Shown here in pieces: positions 1 to 64,000 of a stretch of DNA of 64,000 nt. Within the stretch, counting starts at the first letter, position 1. Each line of letters begins with the position of its first letter. This DNA is from Advenella kashmirensis W13003 (GTDB taxonomy: Bacteria > Pseudomonadota > Gammaproteobacteria > Burkholderiales > Burkholderiaceae_B): the NCBI RefSeq assembly GCF_000506985.1, contig NZ_KI650979.1:62001-126000 (forward strand), read 5' to 3'. The notes below the pieces were generated by a model. That model made no database searches. It saw only the letters and a list, made by a program, of their open reading frames with translations, and was not told the DNA's origin. Both the position numbers and the translations under genes were made by a program.

Positions 1-2
1 CA

Positions 3-767
3 CGGGACGGGCGGGTCAAGGCCAATGTGGTCCAGGTGGCACCCGATGTTTCGGGGCTGGTCAAAAGCGTAGCCGTGCACGACAACCAGGACGTCAGGGC
101 CGGCGATTTGCTGTTCGAAGTTGACCACGCGCGTTATCAATTGGCCTTTGACCAGGCTCAGGCAGGCGTGAATGCAGGAACGGCCGCACGTGACCAGGCT
201 CAGCGCGATCTGAAGCGCAATCGCTCGCTGGGCAAACTGGTAGCCGCCGAAATCGTGGAACAAAGCCGCATGCGCCTGAATCAGGCAGAGGCAGCATTAG
301 CTCAAGCCCAGGTGCAACTGGCAACCGCGAAACTGAATCTGACACGCAGTCGGGTATACGCCGTAACCGATGGCCGGATCACCAATCTGAGTTTGCGCGC
401 GGGCGATTACGTCACAGTAGGCAAACCGGTACTGGCCTTGATTGACAGCGCTTCGTTCTACGTTGAAGGCTATTTTGAAGAAGGCAAACTCAAAAATATC
501 CATGAAAATGATCCCGCCACCGTCACCCTGATGGGAAACAGCGGCGAACTCAAGGGCCACGTGCAAAGCATTGCATTGGGTATTGCAGACCGGGACCGCG
601 GTGTAGGCAATGATTTGCTGCCCAATGTCAACCCGACCTTCAACTGGATCCGGCTCGCGCAGCGGGTGCCGGTGCGCATCGCCATAGACCAGAAGGACCC
701 GGCCACGTTGCTGGTGGCCGGACAGACGGCGACCGTGAGTATTGACCCACCTTCCCGCACAAAATAA
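3..767 (+). CDS. HlyD-family efflux adaptor (EmrA/AaeA-like), 5' end cut by window
   Basis: This is the periplasmic membrane-fusion subunit of a tripartite efflux pump, linking an inner-membrane pump to an outer-membrane channel. The reading frame is open from base 3 and the first visible residues (RDGRVKANVVQVAPDVSG) are the biotinyl-lipoyl-like start of the family, so the membrane anchor lies before the window. An alanine/glutamine-rich coiled-coil hairpin follows (about residues 45-110 of the visible part), then a second lipoyl half and a beta-barrel. The NodT-type channel gene follows after 34 bases. The wording of the first lipoyl half resembles EmrA/AaeA (drug or aromatic-acid export); the substrate is unknown. 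Family is clear, specificity is not. Confidence 0.9.
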   Translation, partial: RDGRVKANVVQVAPDVSGLVKSVAVHDNQDVRAGDLLFEVDHARYQLAFDQAQAGVNAGTAARDQAQRDLKRNRSLGKLVAAEIVEQSRMRLNQAEAALAQAQVQLATAKLNLTRSRVYAVTDGRITNLSLRAGDYVTVGKPVLALIDSASFYVEGYFEEGKLKNIHENDPATVTLMGNSGELKGHVQSIALGIADRDRGVGNDLLPNVNPTFNWIRLAQRVPVRIAIDQKDPATLLVAGQTATVSIDPPSRTK

Positions 768-801
768 CTCAAACCCACGCCGATATTTTCAGGCAACGAT
801 T

Positions 802-2220
802 ATGATCCATCGCTTAACTACACTTGCTTTTATTCTTCTGCTTGCGGGATGCACTACCGTCGGGCCGGATTATGAGACCCCAAAAGGTGCAGCAGTACAA
901 CGACCTTCGGCGCAAGGCACTTTTGTAGGCGCGGACAATAACAAGGTTTACTCCGCACAGCCTTTGCCTGATCACTGGTGGCGACTCAATCACGATCCCG
1001 TACTGGATCGTCTGGTCAGCAAGGCGCTGGCCAACAACGCCAACCTTCGGGCAGCGTCGGCCAATCTGGCCCGCGCCCGTGCTGCAGTCCAGGGCGCCGA
1101 AGCACAACAGGCACCCACCATCGGCGTGAACGCGTCGCCCCAATACGGCCACAGCTCAGGCCTGCAGCAACTGCAGCCCGATCTACGCCCACCGGATCGC
1201 TGGTCCTACAGCAGTGGCATCAATATCGCCTACCAGGTCGACCTGTTCGGACAAATTCGCCGGGCCGTAGAGGCCTCAGAACAGGACGCACTGGCGGCCC
1301 AGGCAGCATACGAGGCAGTCCGCGTGACCGTGGCCGCCGAAACGGCAAGAGCCTACGCGGCCATCTGTTCAGCAGGCATGGAACGCGCATCTGCCAGCAA
1401 ATCGGTACGTATCCAGAAGGAGTCTGCCAGTATCGCCAACCAATTGTGGCAGGCCGGACGCGGCACAGAACTGGATGTGACACGGGCACGCGGTCTGGTC
1501 CAGCAATTGACCGCGAACATTCCCATGTTGCAGGCGCGCCAGCAGGTTGCCCTGTTCAGGCTGGCCACGCTGACCGGCGAGACGCCGTCTGCCATGCCTG
1601 CATCGCTTCTGGAGTGCGCTACACCGCCAAGATTTACCGGTTCGATCCCGGTTGGCAATGGTCAGCAGCTATTGCGCCGCCGACCCGATATCCGTCAGGC
1701 CGAACGCACGCTGGCCGCCGCAACCGCCAGAATCGGGGTAGCGATCGGCGATCTCTATCCAAAAATTTCCCTGGGTCTGTCCGCTGCGTCTGCCGGCCCC
1801 ACAAGCATGCTCGGCAACAAAAGTACCTTCAGCCTCAACATGGGCCCGCTGATTTCGTGGACGCTGCCCAATACCGGGGCGGCGCGCGCCGCGATTGCCC
1901 AGGCCCGTGCGACGGCCGATGCAGAATATGCGCATTTCGATGCAACGGTTCTGAATGCCTTGCAGGAAACGGAAAGCGCCCTGGTGACCTATGCTCGCCA
2001 GCTTGAACGACATGCCTCTCTGCAGGCGGCACGCGACACGGCAGCCAGGGCCGCCAGCCAGGCATCCACGTTATACAAAGCAGGCAAAACCGATTATCTG
2101 CCCGTGCTCGATGCCCAGCGCACCCTGGCCGGCGCTGACAGCGCCCTGGCCGAATCACAGGCGCAATTGGCCAATATGCAGGTCGATGTTTTCCTTGCTC
2201 TGGGCGGAGGCTGGGAGTAA
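802..2220 (+). CDS. NodT-family outer-membrane efflux lipoprotein
   Basis: Outer-membrane channel of a tripartite efflux system, 472 aa, usual length for OprM/NodT proteins. I place the start at 802 because the protein then begins with a basic n-region, a hydrophobic core and the lipobox LLAGC, giving an acylated Cys. The frame is open from 742 but that would put 20 residues before the signal peptide. Two OEP-type repeats are visible (about residues 60-260 and 280-465) with the conserved RRPDIRQAERTL segment that opens the second repeat. It lies 34 bases after the adaptor gene and is presumably co-transcribed with it. There is no inner-membrane pump downstream, so the pump gene must be upstream of the window. 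Confidence 0.92.
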   Translation: MIHRLTTLAFILLLAGCTTVGPDYETPKGAAVQRPSAQGTFVGADNNKVYSAQPLPDHWWRLNHDPVLDRLVSKALANNANLRAASANLARARAAVQGAEAQQAPTIGVNASPQYGHSSGLQQLQPDLRPPDRWSYSSGINIAYQVDLFGQIRRAVEASEQDALAAQAAYEAVRVTVAAETARAYAAICSAGMERASASKSVRIQKESASIANQLWQAGRGTELDVTRARGLVQQLTANIPMLQARQQVALFRLATLTGETPSAMPASLLECATPPRFTGSIPVGNGQQLLRRRPDIRQAERTLAAATARIGVAIGDLYPKISLGLSAASAGPTSMLGNKSTFSLNMGPLISWTLPNTGAARAAIAQARATADAEYAHFDATVLNALQETESALVTYARQLERHASLQAARDTAARAASQASTLYKAGKTDYLPVLDAQRTLAGADSALAESQAQLANMQVDVFLALGGGWE

Positions 2221-2302
2221 ACCGGCGATTGTGTTGCCACCTCGCGGCGCCGGTTGACTCGGTGGCATACGGCCTATGCCGGCTATAAGCATTGCAACAA
2301 CG

Positions 2303-4768
2303 CTAGGCCAAATCCGGCAGCGTCTGTGCGAGGCCTGGCATGTCCTGCCAGGGATCGTCGGCCAGACGCGCCAGGCGCTGGCGCAGGTTTTTAATATTGA
2401 AGGCATCTGACGATTTGATGCGACCCAGTTCATCCCAGCGCAAGGGCGTGGCCACCGCCGCACCCGGCCTGGCCCGCAATGAATACGAACATACACTGGT
2501 CGCCCCCCGCCCGTTGCGCAAATAGTCAACAAAAATCAGCCCCTTGCGCTGTTTTTTGGACGCCGTTGCAATGTACCGGTCGGGATGGGCACCTGCCATT
2601 GATTCAGCAAACGCCCGGGCAAAATGTCGCGCATCGTCCCATGGCACGGCGGGTGTCAACGGCACAACAACATGAAGCCCCTTGCCGCCAGTGGTGCGCA
2701 CGAAGGATTGCAACTGCAATTGCTCCAGCAGTTCACGCACATGGCGCGCCGCCTTTTTGACATTCGCCCAGGACACTTGCGGTGAAGGATCAAGATCAAA
2801 TACCAGATAATCACAATCGTCAGGATTGTCTGCCCGGGCGCCCCAGGGGTGGAACTCCAGAACATTGAACTGCACCAGTTGCATGATGTCTGTCTCGTCC
2901 CGAATCATCAGATAGTCCTGCCGTCCGCCCTTCTCCTCTTCCAGACTGACCGTACTGACCTGCATGCCAGCCGTGTGATGCTTCTGGAAAAAGCAGGCGT
3001 TCTGCGTGCCATCCGGACAGCGCAACACCGCCACCGGTCTCCCCTGCAGTCCCGGCAATAGCCAATCCATAACATGTTCGTAATAATCGGCGACATCCTG
3101 CTTGGTGATCTGCATGTCGGGGTACACCAGACGCGCGGGGCTGCTGATTTCAACGACTGCCTTATTCATGTTCACCTCTTTGCTCTGATTTTTTCGCAAG
3201 TCAGCAACCGATTTGTCTTCTCGCAATGTCTTGAACGCCGTATGACGCAATAACCCCTGACTGCTGAGCCCACGGTAAAACACTTCTACCACGTGCCGCG
3301 GCACCACCCATTTTGCCCGACGCAGGTCAGAATCTATGCCGGCGACGCCGACGCTGGGCTGCGTCGTCGCATCAGGCCGCAGCCATGAAGACAATTGCCG
3401 CAACATCGCATCATTCATACCGGTGCCCACACGTCCTGCCAGTCGCCAGCCTTTGGGGCCGTCGGGAGTCGCCAGCAACAGCGAGCCAATACCGACACGG
3501 CTGCCCTGGGGCTCGATAAACCCGGCAATCGCAAACTCGTCACTGAGTTCCATTTTGATTTTCTGCCAACTTCTGCTGCGGCCGGCCCGATATGGCGCAT
3601 CCACTTTCTTGGAAATGATCCCTTCCAGGTTTTCAGCCGTCACTTGTTCAAACACCTGGGGTCCGGAGCCGATCACATGCGAGCTGTAGCGCAATCGCGG
3701 CGGCGACTCCTGCAAGACGGTTTCAAGCAAGGCCTTGCGCAAATGTAATGGTACGTCGCACAGATCAAACCCGCTCAGATGAGTCAGGTCGAACAACAGA
3801 TAACTCAATGGCGCCTGTGCCTCGCCAGAGAGCGTTGCCTGCAAAGCCGAAAAATCACTGCGCACGCCATCGAGCACGACCAGTTCACCATCGAAAGCCG
3901 CGTGCTGCAAACCCAGCGCTGCCATATCTCGGGCGATGTCCGGGAGGCGCTCGGTCCAGTCCAGCCCGTTGCGTGACCACAGGGCAGGAACACCTTCGAC
4001 AATCGTGCACAGCAAACGATAGCCATCCCATTTGACCTCGTGCAGCCAGCCATCTCCTGAAGGCGCCTTGTCAGCGATATGACACAATTGGGGGGCAAAC
4101 GCCGCCTGTTTCAAGACCTGGCGCCGCGCACCGTCGAGGTTGCCCGGGGTCTGTGCCTGTCTCTGTGATGTGCTTTGCCGTGCATGCTTTTTGTGATTTG
4201 TCTTTCTGTTCGATGCGCCAGCAACAGTACGCTTTTTCCGGGGTGGCATGGGCCTGCCCGCGGCATCCAGAAAATCGTCGGCTTCGTGCTGCTGCGCAAA
4301 GGCGTCGTCCTGCTTGATCAACAACCACTCCGGTTGACGACTGCGGCGATGACTGCGAATCAAATGCCATCCGCCCCGCAGGATCTCTCCGAATAGTTCA
4401 AATTTCAAATGACCTTTGGCCAGTTGGGCCTGTGCGTCTTCGTCCGAACTCCAGATACCGCTGTCAAAGATTTTGACATTGCCGCCGCCATATTCGCCCT
4501 TGGGAATATCACCCTCAAAGTCTGCGTAACTGACGGGATGATCTTCTACCTGCACGGCCAATCGCTTCACTGCGGGATCCAGGCTCGGCCCCTTGGGGAC
4601 TGCCCAACTCTTGAGCGCGTTCCCCACCTGCAGGCGAAAATCGTAATGGCGATGACTGGCATGATGAAGCTGCACCACAAACAGCGTGCGATCCCCCTTA
4701 ATCTTGCTGTCCTGGGGCTCAGGAGTATGTTCGAACCGGCGTTTGCGCTGATAATCGGCCAGACTCAT
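2303..4768 (-). CDS. ligD: Multidomain ATP-dependent DNA ligase LigD (NHEJ)
   Basis: End-processing and sealing enzyme of bacterial non-homologous end joining, 821 aa, with the Pseudomonas-type order phosphoesterase-ligase-polymerase. The 3'-phosphoesterase domain (about 1-170) carries the His/Asp set in LHHASHRHYDFRL (residues 34-46). The ligase domain (about 215-520) has the AMP-accepting lysine Lys246 in EVKWDGYR, the DGELVVLD motif (293-300), EGIISKK (382-388) and SWQKIK. The primase-polymerase domain (about 535-821) has the metal-binding pair Asp658/Asp660 in YLVFDLDPSP and the RTTGGKGLHVVVPL segment. A basic linker joins PE and LIG (175-215). It follows ku by 28 bases on the same strand, so the two form an operon. 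Confidence 0.97.
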   Translation of the reverse strand: MSLADYQRKRRFEHTPEPQDSKIKGDRTLFVVQLHHASHRHYDFRLQVGNALKSWAVPKGPSLDPAVKRLAVQVEDHPVSYADFEGDIPKGEYGGGNVKIFDSGIWSSDEDAQAQLAKGHLKFELFGEILRGGWHLIRSHRRSRQPEWLLIKQDDAFAQQHEADDFLDAAGRPMPPRKKRTVAGASNRKTNHKKHARQSTSQRQAQTPGNLDGARRQVLKQAAFAPQLCHIADKAPSGDGWLHEVKWDGYRLLCTIVEGVPALWSRNGLDWTERLPDIARDMAALGLQHAAFDGELVVLDGVRSDFSALQATLSGEAQAPLSYLLFDLTHLSGFDLCDVPLHLRKALLETVLQESPPRLRYSSHVIGSGPQVFEQVTAENLEGIISKKVDAPYRAGRSRSWQKIKMELSDEFAIAGFIEPQGSRVGIGSLLLATPDGPKGWRLAGRVGTGMNDAMLRQLSSWLRPDATTQPSVGVAGIDSDLRRAKWVVPRHVVEVFYRGLSSQGLLRHTAFKTLREDKSVADLRKNQSKEVNMNKAVVEISSPARLVYPDMQITKQDVADYYEHVMDWLLPGLQGRPVAVLRCPDGTQNACFFQKHHTAGMQVSTVSLEEEKGGRQDYLMIRDETDIMQLVQFNVLEFHPWGARADNPDDCDYLVFDLDPSPQVSWANVKKAARHVRELLEQLQLQSFVRTTGGKGLHVVVPLTPAVPWDDARHFARAFAESMAGAHPDRYIATASKKQRKGLIFVDYLRNGRGATSVCSYSLRARPGAAVATPLRWDELGRIKSSDAFNIKNLRQRLARLADDPWQDMPGLAQTLPDLA

Positions 4769-4796
4769 GTATGTCCTTTTAAATCAGTTGAACGGA

Positions 4797-5849
4797 TCAG
4801 GCTGCCTTTTTCTTGTTGTCCGCATTTTTTCGGGAACGGGAAGCCGAAGACGCCGACTTTTTGCCCGCAGTCTTGGCGGCAGAACGGGTTTGGCTGGCCG
4901 TCCTGGTCGTTTTTTTGGCTGTCTTGGCTGTCTTTTTCGCCGGCGTCTTTTTTGCCGGCGCCTTTTTCGCGCTCTTGCCCGCAGTCGACGCGGTCGTCTT
5001 CGAATCCGGTTTTTTCCCTGAAACCGAGCCCCCTTTTGCCGGTGTGCGCTTATTGGTGGCCAGGCTCTCCTTGAGCAGTGACATGAAATCCACCACGTTC
5101 GTCGTGGCATTCTCGACAGGGGCTTCATCTTCCTCTGTCTCGTGGCTGGCCACTTTATTGGCTTTCATTCGCTTTTTGATCACATCCGACAGCCGCTGGC
5201 GGAATTCATCTTTGTAATCCGCAGGCTTCCAGTCCGCCGCCATGGAGGAGATCAGCTGCCCCGCCATGGTCATTTCCTGTTTTGAAATCCGGTAGTCGGC
5301 CAATTTGCCTTCAGGGATCCGGTAGTCGTCGACGTCGACCAGTTCCTGGGGATAGCGCAGCAGAATCAGCATTAAGGCTGACCCCTGGGGCATGACTGCG
5401 CACAGATATTCGCGGGTGCGTATCACCACGCGTGCAATACCGATCTTTCCTGAATCACTCAGGGTTTCACGCAACAAAACATAGCCTTTCTCGGCCTTCT
5501 TGCCTGGCACCAGAACGTAGGGCTTTTCAAAGTAGGCCGGAGCAATGGCGCCGGCATCGACGAAGGCCTCCACATCGACCGACTCTTTGCTTTTGGGGGC
5601 TGCGTCACTGATGTCGTCAGGCTCGAGCACCACATAATTGCCTTTGCTATATTCGAATGCCTTGATGATGTCCTTCCACGGCACTTCATCACCTGTATCG
5701 GCGTTGACTCGTTCATACCGTATGGGCGTGTTGTCCCGGGAATCGAGCATGCGGAAATGCAGATCAGTGCGACGCTCACCGGGCATGAGCGCGACGGGAA
5801 TATTCAACAGTCCAAAAGAAAGCGTACCATTCCAGATCGGGCGTGCCAT
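4797..5849 (-). CDS. ku: Ku DNA end-binding protein (NHEJ)
   Basis: Homodimeric DNA-end-binding protein that recruits LigD to double-strand breaks, 350 aa. The start MARPIWNGTLSFGLLNIPV is the standard N-terminus of bacterial Ku, and the conserved beta-barrel core covers about residues 1-255. The last 75 or so residues form a low-complexity tail of Lys, Ala, Thr and Ser with APAKK/TPAKK repeats, resembling a histone H1-like DNA-binding extension. Extended basic tails are known in several bacterial Ku proteins, where they bind DNA non-specifically. First gene of the ku-ligD operon. No regulatory site was recognised upstream. Confidence 0.97.
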   Translation of the reverse strand: MARPIWNGTLSFGLLNIPVALMPGERRTDLHFRMLDSRDNTPIRYERVNADTGDEVPWKDIIKAFEYSKGNYVVLEPDDISDAAPKSKESVDVEAFVDAGAIAPAYFEKPYVLVPGKKAEKGYVLLRETLSDSGKIGIARVVIRTREYLCAVMPQGSALMLILLRYPQELVDVDDYRIPEGKLADYRISKQEMTMAGQLISSMAADWKPADYKDEFRQRLSDVIKKRMKANKVASHETEEDEAPVENATTNVVDFMSLLKESLATNKRTPAKGGSVSGKKPDSKTTASTAGKSAKKAPAKKTPAKKTAKTAKKTTRTASQTRSAAKTAGKKSASSASRSRKNADNKKKAA

Positions 5850-5945
5850 ATCAGTTCCTTGTTCAAGGTCGTCAATGCGCCAGAAACGCAGCGCAGGGAT
5901 CGGTTCTATGCCAAATGCAATGTAACGGGCAGCCTGCCTTGAGAT

Positions 5946-6374
5946 TTACGCCTGAACCACCTTCTGCCCCAGCGCATCGATCAGCGGCGTACCATCTTCT
6001 TTATTGAGCGCCCCTTTTTGGGGCAGCGGCAGAATGTCCAGCACTAATTCTGCGGGACGGCACAAGCGCGCGCCCTTTGGGGTGAGCACAAAGGGGCGAT
6101 TAATCAGGATGGGATATTCGATCATCGCATCCAGCAGGCGGGCATCGCTGACTGCCGGATCGTCCAGGCCCAGTTCCTTGAACAGCGTTTCTTTTTGACG
6201 GACTGCTTCCCGCACGCTGATACCCGCTTTCTCAATAATCGACTCCAGCTCAGCACGCGTGGGCGGATTGTGCAGGTACTCGATAACATCGGGTTCGACA
6301 CCAGTATTGCGAATCAGCGCCAGCGTGGTGCGCGACGTACCGCAGCGTGTATTGTGATAAATCGTAATATCCAT
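5946..6374 (-). CDS. arsC: ArsC-type arsenate reductase (thioredoxin-fold)
   Basis: Glutaredoxin-coupled reductase family protein, 142 aa, matching E. coli ArsC in length. The catalytic cysteine is Cys11 in YHNTRCGTSRTTL, and the downstream ILINRPFVLTPKGARLCRP segment carries the arginines that bind the oxyanion in the family. Expected reaction: arsenate + glutathione/glutaredoxin to arsenite. No arsR, arsB or acr3 gene is adjacent, so this is an isolated copy; such orphans may have other roles. The gene stands alone between ku and metY on the minus strand. Confidence 0.88.
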   Translation of the reverse strand: MDITIYHNTRCGTSRTTLALIRNTGVEPDVIEYLHNPPTRAELESIIEKAGISVREAVRQKETLFKELGLDDPAVSDARLLDAMIEYPILINRPFVLTPKGARLCRPAELVLDILPLPQKGALNKEDGTPLIDALGQKVVQA

Positions 6375-6460
6375 GAATTATCTCCTGTGCAAACGATGCG
6401 TTCATCATAGCACCGTTTGCCTCATGCAGCCCGCACGCGTTGCCAGACTGCGGGTCCATC

Positions 6461-7738
6461 TCAACCGCGGCTTTGCTGCAGGGCCTGATCCAGGTCTGCC
6501 AGAATATCGTCGATATGCTCAATGCCGATCGACAAACGCACCATATCCTGGCTGACACCCGCCTTCTCCAGCTCCTCTTCATTAAGCTGGCGATGTGTGG
6601 TCGTCGCCGGATGGCAAGCCAGCGATTTGGCATCGCCAATGTTGACCAACCGGGTGATCAGTTGCAGTGCATCAATAAAACGCGCGCCCGCCTGAGCATC
6701 ACCTTTGACACCAAAACACAGAATAGCCGACGGCGTGCCGCCCATATATTTTTTGGCCAGCTCATGCTCGGGATGATCCGGCAATCCGGCATATTTCACC
6801 CAACTGACCTGTTCATGTTTTTCCAGAAATCGAGCCACTTTCATCGCGTTTTCACAATGGCGTTCGACGCGCAGGGCAAGCGTTTCAATGCCCTGCAGAA
6901 TCTGGAATGCAGACAGGGGTGCCAGTGCCGAACCGGTATTGCGCAACGGACCGACCCGGCAGCGACCAATAAAGGCGGCTTCGCCAAAGGCCTCTGTATA
7001 GACCACCCCGTGATAGGCCTGATCGGGTTCGTTCAGAACCGCGAAGCGCGACTTGTGTTCTGCCCAGGGAAATTTCCCTGAATCGACCACCGCCCCCGCA
7101 ATGGTTGTGCCATGGCCGCCCATATATTTGGTGAGCGAATGCACGATGATATCTGCACCATGTTCAAAGGGACGGCATAACGCCGGTGTAGCAACGGTGT
7201 TATCCACGATCAGAGGTACGCCGTGACGATGAGCCGCATCGGCCAGCGCCCGGATGTCCACCAGATTGCCCGCCGGATTGCCAATGGATTCGCAGAACAC
7301 CGCTTTGGTTTTATCGTCAATCAGCGCTTCCAGTGCGTCGATATCATTGTGCGGCGCCATGCGCACCTCAATGCCCTGACGCGGGAAAGCATGAGCAAAC
7401 AGATTGTAGGTACCGCCATATAATTTGCTGACCGACACAATATTGTCACCCGCCTGGGTGATCGTTTGAATGGCATACGTGATTGCGGCCATACCCGAGG
7501 CCACGGCCAGTGCTGCAATCCCGCCTTCCAGCGCAGCAACCCGCTCTTCCAGCACGGCATTGGTCGGGTTCATGATCCGCGTATAAATATTGCCGGGTAC
7601 TTTCAAGTCGAACAGGTCGGCGCCATGTTGCGTGTTGTCGAATGCAAACGATGACGTCTGGTAAATAGGAACCGCAACAGCTTTTGTGGTGGGCTCGGGC
7701 GTATAGCCCGCGTGAATGGCCAATGTCTCAAGTTTCAT
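6461..7738 (-). CDS. metY: O-acetylhomoserine sulfhydrylase (MetY), PLP enzyme
   Basis: Cys/Met-metabolism PLP enzyme, 425 aa, making homocysteine from O-acetylhomoserine and sulfide. The protein begins [12 protein letters not shown], the typical MetY start. The PLP-binding lysine is Lys204 in [12 protein letters not shown], and the [13 protein letters not shown] segment is also typical. The 420-430 aa length separates MetY from the shorter MetB/MetZ enzymes. The gene ends 86 bases upstream of the arsC start. No SAM riboswitch or other leader structure was recognised before it. Methionine biosynthesis is the likely role. Confidence 0.93.
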
Positions 7739-7894
7739 TTTTGCTCCTGCTGTTATTTGAATGCCGGAATCATAATACAGATTCTGAAAGGTATAAAAAA
7801 TATTGAATTAAATTGCCGATCCCGCTTTATAACCGACATCGTGGTTCCTGTCAGCCCGGTTCAGTATCTTTATATCTTTACTTATATATTCACG

Positions 7895-8791
7895 TCATAT
7901 TGTTTTATCAGGCCGCGTTTGCCGCGATCGCGAGGATTCACGGAAAGCGGCCGGCAGCCCCATCACCTGCGGCCGATTACCCTTGCGATATTCATCGGGC
8001 GTTGTTCCCATCAGACGACGGAACATGCTGATAAATGCGGACGCGCTACTGTAGCCCAGATCCAGACCGATCGTTTCCACGGTTTCGCCCTTGTCCAGCC
8101 GCGCGAGTGATGTCAGCACCTTAAGGCGTTGCCGCCACTCCACAAAAGACATGCCCAGATCGCGCTGACAGCGGCGCATCAGCGTTCTTTCGGTTGTATG
8201 GTTAAGCGTTGCAAATTCAGCAATCGTACGCGAATCACCCGGGTTTGCCTGCAAGGCAAGCAGCACAGGCTTGAGCAACGGGTCATTGGAGGCAGGCAGA
8301 TAAGTGCCGGTGCACTCAGCCTGTTCGAGCAAGTCCACCAACACCTGCAGCAAACGTTGTTCCTGGGGCGTGCCTGGAATGCCCGGGGGGGTTCTGCGCA
8401 GTTCCTCCAGCAACGCGCGCATAAACGGACTGACCGTGAGCGCACAGGTGACCTGGGGCAAATGCCGGCATAACGCTTTGTCGATATAAAGTGAACAATG
8501 ACTGGCCGCATGACGATTGAAGGCGACATGGGCGGTCTGGGGCGGGAGCCACATGCCGTACTGCGGCGGCGCAAGATAATGCTGCTGCGCCAGTTCAATT
8601 TCCATCACGCCACTGAAGGAATAGACAAACTCCCCCCAATCATGGAGATGACGCGGATAAACCGTGTCGGCCAGCACACTGACCGAACGGAAAACGAGCG
8701 GCGCGGGCAAGGTCGTCTCAAACGGCGGACGCCGCAGATGGGTCGCGGTCGCGTGGATCGCGTCGGGGAACGAAGGACGGGCTTTTCTCAT
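7895..8791 (-). CDS. AraC-family regulator (YeaM/NimR-like)
   Basis: Transcription regulator of 298 aa with an N-terminal cupin-like sensor (about 25-125, with YPRHLHDWGEFVYSFSG) and a C-terminal AraC double helix-turn-helix (about 180-275). The second HTH reads GLDLGYSSASAFISMFRRLMGTTPDEYR. Its gene is divergent from the EamA transporter gene across a 129-base gap. Regulators of this subtype usually control an adjacent exporter, so it most likely activates that gene. The effector is unknown. Confidence 0.88.
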   Translation of the reverse strand: MRKARPSFPDAIHATATHLRRPPFETTLPAPLVFRSVSVLADTVYPRHLHDWGEFVYSFSGVMEIELAQQHYLAPPQYGMWLPPQTAHVAFNRHAASHCSLYIDKALCRHLPQVTCALTVSPFMRALLEELRRTPPGIPGTPQEQRLLQVLVDLLEQAECTGTYLPASNDPLLKPVLLALQANPGDSRTIAEFATLNHTTERTLMRRCQRDLGMSFVEWRQRLKVLTSLARLDKGETVETIGLDLGYSSASAFISMFRRLMGTTPDEYRKGNRPQVMGLPAAFRESSRSRQTRPDKTI

Positions 8792-8920
8792 GACAAAACA
8801 AAACCGGGCACAGGAACTGACAGAATACCAATATCGACTGTCATATTTAAACTATATGTTGATTATCCGTCAATGAGATAATGTTTTGTCAGAAATACTT
8901 CACCTCACGTCGGAAAAATC

Positions 8921-9859
8921 ATGGAACAACGCAAGGCAATTGATGGCAAAGCCTCAGGGCTGATGCTGCTCACCTGCGCAATCTGGGGCCTGCAACAGGC
9001 CGTTCTCAAGGGAGCCGCGCCCGATGTCTCGCCGGTTTTCCAGATCGCCCTGCGTTCCGGCATTTCCGCCGTCATGGTCTTCGCCCTTATCTATGCCCGC
9101 GGCGATCGCATTTGCCTTTCCGATGGTACCTGGAAACCCGGTATCGCAGCTGGGCTGTTATTTGCACTGGAATTTTTGCTGGTCGGTGCAGGCCTGCGCT
9201 ATACCACGGCCTCGCATATGGTGATCTTCCTGTACACCGCGCCGGTCTTTGCGGCCCTTGGCCTGTTATGGAAACTGCCGGACGAGCGCCTGGCCCTGAC
9301 GCAATGGCTGGGCATCGGGGTTGCCTTCGCCGGTATTGTGGTGACCTTCACCGGCAACAACGGGTCTGGGGCACCAGACGGCAGTAACCCGTTATTGGGC
9401 GATTTGCTGGGCCTGGGCGCCGCCATCGCCTGGGGCGCCACGACGGTGGTCATCCGTACCACACGCCTGAGTAATAGTCCCAGCACCCACACCCTGCTTT
9501 ATCAACTGATCGGCGGCTTTGTTGTCCTGCTCACCGCCGCGATTCTGATGGATCAGACTTATTTTCATCCCACGCCCCGCGCCTTTGCCGCCATGACCTT
9601 CCAGATCTTCGTGGTCTCGTTCGGCAGCCTGCTTTTGTGGTTCTGGCTTTTACGCCAGTATCTGGCTTCCAGACTCGGGGTCCTGTCATTTCTGACGCCC
9701 CTGTTCGGCATTGCGTTTGGCGTGCTGCTGCTGGACGAACCGCTGGAGCCCAATTTCGTCGCCGGCTCCCTGCTGGTGCTGCTGGGTATATTGCTGGTGG
9801 GCGGCTATGGATGGATACAGCAAATCATGGTGCGCAGGCAAAACCCGGCTCCCCGCTAG
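8921..9859 (+). CDS. EamA/DMT-superfamily transporter
   Basis: Inner-membrane exporter of 312 aa with two EamA repeats (about residues 12-145 and 165-300) and roughly ten hydrophobic helices. The first repeat starts SGLMLLTCAIWGLQQAVLK, and the second includes LLGLGAAIAWGATTVVIR. Family members export amino acids or other small metabolites; nothing here fixes the substrate. It is divergent from an AraC regulator that probably controls it, and is followed after 102 bases by a LysE-family exporter on the same strand. Confidence 0.92.
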   Translation: MEQRKAIDGKASGLMLLTCAIWGLQQAVLKGAAPDVSPVFQIALRSGISAVMVFALIYARGDRICLSDGTWKPGIAAGLLFALEFLLVGAGLRYTTASHMVIFLYTAPVFAALGLLWKLPDERLALTQWLGIGVAFAGIVVTFTGNNGSGAPDGSNPLLGDLLGLGAAIAWGATTVVIRTTRLSNSPSTHTLLYQLIGGFVVLLTAAILMDQTYFHPTPRAFAAMTFQIFVVSFGSLLLWFWLLRQYLASRLGVLSFLTPLFGIAFGVLLLDEPLEPNFVAGSLLVLLGILLVGGYGWIQQIMVRRQNPAPR

Positions 9860-9961
9860 TCTGTACTTCAGGAACAGCTTGGTATATTCTGTGCGGGTCA
9901 TGGCGGCTTTCGGTTCCCGCATGCCGCTTTTACCGGAGTCCCTTTTTGCCGGAGTATCTGC

Positions 9962-10573
9962 ATGAGCATAGAATTTTTGCTGACTTCCCTGATCGTGGTT
10001 CTGTCACCGGGAACGGGCGTCATTATTACCGTGGGCGCTGGCCTCTCGCGTGGTCGACGCGCTGCTATCGTATCCGCATTCGGATGCACGCTGGGCATTT
10101 TGCCGCATATGTTTGCTGCAATCACAGGCCTGGCCGCGCTGCTGCACACCAGTGCCCTGGCGTTTGAAATCCTTCGATATGCCGGTGTCGTCTACCTTCT
10201 GTATATGGCGTTCATGACCCTGCGCGAACAGGGCACGCTCAAACTCCAGACCCATGCCGCACCCCGTTCAAACATCGAAGTTGTCCGGTCTGCCGTCCTG
10301 GTTAATCTTCTCAACCCGAAACTGTCTATTTTCTTTTTCGCTTTTCTGCCGCAATTTGTCGACCGGCAGATCAGCCACCCGCTGCCGGTCATGCTGGAAC
10401 TGTCGGGCGTGTTCATGGCAATGACATTCGTGGTATTCACCGGCTATGGAATGTTTGCAGCAGCGGTCCGGCATCATGTCATTTCCCGTCCTCAGGTTAT
10501 GACCTGGCTGCGCCGCAGCTTTGCCGCCGCCTTTGTGGCGCTGGGGATCAAACTCGCGCTGACCGAAAAGTAA
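9962..10573 (+). CDS. LysE/RhtB-family amino-acid exporter
   Basis: Small inner-membrane exporter, 203 aa, about six hydrophobic segments, the usual size for the family. The N-terminal segment LSPGTGVIITVGAGLSRGRR is the RhtB signature region and NLLNPKLSIFFFAFLPQFVD is the conserved central loop and helix. Substrates in the family are basic or neutral amino acids and homoserine lactones. The GlxA-type regulator of the sarcosine oxidase operon begins 24 bases downstream, so the two may be co-transcribed. Confidence 0.93.
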   Translation: MSIEFLLTSLIVVLSPGTGVIITVGAGLSRGRRAAIVSAFGCTLGILPHMFAAITGLAALLHTSALAFEILRYAGVVYLLYMAFMTLREQGTLKLQTHAAPRSNIEVVRSAVLVNLLNPKLSIFFFAFLPQFVDRQISHPLPVMLELSGVFMAMTFVVFTGYGMFAAAVRHHVISRPQVMTWLRRSFAAAFVALGIKLALTEK

Positions 10574-10597
10574 CAGACACGCAACCCAATTATCACC

Positions 10598-11671
10598 ATG
10601 CACCCAGAACCCAGGGGCGCGACACCCATTCGCTTCGGCTTTTTATTATTGCCGCACTTCACACTAACTGCCTTTTCCGGTTTGCTGGACGTACTGCGCC
10701 TGGCCGGGGATGAAGGTGACAACAGCCAACCGGTTCGTTGTTCATGGCAGGTGATAGACGAAACCCTGGCACTGGTACGCTCGTCCAGCGGCATTCAGGT
10801 TGTCCCGTCGGAAACGCTGGGCGATGCCGGCCGCTTTGATTACCTTATTGTGGTCGGTGGCCTGCTGCACACGGGCCTGTCGCTCAGCACGGCGCAAAAA
10901 GCATTTATTCGCCAGGCTGCGGCGCGGAACGTCAATCTTGTGGGCGTGTGCACCGGGGTTTTCGCCCTGATGCAGGCCGGCGTCATGGAAGGCCATCGTC
11001 TCTGCGTGAGCTGGTTTCACTATTGGGATTTCATCGAACAGTTCCCCCAGGCCGACCCCGATCTGATCGTCGCAGACCGCGTATACGTCAGTGATCGCGG
11101 ACGCATTACCTGTTCCGGCGGACGCGCGTCCATTGATGTCGCGGCGGATATTCTGAAGCGTCATATGGATGAAGCGATCGTTTACAAGGCTTTGCGAATC
11201 CTTCAGGTGGATGATGCCAGTCGGCATACTGCGCCGCAACCGCTGCCACCCGGTATCACCCCGGACACCCCGACCGTCGTGCGCAGAGCCATTCTGTTAA
11301 TGGAACAGCATGTTGGCCAGGCGCTCAGTATGGATGCGCTGGCCGGGAAATTGAATATTTCAGTGCGCCAACTGGAACGGCTTTTCAAAGAATCAACCGG
11401 CATGGGCCCACAGGCCTATTGCCGCCGGCTTCGCCTGCGCATGGCAGCGTGGATGCTGACGCACTCCGCCAAGTCCATCGCCGCGATCGCTTCATCCTGC
11501 GGCTTTGCCGATGCCTCCCATCTGGGTCGCGAATTCAAGGCTGTCTTCAACCTGTCTCCGGGACAATGGCGCAGCCGCGCCGGATCGCCGGCGACACTTC
11601 TGCCCGGACAATTTTCAGGACCGGCCGATTACATCAGCGAGGTTTTCCCGGGCCGCAAGGAGTTTTACTGA
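10598..11671 (+). CDS. GlxA-type transcription regulator (DJ-1/PfpI + AraC HTH)
   Basis: Regulator of 357 aa with an N-terminal class I glutamine amidotransferase-like (DJ-1/PfpI) ligand domain (about 12-190; nucleophile-elbow-like GVCTGVFALMQAG) and a C-terminal AraC DNA-binding domain (about 230-325; LNISVRQLERLFKESTG). GbdR and related regulators of glycine betaine, carnitine and sarcosine catabolism have this architecture. It lies 150 bases upstream of soxB in the same direction, so it is the probable activator of soxBDAG, with a methylated glycine as effector. This role is inferred from position and family. Confidence 0.9.
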   Translation: MHPEPRGATPIRFGFLLLPHFTLTAFSGLLDVLRLAGDEGDNSQPVRCSWQVIDETLALVRSSSGIQVVPSETLGDAGRFDYLIVVGGLLHTGLSLSTAQKAFIRQAAARNVNLVGVCTGVFALMQAGVMEGHRLCVSWFHYWDFIEQFPQADPDLIVADRVYVSDRGRITCSGGRASIDVAADILKRHMDEAIVYKALRILQVDDASRHTAPQPLPPGITPDTPTVVRRAILLMEQHVGQALSMDALAGKLNISVRQLERLFKESTGMGPQAYCRRLRLRMAAWMLTHSAKSIAAIASSCGFADASHLGREFKAVFNLSPGQWRSRAGSPATLLPGQFSGPADYISEVFPGRKEFY

Positions 11672-11821
11672 TCCGCCGAGCAGATCCGGCCTTTCGCCCA
11701 TGGCGTAATTATTCCAGTCAATGGGCGTAAATATTCTAGCTGCGCCTGGGCCGATTTGCTCTACTTGCAATGATTGCGTCTCACGCACGAGCGCATGACA
11801 CGATTGCAAAAAGAGGACCTC

Positions 11822-13069
11822 ATGCGCAACCGATATTCCCTGTTCAGTCTGGTTCGAAACGGGCTGAGCCATAATGAAAAATGGGGCCGTGCCTGGCACA
11901 GCCCCGAACCCAAACGCGAATACGATGTCGTAATCGTGGGCGCAGGCGGCCATGGCCTGGCCACGGCCTATTACCTGGCGAAGATCCATGGCATACGCAA
12001 TATTGCCGTGGTAGAAAAAGGCTGGCTGGGCGGCGGCAATACCGCCCGCAATACGACCATCGTCCGTTCGAACTATCTGTGGGATGAATCGGCTCAGCTT
12101 TATGAAAAAGCCATGCAGTTATGGGAAGGATTGTCCCGGGACCTGAACTATAACGTGATGTTCAGCCAGCGCGGTGTGATGAACCTGGCCCACACCCTGC
12201 AAGAGGTACGTGATACGCAGCGACGCATCAATGCCAATCTGTACAACGGTGTAGACGGTGAATGGCTCTCGCGCGAACAGATACGGCAACAGGTGCCGCT
12301 CATTAATCTGGACAGTCGCTATCCCGTGCTGGGCGCCTCGTTCCAGCGCCGTGGCGGTGTGGCCCGGCACGATGCCGTCGCCTGGGGTTTTGCGCGCGCA
12401 GCAGACCAACTGGGTGTCGATATCATCCAGAACTGCCCGGTCACGCATATCAGAAAAAAAGACGGTGCAATCGAAGGGGTAGATACAGGCAAGGGATTTA
12501 TCAGGGCAAAAAAAGTCGCGGTCGTGGCTGCCGGCCATTCAAGTGTGATCGCCGATATGGCCGGCATTCGCCTGCCGCTGGAAAGCCACCCGCTGCAGGC
12601 GTTGGTCTCCGAACCGGTAAAACCGGCAATCAATACCGTCATTATGTCAAACGCCGTGCATGCCTATATCAGCCAGTCGGACAAAGGCGATCTGGTCATC
12701 GGCGCAGGGATTGACCAATATACGGGCTACGGCCAGCGCGGCAGCTTCCAGAGCATTGAGCACACTCTGCAGGCCATCGTGGAAATGTTCCCGAGTCTGA
12801 GCCGGGTACGCATGAACCGCCAATGGGGTGGCATCGTGGATATCTGCCCCGATGCCTGCCCCATCATTTCCAAAACAGCCATCAAGGGGCTGTATTTCAA
12901 TTGTGGCTGGGGCACCGGCGGTTTCAAGGCCACGCCGGGATCGGGCTGGGTGTTCGCCCACACCATTGCCAATGACGAACCCCATCCATTGAATGCACCC
13001 TTTTCTATCGACCGGTTCTATACCGGTCATCTGATTGACGAACACGGCGCGGCAGCGGTTGCGCACTAG
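11822..13069 (+). CDS. soxB: Sarcosine oxidase beta subunit
   Basis: FAD/FMN subunit of heterotetrameric sarcosine oxidase, 415 aa, which oxidises sarcosine to glycine with transfer of the methyl carbon to tetrahydrofolate and formation of H2O2. The start at 822 is chosen because the protein then begins [20 protein letters not shown], the family N-terminus, after a GAGG-containing ribosome site; the frame is open from 11774. The dinucleotide-binding motif [18 protein letters not shown] lies at about 37-54. The segment [14 protein letters not shown] (about 176-188) contains the histidine that carries covalent FMN in characterised enzymes. First gene of soxBDAG. Confidence 0.97.
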
Positions 13070-13079
13070 GACCCGAATC

Positions 13080-13358
13080 ATGCTTGTAATACGATGCCCA
13101 TGGTGCGGCGAGCGCGCCGAAAGCGAATTCAATTATGGTGGCGAGGCTGGGATTGCGCGCCCTGCCCACCCCGAGCAGCTGTCCGATGAACAGTGGGGCG
13201 ACTATCTGTTCATGCGCAAAAACCCGTTGGGCCTGCACCATGAGCAATGGGTACACACCCACGGCTGCAGGCGCTGGTTCGTGGCACAGCGCGATACGCG
13301 CAGCTACGCCTTCACCTCCACCGAACCGCTGAGAGCGACAGACAAGGAACAGGCATGA
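13080..13358 (+). CDS. soxD: Sarcosine oxidase delta subunit
   Basis: Small zinc-binding subunit of the heterotetramer, 92 aa. I use ATG 13080 because the family begins MLxIRCPWCGER; the frame is open from 13035. Zinc ligands are visible as Cys6 and Cys9 in CPWCG, with a second pair in the HTHGCRRWF segment (His59 or His61, and Cys63), matching the known 3Cys-1His set. The gene starts 10 bases after soxB and overlaps soxA by four bases (ATGA), so the chain is translationally coupled. Confidence 0.96.
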   Translation: MLVIRCPWCGERAESEFNYGGEAGIARPAHPEQLSDEQWGDYLFMRKNPLGLHHEQWVHTHGCRRWFVAQRDTRSYAFTSTEPLRATDKEQA

Positions 13359-16354
13359 GCCAGACCCATCGCCTGCCACAAGGCGGCCAGATCAATCGCA
13401 GCGCCCCCCTGCACTTTGAGTTCAACGGCAGACAGTACCAGGGCTACGCGGGCGATACCCTGGCCTCAGCATTAATTGCAAATGGCATACACTTTGTGGC
13501 ACGCAGCTTCAAGTACCACAGGCCGCGCGGCATCATGACCGCGGGGGTGGAAGAACCCAATGCCATCGTCCAGCTGGAAACCGGCGCCTATACCGTTCCC
13601 AATGTACGTGCTACGGAAATTGAACTCTATGACGGATTACGCGCCAGCAGTGTCAATGCCAGACCTGATCTCGAACATGACCGGCTCGCATTCATGCAGC
13701 GCCTGGCGCGCTTCATCCCTGCTGGTTTCTATTACAAAACCTTTATGTGGCCCCGCCGCTGGTGGGGCAAATATGAAGAATATATCCGGGACACGGCCGG
13801 ACTGGGAACCGTTCCCGAACAGACTGACCCCGATCGTTACGACAAAATCCATGCGCATTGCGATGTCCTGGTGATCGGCGCCGGTCCGGCAGGCCTGGCC
13901 GCTGCCCACCAGGCCGGCCAACACGGTGCCCGGGTGATTCTGGTGGACGACCAGTCGACACCCGGCGGCAGTTTGCGCCATTGCGCAGCCACCATCAACG
14001 GAATGAATGGCGCACAATGGGTCGCCCAAATGACGCAGCAACTGAACGCCATGCCGGAAATGCGAGTCCTGCTGCGCACCAGCGCGTTCGGATATCAGGA
14101 TCACAATCTTGTCACCGCATGCGAACGCCTGACCGATCACCTGCCGCTGACGCAACGCCGCGGCCCACGCGAACGCTTATGGAAAATCCGCGCCGGGCAT
14201 GTCATTCTGGCTACCGGTGCACACGAACGTCCCGTCGCTTTCGGCAATAACGATTTACCGGGAATTTTGCTGGCGTCGGCCGTCAGTGCCTACATCTGCC
14301 GGTTTGGCGTCCTGCCCGGCCGCCGCGCCGTGGTCTTCACTAACAACGACGACGCCTACCAAACCGCACTTGACCTGTACCGGCATGGCGCGCACGTCAC
14401 CATTGTCGATTCGCGCACAGACAGCGACGGCGAACTTCCCAAACAGGCGATCGACCTCGGCATACCGATACACCGGCAAACGCTCGTGAGTCACGCCAAT
14501 GGCAGACGACATATCACCAGTGTGATCTTGCACAAGAACGACAGCGAGACCGTTCAGGCGGCGCAGACCGAACTCGATTGCGACCTGCTGGCCGTGTCGG
14601 GGGGTTGGAATCCCGTGGTGCATTTGTACGCGCAATCGGGTGGCAAGCCACGCTGGTGCGATATACGCGCGTGCTTTGTACCGGACGATATCGTTCAGCC
14701 ACAAACCAGTATTGGCGCGGCCAATGGAGAGTTTGACCTGCGCAATGCCCTGCGCGAGGGGACACATGCAGGCCAGAACGCGGCGCGCATGTCTGACGAC
14801 AAGCTGGTTTCAACGCCAGTCTGGGATACCCCGTCAGCGCGTACCGGCCGCCTGGAGCCGCTATGGCTAACAGCAAAGGGCAAGGACATCACTCGCGGCC
14901 CCAAGCAATTCATCGACTTCCAGAACGATGTTTCCGCAGCCGACATCCATCTGGCGGTTCGCGAAGGCTATCATTCAGTGGAGCATGTCAAACGCTATAC
15001 CGCCATGGGGTTTGGAACGGACCAGGGCAAACTGGGCAATATCAATGGCATGGCCGTGCTCGCCGAAGCGCTGCACCAGAGCATTGAGGAGACCGGCACG
15101 ACGACGTTCCGGCCCAATTACACACCGGTCACGTTCGGTGCGATTGCAGGCAGAGAACTTGGCGATTATTTCGATCCCATCCGCAAGACCTGCCTGCACG
15201 AATGGCATGTTGCGCATGGAGCGGTCTTTGAAGATGTCGGTCACTGGAAACGCGCCCGCTACTATCCACTGGCCGGCGAGCAAATGGACGCCGCCGTGGC
15301 GCGTGAATGCCTCGCGGTACGCCAGCGCGTCGGCCTGCTCGATTACAGCACTCTGGGCAAAATCGATGTGCGCGGTCCCGATGCGGCTACCTTCCTGAAC
15401 CGCATCTATACCAATGCCTGGACCAGACTCGAACCCGGTCGCTGCCGCTATGGTCTCATGCTGGACGAGAACGGCATGATTCTGGACGATGGCGTCAATC
15501 TGCGCCTGGCCGAGCAGCACTTTCTGGTCTCCACCACGACAAGCGGAGCGGCCAAAGTGCTGAGCTGGATGGAACGATGGCTACAGACCGAATGGCCCGA
15601 TCTGAAGGTCTACCTGACTTCGCTGACGGATCAATACGCTACCGCCACGATTGCCGGACCGTGCGCCCGTAAGACGCTGCAAAAAGTCTGTCACGACATT
15701 GATCTGGCCAATGACGCCTTCCCGTTCATGAGTTTCAGGCAAGGCAGTATCGACGGCGTTAAGGTGCGCATCCTGCGGGTCAGCTTCTCGGGTGAATTGT
15801 CGTACGAAGTCTATATGCCGGCCAATCACGGCCGTCATATCTGGGAAACGCTGATGGAAGCCGGAAAGGAATACGGCATCACACCCTATGGCACGGAAGC
15901 CATGCACGTGTTGCGTGCGGAAAAGGGTTTTATTATCGTGGGACAGGACACCGACGGTTCGGTCACGCCGATGGACCTGGGCATGGCCGGCATGGTCGCC
16001 AAATCCAAGGATTTCCTGGGCAAGCGATCGCTTTCACGCAGCGACACGGCCGGGCCGAACCGCAAGCAGTTTGTCGGGTTGAGATCGCTGGACAACACCA
16101 GCGTACTGCCGGAAGGCGCCGCCATTCTCAACGAACCCGCCAGACCGGGGATCGCCCCCCTGCAGGGCCATGTGACATCCAGCTATTTCAGCCCAACGCT
16201 GCAACAGCCTATCGCACTTGCCATGATCAGAAACGGACTGTCGCGCTTAGATCAGATCATGACGATCGCCCTGCCCGATGGCAGCTTTACCCAGGCTCGC
16301 ATCTGCAGCCCGGTTTTCTATGACGTTGAGGGAACACGCCAGCATGTTGAATGA
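13355..16354 (+). CDS. soxA: Sarcosine oxidase alpha subunit
   Basis: Large subunit, 999 aa, which binds NAD+ and tetrahydrofolate. ATG 13355 overlaps the soxD stop as ATGA; the frame is open from 13247 but inside soxD. An N-terminal ferredoxin-like fold without cluster cysteines comes first (about 20-110; FVARSFKYHRPRGIMTAG), then a pyridine-nucleotide oxidoreductase part (about 165-560; DVLVIGAGPAGLAAAHQAG), and a C-terminal GcvT-like aminomethyltransferase region (about 610-995; GLLDYSTLGKIDVRGPDAA). The GcvT part delivers the methylene group to tetrahydrofolate. The soxG gene begins inside its last codons. Confidence 0.97.
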   Translation: MSQTHRLPQGGQINRSAPLHFEFNGRQYQGYAGDTLASALIANGIHFVARSFKYHRPRGIMTAGVEEPNAIVQLETGAYTVPNVRATEIELYDGLRASSVNARPDLEHDRLAFMQRLARFIPAGFYYKTFMWPRRWWGKYEEYIRDTAGLGTVPEQTDPDRYDKIHAHCDVLVIGAGPAGLAAAHQAGQHGARVILVDDQSTPGGSLRHCAATINGMNGAQWVAQMTQQLNAMPEMRVLLRTSAFGYQDHNLVTACERLTDHLPLTQRRGPRERLWKIRAGHVILATGAHERPVAFGNNDLPGILLASAVSAYICRFGVLPGRRAVVFTNNDDAYQTALDLYRHGAHVTIVDSRTDSDGELPKQAIDLGIPIHRQTLVSHANGRRHITSVILHKNDSETVQAAQTELDCDLLAVSGGWNPVVHLYAQSGGKPRWCDIRACFVPDDIVQPQTSIGAANGEFDLRNALREGTHAGQNAARMSDDKLVSTPVWDTPSARTGRLEPLWLTAKGKDITRGPKQFIDFQNDVSAADIHLAVREGYHSVEHVKRYTAMGFGTDQGKLGNINGMAVLAEALHQSIEETGTTTFRPNYTPVTFGAIAGRELGDYFDPIRKTCLHEWHVAHGAVFEDVGHWKRARYYPLAGEQMDAAVARECLAVRQRVGLLDYSTLGKIDVRGPDAATFLNRIYTNAWTRLEPGRCRYGLMLDENGMILDDGVNLRLAEQHFLVSTTTSGAAKVLSWMERWLQTEWPDLKVYLTSLTDQYATATIAGPCARKTLQKVCHDIDLANDAFPFMSFRQGSIDGVKVRILRVSFSGELSYEVYMPANHGRHIWETLMEAGKEYGITPYGTEAMHVLRAEKGFIIVGQDTDGSVTPMDLGMAGMVAKSKDFLGKRSLSRSDTAGPNRKQFVGLRSLDNTSVLPEGAAILNEPARPGIAPLQGHVTSSYFSPTLQQPIALAMIRNGLSRLDQIMTIALPDGSFTQARICSPVFYDVEGTRQHVE

Positions 16355-16961
16355 AATTAAGCCACACACTGCACTGGCAGGCATGAACGAAGGCGACCAT
16401 GCCTTTACCTATGGCTCGGCGCAGACTGTACAACTGACGGAACGCCCCTTGGTGGCGCTTCTCAATGTTCGCGGCAGCCCTGACGATGCCGCCTTTGTCT
16501 CAATAATTCGCAATACAACAGGTATCACGCTGCCGATTTGCCCCAATACCACGGCAGAAAGCGATACACATTGTGCCTTATGGCTGGCGCCAGATGAGTG
16601 GCTGCTACGTGCAAAGCGCCTTGCACCGGACGATCTTGCATCTCGTCTGGAACACGCGCTGAGCGGTATTTTTTCGGCCATAACCGACCAGAGCAGCGCC
16701 TATTGTGTTCTGCACCTTCGGGGACCGAAGACGCGCGAGCTGCTGGCAAAGGGGTGTCCGCTGGACCTGCACCCACGTGTCTTCGGTGCCGGTCGGTGCG
16801 CCCAGAGCCATTATTTCAAAACCACGTTTCTGCTGCGATGCCTGGACAGCACAGAAGGCGGCACGTGGGAATTTATCGTGCGCCGCAGTTTCGCGGACTA
16901 TGCAGTGCGAATGCTGATGGACGGGATGTGGGAATACTCCCTGGATGCAATCCGACCCTGA
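16344..16961 (+). CDS. soxG: Sarcosine oxidase gamma subunit
   Basis: Fourth subunit of sarcosine oxidase, 205 aa, related to the GcvT/YgfZ fold. Start ATG 16344 lies 11 bases before the end of soxA, which indicates translational coupling; the frame is open from 16278. The segments LWLAPDEWLLRAK and LRGPKTRELLAKGCPLDLHP are typical of SoxG. It is the last gene of soxBDAG and is convergent with a GntR regulator gene 29 bases away. No folD, purU or glyA, which often accompany sox operons, follows it. Confidence 0.94.
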   Translation: MLNEIKPHTALAGMNEGDHAFTYGSAQTVQLTERPLVALLNVRGSPDDAAFVSIIRNTTGITLPICPNTTAESDTHCALWLAPDEWLLRAKRLAPDDLASRLEHALSGIFSAITDQSSAYCVLHLRGPKTRELLAKGCPLDLHPRVFGAGRCAQSHYFKTTFLLRCLDSTEGGTWEFIVRRSFADYAVRMLMDGMWEYSLDAIRP

Positions 16962-16990
16962 GAGACGTTCCGAACATCATCACTCGTTGG

Positions 16991-17725
16991 TCAAATGCCC
17001 GCTGCAGCCGCCAGGTACGGTATGCCAAAAAGATTTTTCTCTATCTGCTGCAAATGTTCCAGCAGTCGCTGCCTGGCCAAAGCGGCGTCTCTGTCTGTCA
17101 AAGCCTCGACGATGGCTCGATGCTGAACCTCATAGCTGCGACGATTCTCCGGCGTCAGAGAATTGCGTTTCAGGCGTCCCCACTCGCCCTGGGCGCGCAC
17201 CTGATTCGTCAGATTCAGTATCTGCACAAAAAAGGAATTATGCGTTGCATGGGCCAACGCCTTATGCAACTGCTCGTCCCAGTGCTCGAATTCTTCGATC
17301 GTTTGCGCTGCCTCTGAACGATGCAGGCATTCGGTCAGGCGCTGAAAATCGGCCACGGTGGCGTTCTGGACAATCAGACCCGGCATCAGTGGTTCGATCA
17401 ATTGTCGGGCCACCATCAATTCTGCCGGACTGGTACTGATGGCCGAAACCTGATCTTTGGGGTCGGGGTCGGCCAGTAGCGCGGCACGATCCGTCACAAA
17501 GGTTCCACTGCCTATACTCTGGCTGATCAGCCCCTGCTCCCGAAAGAGCGCCAGCACACGCCTGACGGCACCGCGGGAAATAGCAAAACGCTCACTTAAC
17601 TCCCGCTCCGGCGGCAACTTCATCCCTGCCTTGAGCTTACCGTCGACAATTTCAGTCGACAGATAATCGGCCAGTTTCCTCCCGCCTTGCAGCCTGATCT
17701 GCTCACTGATATTGATTCTGTCCAT
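16991..17725 (-). CDS. GntR-family regulator, FadR/FCD type
   Basis: Transcription regulator of 244 aa with an N-terminal winged helix (about 15-80; PPERELSERFAISRGAVRRV) and a C-terminal FCD effector domain. Likely metal-binding residues lie in EHWDEQLHKALAHATHN and EVQHRAIVEAL. I start it at 17725 because GGAGCAC precedes that ATG at good spacing; the frame is open to 17782 without a site. It is divergent from the fumarylacetoacetase-family gene (17850) and probably controls that gene and the Bug gene after it. The effector is likely an organic acid. Confidence 0.9.
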   Translation of the reverse strand: MDRINISEQIRLQGGRKLADYLSTEIVDGKLKAGMKLPPERELSERFAISRGAVRRVLALFREQGLISQSIGSGTFVTDRAALLADPDPKDQVSAISTSPAELMVARQLIEPLMPGLIVQNATVADFQRLTECLHRSEAAQTIEEFEHWDEQLHKALAHATHNSFFVQILNLTNQVRAQGEWGRLKRNSLTPENRRSYEVQHRAIVEALTDRDAALARQRLLEHLQQIEKNLFGIPYLAAAAGI

Positions 17726-17849
17726 CGTGTGCTCCGTTACTTGTATTTTCCGAAGAAAAGTAGGCCCGGACAAAAAGCCCAATATAAGCCCATTTTGGTA
17801 TATTTGTTATGGTAGATTAACATTTTATGCAACCAATCACTCCCTGAAA

Positions 17850-18719
17850 ATGAAATTTGCGACACTCAAATATCAAGATATTATTCGCCCGTGCCTGATA
17901 GATTCCGATAAAGAACAATTCTGGCCACTCGCTGATCTGATCAAAGAATTCAATGGCGATATGAACCAATTGGTATTGGAATACTCGCAGCTGAGCGCCC
18001 ATCTCGCTCCCGACGCCCAGGGAAGGCCACTTGTCGAGGCGACCATTCTGGCTCCCATCCCACGCCCTCGCCGCAATATTTTTTGCGTCGGTCGCAATTA
18101 TCACGCCCATGCGAAAGAGCTTTCAGAGACGGTGTTCAGGGACAGCAACAAAAAAACCGATTCATGGCCTATTGTATTCACCAAAGTACCGGAATGCGTC
18201 GTCGGACCGAATGATCAGGTGACGTTGCCAGCAGATATCTCATCACAAATTGACTATGAAGCGGAACTGGCGCTGATCATTGGCAAGGAAGGAAAAAACA
18301 TTTCGCGTGAAAACGCGCTTTCCCATGTATTCGGCTATACGATCGTCAATGACGTGACGGCACGTGATGTGCAAATGCGTCACCAGCAATGGGATCTGGG
18401 CAAATCATTTGATACGTTCTGCCCGATGGGGCCATGGATTGTCACCGCCGACGAACTCGATGCCACCAACACGCAGGTCCGTTGCTGGGTCAACGATCAA
18501 TTGCGCCAGGAAGCCTCTACAACAGATCTGATATTCGATTTGCCCTCGCTCATTGAAACCTGCTCGCGCGGCATCACGCTGTATCCTGGCGACATCATCG
18601 CTACCGGCACGCCAGCCGGAGTGGGCATGGGCATGACACCGCCACAGTATTTGCGCAGTGGTGATACCGTCCGGATCGAGATTGACGGCATCGGCACGTT
18701 GAGCAATCGCTTTGCCTGA
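17850..18719 (+). CDS. Fumarylacetoacetate hydrolase-family protein
   Basis: Metal-dependent C-C hydrolase, decarboxylase or isomerase, 289 aa. The FAH catalytic domain starts near residue 75 (NIFCVGRNYHAHAKEL), with the Mg/Mn ligands Glu137, Glu139 and Asp168 in DYEAELALIIG and IVNDVTARD. The C-terminal part has the GDIIATGTPAGVGMG signature. Members split acylpyruvates or act on homoprotocatechuate-type ring-cleavage products. ATG 17850 gives the family-like start; the frame is open from 17712 inside the divergent promoter region. A Bug receptor follows and a GntR regulator is divergent, suggesting a small catabolic unit for an organic acid of unknown identity. Confidence 0.88.
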   Translation: MKFATLKYQDIIRPCLIDSDKEQFWPLADLIKEFNGDMNQLVLEYSQLSAHLAPDAQGRPLVEATILAPIPRPRRNIFCVGRNYHAHAKELSETVFRDSNKKTDSWPIVFTKVPECVVGPNDQVTLPADISSQIDYEAELALIIGKEGKNISRENALSHVFGYTIVNDVTARDVQMRHQQWDLGKSFDTFCPMGPWIVTADELDATNTQVRCWVNDQLRQEASTTDLIFDLPSLIETCSRGITLYPGDIIATGTPAGVGMGMTPPQYLRSGDTVRIEIDGIGTLSNRFA

Positions 18720-18866
18720 TCTGCTTTCATCCAGACAAACCGTATAAAAGCAAAAGGCAATCAACACGACAGACCTCAGTACACAATAACAAAACAGCAC
18801 ACATAAATAAAATACGCGACAAAACCAGACATCACAGTCGCAATACCTCATGGAGGAGACATCATC

Positions 18867-19874
18867 ATGACAACAAAAGGCAACTACATATTGTCGACAC
18901 CCCCCCCGGCAGTCCGTCGATTGAAATTCGCCATGCTGGCGCTAGCGCTTGCCACCTCATCCCAGGTACTGGCACAGTATCCGGAGCGTCCCATCACAAT
19001 GATTGTGCCCTTCCCACCGGGCGGTGTCGCCGATACAGTCGCCCGGCCGGTGGCAGATGCCATGTCAAAAGAGCTCGGGAAATCAGTTGTCATCGAAAAC
19101 AAAGGCGGAGCCGGTGGGGCAATTGGGATTGGCGCGTCGGCTCATGCCAAACCAGATGGCTATACCATTCTCTTTAGCCTGTCTTCCATTTCCATTTTGC
19201 CGGAAGCCGACAAAATTCTGGGCAGAGCGCCGGCCTATCAACTGGACCAGTTCAAGCCAATCGCCCGTATTACAGCCGATCCCACCGTTCTGGTGGTCAG
19301 GGAAGATGCGCCCTGGAAAACTGCAAAAGAATTCATCGAAGCCGCAAAAAAGAATCCGCAAAGCATTACCTATGGAAGCTCGGGATTGTACGGCACCATG
19401 CATGTTCCCATGGAAATCCTGGCTCATGCCGCCGGCATCTCCATGTCACATATTCCTTACACCGGAGCGGGACCGGCTGTTGCCGGTCTGCTGGGAAATC
19501 ATGTTCAAGCGCTGGCAACGGGACCCGCAAGCGTGATTGGGCAGGTCAAAGCGGGAAAAGTGCGGGCATTGGCCCATTGGGGAGACAAACCCATTGCGTC
19601 CATGCCCGAGGTACCCAGTCTGAAATCCCTGGGTTATGATGCGACGTTCATTCAATGGTCAGGCATATTCGTACCCGCCAGCACACCGGCGCAAGCCATA
19701 GACAGGCTCAAGAGCGGCGTGGACAAGCTCGCTGCCGATCCTGCCTTTGCCAAAACCATCGGTAACACAGGCAGCCCGCTGGACTACCTGTCCGCCGATG
19801 CCTTTGCCGATTACTGGAAAAAAGACGCCGAAAGTATGGCGGCGACTGTGCAGAAAATGGGCAAGATTGAATAA
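18867..19874 (+). CDS. Bug/TctC-family periplasmic solute receptor (1 of 6)
   Basis: Periplasmic binding protein of the tripartite tricarboxylate type, 335 aa. A GGAGGAG site at 18852-18858 fixes ATG 18867. The signal peptide is long, with a hydrophobic core ending in SSQVLA and mature sequence starting near QYPERPITMIVPFPPGG. The Bug hallmarks are present: VIENKGGAGGAIG, the AKPDGYT loop and HIPYTGAGPAVAGLLG. Bug proteins bind carboxylates such as citrate, glutamate, aspartate and aromatic acids. No TctA/TctB membrane genes are nearby. It follows the FAH-family gene by 147 bases and may deliver or sense the substrate of that pathway. Confidence 0.93.
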   Translation: MTTKGNYILSTPPPAVRRLKFAMLALALATSSQVLAQYPERPITMIVPFPPGGVADTVARPVADAMSKELGKSVVIENKGGAGGAIGIGASAHAKPDGYTILFSLSSISILPEADKILGRAPAYQLDQFKPIARITADPTVLVVREDAPWKTAKEFIEAAKKNPQSITYGSSGLYGTMHVPMEILAHAAGISMSHIPYTGAGPAVAGLLGNHVQALATGPASVIGQVKAGKVRALAHWGDKPIASMPEVPSLKSLGYDATFIQWSGIFVPASTPAQAIDRLKSGVDKLAADPAFAKTIGNTGSPLDYLSADAFADYWKKDAESMAATVQKMGKIE

Positions 19875-19921
19875 GGCGGCGATTCTGACTGCGGATTGAT
19901 ACGCCGGCATCGGATGATACG

Positions 19922-20617
19922 CTATACCTGAAAGCCCGCGCTTTTTTTCAATCCATCGTGCGCGCTGTCGCTCAACATATCCAGCAACCGCCGGGCCAGT
20001 TCGGGCTGTTGCGCGTGAATCGCAACGCCAGCGGTATATACCGTATCCAGCTCGGACCCCGGCGGGAGCTTGCCCGCCAACTGCACACCCGGTGTATACA
20101 GAATTTCGGTGACTTGCGTGCAACCCATGCTGGAATCATCGCCGGACTCAGCCAGCGCCTTCATGGCAGTGGCACCGTTGGGATATTCCCGGATATTGCC
20201 TGCAATATCCTCCAGAACCCCCAATTGTTCAAACACGCTTTTCATATGAATACCTGCGGTGGAACGGGCCATATCCGGAACCATGATCTGTGTGGCCGCC
20301 CGCAATGCCCGTCGCAATTGGTCCTGCGTCGTCACCGGCCCGCTTTGCGTTGCGGACCGGAAAGCAACCCCGGTGCTGACCGTACCGATGTCCCGCATGA
20401 GCGATGCATCGACCCGCCCGTCGCTCGACAGTTCATCCATCAACTTTCTGGATAGTATCAGCAGGTCGCAGGAAGTTCCGTCCAGCAATTTTTCTTTCAT
20501 GGTGCCGACTGCACCGAACGTGCCGTCTATGGTAGCGGACGTTTCGTTCTCGAATTGCGTCCTGAGTCCGTCAACCAGACCGAATGCCGCACCGCCGCTC
20601 AATATCCTTAATTTCAT
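19922..20617 (-). CDS. ModA-like substrate-binding protein without signal peptide
   Basis: Type II periplasmic-binding-fold protein of 231 aa related to the molybdate-binding ModA family (MKLRILSGGAAFGLVDGL; an SCDLLILSRKLMDEL segment; TSTGVAF-like turn). The N-terminus begins directly with the first beta strand: there is no signal peptide, and a good AGGAG site sits 5 bases before the ATG, so the start is firm and the product should be cytoplasmic. It is the last gene of the operon bug-[2Fe-2S]-Mo subunit, 23 bases after the molybdenum subunit. A role in molybdate or ligand handling for that enzyme is possible but is inference; the true function is unknown. Confidence 0.8.
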   Translation of the reverse strand: MKLRILSGGAAFGLVDGLRTQFENETSATIDGTFGAVGTMKEKLLDGTSCDLLILSRKLMDELSSDGRVDASLMRDIGTVSTGVAFRSATQSGPVTTQDQLRRALRAATQIMVPDMARSTAGIHMKSVFEQLGVLEDIAGNIREYPNGATAMKALAESGDDSSMGCTQVTEILYTPGVQLAGKLPPGSELDTVYTAGVAIHAQQPELARRLLDMLSDSAHDGLKKSAGFQV

Positions 20618-20640
20618 CGTCTCTCCTGTTTACTGCGAAA

Positions 20641-22827
20641 TCAAACCTGTTCCTGTATGGTCTGGTTTATCCGTTCGAACGTCATCGGCATTTGCTTCAG
20701 ACGTACGCCAATCGCATTATGTATCGCATTCGCAATAGCAGCAGCGGTGGGCGCCAGAGATGGCTCGCCTGCACCGACCGGCGGCTGATCAGGTTGATCC
20801 AGCAGACTGATCTCAATGTCAGGCACGTCTGAAAACCGGATGACCGGATACTTCTGCCAATCATCATCCATCAATGCCCTGCCACTGAAGTGCGCCTCTT
20901 CCATCGTCGCCCATGAGGTCGCCTGAATCGCCCCTCCTTCTATCTGCTGCATCACGCCATCCGGGTTGATGATTTCTCCCACATCGACGGCGATAAAAAG
21001 CGTGTCCACCACAACCCGATGTCCCAGGAGAACTTTGGCAACGACCGCGCAATAAGCCCCCTTGTTTTTATATCTGGCGTAGCCCACGCCCCAGCCGACC
21101 GCGTCGTTGTTGTGGCCCGGCCCTGTTGATCCGGGCCAGCCGCTTATCCTGCGCACTTCCTGCAGGACATTGATCGCACGCGGGTCCGAGAGAATACCCA
21201 GACGATAGTCAATAGGATCTATGTCAAAATCAGCAGCAATCGTATCGAGCATCGATTCAATGGCGAACACATTGCCGAATGCGCCAAGACAACGCAGGGA
21301 TGATGTGCGGACAGGCATATGCAATACGCGATGCGAAGCAAGTCGGCTGCACGGCAGATCATAAGAAGGGATGAGGTTTCGCTCTGTGCCGCCACCTGCA
21401 ACAATTGGCGCATTGATCGCAGAGCTGACGGGTTGGGCCCGCGCCTGATACCAGGAACCGAGCAATGTCGAGGTCGGCGCGCGGCCGGGACGCAGGCTGT
21501 GACCAGGACTCCATGTCTGGTGTTGCCAGTCCTGAATGCGTCCTTCTTTGTCCACTCTGACCTTAAGATGCATTGACATGGCAGGGCCCTGAGGCGACCA
21601 GCACAATTCGTCCGCGCGTGACCATTGAATCCGCACCTGCCGCCCTTTGGCATAACGCGACAGCCAGGCGGCGTCAAACGCAACGTCATCGGCGCCGTTG
21701 TGTCCATAACATCCGGCCCCCGGGACGTGTTCCACAACAATATGCTGCTCATCCACGCCAAACACCAGCGCCAGATCGGTACGCAGATTGTACACCCCCT
21801 GACTGTGTGTCCATACGTGCAGGCGATCATCTTCATGGCAAATGGCATATGCGCACGAAGGGCCAATAGAGGCATGCTTGATAAAGGGCTTGTCGTAATC
21901 AGGCTCGTATACGCTGTCGTTCCGGTCTTCCCGTCCAGGCAGGTTTAAGCCCGATGCGGCCGACGCAGCATCTGCATAATCAATCGTATCGCAGGCCTGT
22001 TCCCGCATCCAGGCACCTAGTCTGCCGGGATCAGGCAAACAATCGGCTTCCTGCCAGGTCGCAGATTGTCCCAGCATGACCACAGCCCTTTCCGCTATAT
22101 ATTCATGTTCCGCCAGGACCCCGACCAGCGATCCGTCCCGGGCAATGGCAACCACGCCCTTCATCTGCTCCACCGCCGTTGCGTCGATATCGATTAAAGT
22201 CGCCTGAATCGACGGTGGCCGCAAGATGCGCCCATGCAATACACGGTCCGATAGCATGTCATGGATAAACCCATACCTGCCCGTCGATTTTTCCGTAATC
22301 CCCAACGCGGGAACGCTGGCGCTCACATAGGGAATTTCCTTTTCTGGCAAACTAGCGTCGTCCGCATAGAACACGTCCAGATCCACTTCTTTTGCCAATT
22401 CCCAATAATCTCCTACACGAATTTTGTCCGAATAGAAGGTACCGGCGGCCACGGTAATGGATTCGGGCGCCACTGAATGCATTGCCGCTGCGCGAACGAC
22501 AAACAAATGTCGAACGCGTCTACAGATCAGACGCACTGCCATCCCGGAATGCTGAATAGACAGACTGCCAGACGTAATGGATTCGTCGGGACTAAGTCCC
22601 GTGCGGGCACGGACCATCTCAATGCACTCAAACGACACTCGCAATTCGTGCGCGGCGATCTGGCCGATGGCTGTCAGAATATTCTGACCCAGCTCGACTT
22701 TGCCTGAATAGATTCGAAAGGTTCTGCTGTGGGCATCAATGCTGATCCATGTGGAGATGAGCCGATTGCCCGCTATGCTGATCGGCAGGCCTGTTTCCGA
22801 GGCTAACGGCGTGAAAGCTGCCTTCAT
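20641..22827 (-). CDS. Molybdenum hydroxylase large subunit (isoquinoline 1-oxidoreductase/nicotinate dehydrogenase type)
   Basis: Molybdopterin-binding catalytic subunit, xanthine dehydrogenase family, 728 aa, the size of IorB-like proteins. It likely hydroxylates an N-heterocycle or oxidises an aldehyde with water as oxygen donor. Visible markers are KVELGQNILTAIGQIAAHEL near the N-terminus (the family GKVELGQG motif), the Mo-pterin region PVRTSSLRCLGAFGNVFAIE, and the catalytic glutamate in PPVGAGEPSLAP near the C-terminus. No Tat signal and no cytochrome c domain are present, unlike some IorB and NicB relatives. It overlaps the [2Fe-2S] subunit by four bases. No FAD (CoxM-type) subunit is encoded nearby. 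The substrate is unknown. Confidence 0.88.
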   Translation of the reverse strand: MKAAFTPLASETGLPISIAGNRLISTWISIDAHSRTFRIYSGKVELGQNILTAIGQIAAHELRVSFECIEMVRARTGLSPDESITSGSLSIQHSGMAVRLICRRVRHLFVVRAAAMHSVAPESITVAAGTFYSDKIRVGDYWELAKEVDLDVFYADDASLPEKEIPYVSASVPALGITEKSTGRYGFIHDMLSDRVLHGRILRPPSIQATLIDIDATAVEQMKGVVAIARDGSLVGVLAEHEYIAERAVVMLGQSATWQEADCLPDPGRLGAWMREQACDTIDYADAASAASGLNLPGREDRNDSVYEPDYDKPFIKHASIGPSCAYAICHEDDRLHVWTHSQGVYNLRTDLALVFGVDEQHIVVEHVPGAGCYGHNGADDVAFDAAWLSRYAKGRQVRIQWSRADELCWSPQGPAMSMHLKVRVDKEGRIQDWQHQTWSPGHSLRPGRAPTSTLLGSWYQARAQPVSSAINAPIVAGGGTERNLIPSYDLPCSRLASHRVLHMPVRTSSLRCLGAFGNVFAIESMLDTIAADFDIDPIDYRLGILSDPRAINVLQEVRRISGWPGSTGPGHNNDAVGWGVGYARYKNKGAYCAVVAKVLLGHRVVVDTLFIAVDVGEIINPDGVMQQIEGGAIQATSWATMEEAHFSGRALMDDDWQKYPVIRFSDVPDIEISLLDQPDQPPVGAGEPSLAPTAAAIANAIHNAIGVRLKQMPMTFERINQTIQEQV

Positions 22828-23300
22828 GATTCTGTGTCCTGTTGCAAATCATCGGCTACGCGGACAATTGCTTTGAGAATGCGCAAGTGTGAACCACATC
22901 GGCACAGGTTCGCATCCATCTGCTGCCTGATGACCTGTTCTGATGGATGTGGATGGTTCATCAGTAGTCCGGTCGCCGCAACCACCATGCCGGAAGTGCA
23001 ATAACCGCATTGTGCCGCTCCTGCCTCGACAAACGCCCGCATGACTTTACTGCCGATCTCTGCTTCCCTCAGCCCTTCAATGGTCGTCACATCCCGTTTA
23101 TCGACTGACCACAGCGGAACATTGCATGACGTGACAGGACGCCCATCAAGCAACATCATGCAGGCGCCGCAATCGCCACCACCACAGCCAAAATGCGAAC
23201 CGCTCAGAAACAGATCATTACGAATGATGTCGAGCAACGACCGGCTCTCATCCACTTCCAGAACCCGCTGCTGGCCGTTGATACTGACCGATATGCTCAT
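22824..23300 (-). CDS. Molybdenum hydroxylase [2Fe-2S] small subunit
   Basis: Electron-transfer subunit of 158 aa carrying two [2Fe-2S] clusters. The N-terminal plant-type cluster uses Cys39, Cys44, Cys47 and Cys59 (GCGGGDCGACMMLLDG). The C-terminal cluster uses Cys97, Cys100, Cys132 and Cys134 (CGYCTSG and NLCRCGSH). This is the IorA/NicA-like arrangement. Its stop overlaps the start of the large subunit by four bases, so the two subunits are translationally coupled. It lies 33 bases after the Bug receptor gene. The physiological electron acceptor is not encoded in the cluster. Confidence 0.94.
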   Translation of the reverse strand: MSISVSINGQQRVLEVDESRSLLDIIRNDLFLSGSHFGCGGGDCGACMMLLDGRPVTSCNVPLWSVDKRDVTTIEGLREAEIGSKVMRAFVEAGAAQCGYCTSGMVVAATGLLMNHPHPSEQVIRQQMDANLCRCGSHLRILKAIVRVADDLQQDTES

Positions 23301-23333
23301 ATCGCCGCTCCTTCTCGCAGACTGAAAGTACCC

Positions 23334-24317
23334 TTACTCGGACACCATCTTGGCATCCAGAGCGATTTTCCGCAGACGGGCCACGTCTTCTTTGATGTAA
23401 TCGGCAAACGCCTGTGGATTCATTACCATCGGAGTTACCCCGTCTTGCGCCCACCGTTCTTTGACAGCGGAGTCCGCGGCAATGTCGCTGACCGCTTTGT
23501 TCAATGTGTCAATAATCTCTTGGGGCGTTCCCTTGGGCGCGATCAATCCCAGCCATATATTGGCTTCGTATCCGTCGACACCCGCTTCATTCAATGTCGG
23601 CAAATCCGGGAAGATCGGTGACCTCTTCTTCCCGGTAGTGGCCAGCGCCCGCACTTTGCCAGCCTGGATCAGGGGTTTCATCGTGGCCGTCGCATCAAAC
23701 ATGTAGCTGACTTCCCCGGCTGCGACACCGGTACGGGCCTGACCACTACTCTTGTAGGGTACATGCTGCGCCTGGGTGCCGGTCATTGTCTTGAACAACT
23801 CTCCGGCGATGTGATAAGGGGTGCCCACCCCGGAGCTCGCATAATTGAGCGACCCGGGCGCTTTTTTTGCAAGAGCAATCAGATCCTGCACCGATGTTGC
23901 CTTGACATCGTTATTGACGACCAGCACCAGGCTTGCCTCGTTAATGGGCGCGATAGGAGCAAAGTCCTTTAGCAGGTTATACGGTTTGTCCTTAAGGAGC
24001 GTTTCGTTCACGGTTTGTGTGTTTGACATCACCAACAGGGTGTAGCCATCGGGCTGAGCACGTGCCACCTGCGTCGTGCCGATCACGGCACCCGCGCCCG
24101 GTTTGTTTTCAATGACAACCGATTGACCGAATTTTTTCTGCAACTGTTCTCCGAGAATGCGTGCGTAGACATCGGCGGAGCCGCCCGGTCCAAAAGGCAC
24201 AATCATTGTGATGGGACGACTGGGATACGATTGCGCCGCCAGCGCGGGTGCTGCGCCAAGCAGCAGGCTGATTGAAAAGGCCGCGCCGGCAGCCTTGAAC
24301 AAGGGGTATGCCTTCAT
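23334..24317 (-). CDS. Bug/TctC-family periplasmic solute receptor (2 of 6)
   Basis: Periplasmic receptor of 327 aa heading the operon with the two-subunit molybdenum hydroxylase and the ModA-like gene. ATG 24317 gives a signal peptide MKAYPLFKAAGAAF with cleavage after APALA, followed by QSYPSRPITMIVPFGPGG; the frame extends four codons further up. VVIENKPGAGAVIGT and HVPYKSSGQARTGV are the family loops. Its position suggests that it binds the substrate of the hydroxylase. The 233-base gap upstream contains two ATTGGTAC direct repeats that may be operator sites. Confidence 0.93.
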   Translation of the reverse strand: MKAYPLFKAAGAAFSISLLLGAAPALAAQSYPSRPITMIVPFGPGGSADVYARILGEQLQKKFGQSVVIENKPGAGAVIGTTQVARAQPDGYTLLVMSNTQTVNETLLKDKPYNLLKDFAPIAPINEASLVLVVNNDVKATSVQDLIALAKKAPGSLNYASSGVGTPYHIAGELFKTMTGTQAQHVPYKSSGQARTGVAAGEVSYMFDATATMKPLIQAGKVRALATTGKKRSPIFPDLPTLNEAGVDGYEANIWLGLIAPKGTPQEIIDTLNKAVSDIAADSAVKERWAQDGVTPMVMNPQAFADYIKEDVARLRKIALDAKMVSE

Positions 24318-24461
24318 GCATGTCTCCAAGGCTGGCTTTGCGCCAGACCGTATTTATTATTTGATTAACGTCAGCAGCCAGTGCGTATCAGGATCAATAC
24401 GCCACGGAAGAAAATGTACCACACATAAACCAATTTTTGAAAGTTATTCTTTTAATTATTA

Positions 24462-24491
24462 AATTGGTACATGTAGATTGATATATTGGTA
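24462..24491. promoter_or_regulatory. Direct repeat ATTGGTAC x2 upstream of bug-Mo hydroxylase operon
   Basis: ATTGGTAC at 24462-24469 and 24484-24491, 22 bases apart (two helical turns), 145-174 bases upstream of the Bug start. Candidate regulator site in an AT-rich gap that is otherwise featureless. Confidence 0.4.
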
Positions 24492-24550
24492 CTATTTTTA
24501 GTGAACACTGGTGCGACCTCGCGCCAGCCGAAGAAGCTCAGCCGAAGATA

Positions 24551-25264
24551 TTACATAAAATCGGACACACTCTCCTTGGTATAAAACTCGATATAGTCCA
24601 GAAGTTTGTCAGACGCGTCGGCAGCCAGTTGCGTATCTTGCTTGCTGATGGCCTGGGCAATATCGGCATGCAGACGAGCCATGGTTTTCAGGTCATGCGA
24701 TTTTTTGAAATAAAAATACCAGAACCGGCGCGACAGCCCGTGCATCAAACGCATGGCGCCTTCGGCAAATTCATTTCTGGCCGCTTTCAGCGTCAACTCA
24801 TTGAGCATTCTGTCCGCTTTCAGAAACTGGTTCACATCACCGGATTTTTCCGACTCCATGAAATCCTGGTGCAGTTGCGCAAAGGCCAGTTGCTCCTCGG
24901 GCGTGCTGCGCTTTGCCGCCATGCGGCACACAAGCCGTTCGACCTCTCTTCTGGCCTCGAGCAACTTCAATTGCTTGCGTATATTGATTTCGGGAATAAA
25001 CAGGCCACGCTGCGGCAACACGATGATCAGATGTTCTCTGGCCAGTCGCTGGATGGCCTCACGCACCGGCGTGCGACCAATATCGGTCATATCACACAGT
25101 TGCTGTTCGGAAACGGAACAGCCCGGCTCCAGCACCAGCATGGTGATGGCCTTTTCCAGCTTCTGATAGGCGATATCGGTAAGTTTGACTTTGGGCTGAA
25201 GCGGAACTGTCTCGGAAACAGGGTCCTGATTATTCTGTCTATTCGATGCGTTAGTTGAGGCCAT
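24551..25264 (-). CDS. GntR-family regulator, FCD type
   Basis: Regulator of 237 aa. About 25 disordered polar residues precede the winged helix (about 28-95; SVSEQQLCDMTDIGRTPVREA). The FCD domain follows (about 100-230; ARREVERLVCRMAAKRS). The gene sits between the bug-Mo hydroxylase operon (same strand, downstream) and the divergent alpha/beta hydrolase-dehydrogenase-MFS genes, so it is the likely local regulator of the whole 20-30 kb cluster. Possible binding sites with the shared core ACTAATATAT lie near 24480, 25344 and 27543. The effector is unknown. Confidence 0.9.
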   Translation of the reverse strand: MASTNASNRQNNQDPVSETVPLQPKVKLTDIAYQKLEKAITMLVLEPGCSVSEQQLCDMTDIGRTPVREAIQRLAREHLIIVLPQRGLFIPEINIRKQLKLLEARREVERLVCRMAAKRSTPEEQLAFAQLHQDFMESEKSGDVNQFLKADRMLNELTLKAARNEFAEGAMRLMHGLSRRFWYFYFKKSHDLKTMARLHADIAQAISKQDTQLAADASDKLLDYIEFYTKESVSDFM

Positions 25265-25341
25265 GATGTCCAGAGAATGTTGACCGGTAATGTTGCATTT
25301 TCTTCCGGCTATTGTGAAAAATCACTTCTGTGATTATTATA

Positions 25342-25359
25342 CAACTAATATATTTGTTG
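25342..25359. promoter_or_regulatory. Near-palindrome before the alpha/beta hydrolase gene
   Basis: CAACTAATATATTTGTTG; all but one pair of positions are symmetric. Lies between the divergent GntR and hydrolase genes. Shares ACTAATATAT with a site before the MFS gene. Confidence 0.4.
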
Positions 25360-25412
25360 CTTACGGCAATTTCATCAACCTGCTTTTCTAATATCCCGGG
25401 GTCAATGACAAC

Positions 25413-26117
25413 ATGACGGATACTTTGGTTCACGGCTGCGGCCCTGTGAAAATAATCGCCATACATGGCATTCAGGGCACGAATCGCGTGTGGCTTGCGC
25501 TGGCCGAAAGGCTATCCCGTCATTGCACCTTCATTCTGCCCAATCTGCCCGGAAGAGGCAATGGCACGCCGTATACGCAAGCGGACATGACGCTTGCTTC
25601 GTTTGCAGACGTCATTGAAAACACCGTACAGCAGTATATCAATGATGACGAACCGTATTGTCTCGCAGGCTGGAGCATGGGGGTCAGCGTCGCACTCAAA
25701 TTTGTCGCCCGCAGGCGCGTAGCGCCGCCTCAAAAGCTCATGCTGCTGTCAGGTGTGCCGGATATCAGCAAGGTTTCGTGGTTTGCCCAGCGCACCGACA
25801 GTGGCTTGCTCAACGAAATTCGCGAACGCGAACAGCGCCTGAATCTGCTGGCGGCGGCCGAGCACCAGGCGATCATGTGGACCTGGCAAGCCATTGCCAA
25901 CACGTCATTGGCGCAGGAATGTGCCTCAGTCACGATGCCATGCCTCATTCTCACTGGTGAAAAAGATGAGGACTCCCCCCTGCCCCAGGTCTCGTCCTTT
26001 CGCCAGCTTATCCCCGGCTCAACATTGCGCACGATCGCCAACGCGGGACATTCCATACTGACCGAAAACACCGAAACCGTTTCAACCGAATTAGCCGAAT
26101 TTCTCAATCTGGAGTAA
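25413..26117 (+). CDS. Alpha/beta-fold hydrolase
   Basis: Soluble serine hydrolase of 234 aa. The nucleophile elbow is AGWSMGVSV (Ser near residue 89); the late acid and histidine are in LTGEKDEDSPLPQ and NAGHSILTENTE. The N-terminal IHGIQGTNRVW and NLPGRGNGTPY segments supply the oxyanion region. No signal peptide. It is separated from the iron alcohol dehydrogenase gene by only three bases, so the two are an operon. In this cluster it could open a lactone, amide or ester formed after hydroxylation by the molybdenum enzyme; that is inference. Confidence 0.87.
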   Translation: MTDTLVHGCGPVKIIAIHGIQGTNRVWLALAERLSRHCTFILPNLPGRGNGTPYTQADMTLASFADVIENTVQQYINDDEPYCLAGWSMGVSVALKFVARRRVAPPQKLMLLSGVPDISKVSWFAQRTDSGLLNEIREREQRLNLLAAAEHQAIMWTWQAIANTSLAQECASVTMPCLILTGEKDEDSPLPQVSSFRQLIPGSTLRTIANAGHSILTENTETVSTELAEFLNLE

Positions 26118-26120
26118 TAC

Positions 26121-27395
26121 ATGCGTTTTGATGACCATCTGTTTTTTTGTGCCCCCAGTCGCCTCATCATCAGGGAAGGCGCCCGGCATGATCTGGCGCC
26201 GTTGCTGGCAAAGCTGGGCTATCGTCATGGTGTTCTTGTCACTGACCGTTATTTCGCAGAAAAAACATCATGGGTGTCGGACTATGTCGCCGCTGCAGAC
26301 AAATGTGGAATCGCCACACATGTATACAGCGGCGGCGAGCCCGATCCCTCCACCACGCTTTGCGACCACGCGACCCAAAGCATTTTACGCACGATGGACA
26401 ACCAGGCTCCTGACCACGTCATCGCGCTTGGCGGCGGCAGCAATATGGATCTGGCCAAGGCGCTGACCCTGACGTTACGCCATAACAAACCCGTGGCCCA
26501 TTATATGAATGGTCTTGGCGATGATGAGCCGCTGCCCTTTATTGCCATGCCCACGACCTCGGGTACGGCATCAGAAGTGACACCGGGCGCCATTCTGATT
26601 GATCCTGATAATGCAACCAAAATTGCGCTGATGGATAACCGCCTAAGGCCGTTTATTGCGCTTATCGATCCTGAGTTCACTTACACCTGTCCGCCTCGGG
26701 TAACGGCAGATTCAGGCATCGACGCCCTCATCCATGCCATTGAATCCTACGTCACCATGGACTCGACGCAATTTGATCGCGGCCACAACCCCGACCCCGG
26801 CTACAGCGGCCGCACTTACGTGAGCAAGATGTTTGCGCGTGAAGCCATTACGCTGTGCACCGAGCATCTCGAAAACGCCTATCGGGATGGCGCAAATATC
26901 CAGGCGCGTATCGGCATGAGCTACGCCAGCGTATTTGCCGGCTTATCATATGGCAGCGCCGGATTGAATGCGGTTCATGGCATTGCCTACAGTGTCGCCG
27001 GGCTAACGCACGAGACCCACGGTCGCACCAATGCAGTCATTCTGCCCTACGTTCTCTATGAACTGCGCGACAGCCGCAAGCAGGAGCTGCTGGATATTGC
27101 AGGTATTTTCGGGCTGTCCGACCCGAATGATCAGACGATTCTGCGTCTGGCGCAAAGACTGCAGGCCCTGGTCAGTGATCTGGGGATTCCGAACAACCTG
27201 AAAGACTTCGGTATTCAGTACGAACAATTGCCGCAGTTATACGCGGATGCAATGAGTGTGACCCGGCTGCGCACCGCTTTTCCCGTAGCGGATACCGCTC
27301 TCTCATATCAACGCATTATTTCAAATGCCTGGTCCGGCACCTTTGCCGACGAACCTGCAGCTCAACAGTCCGTTCCATTCGAATATATGGAATGA
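26121..27395 (+). CDS. Iron-containing alcohol dehydrogenase
   Basis: Group III (Fe-dependent) NAD(P) alcohol dehydrogenase, 424 aa. The nucleotide-binding GGGSNMDLAK motif is near residues 110-119. Metal ligands lie in TADSGIDALIHAIESYV (Asp, His) and in GLNAVHGIAYSVAGLTHETHG (two His). The chain is longer than maleylacetate reductases (about 350 aa) and closer to the 380-430 aa alcohol dehydrogenases. It is co-transcribed with the alpha/beta hydrolase and followed by the MFS transporter gene 198 bases later. It probably oxidises or reduces an alcohol/aldehyde intermediate; the substrate is not known. Confidence 0.9.
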   Translation: MRFDDHLFFCAPSRLIIREGARHDLAPLLAKLGYRHGVLVTDRYFAEKTSWVSDYVAAADKCGIATHVYSGGEPDPSTTLCDHATQSILRTMDNQAPDHVIALGGGSNMDLAKALTLTLRHNKPVAHYMNGLGDDEPLPFIAMPTTSGTASEVTPGAILIDPDNATKIALMDNRLRPFIALIDPEFTYTCPPRVTADSGIDALIHAIESYVTMDSTQFDRGHNPDPGYSGRTYVSKMFAREAITLCTEHLENAYRDGANIQARIGMSYASVFAGLSYGSAGLNAVHGIAYSVAGLTHETHGRTNAVILPYVLYELRDSRKQELLDIAGIFGLSDPNDQTILRLAQRLQALVSDLGIPNNLKDFGIQYEQLPQLYADAMSVTRLRTAFPVADTALSYQRIISNAWSGTFADEPAAQQSVPFEYME

Positions 27396-27542
27396 GTGTC
27401 CCGTGCCGGCTCTGTCAGGCCGGCAATCACTTCTGGCACTTGTGGCTTGCTCAAGATTGACCGCATCCGGGCTAAAACACTGTTGTCTCTGTAAAAAGCA
27501 CAAATTAAATATTACAAGTGCGATATATTTATATTGAATTTT

Positions 27543-27556
27543 ACTAATATATCAGT
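27543..27556. promoter_or_regulatory. Near-palindrome before the MFS gene
   Basis: ACTAATATATCAGT, symmetric except for one pair, 38-51 bases before the MFS start. Same core as the site at 25344. The region is AT-rich, so chance is not excluded. Confidence 0.35.
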
Positions 27557-27593
27557 TAAATTCAAGAAAAATATATTCACAAGGAGACGAACA

Positions 27594-28966
27594 ATGGCAT
27601 CTATATCTATTACGCCATCGGATATTTCGGGACGCATGGAAAGGCTCCCGATGACGAGCTATCAAACCAAATTATTCTGTATTATCGCAACCGCCTGGTT
27701 CTTTGACTCGATGGACCTGGGGGTGATGACCTTCATTCTCGGCTCGATCAAGGCCGAATTCGGCCTGAGTATTGCCCAAACCGGGATCGTGGCCAGCGCC
27801 AGTTTCCTGGGGATGCTGGTGGGCGCTGCCGTCGCCGGCGTTCTGGCCGACAAGTTCGGCCGCAAGCCCGTCTTTCAGGTCAGCATGGTGTTCTGGGGTC
27901 TGGGCAGCCTGTTCTGCGGTCTTTCCACCGACGTCAACATGCTGATCGCCAGCCGTATCGTGCTGGGCTTTGGCATGGGAATGGAGTTCCCGGTGGGGCT
28001 TTCAATTGTGTCGGAAATTGTGCCATCCAACCGGCGTGGCAGGTACCTGGCCATCCTGGAAGGCTTCTGGCCTATCGGTTTCATTTGCTCGGGCATCCTC
28101 AGCTACCTGCTATTGGATCTGATCGGCTGGCGCGGCATCTTCTTTGTGCTGGCAGCGCCTGCCGTGTTCGTGTTCTACATCCGCAGACATGTGCCGGAAT
28201 CCCCAAGATGGCTCTGTGATTCAGGGCAAAAGGAAAAAGCCAACAGCGTCATGACCCATATGGAGGATCATGTACGCAAAACAATGAACAACAAGGAGCT
28301 GCCCCCCGTCGTCGTTCTGCCGGCCCGTTCCGCGCAGTCTAACGCGGGCAATACCTTCTCCGAACTATGGAAAGGGGAATACGGACGCCGTACGCTGATG
28401 CTGTGGATTTTATGGTTCTTCGCGCTTATGGGCTATTACGGTCTGACCAGCTGGCTTGGGGCTCTGTTGCAACAGGCCGGCTACGAAGTCACCAAATCAG
28501 TGCTCTATACCGTGACCATATCGCTGGCTGGCGTGCCTGGCTTTATTTTTGCGTCGTGGATTATCGAAAAAATCGGTCGCAAACCCACTTGCGTGTTACT
28601 GCTGCTGGGTAGCGCTGTATCTGTATACATTTATGGCCATGTCGCCAGCGTCAAGGGGATCTGCAATACCTGATGATGTCCGGCATGTTCATGCAATTTT
28701 GCCTGTTCGGCATGTGGTCTATCCTTTACGCCTACACCCCTGAACTTTACCCCACCCGCATGCGTGCCACGGGCGCAGGTCTGGCATCGGCAATTGGACG
28801 GCTCGGTTCGTTTGTAGGCCCCTTTGCCGTCGGATTTCTCCTGCCCATTACCGGACAGACAGGTGTGTTCTCGCTAGGCGCCGTCTCTTTTATCATTGCC
28901 GCGGCCATTGTTATCGTGCTGGGCGTAGAAACGCGCGGCAAAGCACTTGAAGAAGTATCCGGATGA
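27594..28966 (+). pseudogene. MFS transporter split by a frameshift near 28655
   Basis: Major-facilitator importer (sugar/aromatic-acid type) whose frame is broken. The first part (27594-28673, 359 aa) starts after AAGGAG and has helices 1-10 with the LADKFGRKPV loop, but ends in a nonsense tail after YGHVASVK. The second part is open in the -1 frame and would read GDLQYLMMSGMFMQFC then YTPELYPTRMRATGAG to 28966, finishing helices 11-12. Joined, they give about 457 aa, normal for the family. One missing base around 28651-28658 (TCAAGGGG) explains it. An ATG at 28673 overlaps the stop, so a separately translated C-terminal piece is possible. A sequencing error is equally likely. Confidence 0.8.
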
Positions 28967-29018
28967 TCACGGATTCACTATTACAGACCATTCTGATTAT
29001 ATTCAGGGAGTAACCATC

Positions 29019-29837
29019 ATGATGACCAAAAGACAGAGAGAATTTCGGGAGCAATACAAAAGCGATATCAGCCCCTTATACAACGGGCTGGTACATATTG
29101 GCGTGATGTATGCCGTGGGCATTGCGGCTGTCATCTACTGTATGTCGCATCTGGGCACGGCCAGCTGGGAATATTTGCTGATTATTCCCGTCTTTCTGGC
29201 AGGCAATTTCGTGGAATGGGCCATGCACACATACGTCATGCATCGGCGGATCGATGTGTTCGCATTACGTGCGATTTATGAAAGGCATACCCGTCAGCAC
29301 CATCAATACTTTACCGATAATGACATCACGATTGACTCAACGCGGGAGTTCAGAATAGTCTTCTTTCCCTGGAGAGTGCTGCTGACCCTGGGCGTCGGCG
29401 GGCTGGGACTGGGCTATCTTGCCTCGATCATTATCAATCCCAATGCCGGATATATCGTTTTTCTGACGATGGTCATGCAGTATATGGTATATGAAACCTT
29501 TCACTACTGCTGCCATGTCCACGACAACTGGTTTGTCAGGAATGTGCCCTTCATCAATACGATCCGTCGCCATCACACCGCCCATCACAACATGGGCCTG
29601 ATGATGCATTACAACATGAACCTCACTTTTCCGATTGCCGACTGGTTCATGAAAACAAGCGATCTGGATCGCGGACTGCTGGGCCATCTTTTCAACGGCT
29701 ACAGCGAAAAACATATCAAGGAAGAGCTCAAACCGATTATCAGAAAATATCGAAATGATGATGCCAGCGTTTCCCTGGATGGCCCCAATCTGACGTCGGA
29801 AGAAGAAACTGTGCTGAACAGGGCAATGGCCCGCTAA
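29019..29837 (+). CDS. Fatty acid hydroxylase/sterol desaturase-superfamily membrane protein
   Basis: Integral-membrane di-iron enzyme family, 272 aa. Histidine clusters typical of the superfamily are present: MHTYVMHR (about 80-87), ERHTRQHHQYF (about 96-106), HYCCHVHD and RRHHTAHHNMG. Three or four hydrophobic segments lie before and between them. ATG 29019 follows an AGGGAG site; the frame is open from 28947. It lies 52 bases after the MFS gene and in the same direction, so it belongs to the same unit. Members hydroxylate or desaturate lipids, sterols or small hydrophobic compounds; the substrate here is unknown. Confidence 0.85.
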   Translation: MMTKRQREFREQYKSDISPLYNGLVHIGVMYAVGIAAVIYCMSHLGTASWEYLLIIPVFLAGNFVEWAMHTYVMHRRIDVFALRAIYERHTRQHHQYFTDNDITIDSTREFRIVFFPWRVLLTLGVGGLGLGYLASIIINPNAGYIVFLTMVMQYMVYETFHYCCHVHDNWFVRNVPFINTIRRHHTAHHNMGLMMHYNMNLTFPIADWFMKTSDLDRGLLGHLFNGYSEKHIKEELKPIIRKYRNDDASVSLDGPNLTSEEETVLNRAMAR

Positions 29838-29919
29838 ACGTCCCAGCACGGACAAGCCCATGGCAACTGCGATCTGCCTGTGACTCATCAAAACAATCAA
29901 AAATGACACAGGCAGACGC

Positions 29920-29951
29920 AAATGATGGGTAAATGATGCCTATTTGCATCA
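29920..29951. promoter_or_regulatory. Repeats upstream of the betaine-type ABC genes
   Basis: AAATGATG occurs at 29920-29927 and 29931-29938 (11-base period), the second overlapping TGATGC-N6-GCATCA (29934-29951). Lies 79-110 bases before the start of the fusion gene. Candidate operator; regulator unknown. Confidence 0.35.
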
Positions 29952-30029
29952 ATATACGCACCGAACCTTGCACCATAGCCAAATGCCAGTTGTAATTGAC
30001 AGATCACGCAAATTGCAAGGGCCCGGCCG

Positions 30030-31862
30030 ATGTTACAGCGTATCGCGTTTGTTTTCTTTATTTTCTTTTCCGCACCTGCCCTAGCTGCGTGCGATGTACC
30101 GATCAAATTCGCCTCCCTGACCTGGGAAAGCGGGCAATTCACCAGCGCTGTATTGCGACTGATTGCCGAACGCGGTTATCAGTGCAAGACAACCGAAGTG
30201 CCTGGTTCGGGTCCGGCCCAGGAAAATGCGCTCGCCCAGAACGACATCCAGGTGATCGGTGAGGTATGGGTCGGCCGCTCCGACGTCATGAACAAAGCCC
30301 TGGAAGAGAAAAAAGCCGAGATGGTGGGCGACACCCTTAAAGGTGGCGCGCAGCAAGGCTGGTATGTGCCCGATTATGTATGGGAACAGAATCCTGAGCT
30401 GCGTTCCTACAAGGACCTTGAACGCTTTTCCAGCCTCTTTCTGGATTCCGCCAGCGGGCGCAAACCCCGCTTCATGAACTGCCCTTCGGGCTGGACATGT
30501 GAAATATTCAACACCCGCCTGCTGCACACCACGGGTCTGGATAAAACCTACGACAATGTCCACCCGGGCACCGGCGCCGCACTGGATGCCGAAATCTCCT
30601 CGGCCTACGAACAGAAAAAACCGCTGCTCTTTTATTACTGGCAACCCACGGGTTTGATGGCCAAGTATAAGTTCAAGGCACTTGAGTTTCCAAAAAATGA
30701 ATCCGAATGCTGGAACAGCCTGCTGGAAAAAGATGGTGACAAAAACTGCGTGACGGGTTTTCCGGTATCGAACCTTTCCATTGCCGTATCCACCCCGTTC
30801 AAGGAAAAACATCTGGACCTGATGCAGTTTTTCGGAAAAATCCAGTTCACCGCAGATGAGCTGAACGGCGCAATATTACAAATGACAGAAAACAAGCGTG
30901 ATGGCACTGCGCAGGCGGAACTGTTTCTGAAGGCGCATCCCGAAGTCTGGAAAAAATGGGTTAGTGCCGACGCAGCAGAAAATCTGCAGGAGTGGACCGG
31001 GCAATCAGTCGCGACAAGCACCATTTTCCCGGACTGGTCCATCGAGAACGGTCTGAACAGCGGATTGAAATCAGTGGTGGGTAAATATGGCGAATCATTT
31101 CGGCAAGTGAGCGGCTTCATTACCCGCTACCTGCTGAGCCCGACCGTACAGGTGCTCTCTGCCATACCGTCGTGGCTGCTGATTCTGGCAACCGCGATAC
31201 TGGCCTGGCATAGTACACGCTCGATCATCTTTGCAGTGATCTGCGCGATCGGGCTCTTTGTGATTGGCGCTTTCGGCCTGTGGACAGCCTTGCTGCAAAC
31301 GCTCGCATTGCTGATTTGTGCAGTTATTTTGACTGTCATCATCGGAATACCAATAGGGATATTCGTCGCCGGGCGTCCGCGTGTCTATCGCGTTCTTCAG
31401 CCTGTGCTGGACATCATGCAAACAATGCCCAGTTTTGTTTATCTGATTCCTGTGCTGATGCTCTTCGGACTGGGCAATGTTCCGGCCTTGTTTGCGACGA
31501 TCATTTACGCCATCGCGCCGCTGATCCGCCTGACGGCGCTGGGCATTTTGCAAATCAGCCGCGAGATGCACGAAACCGGTACGGCATTCGGCACCAACCG
31601 CTGGCAAATGCTGCGCTGGGTCATTCTGCCGCTGGCCAAGCCCAGTATCATGGCAGGGATCAATCAGGCGGTCATGATGTCGCTATCCATGGTGGTGCTG
31701 GCCTCCATGATTGGCGCGCCCGGATTGGGAGAACAGGTACTGGAAGCCGTGCAGACATTGAACGTCGGACAGGGCGTACAAGCCGGTGGCGCCATTGTGA
31801 TTCTTGCCGTGATTATTGACCGGATCACCCAGGCCTATGGCAACCGCAGGAGAACACGATGA
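30030..31862 (+). CDS. Betaine/proline-type ABC importer: receptor-permease fusion (ProX-ProW)
   Basis: Single polypeptide of 610 aa joining a periplasmic OpuAC/ProX-like binding domain to a ProW-like permease. A signal peptide (MLQRIAFVFFIFFSAPALA) precedes the binding domain (about 20-325; CDVPIKFASLTWESGQFTS). A hydrophilic stretch leads to five or six membrane helices (about 375-600), with the EAA loop at HETGTAFGTNRWQMLRWVILPLAKPS. In well-known fusions (OpuABC, BusAB) the binding domain is C-terminal; here it is N-terminal. The stop overlaps the ATPase gene start by four bases. Expected substrate: glycine betaine, proline betaine, choline or a related compound. Confidence 0.9.
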   Translation: MLQRIAFVFFIFFSAPALAACDVPIKFASLTWESGQFTSAVLRLIAERGYQCKTTEVPGSGPAQENALAQNDIQVIGEVWVGRSDVMNKALEEKKAEMVGDTLKGGAQQGWYVPDYVWEQNPELRSYKDLERFSSLFLDSASGRKPRFMNCPSGWTCEIFNTRLLHTTGLDKTYDNVHPGTGAALDAEISSAYEQKKPLLFYYWQPTGLMAKYKFKALEFPKNESECWNSLLEKDGDKNCVTGFPVSNLSIAVSTPFKEKHLDLMQFFGKIQFTADELNGAILQMTENKRDGTAQAELFLKAHPEVWKKWVSADAAENLQEWTGQSVATSTIFPDWSIENGLNSGLKSVVGKYGESFRQVSGFITRYLLSPTVQVLSAIPSWLLILATAILAWHSTRSIIFAVICAIGLFVIGAFGLWTALLQTLALLICAVILTVIIGIPIGIFVAGRPRVYRVLQPVLDIMQTMPSFVYLIPVLMLFGLGNVPALFATIIYAIAPLIRLTALGILQISREMHETGTAFGTNRWQMLRWVILPLAKPSIMAGINQAVMMSLSMVVLASMIGAPGLGEQVLEAVQTLNVGQGVQAGGAIVILAVIIDRITQAYGNRRRTR

Positions 31863-32743
31863 CAACAGGCACAATCGACAACGCGCCCGACTCGATTCTG
31901 ACGCGAACAGGCAACCCGGTTGCCAATGACCGTTTCATTCGGCTTGAGAATATCAATAAGGTGTTCGGCAAGCGCCATGCCAAAGCCATGGCTTTGCTGG
32001 AACAGGGATCGAGCAGCGAAGATATCACCTCTGAAACAGACTGCCATGTCGCACTGAGGGACATCAACCTGACGATCCCATCCAATGGCATCTACTGCAT
32101 CATGGGGCTATCCGGCTCCGGCAAGTCCACCCTGCTGCGACATATCAATCGCCTGATTGACCCGGACACCGGCACCGTCTGGGTCGAAGATGTGGATGTC
32201 ACCGCCCTGTCCATTCCCGATCTGCAGAAGTTCCGGCAGAAGCGGATTGCCATGGTGTTCCAGCACTTTGGACTATTGCCGCATTTTACCGTGCTGCAGA
32301 ATGCCGAGTTTGCCTTGCGTGTGCGTGGAGTGCCGAAACATGAACGTGCCGAACAGGCGCGATATTGGCTGAACGAAGTTGAATTGTCCGGCTACGAATC
32401 GCATTATTATGACGAGCTGTCGGGCGGCATGCGTCAGCGTGTGGGACTGGCTCGCGCCCTTGCCGCCGGCACGGATATTCTGCTGATGGACGAACCCTTC
32501 TCAGCGCTGGACCCGCTGATCCGGCGCAAGTTGCAGACCTTGCTGCTGGATTTGCAGGATCGGCTCAATAAGACAATTGTGTTTATCACACATGACGTAG
32601 AGGAAGCCCGCATCCTGGGAGGCACCGTCGCCCTGCTCAATCAGGGCAGACTGGTGCAAAGCGGCAGCCTGGATGAACTGGCTACCCACCCCGCCGACGA
32701 CTATGTGTCCAGTTTCATGAGCGTGGCGACCGAATCGGCATAA
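31859..32743 (+). CDS. ABC importer ATPase, ProV/OpuAA-like without CBS domains
   Basis: ATPase subunit of 294 aa for the receptor-permease fusion encoded just before it (overlap of four bases). Walker A is GLSGSGKST (83-91), the signature is LSGGMRQRVGLARAL and Walker B is ILLMDEP, with the switch His in VFITHDVEEA. The insertion EQGSSSEDI before the P-loop is typical of ProV proteins. ProV of E. coli is about 400 aa with a C-terminal CBS pair that senses ionic strength; this protein ends soon after the ATPase fold, so that control is missing. It is convergent with a solute-binding gene four bases away. Confidence 0.93.
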   Translation: MTTGTIDNAPDSILTRTGNPVANDRFIRLENINKVFGKRHAKAMALLEQGSSSEDITSETDCHVALRDINLTIPSNGIYCIMGLSGSGKSTLLRHINRLIDPDTGTVWVEDVDVTALSIPDLQKFRQKRIAMVFQHFGLLPHFTVLQNAEFALRVRGVPKHERAEQARYWLNEVELSGYESHYYDELSGGMRQRVGLARALAAGTDILLMDEPFSALDPLIRRKLQTLLLDLQDRLNKTIVFITHDVEEARILGGTVALLNQGRLVQSGSLDELATHPADDYVSSFMSVATESA

Positions 32744-32747
32744 GCGG

Positions 32748-33494
32748 TTAGTCTGCGGACCCCGCCGGTGGTGCAACAGAAGCGCCTTCAATACCATGAC
32801 GCTCAAGCGCTTCTGCAACAAACCCGGATGCCTTCATGTCTTCAACGAATGCAGCCAGGAACTGCGCAGGGGCCGCGCCTCGACCTTTGGGAACCCCCAT
32901 GGCCTGCTGGATGACCATGAAGCGCCCCGGCAGCAGACGCAGACCGCCCAGGCGGGACGCATCGGCCTGCAGTTGTTGTTTCACCCCGGCTGCCACTTGC
33001 GCATCCTGTTTCCGATAGACATCCACCACGGTGGGCGATGTGGGCGCACGCACAATGGTGGCGTGCTTCAGCTCACGCGTCAGATACAGATCGTAAGCAC
33101 TCCCTTTACCCACAACCACATTAACGCCCGTTCGGTCCACTTCCGCATTATCCTGCAAAGCCGAATCCTCTGCGACCATATACGCTCCCTCGATCAGGAC
33201 ATACGGGCTGGTGAAATGGATGCCTGCTCCGCGTATCGGATCAATCGCAAAAAAACCGATATCTGCCTGATCATTGCTCACGGCCTCGACAGACTTGCCT
33301 GCGGAGTCAAATACACAAAATTCGACAGGAACGCCCAGGCGCTGCGCAAAGGCATTGGCCAAATCGATCGAAACACCATAGGGCTGCCCGCCCTCACGGT
33401 CTCGTCCGGCCAAAATCGGGTTGCCGACATTGATGGAAGCCCGTAACACGCCTGTCGGGGTAAAAGCCTGGGCGATAGCAGGGTCTATAGACAT
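32748..33494 (-). CDS. Solute-binding protein family 3, no signal peptide
   Basis: Amino-acid-type periplasmic-binding-fold protein of 248 aa (GVLRASINVGNPI; PYGVSIDLANAFAQRLGVPVEF; DIGFFAIDPIRGAGIHFTSPYV). Family members normally carry a signal peptide, but this one begins MSIDPAIAQAFTPTGVLRA with no hydrophobic segment. GAGGAGAT lies six bases before the ATG, so the start looks correct. The product should therefore stay in the cytoplasm. No permease or ATPase gene is linked on its strand; it is convergent with the betaine-type ABC genes. Function unknown; cytoplasmic members can act as enzymes or ligand scavengers. Confidence 0.85.
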   Translation of the reverse strand: MSIDPAIAQAFTPTGVLRASINVGNPILAGRDREGGQPYGVSIDLANAFAQRLGVPVEFCVFDSAGKSVEAVSNDQADIGFFAIDPIRGAGIHFTSPYVLIEGAYMVAEDSALQDNAEVDRTGVNVVVGKGSAYDLYLTRELKHATIVRAPTSPTVVDVYRKQDAQVAAGVKQQLQADASRLGGLRLLPGRFMVIQQAMGVPKGRGAAPAQFLAAFVEDMKASGFVAEALERHGIEGASVAPPAGSAD

Positions 33495-33644
33495 AAATCG
33501 ATCTCCTCATAACAGTATGCACGCCGGCACCGCTATCTGCGTGGCCATGGATGCGTCGAACCGGACGGACCAGTGTCTCGTGCCGAAAAAAGCAACAATC
33601 GCTATCTTACGAAAGAAGTAGGCTTTCGTGTTGTGACGCGACGT

Positions 33645-34688
33645 CTAATCCTGCATGACGCTGAACCCGCGCAACATTCTCAACACGTTTGGATCTACTT
33701 TGATACCATTAGTATGTTGCTCCGCCATGCGCGTCAATTCAATTTCACCTGGCACAATCACCGGTTGCGAGTCATCGACGGCAGGACTGTCATGCAAAAT
33801 GGCTGCAAAATCTGTCATTCGCTGGCTCAGCCACGCAGCAGCGCCGAGCTGTCTGGTATCAATCAGAATAAAGAAATGTCCCAGATTCTGCGGCTCATCG
33901 GGTGCATCGACCCACGACTTCACATGCGTCAGATAGGCGGCATTAGACAAAACCCCGGCGAATAAATCCACCATTAACGCAAGGCCGTAACCCTTGTGTC
34001 CGCCAATCGGGAGCAAAAACCCGTTTAATGCCTCGGCCGGGCTGGTGGTCGGATTGCCATTTCCATCTGTGGCCCATGTTGAAGGGATACTTTGTCCATC
34101 GCGAAGCGCATTGCGGATTTTCGCACGGGCGACAACGCTCATAGCCATGTCAAGTAAAAAGGGCTTACCATCCGGATTCGGAATGCCAAATCCCAGCGGA
34201 CTATTGCCCAACCGCGCGTCGCTTCCTCCCCAGGGCGCAATTGTTGTCGTTGCATTACTCCCGATAATACTCGCGAAACCTTCCTGTGCAGCAAGGTAAG
34301 CGTACGGGGAAACAGGTCCGAAATGGTTGCTGCCACGGGCAAATGCCACACCGATACCGCACGCCTTGGCGGCACTCTGCGCCGCTCTGAGCGCATGCAT
34401 GCCTACCAGGGGTCCCGTTCCATTGTCCCCGTCCACCATCCGGATGCCCGGCGTAATATTCACGGTCGTGATATTGGCCGACGCATTGATGCCGCCGGAA
34501 CGCAATCGTTCGCCATAAGACTCTACTCGGCTCAGTCCATGGGTGGACAGGCCGAACAGATCCGCCAGGACCAGAACTTTCACCACATCCGCAGCGGCTT
34601 CCGGGGGCAGCCCCAGCGCCCTGAATGCCTGATTGCCCAGGGAACTCCATTCGGACTCTGCAACGCGCGCTTCTACTCGTGTATTCAT
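33645..34688 (-). CDS. Ldh2-family malate/L-lactate/ureidoglycolate-type dehydrogenase
   Basis: NAD(P)-dependent 2-hydroxyacid dehydrogenase of the Ldh_2 family, 347 aa, unrelated to classical lactate dehydrogenases. Conserved segments are LFGLSTHGLSRVESYGERL (catalytic His region, about 47-65), RGSNHFGPVSPYA and PIGGHKGYGLALMVDLFAG. ATG 34688 gives the family-like length; the frame is open to 34826 inside the upstream gene. It follows a Bug receptor gene by 25 bases and is co-transcribed with it. The likely substrate is a 2-hydroxy or 2-oxo acid, or a delta-1-pyrroline/piperideine carboxylate, all known in this family. Confidence 0.9.
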   Translation of the reverse strand: MNTRVEARVAESEWSSLGNQAFRALGLPPEAAADVVKVLVLADLFGLSTHGLSRVESYGERLRSGGINASANITTVNITPGIRMVDGDNGTGPLVGMHALRAAQSAAKACGIGVAFARGSNHFGPVSPYAYLAAQEGFASIIGSNATTTIAPWGGSDARLGNSPLGFGIPNPDGKPFLLDMAMSVVARAKIRNALRDGQSIPSTWATDGNGNPTTSPAEALNGFLLPIGGHKGYGLALMVDLFAGVLSNAAYLTHVKSWVDAPDEPQNLGHFFILIDTRQLGAAAWLSQRMTDFAAILHDSPAVDDSQPVIVPGEIELTRMAEQHTNGIKVDPNVLRMLRGFSVMQD

Positions 34689-34713
34689 GTTATTTCCGTT
34701 GAAAGTGTGTTCA

Positions 34714-35706
34714 TCAGTTCGATTGGAGATTGGCCTGGCGGACGACTTTGCCCCAGCGCACCGCCTCGTCGTCAATGAACGAGGCGAACTTTTGCGGCCC
34801 CCAGCCCACCATTTCACTTGAATCATGTTCCAGACGGGTCTGCACGGAAGCCGAGCGCAGCGCCTTGAGCGCCTCCTGATTCAACCGATCGATGACAGGT
34901 TGGGGCGTACCAGCCGGCGCCAGCAAACCAAACCATTGCGAACTCTCAAAACCCGGATAGCCGCGTTCAGCCACTGTCGGGACATCAGGAAGCACCTCCA
35001 GACGCTTGCGGGATCCAACGGCAATAATATGCACCTGCCCTGCCTTGGCCAGCGGCAACAGGCCGGGCGTACCCGCCGAGGCCGCCTGTGTTCTGCCCGC
35101 GATCAAATCTGTGATTTGCGCGCCGGTACCCTTGTACGGAATATGCTGTACCTGAATACCCGTCGCCGTTTTCAACATTTCAAATGCAAGGTGGCCTGCA
35201 CTGCCATTCCCGGCCGATCCATAATTGAGCTGTCCCGGCTGTTTCCTGGCCATTTCGATAAATGCCTCGAATGTCGTGACCGGTACTTGCGCACTGACCG
35301 CGAAAATCATTGGCACCTTGGCCAGTAACGTAATCGGAGCGAAGTCCTTCTTTACGTCGTAGGGCAGATTGGGCATCATCGCCGGATTGACCGCCAGTGT
35401 TCCCACGTGCCCCAGGACCAGCGAATAGCCATCCGGCCTGGCCCGGGCGACGTCCTGCATGGCAATCACCCCCTGAGAGCCGCCTTTATTCTCGATCACC
35501 ACTGCCTGCCCGAGTCCCTTGGCCATTTCGGCACCAATGGCGCGGGCAATGACATCCGAGCTGCCACCCGGTCCGTAAGGCACCACGATACGCACCGGAC
35601 GCTCGGGTTCCCAGACAGCGTCGGCCCGGGCCGCGCCAAAAGGGATCGTTGCGGTGGCAGCCACGGCCAAGCCGGCAAACATATATCTGAATGCATTTGA
35701 TTTCAT
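34714..35706 (-). CDS. Bug/TctC-family periplasmic solute receptor (3 of 6)
   Basis: Periplasmic receptor of 330 aa, co-transcribed with the Ldh2-type dehydrogenase. GAGGAGACAGGCG precedes ATG 35706; the frame extends 12 codons further without a site. The signal peptide is MKSNAFRYMFAGLAVAATAT with cleavage near GAARA. VRIVVPYGPGGSSDVIAR, VVIENKGGSQGVIAM and HIPYKGTGAQITDL are family hallmarks. A divergent LysR gene 123 bases away is its probable regulator. By position it may bind the hydroxyacid oxidised by the dehydrogenase. Confidence 0.93.
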   Translation of the reverse strand: MKSNAFRYMFAGLAVAATATIPFGAARADAVWEPERPVRIVVPYGPGGSSDVIARAIGAEMAKGLGQAVVIENKGGSQGVIAMQDVARARPDGYSLVLGHVGTLAVNPAMMPNLPYDVKKDFAPITLLAKVPMIFAVSAQVPVTTFEAFIEMARKQPGQLNYGSAGNGSAGHLAFEMLKTATGIQVQHIPYKGTGAQITDLIAGRTQAASAGTPGLLPLAKAGQVHIIAVGSRKRLEVLPDVPTVAERGYPGFESSQWFGLLAPAGTPQPVIDRLNQEALKALRSASVQTRLEHDSSEMVGWGPQKFASFIDDEAVRWGKVVRQANLQSN

Positions 35707-35730
35707 CGCCTGTCTCCTCATTGAACGATC

Positions 35731-35746
35731 TGTCGTATGCACGACA
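35731..35746. promoter_or_regulatory. Inverted repeat in the bug/LysR divergent region
   Basis: TGTCGT-ATGC-ACGACA, perfect six-base arms, 25-40 bases before the Bug start. Candidate LysR site, though it is not an exact T-N11-A arrangement. Confidence 0.35.
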
Positions 35747-35829
35747 ATCTGTTTGTAATGGAAGCGATTATGAGGAACGCCGAATATATAGTAAAGTGCA
35801 AAAAACCGATCAATTATTGTTGAAAACGC

Positions 35830-36720
35830 ATGAAATTCGATTTGATAGATTTAAAGGCCTTTCTTGCCGTCGCGGATCTGCGGAGTTTTCGTGCAGCCTC
35901 CGAAGCGCTCTGCCTGTCCCAGTCCGCGCTGTCCAGACGCATCGACAAACTGGAAACGGCACTCTCGGTCCGCCTGTTTGAACGGACAACACGCAAGGTG
36001 GAACTGACCACCATTGGACGGGGATTCGTACCACGTGCAAGAAATGTGCTGAATGAACTGGAGAACGCGCTAATCGGCATGGAGGACGTGTCAGACAGAT
36101 TGTCCGGCGAAGTCACCATCGCGTGCGTTCCGTCTGCGGTGGCCTATTTTCTGCCTGCAGTCATTCAGCAATATCACAAACGCTATCCACGCATCAGGGT
36201 GCGGGTACTGGATGAACCCTCTACGTCGCTTCTGGCCACCGTCGCCAATGGCGATGTCGATTTTGCGCTGACGTATCTTGGCGTGCAGGACGCGGATGTC
36301 GAGTTCCACCCGCTGCTGGAAGAGCCTTTCGTGGTCGCCGTGCCCCGGGCACACCGTCTGGCTGGTCGTCCACGACTTGACTGGGCAGATCTGAACGAAC
36401 AGGATTATATTAGTCTGGCTCAGGGCAGCGGCAACCGCTTTCTGATTGATCAGGCCCTGGCCCACACCACCAGCCAGCCTCGCTGGATATATGAAGTACA
36501 GCATGTTTCAGCACTGGTCAGTTTTGTTGCGGCCGGCCTGGGCCTTGGCGTGGTACCCCAGCTTGCCATGCCGCCCAAAAATGATGGATCTCTGGTCAGC
36601 ATACCCCTGCACAACCCACCGATAAGCCGCACAATCGGATTAATGCAGCGTCGCGGTCGGGAACTCCGACCCGTCGCGCAATTGCTGTTTGACATGCTGT
36701 CTGAAAAACGAAATCAATAA
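35830..36720 (+). CDS. LysR-family regulator
   Basis: Regulator of 296 aa: winged helix at 1-60 (RSFRAASEALCLSQSALSRRID) and a LysR substrate-binding domain (about 90-292). It is divergent from the bug-Ldh2 operon and most likely activates it. In the 123-base gap an inverted repeat TGTCGT-N4-ACGACA (35731-35746) is a candidate operator. Its stop overlaps the stop region of the convergent DctM gene by seven bases. Confidence 0.93.
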   Translation: MKFDLIDLKAFLAVADLRSFRAASEALCLSQSALSRRIDKLETALSVRLFERTTRKVELTTIGRGFVPRARNVLNELENALIGMEDVSDRLSGEVTIACVPSAVAYFLPAVIQQYHKRYPRIRVRVLDEPSTSLLATVANGDVDFALTYLGVQDADVEFHPLLEEPFVVAVPRAHRLAGRPRLDWADLNEQDYISLAQGSGNRFLIDQALAHTTSQPRWIYEVQHVSALVSFVAAGLGLGVVPQLAMPPKNDGSLVSIPLHNPPISRTIGLMQRRGRELRPVAQLLFDMLSEKRNQ

Positions 36721-38663
36721 AGCACTTCAGGCAGCCACAAACCGATTTTCGGAAACAGATACAACAGAATCAGCGCCAGTATCTGAATGCCCATGAACGG
36801 CAGCATCCCCAAAAAAATCTGATTGAGCGTGACATGCGGAGGGGCAACACCCTTCAGATAAAAGGCCGACATGGCGACGGGAGGAGACAAAAATGCCGTC
36901 TGCAGATTCAGTGCAACCAGAATGCCGAAGAACAGCGGATCGATATTGTAATGCGCCAACAACGGCAGAAAAATCGGCATGAAAATCACAATAATCTCGG
37001 TCCACTCCAGCGGCCAGCCCAGAAGGAAGATAACAATCTGGGCAAGAATCATGAATTCCACTGGCGTCAGGTCCATGGACACGACCCAGTTATTGATGAT
37101 TTCCTGGCCTCCAAGCAACGCAAAGGCTGCTGAAAAAATACTGGACCCGACAAACAGCCAGCACACCATGGCGCTGGTCCGTGCCGCCAGATAGACAGAT
37201 TCCTTGAGCATCGGCATATTCAGCCTTCTGTAGCACAGCGCCAGCAGAATGCCCCCGAACGCCCCCATCGCCGCCGCTTCCGATGGCGTGGCAAAGCCGA
37301 ACACAATACTGCCCAGAACCGCCAGAATCATGATCGCCAGCGGAAAAAACGATGCAAGCAACATCTTGAAAATTTCGAGTCGTGCGAACGTAAACCAGGC
37401 ATAAAACGCGATGATCAGTACCAGACCCACGGCAAAGACGATCCAGAAAACAGGCGACACACTCGGTTTTTCTGCCACAGGCGCGTTTGCTGGCGCGGCA
37501 GCATTGTTCTGCGTCACAGGCGCCGTGGCGCCCGGTGGCTCCGCGATACCGCCTGGCGGCTCTGCCTGTAAGGAGCCTGGCGGCTCGGCGAGCCCACCGG
37601 GCGGCTCTGCCAACCCCGCCCCTTCCGGCTCTTGCAACGAACCGGCGTACTGTATCGTGGATGGCGCATCCAGTGAACCCAACTCCATCAGCTCGGTGCT
37701 CTGCGTGGCCGTCGACGTCACAGAGAGCTTATAGCTCAGACCGACTGCGCAAATAAACAGTATGGCAGGGATCAACGTAATAAATAACTGCTTCAGTATC
37801 ACAGAAGCGGGAATATCACGATTGCGATCCCCCTTGAGCGCGCGAGCCAGGCCTGGCAGCGCCTTATTGCTGATTGAGTCCTTGATTCGGGTGGCAAACT
37901 CCGGCAATGGAATGCGCCGCTCTTCTTCGGGCAGGGGCGGCGCCCAGGCCGGTTTGATTTTTGCCACCAGGATAATGTACAAGACATACATGCCCGCCAG
38001 CATAATGCCGGGGAAAAAAGCGGCTGCGTATAATTTCACAACCGATACTCCCGCGACAGCACCATATACAATCAGCAGCACCGATGGCGGAATCATAATA
38101 CCCAGACACCCTCCCGCAGTAATGACGCCGGCTGAAAGTTTGATGTCATAGCCCGATTTGAGCATGGCGGGCAGCGCCAGCAAACCCATCAGCGTAACAA
38201 CCGCACCGACGATACCGGTGGCCGTTGCAAACACCGCGCATGTGATCACCGTCGCCACCGCCAGTGACCCGGGAATTCTGGCCATGACCAGATGCAGGCT
38301 TTTGAACAGTTTTTCGATCAGATTGGCGCGCTCGACCAGATACCCCATGAAGATAAAAAGCGGAACGGCGATCAACACATCATTGGTCATGACAGCATAC
38401 GTGCGCAGCACCATCAGATCAAGCGTTTGCTCAATCGCCAGTTTCGGCCCCATGCCTCTGTAGGCAAACAGCGTGAAAATCACCCCCATTCCCATTAGCG
38501 TGAATGCAGTCGGGAAACCCAGCATGATGGTGACCACGATAAGTGCCAGCATAAGCAAGCCCAGGTGGCCGTTGGTAATATCTGCGGGTGCCGGCATGAA
38601 CACGACCAGCGCCAGGACAATTGCGATCAGAATACTGATTCCGAACCAGGCCTCTTTTCTCAT
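36714..38663 (-). CDS. TRAP transporter large permease (DctM) with Pro/Gly-rich insert
   Basis: Membrane subunit of a TRAP carrier, 649 aa, about 12-14 helices. Core DctM proteins have about 430 residues; the long form is typical of the 2-oxoacid/mannitol/chloroaromatic TRAP group. Conserved signals include LGFPTAFTLMGMGVIF, TCAVFATATGIVGAVVTLMG and GGCLGIMIPPSVLLIVYG. Between two helices lies a low-complexity stretch (about 313-402) with four AEPPG-type repeats at about 352-379 (DNA 37527-37610). It overlaps the dctQ gene by four bases. Sodium- or proton-coupled uptake of an organic acid is expected. Confidence 0.92.
   Translation of the reverse strand: MRKEAWFGISILIAIVLALVVFMPAPADITNGHLGLLMLALIVVTIMLGFPTAFTLMGMGVIFTLFAYRGMGPKLAIEQTLDLMVLRTYAVMTNDVLIAVPLFIFMGYLVERANLIEKLFKSLHLVMARIPGSLAVATVITCAVFATATGIVGAVVTLMGLLALPAMLKSGYDIKLSAGVITAGGCLGIMIPPSVLLIVYGAVAGVSVVKLYAAAFFPGIMLAGMYVLYIILVAKIKPAWAPPLPEEERRIPLPEFATRIKDSISNKALPGLARALKGDRNRDIPASVILKQLFITLIPAILFICAVGLSYKLSVTSTATQSTELMELGSLDAPSTIQYAGSLQEPEGAGLAEPPGGLAEPPGSLQAEPPGGIAEPPGATAPVTQNNAAAPANAPVAEKPSVSPVFWIVFAVGLVLIIAFYAWFTFARLEIFKMLLASFFPLAIMILAVLGSIVFGFATPSEAAAMGAFGGILLALCYRRLNMPMLKESVYLAARTSAMVCWLFVGSSIFSAAFALLGGQEIINNWVVSMDLTPVEFMILAQIVIFLLGWPLEWTEIIVIFMPIFLPLLAHYNIDPLFFGILVALNLQTAFLSPPVAMSAFYLKGVAPPHVTLNQIFLGMLPFMGIQILALILLYLFPKIGLWLPEVLY
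37527..37631 (-). repeat. In-frame tandem repeat coding AEPPG units inside DctM
   Basis: Five imperfect units of about 18-24 bases, each with a GGCGGCTC- or GGTGGCTC-like core on the plus strand, encode LAEPPGG, LAEPPGS, QAEPPGG and IAEPPGA. The repeat keeps the reading frame. Confidence 0.75.
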
Positions 38664-39283
38664 GCTTTATCCCCTTGCCGGACAACGTACCGGTCTGCCT
38701 TTTCGATATCGGCATCCGTCACATTGACCATGTCTTTCAGTTTGTCCACGTCGACTTCTTCGACATCGATATCTCTGGAAGGCCAGTCGCCGCGCCGCAG
38801 GCACTGCACACAACGCACCACTTCGACAATACCTTGCGCAATCAGCGCGACGCCGGCAATGGGAATAATCGCTTTGAACGGGTATATGGGCGGTCCGTCC
38901 GCTGTGATTGTGGAGTGTTCGTTGATCACAAACGATTCGGAGGCGTAGTTATAGCCGGCCCACACAAGCGCAATCACGCCAGGGAAAAAGAACAGGATAT
39001 AAAGAATAAGATCGAGCAATGCCTGCAGGCGAGGCGGAAAAAAACCGTACAGCACATCGCCACGGACATGACCGTTTTTACCCAGGGTATAGGCACCGGC
39101 CATCATGAACAGTGCTCCGTAAAGCATATTCATCACGTCAAATGCCCAGGCATGTGGGTTTTTAAAAGCGTAACGCGAGAATACCTCGTAGGTTACAAAC
39201 AGCGTGAGAATCAATGCACACCAGCCAAATAACTGTCCGATCCAGGTGTTGACCTGATCGATACGACGCAGAATCTTTTTCAT
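38660..39283 (-). CDS. TRAP transporter small permease (DctQ)
   Basis: Small membrane subunit, 207 aa, with four hydrophobic helices (first around WIGQLFGWCALILTLFVTYEV; RYAFKNPHAWAFDVMNMLYG is the conserved loop). The C-terminal 50 residues are hydrophilic and acidic. This long DctQ is typical of the same TRAP subgroup as its partners. Its stop overlaps the DctM start by four bases. Upstream, a hairpin lies in the 78-base gap after dctP and may set the ratio of receptor to membrane subunits. Confidence 0.92.
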   Translation of the reverse strand: MKKILRRIDQVNTWIGQLFGWCALILTLFVTYEVFSRYAFKNPHAWAFDVMNMLYGALFMMAGAYTLGKNGHVRGDVLYGFFPPRLQALLDLILYILFFFPGVIALVWAGYNYASESFVINEHSTITADGPPIYPFKAIIPIAGVALIAQGIVEVVRCVQCLRRGDWPSRDIDVEEVDVDKLKDMVNVTDADIEKADRYVVRQGDKA

Positions 39284-39328
39284 TCGCTGACTCCGGAGAT
39301 AGGGCGGACAACAAGACGCGCGTCAACA

Positions 39329-39345
39329 CCGGCGGAGCCCGCCGG
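39329..39345 (-). other. Intercistronic hairpin between dctP and dctQ
   Basis: Stem CCGGCGG (39329-39335) and CCGCCGG (39339-39345) with a three-base loop. No T run follows on the minus strand, so it is more likely an mRNA-stabilising or attenuating stem than a full terminator. Confidence 0.55.
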
Positions 39346-39361
39346 CATCAACAAGACCGCA

Positions 39362-40516
39362 CTAACTTTGGGCTTTCTTCACGAAATAATGGTTGTACGC
39401 CATGCGCCGATTATTGTTGGTATCCATATCCCACGCCACCGCCCGCTCGGCAAACTTGCGCTGCGACTGCTCGATCTCTTTGAACAACGCGTTGTTCTCG
39501 GCCTTTTTGGCGATGATGTCGTCCCAGGTCGTCAATTGCTGTTGAAGAATGGCATCCGGGGTTTTGTAGAACTTGACGTTATCCTCGGTTTTCAGCTTGA
39601 TATAGTCCTGGGAATAACGGTCAATGGCTTTCCAGGACATATCTGCCGATGCAGCCTCAACGGCATTTTCAATAATGGACTTCATTTTATCGGGCAAGGC
39701 GTTGTACTTGTCCTTGTTGAAGGTAATTTCAAATGTCTCGGAAGACTGATGGAAACTTTGCAGCATGCAGATCTTGGATACATCCGGAAAACCCAGCAGC
39801 CGGTCAGAAGAGGCATTGTTGAACTCCGCACCATCAAGCAGGCCGCGGTCCAGCGCAGGCACAATTTCCCCGCCAGGCAAGGCATTCACTGCAGCACCCA
39901 TGGCGGTGAACAAGTCAATGGCCAGACCGTTGGTACGGAACTTGACCCCTTTCAAATCCTCTGCTTTGGCGATGGGTTTCTTGAACCAGCCCAGCGCCTG
40001 GGTCGGCATCGGACCACTCAAAAAAGAGACAACGTTGCCGCCAATGGACTCATACAATTTGGCCAATAGCTCCTTGCCACCACCATACTTGTGCCAGGCG
40101 AGCAACATATTGGCGTCCATTCCGAAAGCGGGCCCGGACGAAAACAGGGCCAATGCATTCTGCTTGCCATAGCTGTAGCCCAGCACGCCGTGTCCCCCAT
40201 CCAGCGTGCCTTTGGAAACCGCATCAAGCAGGGCAAAAGCCGGCACCACTGCGCCGGCCGGAAGCACTTCGATTTTCAATTCGCCCCCGGTCATGTCGTT
40301 GACTTTTTTGGCGAAGTCATTGGCGTATTCGTGGAAAATATCAACAGTGGGCCAGGTGCTTTGAAAGCGAAAACTGACCGGCGTCTGCGCACTGACAATG
40401 GCCGGAAAGCCCATTCCCGCCGCCGCGACCGATCCGGCTGCAGCTCCTCCCAGAAACCTGCGGCGTGATGATTTAGGTGTTGCTGCCTGACGTTTTTTCG
40501 CGATGCGATTTGTCAT
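39362..40516 (-). CDS. TRAP transporter receptor (DctP, 2-oxoacid/chloroaromatic subgroup)
   Basis: Periplasmic receptor of 384 aa, exported probably by Tat: SSRRRFLGGAAAGSVAAAG has the twin arginine and cleavage after IVSA. Mature sequence starts QTPVSFRFQSTWPTVD. The segments GVLGYSYGKQNALALFSSGP, VKFRTNGLAIDLFTAMGA and QSFHQSSETFEITFNKDKY place it with TakP/FcbT1-like receptors, which bind 2-oxoacids or (chloro)aromatic acids. It is first in the operon dctP-dctQ-dctM. A good sigma70 promoter (TTGACA-N17-TATAAA) lies upstream at 40596-40624. A GntR gene is divergent. Confidence 0.93.
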   Translation of the reverse strand: MTNRIAKKRQAATPKSSRRRFLGGAAAGSVAAAGMGFPAIVSAQTPVSFRFQSTWPTVDIFHEYANDFAKKVNDMTGGELKIEVLPAGAVVPAFALLDAVSKGTLDGGHGVLGYSYGKQNALALFSSGPAFGMDANMLLAWHKYGGGKELLAKLYESIGGNVVSFLSGPMPTQALGWFKKPIAKAEDLKGVKFRTNGLAIDLFTAMGAAVNALPGGEIVPALDRGLLDGAEFNNASSDRLLGFPDVSKICMLQSFHQSSETFEITFNKDKYNALPDKMKSIIENAVEAASADMSWKAIDRYSQDYIKLKTEDNVKFYKTPDAILQQQLTTWDDIIAKKAENNALFKEIEQSQRKFAERAVAWDMDTNNNRRMAYNHYFVKKAQS

Positions 40517-40595
40517 GATTGTCTCCGTTGTACTTGTAATCTAATCGTTATTAAGCATTTTTTCATACATGTTACAAACTGCGACTGCAATGAAG

Positions 40596-40624
40596 TTTAT
40601 ACGCACAGAATCGGACGTTGTCAA
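40596..40624 (-). promoter_or_regulatory. Sigma70 promoter of the TRAP operon
   Basis: Minus strand: TTGACA (40624-40619), 17-base spacer, TATAAA (40601-40596). Expected start near 40589, giving a leader of about 70 bases before dctP. Confidence 0.75.
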
Positions 40625-40647
40625 GAATATTCAGATATTTGTAAGTG

Positions 40648-40665
40648 AGCCAAATATGATTGGCT
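40648..40665. promoter_or_regulatory. Inverted repeat upstream of the TRAP promoter
   Basis: AGCCAA-N6-TTGGCT, perfect six-base arms, 23 bases upstream of the TRAP -35 element. Candidate site for the divergent GntR regulator or another factor. Confidence 0.4.
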
Positions 40666-40750
40666 GCATGCGTTGACAATTGCAATAACAGCAAAACGCT
40701 GACCCCCATTCCCCGGTTTGCGCTTTGTCTTTTATCAGAATAATGATAAT

Positions 40751-40774
40751 ATTGGATCCAATTTAGGATTCAAT
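40751..40774. promoter_or_regulatory. Candidate GntR operator before the 40788 gene
   Basis: Perfect 12-base palindrome ATTGGATCCAAT (40751-40762), followed directly by a near copy TTAGGATTCAAT (40763-40774). Lies 14-37 bases before the GntR start codon; suits autoregulation. Confidence 0.55.
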
Positions 40775-40787
40775 AAATCACACAGCT

Positions 40788-41444
40788 ATGATCAACAGCC
40801 CGGAAAAAGCCGCTACCCTGTCAGCAGAAAATGTGACCAACCAATTGCGCACGCTGATTTTGAATGGGTCACTCGGCATCGGCGTGCAATTGAAACAGGA
40901 AGCGCTTGCCCAGCAGTTTGGCGTCAGCCGTATCCCGGTACGAGAAGCCCTGAAAAGGCTGGAGGCAGAAGGCCTGGTCACCCATGCCGTCCATCAAGGA
41001 TCCGTGGTTGCGTCGCGCTCCGTAGACGATCTGCTCGAAACACTGGATATCAGAATCGGGCTGGAGTCGCGTGCGCTAGTGCTGGCCATTCCTCATATGA
41101 CACCTGCCGTTTTCAGAAAAGCCGAGACAATCCTGGCCCGCTACGATGCCAGCGACATACCGGGCGAATGGTCCGAACTGAATCTGGAGTTTCATCTTTG
41201 CCTGTACCGTCCTTGCGGGAAAAATCGCCTTCTTTCCATGATTGAGCATCTTGTGCGAAGCGTTGACATCCATTTGCGCGCACACCAATCGGCCGCGATC
41301 GGCAGGAAATCTTCCCAGAAAGACCACCGTGTGCTGCTGGATGCCTGTATGGCCGGCAATACCGAGCGCGCACGAAAACTGCTCGAACGCCACATCGCCC
41401 AGACACAGGAAGCGCTGCAGCAAACCCGACAGGTACAACCCTGA
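40788..41444 (+). CDS. GntR-family regulator, FCD type
   Basis: Regulator of 218 aa with winged helix (about 15-80; LAQQFGVSRIPVREALKRLEAEG) and a compact FCD domain (FHLCLYRPCGKNRL; KDHRVLLDACMAGN). It is divergent from the TRAP operon and followed by an FAD oxidoreductase 61 bases downstream, and probably regulates both. A perfect palindrome ATTGGATCCAAT sits 26 bases before its ATG, the type of site bound by FCD regulators, suggesting autoregulation. No clear ribosome-binding site is seen before the ATG. Confidence 0.9.
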   Translation: MINSPEKAATLSAENVTNQLRTLILNGSLGIGVQLKQEALAQQFGVSRIPVREALKRLEAEGLVTHAVHQGSVVASRSVDDLLETLDIRIGLESRALVLAIPHMTPAVFRKAETILARYDASDIPGEWSELNLEFHLCLYRPCGKNRLLSMIEHLVRSVDIHLRAHQSAAIGRKSSQKDHRVLLDACMAGNTERARKLLERHIAQTQEALQQTRQVQP

Positions 41445-41505
41445 TCACTCCAGTCAAACATTCAGAAAACGTCCTCCACCCTTTCCATTTTTATCCGGCA
41501 TTCTC

Positions 41506-42684
41506 ATGACGACATCCCACACCCAGTTCGATATTGCCGTAATCGGCGGCGGCATCATCGGCTCTGCCATTGCCTACTTTCTATTGCGGGAAGATCCCGC
41601 CCTGTCGGTCTGCGTCATCGAGCCCGATCCGTCTTACGAATTTGCCTCGGCTTTGCGTTCGTCCGGTGGCTGCCGTGTTCAGTTCACCGGCAAAGAGAAC
41701 ATTGCCATGTCGCTTTACAGCCTTGATTTCATACGCAATTTCGAGACTACCATGGCTATCGGTGATCGTCCGGCGCCGGTAGACTGGGTCGAAGGCGGGT
41801 ATCTTTTTGTCGTACCGCCGGAACACACTCGACAGCTGGAAATAAACGCCCGTTTCCAGCAGGCCGAGAGTTGCACTTTGGATTTGCTTTCACCCTCCGA
41901 GTTAAAGGACCGCTTCCCCGCCATGTATGTAGATGATCTTGGCGCCGGCGTCCATACGCCGCAAGATGGCTGGTGCGACCCCTACGGACTGCTTTGGGGA
42001 TTTCGCCGCAAGGCGGTCAGCCTGGGTGCAACTTACATTGCAGATCGTGTTGTCGCCGCCAATCACGATGCTACCGCAGCAAAGTCGGTCATATTGGATG
42101 GTGGCAACGTCATCAGCGCGACGTCTTTTGTCAATGCCACGGGTGCCTGGTCCGGCGACGTTGCCAGACTATTTGACATGACATTACCCATATCGCCAGT
42201 GCGACGTTTTGAGCATTACTTCACCCCGGGCAGCCACGTCGGCCACCTGCCCTATGTCAAAGACACCGCCAGACTTGCCTTTCGCTCCGAAGGACAGGGC
42301 TATTCCGGTGGACTGGTGGATGGCACTGTGCCGCGGGGCTATAACTTTGAAGTGGATCACAACTATTTCGAAAATGTCGTGTGGCCCGCCGTCGCCCATC
42401 GCTTCCCGGCCTTTGAGGCCGCAAAGTGTCATCGAACCTGGTCGGGCCTGTACGAGGTCAACGAACTGGATGGCAACCCTGTCATCGGCGCATGGAATTC
42501 ACGTCTTCCTAATTTGTACACCGTGGCCGGTTTTTCAGGGCATGGCATGATGCATGCCCCGGCGGCGGCGCGCGGCATTGCTGAACTCATCATTCACGGT
42601 CAATTCAATACCATTGACCTGACCCGTCTTGGTTACGAGCGCATCGAGAATAATCAGCCCTACCCGGAACTGGGAATTTTGTAG
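41506..42684 (+). CDS. FAD-dependent oxidoreductase (DAO family)
   Basis: Flavoenzyme of 392 aa of the D-amino-acid oxidase/glycine oxidase fold. FAD-binding motif DIAVIGGGIIGSAIAYFLL at about 8-26; C-terminal GLYEVNELDGNPVIGAW and FSGHGMMHAPAAARGIAELI are the family's second FAD contact region. ATG 41506 is chosen because the Rossmann motif then begins within ten residues; the frame is open from 41242 within the GntR gene. It lies downstream of the GntR gene and may oxidise an amino or imino acid (or 2-hydroxy acid) taken up by the TRAP system. Substrate not predictable. Confidence 0.88.
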   Translation: MTTSHTQFDIAVIGGGIIGSAIAYFLLREDPALSVCVIEPDPSYEFASALRSSGGCRVQFTGKENIAMSLYSLDFIRNFETTMAIGDRPAPVDWVEGGYLFVVPPEHTRQLEINARFQQAESCTLDLLSPSELKDRFPAMYVDDLGAGVHTPQDGWCDPYGLLWGFRRKAVSLGATYIADRVVAANHDATAAKSVILDGGNVISATSFVNATGAWSGDVARLFDMTLPISPVRRFEHYFTPGSHVGHLPYVKDTARLAFRSEGQGYSGGLVDGTVPRGYNFEVDHNYFENVVWPAVAHRFPAFEAAKCHRTWSGLYEVNELDGNPVIGAWNSRLPNLYTVAGFSGHGMMHAPAAARGIAELIIHGQFNTIDLTRLGYERIENNQPYPELGIL

Positions 42685-42694
42685 GCACCTGCAA

Positions 42695-43399
42695 TCAAAC
42701 GTGTCGCATCAAGCCGCCATCGACGCGGATGTTCTGGCCGGTAATATAACCGGCCGCTTCCGACGCCAGAAAGGCAATGGTGCCGGCGATTTCATCGGCC
42801 GTTCCATAGCGCTTCATCGGCACACTCTCACGACGCTCGTCCACTTGCGGCAGACTGTCGATCCAGCCGGGCAGAACATTATTCATGCGTATATTGTCCG
42901 CTGAATAAGCTTCCACGAACAACTTGGTGTATGAGGCCAGCGCAGCGCGAAACACGGCAGACGTCGGAAACATGGCCGCCGGTTCAAACGCCCAGGCAGA
43001 TGAAATATTGATAATGGATCCGGATTTTTGCTTTTGCATGACCGGACAGACCAGCCTGGTCGCTCTTACCACGTTCATGAAATAAGTATCCATGCCCTTG
43101 TGCCAGTCTTCATCTGTGATATCCAGAATCGGTCCGCGCGGACCATGCCCGGCACTGTTGACCAGAACATCAATGCGCCCCCAGGTTGACACCGCAAGGT
43201 CAACCAGTCTGCCCAGATCCTCATTGGACTGATTGGACCCCGTCACCCCTACGCCATTCAGGCTTTTTGCAAGCGTCTCGCCCTTGCCGGAGGACGACAG
43301 AATGGCTACCTTGAATCCATCCGCAGCCAGTTTGCTTGCGGCTTGTGCGCCCATGCCACTGCCCCCTGCCGTAATCACTGCTACTTTTTGAACGGTCAT
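42695..43399 (-). CDS. SDR-family oxidoreductase with non-canonical active site
   Basis: Short-chain dehydrogenase/reductase fold, 234 aa. The cofactor motif is present in modified form (VAVITAGGSGMGAQAA) and NSAGHGPRG and INISSAWAF follow, so the catalytic-Ser region is in place. Where classical SDRs have YxxxK this one reads SAVFRAAL: the aligned residues are Ser and Arg. Related proteins with PTSxVFRAAL occur as a subset of the family, so this is a divergent subgroup rather than random decay. It is convergent with the FAD oxidoreductase (10-base gap) and divergent from the third Bug-aldolase unit. Confidence 0.88.
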   Translation of the reverse strand: MTVQKVAVITAGGSGMGAQAASKLAADGFKVAILSSSGKGETLAKSLNGVGVTGSNQSNEDLGRLVDLAVSTWGRIDVLVNSAGHGPRGPILDITDEDWHKGMDTYFMNVVRATRLVCPVMQKQKSGSIINISSAWAFEPAAMFPTSAVFRAALASYTKLFVEAYSADNIRMNNVLPGWIDSLPQVDERRESVPMKRYGTADEIAGTIAFLASEAAGYITGQNIRVDGGLMRHV

Positions 43400-43641
43400 T
43401 ATTTGCTCCCTTTTTAATAGCTATTCGCCTTGGCGAAAATTTGTTTATCTATTCCCTGAGCCAACAAAACGCTGCGTTGCCACTTACATCTGATCTTGTC
43501 ATTTTGCTAAGCCGAAGTCCCTCTTTCCTTTTTATTAAGTCGGAGTTTTTGATTCAATAATAGACATGCGATCGGCTGGCCGATAGGATAAACATCCACT
43601 GCGCCCAACAAGACGCACACTATTATAAATACGGAAGAGAC

Positions 43642-44616
43642 ATGATAAAACACTATATCGCCAAGACTGCGCTTGCGGTCGCTGCCGTTGCCATTGCAAC
43701 GGCAGCACATGCTGCCTATCCTGAAAAACCAATCACGATCGTCGTCGGATTTCCTCCCGGCACCTCCACCGACGCCGTCGCCAGGATTCTGGCCAATAAA
43801 ATGGGTAAAGATCTCGGCCAGCCCTTCATAGTAGAAAACAAACCCGGCGTCGGCGGCAGCCTGGGAGCAGGAATGGTAGCCCGTTCCAAGCCCGATGGTT
43901 ATACAGTCGTGCTGTCGGCGACCGCACCGATGAATATTAATCCTCATGTATACAAGTCCCTGCCTTATGACGCAGGCAGCGACTTCGAGCCGGTCGGGCA
44001 AACCACCTGGCTGCCCTATATTCTGGTGATTAATAACACAAAGAATATCAAAACGTTCCAGGACCTGATCGGCTACGCAAAGAAAAATCCGGAAAAGCTG
44101 ACCTACGCATCTATCGGAAAAGGCACGACCAGTCATTTGCTGATGGAACTGCTGATGAAAAGGACCGGAACAAAAATGGTTCATATTCCCTATTCCGGCA
44201 GCACACAGTCCCAGACAGACGTTATCGGTGGTAACGTGGATATGACATTTGACACGGTTGTCTCGGCCATGCCTCACGTCAAGTCGGGCAAACTGAATGC
44301 GCTCGCCGTCAGCGTCGCGAACCGGGCCAAGCTCGCGCCGGATGTTCCAACCATCCAGGAACAGGGTGTTACAAACTTCAATATGGGCGCATGGCTCGGG
44401 ATTTTCGCCCCCAAGGGCACACCCCGTGATATTGTCGATAAATTACATACCGAATTGAACAAAGCCCTCAGCGACAAAGAAACCAATGCCAAACTGGTTG
44501 CGCTGGGCTCAGAGGTCGTCATGAGCGAATCGCCAGAAGCATTTAAAAAAATGGTTCAGGAAAATTACGATACCTGGGGAAATATTGTCAAAGACGCAGG
44601 AGTAGATCAAAAATGA
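43642..44616 (+). CDS. Bug/TctC-family periplasmic solute receptor (4 of 6)
   Basis: Periplasmic receptor of 324 aa. Signal peptide MIKHYIAKTALAVAAVAIAT with cleavage after AHA; mature start YPEKPITIVVGFPPGTSTD. FIVENKPGVGGSLGAG, KPDGYTVVLSA and HIPYSGSTQSQTDVIGG are family loops. GGAAGAGAC precedes the ATG. The stop overlaps the class II aldolase start as ATGA, so receptor and enzyme are translationally coupled, which is strong evidence that they serve one substrate. Confidence 0.94.
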   Translation: MIKHYIAKTALAVAAVAIATAAHAAYPEKPITIVVGFPPGTSTDAVARILANKMGKDLGQPFIVENKPGVGGSLGAGMVARSKPDGYTVVLSATAPMNINPHVYKSLPYDAGSDFEPVGQTTWLPYILVINNTKNIKTFQDLIGYAKKNPEKLTYASIGKGTTSHLLMELLMKRTGTKMVHIPYSGSTQSQTDVIGGNVDMTFDTVVSAMPHVKSGKLNALAVSVANRAKLAPDVPTIQEQGVTNFNMGAWLGIFAPKGTPRDIVDKLHTELNKALSDKETNAKLVALGSEVVMSESPEAFKKMVQENYDTWGNIVKDAGVDQK

Positions 44617-45356
44617 ATGTCAGCACCACAGAATGGGAAACACGAGTTAATCTGGCCGCGTGCTATCGCCTGATGCCGCTTTTTGGCATGAGCGATCTTG
44701 TCTACAACCATATTACTGCTCGCATTCCGGGCACCGATGACGAAATCCTGATTAACCCGTACGGCTATATGTATGAAGAGATCACCGCCTCCAGCCTGAT
44801 CAAAATCAACGTGAATGGCGACGTACTGGACAATCCGCACACTGACGGCACCGGCGTCAACCAGGCCGGCTACGTGATCCATAGCGCGATCCACTCTGCG
44901 CGCCACGATGTTGGTTGTGTTATTCATACTCATTCCCGTGCGGGAATGGCAGTATCAGCAATGGAATGCGGACTGCTGCCCATCACACAAACCGCCATGC
45001 GTTTCAAGGACATCACTTATCACGACTACGAAAGTGTCGCGATTGATATGGACGAGCAAAAACGTCTTGTGGCCGATCTTGGCAAACAGGATGCCATGAT
45101 ATTGCGCAGTCACGGACTTCTGGTCGCCTCTGCCTCCGTCGAGGAAGCCTTCAATGCAATGTACTGGCTGGAAATGGCTTGCCGTGCCCAGGTGGATGCG
45201 ATGGCCGGGGGTACCAAATTGGTTATCCCGCCTCAGGCAGTGGTAGACAAAACCCATCATTTATACCAACCCAGCGTCAGGCGTCCATTCGGTATCATGG
45301 AATGGCCTGCTATGCTTCGTTATCTAGACCGACGCGATGCAAGCTACAGAAACTGA
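44613..45356 (+). CDS. Class II aldolase/adducin-family protein
   Basis: Zinc-dependent aldolase or decarboxylase family protein, 247 aa. Metal ligands are His105 and His107 in VIHTHSRAG and His167 in LRSHGLLV. NHITARIPGTDDEILINPYG is the conserved N-terminal substrate region. Members cleave sugar phosphates, decarboxylate, or act on 3-oxo-tetronates. It overlaps the Bug gene (four bases) upstream and the SDR gene (20 bases) downstream. The three-gene operon suggests a pathway in which a hydroxy acid is taken up, oxidised by the SDR and cleaved or decarboxylated here. Confidence 0.9.
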   Translation: MNVSTTEWETRVNLAACYRLMPLFGMSDLVYNHITARIPGTDDEILINPYGYMYEEITASSLIKINVNGDVLDNPHTDGTGVNQAGYVIHSAIHSARHDVGCVIHTHSRAGMAVSAMECGLLPITQTAMRFKDITYHDYESVAIDMDEQKRLVADLGKQDAMILRSHGLLVASASVEEAFNAMYWLEMACRAQVDAMAGGTKLVIPPQAVVDKTHHLYQPSVRRPFGIMEWPAMLRYLDRRDASYRN

Positions 45357-46140
45357 GAAGTCCATCACCGCGCCAGGCCACCCACTCTTCGATTTACACG
45401 ATCAAGTCGCATTGGTGACAGGCGCCACGCGCGGCCTGGGCCTTGAAATCGGACGCGGACTGGGACAGGCAGGCGCAATGGTGATTGTCCATGGCCGTGA
45501 CCAGAACAGCGCGGCCGCAGCATCGGAAAAACTACTGTCTGAAGGGTTGAATGCATCATGGGTTGCCTTTGAACTGAACGACAGAGCAGCCTGCCAACGT
45601 GCTTTCGATAAAATACGTGATACTCACGCTCGTCTTGACATTCTTGTGAACAATGCCAGCATGCGGTTGCGCAAACCGCTTGGCGATATCGATACCATTG
45701 AACTGGACACCATCATTCGTACAAACGTGCTTGCCAATATCGAAATATCCCGTGCGGCAATTGCCCTGATGAAATTAAATCGATATGGCCGGATTATTAC
45801 GATCAGCTCCATCGCGGGACACATTGTCCGGTCCGGCGACTTTATTTATCCGATCACCAAGCAGGCACTCAATACCATGACGCGCTCGCTGGCCGTCGAG
45901 TTCGGGAAAGAAGGCATTCTGAGTAATGCAATCGCTCCCGGCACGTTTGCGACAGAATTCAATCAGTCATTGATCCGGAACCCGGACAACATTGCGAAAA
46001 TGCAGGAACGCAATCCGCTGCAGCGCTGGGGAAGTCCCGCAGAAATCATCGGACCTGTCCTTTTTCTCGCATCCGAAGCAGCCTCGTATGTAAACGGCCA
46101 GGTATTGACGGTAGATGGCGGTTTTTCCATTTCATTCTAA
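45337..46140 (+). CDS. SDR-family NAD(P)-dependent oxidoreductase
   Basis: Classical short-chain dehydrogenase, 267 aa. Cofactor motif TGATRGLGLEIGRGL (about 29-43), NNAS motif, catalytic Ser in TISSIAG and YPITK supplying the Tyr-x3-Lys pair. An extra 20 residues precede the Rossmann fold. C-terminal LFLASEAASYVNGQVLTVDGG is typical. Starts 20 bases before the aldolase stop, so it is the third gene of the bug-aldolase-SDR operon. Compare with the divergent SDR at 42695, which lacks YxxxK. Confidence 0.92.
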   Translation: MQATETEKSITAPGHPLFDLHDQVALVTGATRGLGLEIGRGLGQAGAMVIVHGRDQNSAAAASEKLLSEGLNASWVAFELNDRAACQRAFDKIRDTHARLDILVNNASMRLRKPLGDIDTIELDTIIRTNVLANIEISRAAIALMKLNRYGRIITISSIAGHIVRSGDFIYPITKQALNTMTRSLAVEFGKEGILSNAIAPGTFATEFNQSLIRNPDNIAKMQERNPLQRWGSPAEIIGPVLFLASEAASYVNGQVLTVDGGFSISF

Positions 46141-46228
46141 AGCTGCTTGCGACATGCGCCTACAAAATCGTTACCCGTTTTTTCCCGCAAGGCAGGAAGC
46201 AAAGCGGCAAACCACCGTGATCTGAGTC

Positions 46229-48661
46229 TCACCACTTATACCTCAGCGACGCCTGCACAGTCCGCCCCTGGCCATAGAAACACTGAATCTCGTTCAAACA
46301 GTAGCCGATATACTCCTTGTTAAAGAGGTTGGACGCAGTCAATTGCAGTGTCATTCCTTTCAGGCTGGAGGAAAGCTGCTCCGCATCGTAGCGGACGGAC
46401 GCATCAACCAGGGTCCGGGCAGGCAACGCCAGGGTGTTGTCTGCATCGCCAAAATTGGATCCCTGGTACCGCAACCCCGCTGCCAGGTGGAGGGCCGGCA
46501 CCGGTTGATATTCTACCCACAAGGCGGCCTGATGCCGGGGTACCCGCTCCAGTGATTTGCCCTGCAGGGTGCGTCCGCTCGCATCTGCATTCGCCTTGAT
46601 CATCCTTGAATTGAGATAGGCATACGATGCAATCACATTCAGCGATTTGTTGATGTGGGCTTTGGCTTCAATTTCAAGTCCACGTACCCGGGCTTCGCCT
46701 GACTGGACCAAAAAACCGGTATGCAGGGGATCCGGATCAGGCGTGGTCATATTGCGCTGCCTGATTTCGAAAGCGGACAGAGTGACGAAGCTCTTTTGCC
46801 CGGCCGGCTGATATTTGACCCCTGCTTCAATCTGTCTGCCTTTCATGGCTTTAAATTGTGCACCAGAAAAGTCGGTCCCATCTTCAGGCTCAAAAGATGA
46901 GCTGTAACTGATGTAGGGCGCCAGGCCATTGTCGAATACATAGGCCAGTCCGACCCGTCCTGTCCAGGCAGACTCCTGCTGCTTTGCCCTCACACTGGCA
47001 GGCAATTGGTTCAAGGTTCGCGAGTGCGCCTGGTCATAACGCCCGCCAAGCGTCAACACCCAACGATTCCATCGAATCTGGTCCTGCAGATAAAAACCCA
47101 ACTGTTCGCGCGTCTGTCGATAGTCAATACGCGGGATCAGCTCAGGATGGGCGACGTTATAATCCGGATTCTGAATATCCAGTGGACTGGCATACAGACC
47201 CGAAGCAAATTTGTAATAATCATCCAGCTTCATGTAGTCGATACCGGCCAACACTGTGTGACGCGCCGCGCCCATGTGGAAATCGGCCTGTACATGAGTG
47301 TCCACCGACAGCACATCGGCTCGGGCCTGCCCGCGTGTGCCGACGCGGCTCAGATAGCGGGCTGTCGGATCCAGCATGTATCCGGGACTGGCCTGAGTAG
47401 TCACGTCCACCTTGTTATATTGAAGGTTCTGGCGCAAAGTGAAGACGTCATTGAACACATGCTCGAACTCATAGCCGATAGCCGCCTGGCGACGCTCATA
47501 GCCATCGAAGTCGGGCTGACCCAGGTTTTTAGTCGGTGAAATCCTGCCGTTAGGACTCTCATAAAGCGTACCGATGGCAGGCAATGCCGAGTAATCGGTC
47601 AGGGTTTTATCGCGCTGGTAATGCGAAAAAACAGTCAGGCGAGTTCGGTCCCCCAGCTTCCACTCCAGTGAAGGCGCGATAAATATCCGACGATCAAAGC
47701 CATCATCCACCCGGCCATTACTGTTCCGGGCCAGACCTGTCAAGCGGTAGCTCAATCTGCCTTCTTCATCCACAGGCCCGGTGAAATCGAAAGCCCCCAG
47801 CGTTCTGTCATGATTGCCGCCTCCCACCACAATCTCATGCATTGGAACATTCAGCGGTTGTTTGGTCGTCATATTGACAATCCCGCCGGGCGTATTCTGC
47901 CCGTACATGACAGACGCCGGTCCTTTGAGGATATCAATTCTCTCCAGCCCATAAGGCTCGATCCGCAACATCGCCGCACTATACGCACCAAATGGCAGCT
48001 TTGAGCCATTCAAATTCTGCTTCAGATAAAACCCGCGGCTGTGCAGCACATCATTGCGCGTATCGCTATCGCCAAAGGAGGCCAGCACGCCGGGAGTATA
48101 CCGAACCGCGTCGGTCACGCTGTGCGCGCCCTGCGCCACGATTTGGTCTTTGGTGACAACATTAACGGTTTGCGGTGTTTCAAGCAGAGAAGACGCCGTT
48201 TTCATGGCAGTCGTATCCGTTACGGCAATATACCCATCCACTGTGCGTCCGTATAAGTCGTCAATCGCATATACGGTATCGAGCGTTGCCACGTCTGGAT
48301 CCCGATCAAGCACGCTTTGTGGCGGTGATAACGCGATCAGACTGTATGTGTTGCCCTCCTGCAGGACAGCACGCAAGCCGGTTCCATGCAACAGTTTGCC
48401 GAATCCTTCGCGCACGGTATACCGGCCTTTGAGCGCAGGTGCCTGTCTGTCGGCGGTCAGGGACGACGGAAATACCATGGCCACTCCTGAACGCATCACG
48501 AATTGGTTAAGCGACTGTGTCAGCGGACCTGCTTCGATCCTGTAGTCGCGCGCCAGTTCAGCTGGCCGATCCTGCGCCTGGATCACCGTTGGGTTCAAAC
48601 AAAAAAACGCAAGCACCCCGGTGCTTACTGCGCCCAGCCGACTTTCTCCCATCCTGATCAT
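46229..48661 (-). CDS. TonB-dependent siderophore receptor with STN signalling domain
   Basis: Outer-membrane ferric-siderophore receptor, 810 aa. Signal peptide ending near VIQA, then a secretin/TonB short N-terminal (STN) domain (about 38-105; YRIEAGPLTQSLNQFVMRSG), plug (about 145-255; LLETPQTVNVVTKDQIVAQG and MYGQNTPGGIVNM) and a 22-strand barrel ending in aromatic Trp (SLRYKW). The STN domain means it signals to FecR, and fecR and fecI-type genes lie just upstream. The pair Cys...Cys near the C-terminus (YCLNEIQCFYGQG) is usual in siderophore receptors. Ligand unknown. Confidence 0.95.
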   Translation of the reverse strand: MIRMGESRLGAVSTGVLAFFCLNPTVIQAQDRPAELARDYRIEAGPLTQSLNQFVMRSGVAMVFPSSLTADRQAPALKGRYTVREGFGKLLHGTGLRAVLQEGNTYSLIALSPPQSVLDRDPDVATLDTVYAIDDLYGRTVDGYIAVTDTTAMKTASSLLETPQTVNVVTKDQIVAQGAHSVTDAVRYTPGVLASFGDSDTRNDVLHSRGFYLKQNLNGSKLPFGAYSAAMLRIEPYGLERIDILKGPASVMYGQNTPGGIVNMTTKQPLNVPMHEIVVGGGNHDRTLGAFDFTGPVDEEGRLSYRLTGLARNSNGRVDDGFDRRIFIAPSLEWKLGDRTRLTVFSHYQRDKTLTDYSALPAIGTLYESPNGRISPTKNLGQPDFDGYERRQAAIGYEFEHVFNDVFTLRQNLQYNKVDVTTQASPGYMLDPTARYLSRVGTRGQARADVLSVDTHVQADFHMGAARHTVLAGIDYMKLDDYYKFASGLYASPLDIQNPDYNVAHPELIPRIDYRQTREQLGFYLQDQIRWNRWVLTLGGRYDQAHSRTLNQLPASVRAKQQESAWTGRVGLAYVFDNGLAPYISYSSSFEPEDGTDFSGAQFKAMKGRQIEAGVKYQPAGQKSFVTLSAFEIRQRNMTTPDPDPLHTGFLVQSGEARVRGLEIEAKAHINKSLNVIASYAYLNSRMIKANADASGRTLQGKSLERVPRHQAALWVEYQPVPALHLAAGLRYQGSNFGDADNTLALPARTLVDASVRYDAEQLSSSLKGMTLQLTASNLFNKEYIGYCLNEIQCFYGQGRTVQASLRYKW

Positions 48662-48738
48662 CGTAGATCCCTCTCTGTTTTTTTACCGTATATAAGCTAT
48701 GACGGATCACAAACGAAAAGTGACAGGCCGGGTCGAAA

Positions 48739-49743
48739 TTATTCCGTTTTTTTTATTGTCAAAACCAGCGGTTCATAGCCATGAATGCGGATCGGCAGGG
48801 TAGCGGCCAGCGTATTGAGCGCCTGCGTACTGTTATCAAGAGGAATCACGCCTGAAACGCGAATACTTTCCAGCGATTTGTCGTCATACAACAAAAAGCC
48901 GCTGTGATAGGCCTTCAGGTCGTGAAGCACCCGGCTCAAGGGCTGATTGTCCAGCGCCAGATATCCCTGAGTCCAGGCCGCGGGATCCGTATACCCAGAA
49001 CCGTACATGCGCGCTACATTGCCATTGCTGACTGTTGCGCTTTGTCCCGGTTCCAGATCAGTGCATGTCTGTGCACCATCGTCGGCGGCACACGCTCTGA
49101 CACTGGACTCGATCACGTTCACCACCATGCCCTGCCTGTGAACCGACACGGTATATCGCGTACCGAGCGCGGTCGCCGTGCCCTCCTCTGTCTGGACAAT
49201 GAAAGGACGATGCGCACGATCCTGATTGACCTGGGCCAGAATCTGTCCTTCTCTTAGTATTACCCGTCGCTCGGTACTGGTGTACCGGATATCAACGGCA
49301 CTGCGGGCATCCAGTGTCAATTGGCTGCCATCAGGCAAGGTCACCGCTTCGCGCTGGGCCACCCCCGTGTAGTGATCGACCAGCAAATGAGGATGCATCC
49401 ATTCGGACAGGAGAACCAACACACCGATACACGTAATCGTAGTGCCGATCGTTCGTTTGACCCGACGTTTGGTACGCTTGCGGGTATTGAGCTTTGCCAG
49501 CGTGGCTTGCGCCGGATCAGTTGCTGCGCCTTCCAGGTCGTCAAAATTGCGCCATAAGGCGTCCAGGCGCTGCCAGGCGCGCTGATGCATCGGGTCGGCC
49601 AGGCGCCATTGATCACACTCCCGGCGTTCCTCGTCAGTAGCATCCTGGTCTTGCAGCCGCACATACCAGCTTGCGGCGGCGGCAATAACGCCGGGAGACG
49701 GTTCCCCGTCACTGTAAGGATGCTCTGCTGCCGGCTGCTTCAT
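48739..49743 (-). CDS. FecR-family anti-sigma/signal transducer
   Basis: Inner-membrane sensor of 334 aa coupling the receptor to the ECF sigma factor. An N-terminal DUF4880-type segment (about 15-65; DEERRECDQWRLADPMHQRAWQRL) is followed by a basic stretch, one membrane helix (about 92-112; TIGTTITCIGVLVLLSEW) and a periplasmic FecR domain (about 120-225; VALP-type LPDGSQLTLDARSAVDIRY). A C-terminal STN-like segment closes the protein. ATG 49743 begins two bases after the sigma gene stop, giving tight coupling; longer upstream frames overlap the sigma gene and are rejected. Confidence 0.94.
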   Translation of the reverse strand: MKQPAAEHPYSDGEPSPGVIAAAASWYVRLQDQDATDEERRECDQWRLADPMHQRAWQRLDALWRNFDDLEGAATDPAQATLAKLNTRKRTKRRVKRTIGTTITCIGVLVLLSEWMHPHLLVDHYTGVAQREAVTLPDGSQLTLDARSAVDIRYTSTERRVILREGQILAQVNQDRAHRPFIVQTEEGTATALGTRYTVSVHRQGMVVNVIESSVRACAADDGAQTCTDLEPGQSATVSNGNVARMYGSGYTDPAAWTQGYLALDNQPLSRVLHDLKAYHSGFLLYDDKSLESIRVSGVIPLDNSTQALNTLAATLPIRIHGYEPLVLTIKKTE

Positions 49744-49744
49744 A

Positions 49745-50263
49745 TCATACCGCGCCGGCATCCGCAAAAGCCTGTGTGTAACAATGTACGAGGCAGCCAG
49801 AAACATACTGGCGCACGCGACTGACTGATACCCCCAGATGAGCCGCAACCTGCGCATGCGTCTTTCCTTCCAGCCGGACCATGAGAAATGCGGTTCGTGC
49901 ATTTGGGGACAACGTTTCCAGCCACTGCGCAACCAGCGCCAGCGTTTGTGCTGCCTGAGCAATTGTCTCAGCCGAAGGAGCCGTATCGGAGCCATGCACG
50001 TGAAGCCACGACTCCCGGAATATCTGCGCCACTTTGCGGCTACGGGAATCGTCGATCATTAGGCGTGATGCGGTAGTGGTCAGCCAGGCGCGAGGTTCGC
50101 GCAACACGGGAGCCGGCGTGCCCAGCAGGCGACAAAAGGTATCCTGGGCGAAATCCGCTGCGTTGTGGGAGCAGCCCAGTTTACGGTGCAGCCAGCGTAC
50201 CAGCCATGGATAGTGCTGCACGTATAGCAGGCCGACGTCATCGGACGAAAGCGGGTTGGGCAT
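49745..50263 (-). CDS. FecI-type ECF RNA polymerase sigma factor
   Basis: Sigma70 family ECF factor of 172 aa. Region 2 (about 12-80; HNAADFAQDTFCRLL) and region 4 (about 115-165; TAFLMVRLEGKTHAQVAAHLGVSVSRVRQYV) are clear. Together with FecR and the STN-containing receptor it forms a cell-surface signalling system that switches on the receptor gene when the siderophore is present. A Fur-box-like site lies 30 bases upstream at 50294-50312, so iron starvation probably opens the system. Confidence 0.95.
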   Translation of the reverse strand: MPNPLSSDDVGLLYVQHYPWLVRWLHRKLGCSHNAADFAQDTFCRLLGTPAPVLREPRAWLTTTASRLMIDDSRSRKVAQIFRESWLHVHGSDTAPSAETIAQAAQTLALVAQWLETLSPNARTAFLMVRLEGKTHAQVAAHLGVSVSRVRQYVSGCLVHCYTQAFADAGAV

Positions 50264-50293
50264 GAGGATTCGGGTTGCAGCAATCTAATAAAT

Positions 50294-50312
50294 AATAATG
50301 CTTCTCATTATA
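50294..50312. promoter_or_regulatory. Fur-box-like site upstream of the ECF sigma gene
   Basis: AATAATGCTTCTCATTATA has arms ATAATG and CATTAT at the spacing of the 19-base Fur consensus GATAATGATAATCATTATC. It lies 31-49 bases before the sigma gene start. Confidence 0.7.
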
Positions 50313-50448
50313 GAATGCGTTTAAGAGAAAATGAAAGCAAAATGTATCATCTTTGCGTCAAATAAGCCCGTTTCGCTCTCAGGACCATGGGTGACGTCCA
50401 TACGGTACGCCGCTATTTGCTTACGGGCACGCTATTAAGACCGCAGTC

Positions 50449-51567
50449 ATGTACACCCCCTATAATCAACACTCGACTCTTATTTCGACTTACGGAGAAT
50501 ATCGAGTGTCCTATTTTTACGCGCTGATGCTGCTGGTTCCGGTGCTGGCAACATGCCTGGCTTTCCTGCCATGTAGTCACTGGACCATCCGCAGTCTGGA
50601 CTTTCCCCGGGTCCAGATTGCGGTGCTGTGCGTTTTAGCCTTGATCATGACTGCTGTTTACCCGCCTTCACCGGTCTGGCTCGCCTGGCTCGTGGTGATA
50701 ACAAATGTAATTGCCGTGATCTATCAGGCCTGCAAAATCCGCCCCTACACGCGATTAGCCCACAAGGAAGTGCTGAGCAATCAGGACGCCGACGATGACC
50801 GAACCATCTCTCTTCTCTCGTCCAACGTATTGACACCTAATCATAATAGCCAGGCGCTGATTGAACTGGTTCACCGCTACAAACCCGATCTGGTTCTGAC
50901 GCTGGAGTCGGATCAGTGGTGGCAGGATGCTCTGGAATGCCTGCACGCCGACTACCCGCATCGCGTTGCCATTCCGCTGGACAATTTGTACGGCATGCAT
51001 CTTTTTTCCCGGCTGCCCCTGGAAGAAACGGAAGTGCTGTACCGGGTCGAGCGCGACATCCCGTCCATTTGCAGTCAATTGGTTCTGCGATCGGGCGAAC
51101 GAATCCGTATTTACTGCCTGCATCCGACTCCGCCCAGTCCCACGGAGAGCGACACGTCAGCCCCCCGGGATGCAGAGCTGTTGCTGGTCGGCAAACAGAT
51201 CCGCGAGCGCGATGAAACCGCGCTGGTTTTTGGTGATCTGAATGATGTGGCCTGGTCGCATTCGACCCGGTTGTTCAAGAAAGTGAGCGAACTGCTGGAT
51301 GCGCGCATCGGGCGCGGCATGTTCAATACGTTCCATGCGCACTATCGCTTTCTGCGCTGGCCGCTTGATCATATTTTTCAGAGCCCGGAGTTTCAGATCA
51401 AGCAGATGGCCAAGCTGTCCGATATCGGTTCGGATCATTTCCCCATTTACGCAAAATTTCAGTACTGCCCCGCCGAAGAACATAAACACGAGGTGGAAAC
51501 GGCGGATACCGAGGAAATGAGCCAGGCCGATGAAAAGATTGCTGAAGGACGCGAAGAAGCGAACTGA
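50449..51567 (+). CDS. Membrane-anchored endonuclease/exonuclease/phosphatase-family protein
   Basis: Mg-dependent EEP-fold hydrolase of 372 aa with an N-terminal membrane part: three hydrophobic segments (about 24-45, 55-72 and 77-98). The catalytic domain (about 118-345) has SSNVLTPNHNS, a Glu/Asp in LVLTLESDQWW, HLFSRLPL, YCLHPTPPSP, FGDLNDVAWSHST, LDHIFQSP and the final SDHFPI catalytic His. A charged acidic tail (346-372) is not conserved. Such YafD-like proteins hydrolyse phosphodiesters, but the substrate (nucleic acid, lipid or metabolite) is unknown. It precedes the oxygenase operon by 231 bases on the same strand. Confidence 0.88.
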   Translation: MYTPYNQHSTLISTYGEYRVSYFYALMLLVPVLATCLAFLPCSHWTIRSLDFPRVQIAVLCVLALIMTAVYPPSPVWLAWLVVITNVIAVIYQACKIRPYTRLAHKEVLSNQDADDDRTISLLSSNVLTPNHNSQALIELVHRYKPDLVLTLESDQWWQDALECLHADYPHRVAIPLDNLYGMHLFSRLPLEETEVLYRVERDIPSICSQLVLRSGERIRIYCLHPTPPSPTESDTSAPRDAELLLVGKQIRERDETALVFGDLNDVAWSHSTRLFKKVSELLDARIGRGMFNTFHAHYRFLRWPLDHIFQSPEFQIKQMAKLSDIGSDHFPIYAKFQYCPAEEHKHEVETADTEEMSQADEKIAEGREEAN

Positions 51568-51798
51568 CCCGCGGCACCTTCCATCGCATGCACAGTGCGC
51601 TATCCCCGCACAAGATCAGCCCGGCGGCGTGTAAGGTAAAAAATTCAATCGCAAATAGCGGATTGCAGGGCGCCCGCACGATGTCTACACTTACCTGACA
51701 GATCGACCACTGCCCCGGAAGGGCGACGATACCGTATCCTTGGGGCGCTGCCGTATCAGCCTCTTCGGTGGCGCCTCCGTGGTGGAATCAAAGGCAAA

Positions 51799-52524
51799 GT
51801 GAATATAGAAATGACATCTGCGAGCACGATCACCCTCGACAATTACGAGTGGCAAACCATCCGCTCATCACTCGATGAATCCGGCCATGCAGTCCTGCCT
51901 GGTTTATTGACGCAGGCGCAATGCCAGGCCCTGTCTGACGCCTACGACGAGCACGGACGCTACCGTAGCCGGATCGTGATGGCGCGCCACGGGTTCGGGC
52001 GAGGCGAGTACAAATACTTCTCATACCCCTTGCCGGCCATCCTGGACCAGCTGCGTCAAGCCCTCTATCCCCGATTGGTTCCAATTGCCAATCAATGGAA
52101 TCAGCAACTTGGGTTGTCCGCGCACTATCCAGACCGACTGGACGATTTCCTGACTCAATGCCACGCGGCGGGTCAGACTCGGCCAACCCCGCTCATTCTT
52201 CAATATGGTGCCGGCGACTATAACTGCCTGCATCAGGACCTTTATGGCGAGCATGTGTTCCCGCTGCAAACCGCGATCCTGCTTTCGGCGCCGGAACGTG
52301 ACTTCACCGGCGGCGAATTTGTCATGACCGAAAGTGCCTCTGGCGGCCAGCAAATCGAAGTCATACCGTTGCAGCAGGGCGATGCATTGATCTTTACCGT
52401 CAATCAGCGACCGGCCCGGAGCCTGCGTCGCGGCACGCGCAAGGTCGCGATGCGCCATGGCGTCAGCGTTGTGCACAGCGGACGCCGTCACACTGTCGGC
52501 TTGATTTTTCATGATGCCCGCTAA
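51799..52524 (+). CDS. 2OG-Fe(II) dioxygenase with intact metal site
   Basis: Fe(II)/2-oxoglutarate oxygenase of 241 aa (prolyl-4-hydroxylase-like fold; COG3826-like by its motifs). The facial triad is His145 and Asp147 in NCLHQDLYGEHVFPLQ and His220 in MRHGVS, with Arg230 as the 2-oxoglutarate-binding basic residue ten residues on. RIVMARHGFGRGEYKYF is the conserved N-terminal segment. Start is GTG 51799 or ATG 51811; neither has a strong ribosome site. The gene overlaps the degenerate paralogue by 14 bases and is followed by a mini-Ada gene, suggesting a link to alkylation repair. Substrate unproven. Confidence 0.88.
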   Translation: MNIEMTSASTITLDNYEWQTIRSSLDESGHAVLPGLLTQAQCQALSDAYDEHGRYRSRIVMARHGFGRGEYKYFSYPLPAILDQLRQALYPRLVPIANQWNQQLGLSAHYPDRLDDFLTQCHAAGQTRPTPLILQYGAGDYNCLHQDLYGEHVFPLQTAILLSAPERDFTGGEFVMTESASGGQQIEVIPLQQGDALIFTVNQRPARSLRRGTRKVAMRHGVSVVHSGRRHTVGLIFHDAR

Positions 52525-53296
52525 ACCAACCGTCACGGAAAATCGCATGCCCGAAAAATCCGACCCAATCGCTCGCCCTTCAACAAATTCATCTGCTGAT
52601 AGGATCACACACGCGATACACAGTCTGGACTGGACGACCATCGCCACGCAGCTTGACCGTGAAGGCTACGCCCTGCTGCCCGGACTACTCTCAGTTGAAC
52701 AGACCGACTCACTGACGCGTCAGGCCGCAGACATGGAACTTCACCGCGAGATCGTCACCGGCGGCTCAGGCCACGGTGAGCGATTTTTTTTGCCAGAACC
52801 GCTAGCGAGTCCGCTGGACGTCATACAAACCCATTTTTATACACACCTGGTTCATATCGCCAACCGCTGGAATGAGGTCCTGCAAACGCCCGATCGTTAC
52901 CCGACCGACCTGGCGCAGTTTCTGGATTTCAATCGTGATTGCGGTCAGGTACGTACGCTTTCTCACCTGAATCGACTGGGCGAAACCGACAATCTGACGC
53001 TCCAGCAATACACCGAAGGCAAACACATTTTCCCGCTGCAAATCGTCGCCTTGCTGTCTGAACCAGGCACTAATTTTGAGGGTGGAGAAATGGTCATGAC
53101 CGAACAGCGTCCACGCATGCAGTCGCGTCCCATGGTGCTGCCGCTACGCCAGGGCGATGCAGCAATTATCGCAACCGCGCAGCGTCCGTTTAGAGGAAGC
53201 AAGGGCTATTATCGCGTGCAAACGCGGCACGCAATCAGTCGAGTGCGTCGTGGCGAACGCATCGGACTGGAACTGTTCTTTCACAACGCCCCCTGA
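52511..53296 (+). CDS. Degenerate 2OG-Fe(II) oxygenase paralogue (HxD motif lost)
   Basis: Paralogue of the gene just before it, 261 aa. It aligns along its length, for example EGYALLPGLL with ESGHAVLPGLL and GKHIFPLQ with GEHVFPLQ. At the metal site the HxD pair is replaced: Gln165 and Tyr167 (LQQYTEGKHIFPLQ) stand where the first copy has His145 and Asp147. The distal His240 and Arg250 remain. Iron binding in the usual way therefore seems impossible, although the frame is intact and the rest of the fold conserved. It could be a structural partner of the active copy or a binding protein. The first 35 residues are polar and may be untranslated if ATG 52547 is used. Confidence 0.82.
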   Translation: MMPAKPTVTENRMPEKSDPIARPSTNSSADRITHAIHSLDWTTIATQLDREGYALLPGLLSVEQTDSLTRQAADMELHREIVTGGSGHGERFFLPEPLASPLDVIQTHFYTHLVHIANRWNEVLQTPDRYPTDLAQFLDFNRDCGQVRTLSHLNRLGETDNLTLQQYTEGKHIFPLQIVALLSEPGTNFEGGEMVMTEQRPRMQSRPMVLPLRQGDAAIIATAQRPFRGSKGYYRVQTRHAISRVRRGERIGLELFFHNAP

Positions 53297-53316
53297 CACC
53301 GATATGGAAAACAGCC

Positions 53317-53592
53317 ATGCTTTCTGAAAAACAGTGGGTCCTGACAGGACCGGATGGCACCACTTATCGCAGCACACAGCCCGGCACATTGGGTGGTCAT
53401 CGACGCGGAAAAATCTATGGAACGCTGGACTGCCGTGCCGCACTGCAGGCTATCGCGCGCGGAGGTTATGTGAAACATCGCGTATTTTTTGCAGAAGAAG
53501 CGACAGCCATTGCAGCGGGCTACCGCCCCTGCGCGGTGTGTCTGCCGCAACGCTACGCGCTATGGAAGGCATCGCGGACAGGTGGCCATTAA
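53317..53592 (+). CDS. Mini-Ada zinc-binding protein
   Basis: Stand-alone protein of 91 aa resembling the N-terminal zinc domain of Ada: GTLDCRAALQAIARGGY, VFFAEEATAIAAGYRPCAVC. Three cysteines are present (Cys39, Cys72, Cys75). E. coli Ada uses four (38, 42, 69, 72); by eye Cys39 here matches Ada Cys42, so the methyl-accepting Cys38 has no counterpart. It is unlikely to take methyl groups from phosphotriesters and may only bind metal or DNA. It lies 20 bases after the degenerate oxygenase gene and closes that operon. It is convergent with a Bug gene four bases away. Confidence 0.82.
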   Translation: MLSEKQWVLTGPDGTTYRSTQPGTLGGHRRGKIYGTLDCRAALQAIARGGYVKHRVFFAEEATAIAAGYRPCAVCLPQRYALWKASRTGGH

Positions 53593-53596
53593 CGCA

Positions 53597-54562
53597 TTAT
53601 TGCATTTGCAAATCCGCGGCATGAACTGTATCGGCCCACAATTTCTGCTGATCATCAATGAAAGAGGCAAATTCCTGTGGCGTTTCGCCGCCTGGTGTAC
53701 CGCCCAGCGTGTGAAACCGTGAAACAATATCCTCCTCATGCAGCGCTTTTCTGGCCGCCTGCTGGATTGTATTGACAATCTCATCCGGTGTTCCGGCAGG
53801 CGCAACCAGGCCGAACCAGGCATTGACCACCATATTGTCAATACCGGCCTCTTTCATGGTGGGCACATCGGGCAACTGATCGGACCGTTTTTCACCTGTA
53901 ACGGCCAGTGCACGAAATTTTCCGGATTTGATGGACGCGATCGAACTGGGCAGATTATCAATCATGAATGTATATTGATTGCCCAGCAAACCCGACACCG
54001 CAGGACCCGCGCCTTTATAGGGAATATGCTGCGCGGTCTGTTTAATACGTTGCAGAAACATCTCCGCAGAAAGATGCGGCGATTGCCCTTTTCCCGATGA
54101 ACCGAATGTTCGCCGATCCTCATTTTCGGAGAGATACGTCACCAGCTCAGCAACCGACTTGACGGGCGTTTCGCTATTGACCACCAGCACATTGGGAACG
54201 GAAATAACAAGTGTGATGGCCTTGAAATCTTCCTTTTTATAGGGCAGCGTTTTATACAGGCTGTAGTTGATCGCATTGGGCCCGACATTTCCCATGCCAA
54301 GCGTGTAGCCATCAGGTTTGCTGCGCACCAGTGCCTGCGAGCCAATAATGCCGGCAGCGCCCGCCTTATTCTCAATGACGACGGTTTGGCCCAGCGTCTT
54401 GCCCATTTTTTCCCCGACCAGCCGGGCGACAATATCGGTGGTTCCGCCAGGCGCGGCGGGCACAATGATGGTAATCGGTTTGTCTGGCCAGGCCGCGCTG
54501 GCGGGTCCGGAACAGAGTAAAGCGGCGGTCACGGCAGCAATCAGGCGCAGTGTCATATTCAT
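53597..54562 (-). CDS. Bug/TctC-family periplasmic solute receptor (5 of 6)
   Basis: Periplasmic receptor of 321 aa, divergent from catB. AGGAG lies seven bases before ATG 54562; the frame is open to 54616. Signal peptide MNMTLRLIAAVTAALLCSG with cleavage after ASA; mature start AWPDKPITIIVPAAPGGTTD. VVIENKAGAAGIIGS and HIPYKGAGPAVSGLLG are family loops. The CatM-type box at 54717-54731 is in the shared intergenic region, 155 bases from this start, so control by the same LysR protein is possible. Likely ligand: an acid linked to the cat pathway. Confidence 0.92.
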   Translation of the reverse strand: MNMTLRLIAAVTAALLCSGPASAAWPDKPITIIVPAAPGGTTDIVARLVGEKMGKTLGQTVVIENKAGAAGIIGSQALVRSKPDGYTLGMGNVGPNAINYSLYKTLPYKKEDFKAITLVISVPNVLVVNSETPVKSVAELVTYLSENEDRRTFGSSGKGQSPHLSAEMFLQRIKQTAQHIPYKGAGPAVSGLLGNQYTFMIDNLPSSIASIKSGKFRALAVTGEKRSDQLPDVPTMKEAGIDNMVVNAWFGLVAPAGTPDEIVNTIQQAARKALHEEDIVSRFHTLGGTPGGETPQEFASFIDDQQKLWADTVHAADLQMQ

Positions 54563-54716
54563 ATGTGTCTCCTGTTTGTAGGTTTGCGTTATCCCGTCAG
54601 AATACGGGCGGACCACAAGATTAGCTATCTGTGTTTGGCGAAGACATGCTTCATCCCTGTTTAATGGCGGTTTACCCCTACCTGCCCGCGCCTGCCAGCC
54701 GCCGCTTTCCCATCCG

Positions 54717-54731
54717 ATACTTTTTAGGTAT
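54717..54731. promoter_or_regulatory. CatM/BenM-type LysR box upstream of catB
   Basis: ATACTTTTTAGGTAT fits ATAC-N7-GTAT, the site known for CatM and BenM. It differs from the box at 58325 at one base. Its centre is about 64 bases before the predicted catB transcription start. Confidence 0.78.
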
Positions 54732-54752
54732 ACATAAGAACAAATTCCATAT

Positions 54753-54781
54753 TAGACCCGGCGCCAGCCGCCTTATATACT
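54753..54781 (+). promoter_or_regulatory. Predicted catB promoter
   Basis: -35 TAGACC (54753-54758), 17-base spacer, -10 TATACT (54776-54781); start expected near 54788. A weak -35 suits an activated promoter. The distance from the LysR box is 21 bases. Confidence 0.65.
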
Positions 54782-54819
54782 CAATGGATACACGTAACGC
54801 CGATACCAGGGAAATGGAT

Positions 54820-55944
54820 ATGGATATGAATGCCACAATCGTCAACGTCAGTACGCAAATTCTGGATATTCCAACCATCCGCCCGCACAAGATGTCCGTG
54901 GCCACCATGCACAATCAATGCCTGGTGCTTGTACGAATCAAAACCTCGGATGGCATCGAAGGCATCGGCGAAGCCACCACAATTGGCGGCCTCAACTACG
55001 GTGGTGAAAGCCCCGAGAGTATCAAGACCAATATCGATCGCTACTTTGCACCGTTGATTACCGGCCAGTCGGCTACTCGCCTGGCGTCCCTTCGCCAGCG
55101 CATCAATAAGACAATCAAAGACAACCGCTTTGCCAAATGCGCCATCGAGACGGCGCTGTATGATGCCCATGCAAAACGACTGGGGGTACCGCTGCATGCC
55201 CTTTTTGGCGGTGCCATTCATGACGAAATCAGCGTCGCCTGGACCCTGGCCAGCGGGGATACGCAAAAGGACATCGCGGAAGCGCAGCAGATGCTGGAGA
55301 GCCGCCGTCATTGCATTTTCAAACTCAAGGTGGGCATGCGCGCGCCCAAGGACGATCTGCAGCACATCCGCGCCATCAAGAAAGCCGTGGGCGATGACGT
55401 CAGCATCCGGATCGACGTGAACCAGGGCTGGTCGGAAACAGAAGCATTACGCCAACTAAGGCCCCTGGCCGACGCAGGCGTTGACCTGATCGAGCAGCCC
55501 ATCCATGAAAAAAATCTGGCGGGATTGCAACGACTGACCGCGCAGGGAATTGTGCCCATTATGGCCGATGAGTCGCTGAAAGGAACGGAAGATGGTTTTG
55601 CTCTGGCCAGCGCACACTGCGCCAATGTCTTCGCCATTAAAATCGAACAGGCGGGTGGATTGCAGAATGCACGCGACCTGATCGGTATTGCCCAGGCGGC
55701 CGATATTGCCCTGTATGGCGGCACAATGCTGGAAGGATCTATCGCCACGATTGCCGCCGCGCATCTTTTTTCAACGATCAGTAAACTGGAATGGGGCACA
55801 GAAATGTTTGGCCCGCTGCTGCTGAAGGACGAGATTCTGGCGACACCGCTGGACTACAGCGACTTCACATTGAAGATTCCCACCGGCCCGGGTCTGGGGG
55901 TTGAACTGGACGAGGAAAAAGTGTCCTTTTACACTCGTCCGTAA
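54820..55944 (+). CDS. catB: Muconate cycloisomerase
   Basis: Converts cis,cis-muconate to muconolactone in the catechol branch of the beta-ketoadipate pathway, 374 aa, enolase superfamily. Catalytic lysines are Lys168 and Lys170 (FKLKVG) and Lys274 (AIKIEQ); metal ligands are Asp199, Glu225 and Asp250. These fall one residue from the numbering of P. putida CatB. The start at 54820 has AGGGA six bases upstream and lies after the predicted start of transcription (about 54788), which excludes the frame-open sites at 54631 and 54784. A CatM-type box and sigma70 promoter precede it. It is convergent with catD. Confidence 0.95.
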   Translation: MDMNATIVNVSTQILDIPTIRPHKMSVATMHNQCLVLVRIKTSDGIEGIGEATTIGGLNYGGESPESIKTNIDRYFAPLITGQSATRLASLRQRINKTIKDNRFAKCAIETALYDAHAKRLGVPLHALFGGAIHDEISVAWTLASGDTQKDIAEAQQMLESRRHCIFKLKVGMRAPKDDLQHIRAIKKAVGDDVSIRIDVNQGWSETEALRQLRPLADAGVDLIEQPIHEKNLAGLQRLTAQGIVPIMADESLKGTEDGFALASAHCANVFAIKIEQAGGLQNARDLIGIAQAADIALYGGTMLEGSIATIAAAHLFSTISKLEWGTEMFGPLLLKDEILATPLDYSDFTLKIPTGPGLGVELDEEKVSFYTRP

Positions 55945-55968
55945 ACCCGGCAGGGTTTGGTCCCATTA

Positions 55969-55992
55969 GCCCGGCAGGGCCGGGCCAGTTTT
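55969..55992 (+). terminator. Terminator after catB
   Basis: Stem GCCCGGC (55969-55975), loop AGG, GCCGGGC (55979-55985), then CAGTTTT. It sits between the convergent catB and catD genes; the T run overlaps the catD stop codon. Confidence 0.65.
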
Positions 55993-56770
55993 AATCGCCC
56001 AGGAATGCGCCGACCGCGGCATTGAACGCTGCGGCGGCTTCGATATTGGAAAGATGGGACGCTTCCAGGGCAACACGCTCTGCGCGCACGACCTGGCCAG
56101 CGATAAAATCGGCATCATCGACCGTGGTAACCGGATCGTGAGCGCCGGCGACCACCAGCACAGGCGCCGTAATCGTCTTGATGTCATCGCGCAGATCAGC
56201 CGTGGCCAGCGCTTCGCAGCAAGCGGCATAGCCCTCTGGCGGCGTGCCGCGTAATTGCGCGATCAGGGGTGCCACCGTAGCCGGATGAGCATCCACAAAC
56301 TCAGCGGTAAACCAGCGCCCCGCCGACCCATCCGCTACCGGCCCCATACCCTGAGCACGCACCAGAGCCGCCCGCTCTTTCCAGGCCGTTTCCTGACCAA
56401 TCCGGGCGGCCGTATTGCATACGACCAGTCGATCCAACCGGGACGCCGCATGAACGCCAAGCCACTGCCCGATCAGCCCGCCCATGGAAATACCACAGAA
56501 GCTGAACGTCTGTATCTGCAGCGCATCGACCAGTGCCAGTACATCCTGACCTAATTGTTCCAGCGTATAGGATCCCGCAGGTGCCGATGAACCACCATGA
56601 CCACGAGTGTCATAGGTCAGGACGCGATGCGTTTTGCTGAAAGCGGCCACCTGCTCCGCCCACATGCGCCTCGTGGTGCCAAGCGAGTTCGACAAGACCA
56701 GCACCGGCGCCTGTGGGTCGCCGTCGAGCTGGTAGTCAACATGAAGATCATTGATAGCAAGCGTAGTCAT
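55991..56770 (-). CDS. catD: 3-oxoadipate enol-lactonase
   Basis: Alpha/beta hydrolase of 259 aa opening 3-oxoadipate enol-lactone to 3-oxoadipate. The nucleophile is Ser95 in FCGISMGGLIGQWLG; the acid is in VVAGAHDPVT and the histidine in LEASHLSNIEAA. RRMWAEQVAAFSKTHRVLTYDTRGHG is the typical N-terminal segment of CatD/PcaD. ATG 56770 gives the family length; the frame is open to 57028 inside catC. Last gene of bug-catC-catD. It and catB converge over a terminator-like hairpin. Confidence 0.93.
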   Translation of the reverse strand: MTTLAINDLHVDYQLDGDPQAPVLVLSNSLGTTRRMWAEQVAAFSKTHRVLTYDTRGHGGSSAPAGSYTLEQLGQDVLALVDALQIQTFSFCGISMGGLIGQWLGVHAASRLDRLVVCNTAARIGQETAWKERAALVRAQGMGPVADGSAGRWFTAEFVDAHPATVAPLIAQLRGTPPEGYAACCEALATADLRDDIKTITAPVLVVAGAHDPVTTVDDADFIAGQVVRAERVALEASHLSNIEAAAAFNAAVGAFLGD

Positions 56771-56807
56771 GGTTCCTGTCCTGTTTGCATTGTCTGCATC
56801 TGCACGA

Positions 56808-57083
56808 TCAGATCGCCGATGGATGACGGCACAGGGCAGTGACCTGGATATCCATATAAGGGAACAGCGGCAGTCCGGACAACACATCATGCAGCTCGGC
56901 ATTATCCTGCACATCAAAAATACTGACATTGCTGTATTTGCCGACCACGCGCCAGATATGGGGCCATTTGCCTGCCCGCTGCAAATCCTGTGAGTACTGC
57001 TTCTCTTTCGCCTTGATATCAGCGGCAACCTCGGCCGGCATATCCTGAGGAAGATTGACTTTCATTTCGACCATGAACAACAT
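56808..57083 (-). CDS. catC: Muconolactone delta-isomerase
   Basis: Small isomerase of 91 aa converting muconolactone to 3-oxoadipate enol-lactone; the family forms a decamer. MLFMVEMKVNLPQDMP and GKWPHIWRVVGKYSNVSIFDV are near-invariant segments. AAGGA lies before ATG 57083; the frame extends 22 codons further without support. It follows the Bug gene by 110 bases, a gap that contains alternative hairpins, and precedes catD by 37 bases. Confidence 0.95.
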   Translation of the reverse strand: MLFMVEMKVNLPQDMPAEVAADIKAKEKQYSQDLQRAGKWPHIWRVVGKYSNVSIFDVQDNAELHDVLSGLPLFPYMDIQVTALCRHPSAI

Positions 57084-57139
57084 ATTTAATCCTTGATATT
57101 TAACGAAAAAGCACTCATAAGCAAGCACACCTCTGACAT

Positions 57140-57182
57140 CGAAGTTCAAGCACCGAGCTCCGAACTTCGTGTTTCGAACTTC
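57140..57182 (-). other. Alternative hairpins between bug and catC
   Basis: CGAAGTTC (57140-57147) can pair with GAACTTCG (57162-57169) or with a second GAACTTC (57176-57182). Located in the 110-base gap between bug and catC; may protect the bug mRNA end or tune catC expression. Confidence 0.4.
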
Positions 57183-57193
57183 AGCAGTGAAGC

Positions 57194-58198
57194 CTAGTTT
57201 GCCGAAATGCCTGTTTCAGAAATGATTTTTTTCCATTTATCGGTTTCTGATTGCAGATAGGTCTTGAGTTCTGCCGGCGTACTGCCGATTTTTTCAGCGC
57301 CAATCGTCTGGAATGTGGTTTTGACCTTATCCGTTTCCATTGCCTTGATCATTGCCTTTTGCAGTGTATCGATGACATCGGCAGGCGTGCCGGCAGGTGC
57401 AAAGGTCGCAAACCACGGCCGCAATTCATAGCCGGGCATGCCGCTTTCTGCAATGGTCGGCACATCAGGCAGGGATGACGAGCGTTTGCTGGTGGTAATG
57501 CCCAGCGCCTTCAGTTTACCTGCATCGATATGCGGTTTGGACGAAGTGATACTGTCGAACATATAATCGACCTGCCCGCCCAGCAAATCGGAAACGGCCG
57601 GACCACTGCCTTTGTAGGGCACATGCAGCATATCCAGTTTACCCAGATAGGTGAACAAGGCACCGGCAAGATGGATCGATGTACCCACACCGGCAGACGC
57701 GTATGTGTATTTGCCAGGATTGGCCTTGACCTGTTCGATCACATCCGCTACCGAATTGACGTCCTTGCGACTTGCCTGTGTGACCAGGATATTTGGTACG
57801 TCCGCCAGCAGAGAGATCGGCTCGAAATCTTTGATCGGGTCATAGCCCAGTCTTTTATAAAGAGACGGATTGACGGCCATGCCATTGGCCACAATCATGA
57901 TCGTGTAGCCATCCGGTTTGGCATTCGATACCTGGGTTGCACCAATATTACCGCCGGCGCCAGGTTTATTTTCCACCACAATCGGCTGGCCCAGGTCCTT
58001 GGAGACAGTCTCGCCAAGCGTGCGCGCAATCACATCCATGGCGCCGCCGGGCGGGAACGGTACGACCCAGGTAATCGGCCGTTCAGGATAGGCAGCCTGC
58101 GCAAAAGAAGCCCCCAAGAGCCCGCCAACGGCCAGGGCGGCGCTCAGAGTAGATATGCCGAAACGGCGACGCGTGATGTTTTTCAACTTCATCTCCAT
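57194..58198 (-). CDS. Bug/TctC-family periplasmic solute receptor (6 of 6), first gene of catC-catD operon
   Basis: Periplasmic receptor of 334 aa. The N-terminus MEMKLKNITRRRFGISTLS has twin arginines and could be a Tat signal, with cleavage near SFAQA; mature start AYPERPITWVVPFPPGG. VVENKPGAGGNIGAT, KPDGYTIMIVANG and HVPYKGSGPAVSDLLGG are family loops. Either ATG 58198 or 58192 may be used. The promoter has TAGACA-N17-GATAAT with a CatM-type box centred at about -64. Being first in an operon with catC and catD, it probably captures muconate, benzoate or a related acid; this is inference. Confidence 0.92.
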   Translation of the reverse strand: MEMKLKNITRRRFGISTLSAALAVGGLLGASFAQAAYPERPITWVVPFPPGGAMDVIARTLGETVSKDLGQPIVVENKPGAGGNIGATQVSNAKPDGYTIMIVANGMAVNPSLYKRLGYDPIKDFEPISLLADVPNILVTQASRKDVNSVADVIEQVKANPGKYTYASAGVGTSIHLAGALFTYLGKLDMLHVPYKGSGPAVSDLLGGQVDYMFDSITSSKPHIDAGKLKALGITTSKRSSSLPDVPTIAESGMPGYELRPWFATFAPAGTPADVIDTLQKAMIKAMETDKVKTTFQTIGAEKIGSTPAELKTYLQSETDKWKKIISETGISAN

Positions 58199-58274
58199 AC
58201 GATATGAGTAATCGGGACGCCGACCTGATGCCACATTGATGTGACGGGTGTCTCCGGCCCCGGATGTTTTCTTT

Positions 58275-58303
58275 ATTATCCGTATTGTTTTTGTCCCTGT
58301 CTA
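58275..58303 (-). promoter_or_regulatory. Predicted promoter of bug-catC-catD
   Basis: Read on the minus strand: -35 TAGACA (58303-58298), 17-base spacer, -10 GATAAT (58280-58275); start expected near 58268. The distance from the LysR box is again 21 bases. Confidence 0.65.
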
Positions 58304-58324
58304 AGACTATATTTGTCGTAATCA

Positions 58325-58339
58325 ATACTTTTAAGGTAT
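58325..58339. promoter_or_regulatory. CatM/BenM-type LysR box upstream of catR and bug-catC-catD
   Basis: ATACTTTTAAGGTAT fits ATAC-N7-GTAT. It ends five bases before the LysR start codon, which suits autorepression, and is centred about 64 bases before the predicted start of the divergent operon. Confidence 0.8.
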
Positions 58340-58344
58340 GAATA

Positions 58345-59226
58345 ATGGAGTTAAGACAAATCCGCTACTTCCAGTGCGTTGCCCGGGAGCTGAGCTTTAC
58401 CAAGGCGGCCAGGCTGCTGCATATTGCCCAGCCGCCGCTGAGCCGGCAAATCAAAATGCTTGAAGAGGAACTGGGTGTGGAGGTCTTTGAGCGGCTGGGG
58501 CGCGGCATACAGCTGACCGAAGCCGGTCGCTATTTCCTGGACCAGACTGAAAAAATGACGCTGCGGCTGGAGGAAACCATCAATGCCACACGACGGATCG
58601 GGCAAAATGACCGCATGTGGTTTGGCGTCGGTTTCGTTCCGTCCACGCTGTATGGTCATATGCCCGCGCTCATTCGGCAACTGCGCGAGATGAACAATCA
58701 GGTTGAAATCGGCCTGGTGGAAATGACTACATTGCAACAATTCGATGCTCTCAAATCGGGCCGTATCGATATCGGCGTCGGGCGAATTCTGCTCAAGGAT
58801 GAGGAAATCGAGCGCCTGGTGCTGACCGATGAACCCCTGGCGCTTGCCTTGCCGATCAGACATCCATTGGCACATCGCCGATCAGTCAAAATATCAGATA
58901 TCCTGAACGAACCGCTGATCCTGTACCCGGCCCGCCCCCGACCCAGCTATGCGGATCATGTGCTGAACCTGTTTAAACAAAAAGGTCATTCACCCGTGGT
59001 CGCCCAGGAAGTCAATGAACTGCAGACGGCCATCGGGCTGGTGACGGCAGGAATCGGCGTATCGATTGTGCCCGAATCTGTCAGACGCCTGCATCGGGAA
59101 GACGTGGTCTATATCGACCTGGACGAGTCCGGCTTTACCTCACCCATCATGCTGAGCTGGCGCAAAAACGATCAATCGGCTTTTCTGAAGGAGGTCATTG
59201 CCCTGTTCAGGCAAACAACGATCTAG
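58345..59226 (+). CDS. catR: LysR-family regulator of the cat genes (CatM/BenM/CatR type)
   Basis: Regulator of 293 aa. It begins MELRQIRYFQCVARELSFTK, the usual start of the CatM/BenM/CatR subgroup, with winged helix (1-60) and a LysR effector domain (about 90-290). In that group muconate (and benzoate for BenM) is the inducer. It is divergent from bug-catC-catD; its ATG is five bases from an ATAC-N7-GTAT box, so it is probably autoregulated, and an almost identical box precedes catB. The symbol is assigned by this context. Confidence 0.88.
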   Translation: MELRQIRYFQCVARELSFTKAARLLHIAQPPLSRQIKMLEEELGVEVFERLGRGIQLTEAGRYFLDQTEKMTLRLEETINATRRIGQNDRMWFGVGFVPSTLYGHMPALIRQLREMNNQVEIGLVEMTTLQQFDALKSGRIDIGVGRILLKDEEIERLVLTDEPLALALPIRHPLAHRRSVKISDILNEPLILYPARPRPSYADHVLNLFKQKGHSPVVAQEVNELQTAIGLVTAGIGVSIVPESVRRLHREDVVYIDLDESGFTSPIMLSWRKNDQSAFLKEVIALFRQTTI

Positions 59227-59250
59227 ACTGTGGCGGCAGCAGGTACTTAG

Positions 59251-59886
59251 TCATTCCGTATATGCGTTGAACTCCCCTGATTCCGGATCACGCACAAACA
59301 GCAGGCCTGTTGCGACACCAAAATAGGCGCCATGCAGGGTCAGCGATCCATCCTGCACACGCTCGCGCACCGCCGGAAAGGTCATCAAATTGTTCAGGCT
59401 GTATTCGACCACGGCCCATTCCAGCTGCCGGATCCAGCCCTGATGGTCTTCGGTGGGCGGCCCCAGTCGATCGACAACCGGCGCGATTTGCGACATCCAT
59501 TTGCCGATGAAATCGCGCTTGGACAGGGGCGCCGACTTGTTGGCAAAAGCGGCAACGCCACCGCAACTGGCATGGCCCATGACCACGATGTGTTTGACTT
59601 TGAGCGCATTGACGCCAAATTCAATGGCGGCACTGGTGCCGTGATACGAGGTGTCGACATCCGGCTCGCAGGGCGGCACCAGATTGGCAATATTGCGCAC
59701 CACAAACATTTCGCCGGGGCCTGCATCAAAGATGGTTTCTGGCGCAACCCGCGAATCACCACAGCCGATAACCATGATTTCAGGATGCTGGCCCTTTTCG
59801 GCGAGCGTCTCGTAGCGGGCCCGTTCTCGTTCAAGCCGGCCATGAAGAAATGAAACATAGCCTTCGGTAAGTCTTTTGGGAAACAT
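59251..59886 (-). CDS. Beta-class carbonic anhydrase
   Basis: Zinc enzyme interconverting CO2 and bicarbonate, 211 aa. Zinc ligands are Cys42, His105 and Cys108 (GCGDSRV and MGHASCGG), with the Asp44-Arg46 pair of the active site. I start at 59886 because AGGA lies seven bases before that ATG and MFPKRLTEGYVSFLHGR matches the usual family start; ATGs at 59919 and 59946 are possible and would add a basic N-terminus. It is convergent with the LysR gene (24 bases) and divergent from the riboswitch-TerC unit. Confidence 0.93.
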   Translation of the reverse strand: MFPKRLTEGYVSFLHGRLERERARYETLAEKGQHPEIMVIGCGDSRVAPETIFDAGPGEMFVVRNIANLVPPCEPDVDTSYHGTSAAIEFGVNALKVKHIVVMGHASCGGVAAFANKSAPLSKRDFIGKWMSQIAPVVDRLGPPTEDHQGWIRQLEWAVVEYSLNNLMTFPAVRERVQDGSLTLHGAYFGVATGLLFVRDPESGEFNAYTE

Positions 59887-60048
59887 GTGGTGATCCTGCG
59901 GTCGAATTAATCTTGGCATTATTTTACGCCGATTCTTTTTCCGCATAATCTCATTGCGTTCATATTCTGGAACTCGCAATCAGACCGTTGACCGCCGCTC
60001 TCCCTCTCCAGTGCAGAAAAATGAACGAACATATTTTGGAAAAATAGC

Positions 60049-60076
60049 TTGACATACCGCCCTGCCCCGCTATACT
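60049..60076 (+). promoter_or_regulatory. Sigma70 promoter of the riboswitch-TerC unit
   Basis: TTGACA (60049-60054) and TATACT (60071-60076) are separated by 16 bases. The predicted transcript starts near 60083, directly before the aptamer. Confidence 0.8.
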
Positions 60077-60083
60077 TACGGAA

Positions 60084-60250
60084 TCAAGGGGAGTAGCTCT
60101 CTTTCCGCCGCATCGTCATTACGGTTGTCATAAGACATCCCGGTGCCCGGGCAACATGCTCATGTTGCAGCAAGACCTTGCCATCAAGGGCAAGGTGCAT
60201 CCTCTGAAAAAAGGTGGCCTGTGTCCTTGCGGATCAGGCCGTTTTTTTGT
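60084..60250 (+). ncRNA. yybP-ykoY (Mn2+) riboswitch with intrinsic terminator
   Basis: The leader opens with AAGGGGAGTAGCTCTCTTT (from 60087), the hallmark of this aptamer class, and later has GACCTTGCC-ATCAAG-GGCAAGGT (about 60175-60196). The class binds Mn2+. It is followed by a stem GGCCTG/CAGGCC (60216-60221 with 60235-60240) and a T run (60242-60248), which is the expression platform. Mn2+ binding is expected to prevent termination and switch on the TerC gene. Class recognised from motif and context; boundaries are approximate. Confidence 0.85.
60216..60248 (+). terminator. Terminator of the riboswitch expression platform
   Basis: Six-base stem GGCCTG/CAGGCC around a 13-base loop, followed by G and seven Ts. 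It ends about 105 bases before the TerC start codon, so it must be avoided for TerC to be made. Confidence 0.75.
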
Positions 60251-60353
60251 CTGACGCTACTCTCGAATTTGCCGCAAGCCTTCAAGGGCAGGCAGGCCAG
60301 GCGTCCCGATCCGTTCCACTTCAACGACAAATTTGACGGATTCATGGTGACTT

Positions 60354-61064
60354 ATGCTTGAACTTTTACAGACGCTCAGTTGGACAGCCGTTTTTCAGAT
60401 TATTCTCATTGACATACTGCTCGGCGGCGATAACGCAGTTGTGATTGCCCTGGCCTGCCGCAACCTGCCGCCAAAACAGCGAATGCAGGGTATTTTGTGG
60501 GGTACCGCCGGAGCCATTATCCTGCGGGTCGCGCTCATCGCGTTCGCTTTGACTTTACTGTCCGTTCCTTTCCTGAAAATCGTCGGCGCCCTGCTGCTGG
60601 TCTGGATCGGTATCAAACTGCTGATTCCCGAAGATGATTCGCATGGCAAGATCAACGGCGGCACGACTATCTTTTCGGCGTTCAAGACCATTCTGATTGC
60701 CGACTTTGTGATGAGCCTGGACAACGTGATTGCCATTGCCGGTGCGGCCCAGGGCGCAGACCCGAGCCATCAGATCGGCCTGGTGATCTTCGGACTGGTT
60801 ATCAGCGTGCCGATCATCATCTGGGGCAGCACGCTGGTTCTGAAACTGATCGACCGTTTTCCAAGCGTGGTTATCTTCGGCGCGGCACTGCTGGGCTGGA
60901 TCGCCGGTGGTATGTTGATCACAGATATCGTGATCGTCGAACGGTTCGGCGAGCCATCTACTGCCATGAAGCTGGCTGCTGAAGCCATCGGCGCCGTGGT
61001 CATCGTAGTTGCCGGACGGGCACTTGCCAAACGCAAGCAGCGCCTTGCGGTAAGCCAGGCGTAA
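60354..61064 (+). CDS. TerC/Alx-family membrane protein (Mn2+ exporter candidate)
   Basis: Integral-membrane protein of 236 aa with seven hydrophobic segments. The acidic membrane motifs typical of TerC are present: ILLGGDNAVVIALACRN (about 14-31) and FVMSLDNVIAIAGAAQG (about 120-136). Members such as Alx, YkoY and MeeF-like proteins export manganese. The gene is preceded by a yybP-ykoY riboswitch with a terminator, so Mn2+ should turn on its expression, in keeping with this role. A perfect palindrome follows the gene as a terminator. Confidence 0.92.
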   Translation: MLELLQTLSWTAVFQIILIDILLGGDNAVVIALACRNLPPKQRMQGILWGTAGAIILRVALIAFALTLLSVPFLKIVGALLLVWIGIKLLIPEDDSHGKINGGTTIFSAFKTILIADFVMSLDNVIAIAGAAQGADPSHQIGLVIFGLVISVPIIIWGSTLVLKLIDRFPSVVIFGAALLGWIAGGMLITDIVIVERFGEPSTAMKLAAEAIGAVVIVVAGRALAKRKQRLAVSQA

Positions 61065-61085
61065 TAGCGAACCAGGCGTCATTGT

Positions 61086-61118
61086 TGGCGGCAGCCCTTG
61101 CAAGGGCTGCCGCCATTT
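61086..61118. terminator. Bidirectional terminator (perfect palindrome)
   Basis: Arms TGGCGGCAGCCCTTG (61086-61100) and CAAGGGCTGCCGCCA (61101-61115) are exact inverse complements, followed by a short T-rich stretch. It lies between the convergent TerC and AhpD-like genes. Confidence 0.75.
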
Positions 61119-61123
61119 ATATG

Positions 61124-61555
61124 CTATTGGCGCATGCCGATAGCAAGCCGGTTGAACGCGCTCATCAGTGCAATGGCAAATGTCAGATCAGCGATCTCCG
61201 TATCGCTGAAATGCGCTTTGAGCGGTTCATAATCTGCATCCGGTGCATGTGTCCTGTCCACATGTGTCAGCGCTTCAGTCCACGCCAGTGCCGCACGCTC
61301 ACGCTCAGTGAAATGCGCGCTTGCATGCCACCCAGCCACGCTATCGAGCTTGGCCGTTGCAATCTCACCCGCACGCAATTCTTTCGTATGCATTTCCAGA
61401 CAAAACGCACAACCGTTGATCTGCGACATGCGCAACCACACCAGCCCGATCAGTTGTTTGCCCAGGCTGCTGGTTTCCAGCGCTTTCTTGGTGGCGGCCA
61501 ACCCGCGATAAGCCTCGGGCGAGAGTGTCCAGTAGGACAGGCGAAGGGTATTCAT
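61124..61555 (-). CDS. Carboxymuconolactone decarboxylase/AhpD-family protein
   Basis: Protein of 143 aa with the AhpD-like redox motif Cys49-x2-Cys52-x3-His56 (INGCAFCLEMHTKEL). Despite the family name, proteins of this size usually act as peroxidase-like disulfide reductants, and the cat genes 4 kb away are not a reason to assign it to the beta-ketoadipate pathway. AHFTERERAALAWTEALT is the family's second conserved helix. It is convergent with TerC. The gene stands alone; partner reductase not seen. Confidence 0.9.
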   Translation of the reverse strand: MNTLRLSYWTLSPEAYRGLAATKKALETSSLGKQLIGLVWLRMSQINGCAFCLEMHTKELRAGEIATAKLDSVAGWHASAHFTERERAALAWTEALTHVDRTHAPDADYEPLKAHFSDTEIADLTFAIALMSAFNRLAIGMRQ

Positions 61556-61667
61556 ACATCACTCCGGATTCGGTCATTGAATGGGCTCGATTGAGCCCCG
61601 ACCTCAATGCTAGAAGAACAATGATTCATTGAACAGAGACAAGAATCGGCCAATCACATAGGCCATA

Positions 61668-62609
61668 TCACTTCACCCTGTGGCCTGAGTCGGTTTCATA
61701 CTCCTTCACGGTTTCCCGCAGACAGTCCATCGCAAGCTGTACGGCGTGCGACATAAACGCATCGGTATTCCAATACATGGTGACAGCCCCAGCTCCAGGC
61801 AGATCAAGCGGCAGGATGCGCAACGTGTTCATTTCAGCCAGCCGCAGGGCAGCCCGATGCGATGCCACGCCGATCATATTGCTTTTGTTCAGCAAGGTCA
61901 GGTTGGCCGTGACAGAATTGGTTTCCAGGCAGTCCTGCGGAATGATCTGTCTGGCGGTTGCCAAAGCGCTATCGAGCGCATTGCGCACCGGCGTGCCCTT
62001 GGGCCAGACGATCCAGCGATAGGCACGCAGATCCGACCAGCGCAACGGCCCTGCATTGAGCAGCGGATGACCTGGGCGCACCACCAGATGAATACCGTCA
62101 AAAAAAAGGGTTTCCTTGTCTACGGTGGGCGCCCCCAAAGCCAGATCGGCGCGCCCAAGCACGATATCCAGGCCGCCTTCCTCCAGCTGTGCGATCAGCC
62201 TGTCGGTGGTGCCTTCCATCAGGCTGACACGGGCCTTGGGCATTCGCTCCAGCAGACGCATAATGGCGATGGGTACAGTATCGGAGGCGGCAACGCCACT
62301 GGCGCCGATCATCACCCGGCCGCTGCCCCCTTCCCGCAGCGCTTCCATATCACTACTGGCGCGATCAAGCTGCACGTCGATACGGCGGGCGTGGGCGATG
62401 AGCATTTCCCCGTACGGCGTGGGGATCAGGCCCCGGGCATGGCGCTCGAACAGGGGCAGGCCGATGTCATCCTCAAGATCTTTGAGCCATTTCGACAGGC
62501 CCGGCTGCGTGGTATGGAGTTTGACAGCCGAATGGCTGATATTGTGTGTCTGTGCCAGACTAAGCAACATTTTCACATGGCGCAGCCGCAAGCGATGAGT
62601 CCAATCCAT
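61668..62609 (-). CDS. LysR-family regulator (GbpR/PcaQ-like)
   Basis: Regulator of 313 aa. N-terminal winged helix begins LRLRHVKMLLSLAQTHNISHSA and TTQPGLSKWLKDLEDDIG; this form, with QPGLSKWL, is seen in GbpR/PcaQ-like regulators. The effector domain spans about 95-300. It is divergent from the flavoprotein hydroxylase gene 118 bases away and probably controls that operon. The gap contains the palindrome AATAATATTATT, a candidate but weak operator. Confidence 0.9.
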   Translation of the reverse strand: MDWTHRLRLRHVKMLLSLAQTHNISHSAVKLHTTQPGLSKWLKDLEDDIGLPLFERHARGLIPTPYGEMLIAHARRIDVQLDRASSDMEALREGGSGRVMIGASGVAASDTVPIAIMRLLERMPKARVSLMEGTTDRLIAQLEEGGLDIVLGRADLALGAPTVDKETLFFDGIHLVVRPGHPLLNAGPLRWSDLRAYRWIVWPKGTPVRNALDSALATARQIIPQDCLETNSVTANLTLLNKSNMIGVASHRAALRLAEMNTLRILPLDLPGAGAVTMYWNTDAFMSHAVQLAMDCLRETVKEYETDSGHRVK

Positions 62610-62727
62610 GAGGAAACCTGGTATACGATATTTAATATGGATAATAATATTATTTCATTTTAATTCATATATCAATGACGTCATAATAGCGGAACATCAA
62701 AACGTTGGGTGAAAGGAGGAAATCATC

Positions 62728-63933
62728 GTGACGACCAAAAACACGCGCACCGCCATTGTCGTAGGTGGCGGCATTGGCGGTCTGGCAGCCGCGTTGGCGC
62801 TGACCCGCCAGGGCATCCGGGTGCAGTTGCTGGAACAAGCTTCGGAGATCGGAGAGATCGGCGCAGGCATTCAGTTGGGGCCCAATGCCTTTTCCGCGCT
62901 TGATGCGCTCGGCGTTGGCCAGGCCGCCAGACAACGCGCCGTATTTACCGACCACATCATCATGATGGACGCCGTCGACAATACCGAGATCATCAGGATT
63001 CAGACGGATCAAGCCTTTCGTGAGCGTTTTAATGGACCCTATGCAGTCATTCACCGTGCCGACATTCATGGCGCCATCCTGGATGGCGTCAGGAACGACC
63101 CCCTCATCTCATTTCGCACATCGACCCGGATCAACGCATTTACGCAGACTGATGCCTATGCGCAGGTGAGCGATGACGAAGGCAATATCTACCAGGCAGA
63201 TGCCGTCATTGGCTGTGATGGCGTCAAATCGGTCGTGCGCGATCATCTTATCGGCGGCGCACCGCGCGTAACCGGACATGTCGTTTACCGCGCGGTGGTC
63301 GACAAAGAAAACATGCCCGAGGATTTGCGGATCAACGCGCCGGTATTGTGGGCCGGCCCGCGTTGCCATCTTGTCCATTACCCGTTACGCGGCGGCGAGC
63401 AATACAACCTGGTCGTGACATTTCACAGCCGGGAGCAGGAGGAATGGGGCGCACGCGACGGCAGCAAAGAAGAAGTCTTGTCTTATTTTGAAGGCATTCA
63501 TGCCCGCCCGAGACAATTGCTGGATTTGCCTGATTCCTGGCGCCGCTGGGCGACAGCGGACCGTGAACCGGTAGGTCAATGGAGTTTTGGTCGCGCCACG
63601 CTGCTGGGCGATGCCGCGCATCCCATGTCGCAGTACATGGCCCAGGGCGCATGTATGGCACTGGAGGACGCGGTGACGCTGGGCTTGTCGGTTGAACAGT
63701 GCCAGTCTGATCTGCCTGCCGCATTCAAGCTTTATGAATCCCTGCGTATCCCACGCAGCGCGCGGGTCGTCTGGTCTACTCGTGAAATGGGCCGCATTTA
63801 CCACGCAGCGGGTGTAGAACGCGCCGTGCGCAATTCCTTATGGAAAGACGCGCCCCAATCACGCTTTTATGACAACCTGCAATGGCTGTATGGCTGGAAC
63901 GCCGACAACTGCATGCAGGGCACTCGCCTTTGA
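62728..63933 (+). CDS. FAD monooxygenase, 3-hydroxybenzoate 6-hydroxylase-like
   Basis: Class A flavoprotein monooxygenase of 401 aa. FAD motifs: IVVGGGIGGLAAALAL (about 9-24), the DG motif in GCDGVKSVVRDHL and GDAAHPMSQYMAQGACMALED. The last residues (SRFYDNLQWLYGWNADNC) resemble 3-hydroxybenzoate 6-hydroxylases (XlnD/NagX type), which make gentisate; salicylate hydroxylases are similar and are the main alternative. GAAAGGAGGAAATC precedes the ATG. A LysR gene is divergent and another gene starts 40 bases downstream, so it is the first gene of an aromatic-acid operon that continues outside the window. Confidence 0.85.
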   Translation: MTTKNTRTAIVVGGGIGGLAAALALTRQGIRVQLLEQASEIGEIGAGIQLGPNAFSALDALGVGQAARQRAVFTDHIIMMDAVDNTEIIRIQTDQAFRERFNGPYAVIHRADIHGAILDGVRNDPLISFRTSTRINAFTQTDAYAQVSDDEGNIYQADAVIGCDGVKSVVRDHLIGGAPRVTGHVVYRAVVDKENMPEDLRINAPVLWAGPRCHLVHYPLRGGEQYNLVVTFHSREQEEWGARDGSKEEVLSYFEGIHARPRQLLDLPDSWRRWATADREPVGQWSFGRATLLGDAAHPMSQYMAQGACMALEDAVTLGLSVEQCQSDLPAAFKLYESLRIPRSARVVWSTREMGRIYHAAGVERAVRNSLWKDAPQSRFYDNLQWLYGWNADNCMQGTRL

Positions 63934-63973
63934 AAATGACGCCCACTCATAATATGACATCAGGAGACAAGCC

Positions 63974-64000
63974 ATGTTCTTTCGCAAACGCCGCACTGTG
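63974..64000 (+). CDS. Start of a gene cut by the window end
   Basis: ATG 63974 follows AGGAGAC by five bases and opens a frame MFFRKRRTV that runs off the window. Nine codons cannot be assigned to a family. The basic start could be the n-region of a signal peptide. By position it is the second gene of the aromatic-acid operon. Confidence 0.5.

Follow-up and report, generated by a model that had tools for sequence, protein, structure and literature searches.

What might a set of cat genes do in a genome that has no recognisable catA? The catB, catC, catD and pcaF steps of the catechol ortho-cleavage pathway are all present in the genome that contains the window (the whole 64-kb stretch of DNA analysed here), which leaves catA as the step without a recognisable gene. 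The original prediction, which described a split cat locus tied together by two matched promoters, had missed this point: the window genome is without recognisable catA and has no benA match above cut-off. The locus is read here, with confidence evenly poised, as a CatR regulon for the uptake and use of muconate made elsewhere and not as a catechol pathway.

Two matched promoters and their probable regulator

Direct reading of the sequence confirmed both predicted ATAC-N7-GTAT boxes, ATACTTTTTAGGTAT before catB and ATACTTTTAAGGTAT before bug2 (Table 1), as the only such sites in the window (expected mean 0.32; two or more in 3 of 100 shuffles). The predicted identical spacing was also found: the catB box is followed by 21 bp, TAGACC (54753-54758), 17 bp and TATACT, and the bug2 box, on the minus strand, by 21 bp, TAGACA (58303-58298), 17 bp and GATAAT. 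Across the whole genome (4.85 Mb) ATAC-N7-GTAT occurs 46 times and the backwards-read pattern 19 times, and only the catB and bug2 boxes lie within one mismatch of ATACTTTTWAGGTAT. The scan for box plus promoter elements that had been proposed earlier returned the composite ATAC-N7-GTAT-N21-TAGAC at these two sites only (n=2; backwards control 0).

Table 1. Features of the cat locus (positions are those of the window)
Feature	Position	Strand	Evidence
CatR-type recognition box, catB promoter	54717..54731	+	ATACTTTTTAGGTAT; orthologous site carries the exact composite in 16/18 split genomes
Candidate activation site AAATTCCATATTAGACC, overlaps -35	54742..54758	+	TATTAGACC at the catB promoter in 9/9 compared loci; putative role
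catB -10, TATACT	54776..54781	+	TATACT in 9/9 compared loci; predicted transcription start near 54788
catB, muconate cycloisomerase	54820..55944	+	TIGR02534, 544 bits (cut-off 335)
catD, 3-oxoadipate enol-lactonase	55991..56770	-	TIGR02427, 296 bits (cut-off 256)
catC, muconolactone isomerase	56808..57083	-	TIGR03221, 163 bits (cut-off 131); PF02426
bug2, TctC/Bug-type periplasmic receptor	57194..58192	-	PF03401, 258 bits; lead gene of bug2-catC-catD
bug2 -10, GATAAT	58275..58280	-	GATAAT in 9/9 compared loci; predicted transcription start near 58268
Candidate activation site AAATATAGTCTTAGACA, overlaps -35	58298..58314	-	TAGTCTTrGAC in 17/17 split relatives and 39/40 compact loci; putative role
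CatR-type recognition box, bug2 promoter	58325..58339	-	Motif and conservation across compared loci
catR, LysR-type regulator	58345..59226	+	PF00126 and PF03466; best solved relatives BenM and CatM

In the family the composite was found in 42 of 268 genomes (backwards control 5 of 268), and 16 of 18 split-layout genomes, counting that of the window, carry both in exact form. catR adjoins the bug2 box in each split-layout genome, and it is very probable that both promoters answer to a single CatR-type LysR protein, as had been predicted. The features kept between loci are the half-sites, the spacing, the bases preceding TAGAC and the -10. The prediction had further stressed the near-identity of the two 15-mers and an ACAAAT at the same offset in both spacers. 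However, the likeness of the N7 cores does not hold in Candidimonas (ATACCCTGCAGGTAT versus ATACTTTTTAGGTAT in locus L002), and outside Advenella the catB sites among the nine loci compared do not retain ACAAAT. Because relatives do not keep them, both likenesses carry little weight and were rejected as special signals.

The composite was likewise rejected as a marker of CatR only, since it lies solely away from cat genes in 21 of the 42 matching genomes. Among 14 loci of this kind, inspected by translation only, 13 have a neighbouring gene whose product resembles an enoyl-CoA hydratase, an acyl-CoA dehydrogenase, a Rieske oxygenase, a CoA-transferase or a further Bug, and in the other, L057, no ORF was found downstream. 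An Rfam RNA search of 53500-60500 gave nothing at the gathering threshold. For catB, further in-frame ATGs occur at 54814 and 54826. The AAGG within the bug2 box (plus strand 58333-58336) falls at the expected ribosome site of catR; as the box ends 5 bp before that gene, CatR is proposed to repress itself as well.

The original assignment of the promoters to the CatM/BenM type is partly right. In Acinetobacter, too, a LysR regulator has an ATAC-N7-GTAT site (site 1) upstream of catB, and Arg146 of BenM, described in the same account (PMC6628147), is matched by Arg in the window CatR. However, this protein reaches only 229 bits against the NCBIfam profile of BenM (cut-off 600) and 228 bits against that of CatM (cut-off 580), and the alignment places Thr at the position of Arg160, reported as a benzoate-site residue of BenM (PMC6628147); the Thr counts against BenM only, since CatM carries His there. 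CatM/BenM is thus not quite the right name, and membership was rejected on profile score. The window genome further differs from Acinetobacter in having benA below cut-off and no catA found. In a quick tree CatR clusters with the CatR proteins of catB-bug2 operons.

The layout is that of the Betaproteobacterial CatR regulons, with catR divergent from the regulated genes and a box with an adjacent conserved stretch. Suvorova and Gelfand (2019, PMC6449761) predicted COG3181 (TctC/Bug) genes in such regulons, including the arrangement catR / catB(C)-COG3181-(catD), and the split layout is common to at least 18 genomes, so the supposed novelty of the divided arrangement finds no support. In the Ralstonia/Cupriavidus and Bordetella petrii regulon outlined there, CatR stands with divergent genes that include catB and a Bug gene, joined in some cases by catC and catD, the box is AkACC-N5-GGTAT with an adjacent activation site, and catA lies outside the CatR-controlled genes, all of which resembles the window. 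The differences are that in those Ralstonia catA is placed under CatM/BenM, whereas no catA was found in the window genome, and that in the window catB stands apart with a box to itself and bug2 is the lead gene.

The missing dioxygenase

The absence of catA rests on the assemblies and on two profile searches, PF00775 and TIGR02439. In the window genome the former matched only at C2:74401 and C2:75138, a pair interpreted as pcaHG, and the latter, the catechol 1,2-dioxygenase profile, reached a best E of only 1.6e-14. Elsewhere in Advenella, the locus of A. incenata DSM 23814 (L001) is without catA, and genome G046 likewise has no more than a pcaHG-like pair. When family genomes were classed by E (full catA at 2.7e-82 or below, remote homologues at about 1e-40 to 1e-50, the remainder at pcaH level), catB was present in 125 of 268 genomes and full catA in 70, all 70 of which have catB. 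The other 55 catB genomes comprise 38 at pcaH level or below and 17 with remote intradiol homologues only. An order-wide sample of 299 genomes contained 11 with catB from outside the family, eight with catA at 1e-107 or better and three with remote homologues only.

One explanation is that the locus serves an ordinary catechol-type breakdown, in which Bug2 imports an aromatic acid and an enzyme not recognised here, or a substituted-catechol route, makes muconate inside the cell. The COG3181 proteins of such regulons were indeed predicted as receptors of aromatic transporters (PMC6449761). Furthermore, catA adjoins catB in four relatives (G044, G045, G048 and G052), a separate catA lies behind the same composite in four others (G126, G200, G201 and G203), and 17 catB genomes have remote intradiol homologues. 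Against this, PF00775 matches nothing in five genomes that carry the locus (G051, G074, G076, G187 and G267), and the window genome has only its pcaHG-like pair. Its lack of benA above cut-off points the same way; among 16 genomes tested benA exceeded the cut-off in three (G044, G045 and G048), the three tested ones with catA in the locus, and pcaF in 15. A neighbouring gene considered as a salicylate hydroxylase, and thus as a catechol source, was rejected, since this monooxygenase matches 3-hydroxybenzoate 6-monooxygenase. That enzyme does not yield catechol. Catechol-type breakdown is judged unlikely but not remote, on a search for catechol-forming enzymes that covered benA and this neighbouring gene.

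Linkage, selection and history of the locus

A Bug2 orthologue (defined by an identity of 55% or more across 280 residues) adjoins catB in 38 of 38 catA-less catB genomes, the window genome included; these cover nine genera, with eight split and 30 compact loci, and the counts are not independent because 19 of the 38 belong to one genus (g2). The same holds for 9 of 9 inspected among the 17 genomes with remote homologues. Of 17 sampled control loci with catA beside catB, only two (L139 and L140) have Bug2, and 6 of 23 when six loci fetched through the box search, which favours the CatR regulon, are added. Bug2 and catA thus occur together in L139, L140 and the split loci of G044, G045, G052 and G048 (about 20 kb off in G048). 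Neither the 38 nor the 17 include L111 (a second catB of G006, at 41%, without Bug2, labelled compact in the CatR quick tree and used as outgroup in the CatB clade test) or L141 (catB with catC and catD alongside, no Bug2, and catA on a different contig); L144 and L148, fetched with the controls, come from genomes that have catA and contain catB-bug2 operons. Bug2 identity across the 30 compact loci is 62-68%, against 33-46% for other Bugs there. Among the Bug2 loops, ASAGVGTSIHLAG is conserved in 62 of 62 rows and VPFPPGGAMD in 60 of 62. The N-terminus of the Bug2 in the window (TRRRFGI) reads like a Tat signal.

Because this linkage leaves the ligand unnamed, the substrate of CatB, CatC and CatD might be a muconate-like compound brought in from outside, for example a substituted muconate or a muconolactone, which Bug2 and CatR would recognise. 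The composition of the loci is in keeping with this, as several lack catC and catD; all eight catA-less split loci contain catC, versus 1 of the 30 compact ones, and in a genome missing catC altogether the lactone would not proceed to 3-oxoadipate. However, CatB and CatC of the window score well above their family cut-offs, and the best solved chain for CatB is 3ct2, a muconate cycloisomerase, with the chloromuconate cycloisomerases less close. Such a substrate is considered improbable.

The four tested locus genes are under purifying selection. In the Advenella clade with the catA-less locus omega is 0.045-0.079 for catB, 0.039-0.067 for bug2, up to 0.096 for catR and at most 0.033 for catC, with two catC pairs undefined. 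These values, all below 0.1, speak against decay of the locus as a relic of a catechol pathway that has lost catA, as do the intact reading frames, the retention of both promoters and the recurrence of catA-less catB-bug2 loci across nine genera. The missing catA and a slightly raised omega of catB (0.016-0.038 in catA-bearing loci) would fit decay, which nevertheless appears very improbable.

How the locus came to be divided was approached with trees, those of CatR and Bug2 being quick trees. The clade tests, made on groups named after the trees had been seen and on a chosen subset of compact rows, rejected placing the CatB of L106 inside the split CatB clade (p 4e-5) and its CatR with the compact group (p 8e-4), whereas an AU test did not reject split and compact CatB as a single clade (p 0.29). 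The L106 result disfavours a simple vertical move of the operon's catB, though the last test does not. What had been predicted as a locus divided under one regulator is better described as two parts, a CatR/Bug2 module that has no catB of its own and an independent catB unit of the kind that is catA-linked in relatives. We infer that the CatR/Bug2 half derived from an operon of the catR / catB-bug2-catC type, whose own catB would have been lost. bug2 owes its lead position to occupying the place of the relatives' catB, behind a matching promoter. A different catB, of the catA-linked kind, would then have taken over this step, driven by a CatR-boxed promoter that it brought along or acquired, and the loss of catA may have come after this substitution.

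A proposed regulon for external muconate

That a cat gene set is kept under two matched switches though catA is gone suggests the uptake of external muconate through Bug2. This reading draws on the sequence features of the locus, their conservation, the failure to find catA, the linkage and the selection. Bug2 would capture muconate, or a closely related C6 dicarboxylate, outside the cell, and a shared TctAB-type permease coded elsewhere would bring muconate inside. A search for TctA in the genome found none near bug2 and seven elsewhere, the nearest on the same contig about 960 kb off; orphan TTT receptors without adjacent tctAB are described as usual (PMC5812351). This position of bug2 counts against the reading, as do the scarcity of catC in the compact catA-less loci, the occurrence of Bug2 together with catA, the higher omega of catB than in catA-bearing loci and the finding of the composite away from cat genes. 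Inside the cell muconate may bind CatR, which would occupy the box at both promoters and, once ligand-bound, also engage the conserved stretch beside the -35, leading to transcription of catB and of bug2-catC-catD. CatB, CatC and CatD would then convert muconate to 3-oxoadipate for further use, pcaF being present.

Dedicated uptake of external cis,cis-muconate has a parallel in MucK of Acinetobacter baylyi (PMC11258901), which is an MFS permease, whereas Bug2 belongs to the periplasmic TTT receptors. Closer in kind is AdpC of Rhodopseudomonas palustris, an orphan receptor of the TctC family (PMC8556258, PMC5812351) reported to bind C6-C8 dicarboxylates and trans,trans-muconate (PMC8556258). 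Its chain 5oei is eighth of 11 among the solved relatives of Bug2, and the accounts of AdpC in these two papers do not link it to cat genes. A Bug under CatR was already predicted in PMC6449761, which proposes an aromatic ligand; the catA-free state and muconate as the ligand are proposals of the present analysis, and, the remark on AdpC apart, no muconate-binding Bug was found in the open-licence literature searched.

For the family as a whole the corresponding idea falls a little short of an even chance. Many Alcaligenaceae may have a catA-free regulon for scavenging muconate, in which CatR and CatB are always paired with one orthologous muconate-binding Bug, with CatC and CatD in some, and which feeds on the ring-cleavage products of others; the window would be a rebuilt form, its original catB replaced from a catB-catA unit. 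Annotating catechol degradation on catB alone can be misleading. If the idea is true, it would supply a receptor together with a sensor for muconate. This compound is of industrial interest, and its uptake is reported to limit biosensors (PMC11258901). The idea would also assign a ligand and a function to one conserved group within the large set of orphan Bug receptors, and would suggest muconate cross-feeding as a widespread trait of the family.

Paired promoters of the cat locus

The original prediction paired two ATAC-N7-GTAT boxes, one before catB and one between catR and the gene of the TctC/Bug-type receptor Bug2, as 15-mers that differ at one base, and placed each exactly 21 bp from TAGAC(C/A), with a -10 element a further 17 bp on; pairing and spacing hold for both promoters, and the 64-kb window contains no other box. 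The whole-genome scan that it proposed returned just these two composites (ATAC-N7-GTAT-N21-TAGAC) in 4.85 Mb and none for the pattern read backwards, and there is no third site genome-wide within one mismatch of ATACTTTTWAGGTAT; the box itself occurs 46 times, versus 19 for its backwards control. The bug2 box stops 5 bp short of catR, the gene of a LysR-type regulator, and contains an AAGG spaced from the catR start as a ribosome site would be, so self-repression of catR is likely.

Features of the window and its genome
Feature	Location	Strand	Remarks
TonB-receptor-like, FecR-like and sigma-factor-like ORFs, then two adjacent ORFs of ~250 aa	46229-53296		the two ~250-aa ORFs resemble 2OG-Fe(II) oxygenases by eye and have no NCBIfam match
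Second Bug gene	53597-54562	-	not orthologous to bug2; reads away from catB, the two genes flanking the catB box
catB box	54717-54731
catB	54820-55944	+
bug2 box	58325-58339
catR	58345-59226	+
LysR regulator gene and its divergent neighbour	61668-63933		regulator: PcaQ is the best named match, below cut-off; neighbour: matches 3-hydroxybenzoate 6-monooxygenase
PF00775 neighbours	C2:74401, C2:75138		open frames of 253 and 220 aa

Relatives were gathered by a CatR search (34 loci, of which L001-L004, L006-L008 and L014 were used) and by scanning 268 family genomes for the composite, which matched in 42 of them (backwards control, 5). The split layout, in which catB has its own promoter and bug2 is divergent from catR, was found in 18 genomes, the window's counted, with bug2 mostly accompanied by catC and often by catD. 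Zwartia (L008) has catB on the opposite side of catR, in genome G048 ~20 kb separate the two halves, in Pollutimonas (L003, L004) the gap lacks catC and catD, and the large Advenella genomes (L001, L014, L069, L072) have no catD at the split locus. Both exact composites occur in 16 of the 18; the exact catB-side one is missing in G052 and Zwartia. In nine aligned loci the catB promoter is TATTAGACC, 17 bp, TATACT; that of bug2 is TAGTCTTAGACA, with TAGACA and GATAAT 17 bp apart. The bases ahead of TAGAC form a candidate activation site, as they occupy the position adjoining the recognition site that PMC6449761 gives for the activation site of CatR and ClcR. A third composite stands directly 5' of a separate catA in four relatives (G126, G200, G201, G203; L078 to L081) and catA comes after catB in four others (G044, G045, G048, G052); thus, the window version is the same regulon minus catA.

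The second Bug gene also adjoins catB in G047 and G049, and lies ~7 kb off in A. incenata and FME57. LysR-style composites (box, 21 bp, TATTAGAC) in other genera (L037-L043, L055, L058-L061; box at 1501, or 150 in L043) adjoin genes resembling those of acyl-CoA dehydrogenase, enoyl-CoA hydratase, CoA-transferase and Bug, and form another promoter set of the same geometry. In L062 (G122:C13:109062; box at 1501) the composite is 5' of a Rieske-oxygenase-like gene, and catA is ~17 kb off on the same contig.

catB without catA and its linkage to Bug2

catB is present in 125 of the 268 family genomes, including all 70 with a full catA; the 55 others have remote catA homologues only (17), pcaH-level matches only (20) or no match (18). 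The catB neighborhood was inspected in all 38 genomes of the last two classes: eight are split (the window's, G046, G047, G051, G074, G076, G187, G267) and 30 compact, with catR divergent from catB-bug2. A Bug2 orthologue lies beside catB in 38/38, although these genomes represent nine genera, 19 being from genus g2, and hence are not 38 independent events. Identity to the window's Bug2 is 73-87% in the seven other split loci; in the compact loci it is 62-68%, against 33-46% for the other Bugs there. All nine inspected genomes of the 17 with remote homologues have the orthologue as well. In contrast, Bug2 occurs in 2 of 17 sampled control loci where catB adjoins catA (L139 and L140, one genus; L141, with neither, was excluded). 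Six extra such loci came from the box search, which is biased toward this regulon: Bug2 is in the locus in G044, G045 and G052, ~20 kb off in G048 and not in G202 or G181, so that the enlarged control gives 6/23. Genera g2, g7 and g8 are on both sides of the contrast. catB without catA is therefore common in the family and, in the 38 genomes, always accompanied by Bug2.

In the window's genome the two profile searches found no catechol-cleaving enzyme: the best catA match by TIGR02439 has an E value of only 1.6e-14, and the two PF00775 proteins, with a pcaD-like match nearby (L089), are read as protocatechuate 3,4-dioxygenase. PF00775 matched in 12 of 18 genomes checked, with no match in the locus-bearing G051, G074, G076, G187 and G267; G050 has neither cat locus nor PF00775 match. 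Three of 16 genomes had benA above cut-off, and these are the tested genomes that carry catA in the locus; G049, whose catA is ~80 kb from the locus, is not among them. pcaF was above cut-off in 15/16, the window's among them, the G047 match being partial. Contig C1 of G047 has split or shortened matches (TctA pieces near 966k, 1810k, 4173k, 4186k and 4210k; pcaF piece at 3003k), which look like sequencing error or decay. catC lies within 8/8 catA-less split loci versus 1/30 compact ones, a scarcity that, counted at the locus only, is a point against a complete pathway.

By its omega values (NG86; several pairs close to silent-site saturation) the cat locus seems not to be a remnant. Between catA-less Advenella loci omega lies at 0.045-0.079 (catB) and 0.039-0.067 (bug2), goes up to 0.096 in catR and does not exceed 0.033 in catC, for which two pairs are undefined; in catA-bearing loci it is 0.016-0.038 for catB and 0.032-0.132 for bug2.

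How bug2 came to lead its operon

A TAGTCTTrGAC stretch is found in the catR-catB promoter of 39/40 compact operons, although only 15 of the 40 have the exact ATAC-N7-GTAT box, and 5' of bug2 in 17/17 split relatives; the window's bug2 thus sits behind the counterpart of its relatives' catB promoter. In quick trees, L106 (the locus of G124) and L082 are the closest outside relatives of the split CatR proteins, and L106 is again closest for Bug2, with L139 and L140 inside the split group. In L106, catR is divergent from catB-bug2-catC, and the window order is this order with catB taken out. The L106 CatB groups with compact CatB (constraint to split CatB rejected, p 4.4e-5), and constraining its CatR to the compact group was rejected (p 0.0008). 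Split CatB groups with catA-linked CatB (support 92/84); the alternative of split and compact CatB as one clade was not rejected (p 0.29). G087 (L076) is a second, independent instance of catR divergent from bug2 alone, and its catB adjoins catA elsewhere.

Probable ligand of Bug2 and CatR

Among solved structures, CatB is closest to muconate cycloisomerases. CatR aligns to BenM over residues 1-290, and our reading of the alignment retains Arg146 and places Thr at Arg160, a benzoate-pocket residue according to PMC6628147. The Bug2 loops aligned to the ligand-touching loops of TphC are near-invariant in 62 orthologues. AdpC, of the same family, is reported to bind C6-C8 dicarboxylates and trans,trans-muconate, whereas TphC requires an aromatic ring (PMC8556258); PMC11258901 reports that, without MucK, Pseudomonas putida shows a negligible response to cis,cis-muconate supplied from outside at up to 1 mM. 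With these facts and the absent catA, muconate or a near compound is the most likely candidate both to bind Bug2 and to induce CatR. Seven TctA genes in the window's genome are candidate permease partners.

In 2019 an in silico study (PMC6449761) described Bug genes in CatR regulons whose operon has no catA, and proposed an aromatic ligand. As far as literature searches show, four points are new: genomes with this locus but no catA, the association of Bug2 with a lack of catA, the division of the locus between two promoters with a different catB, and the reading of the system as a possible route of muconate import.
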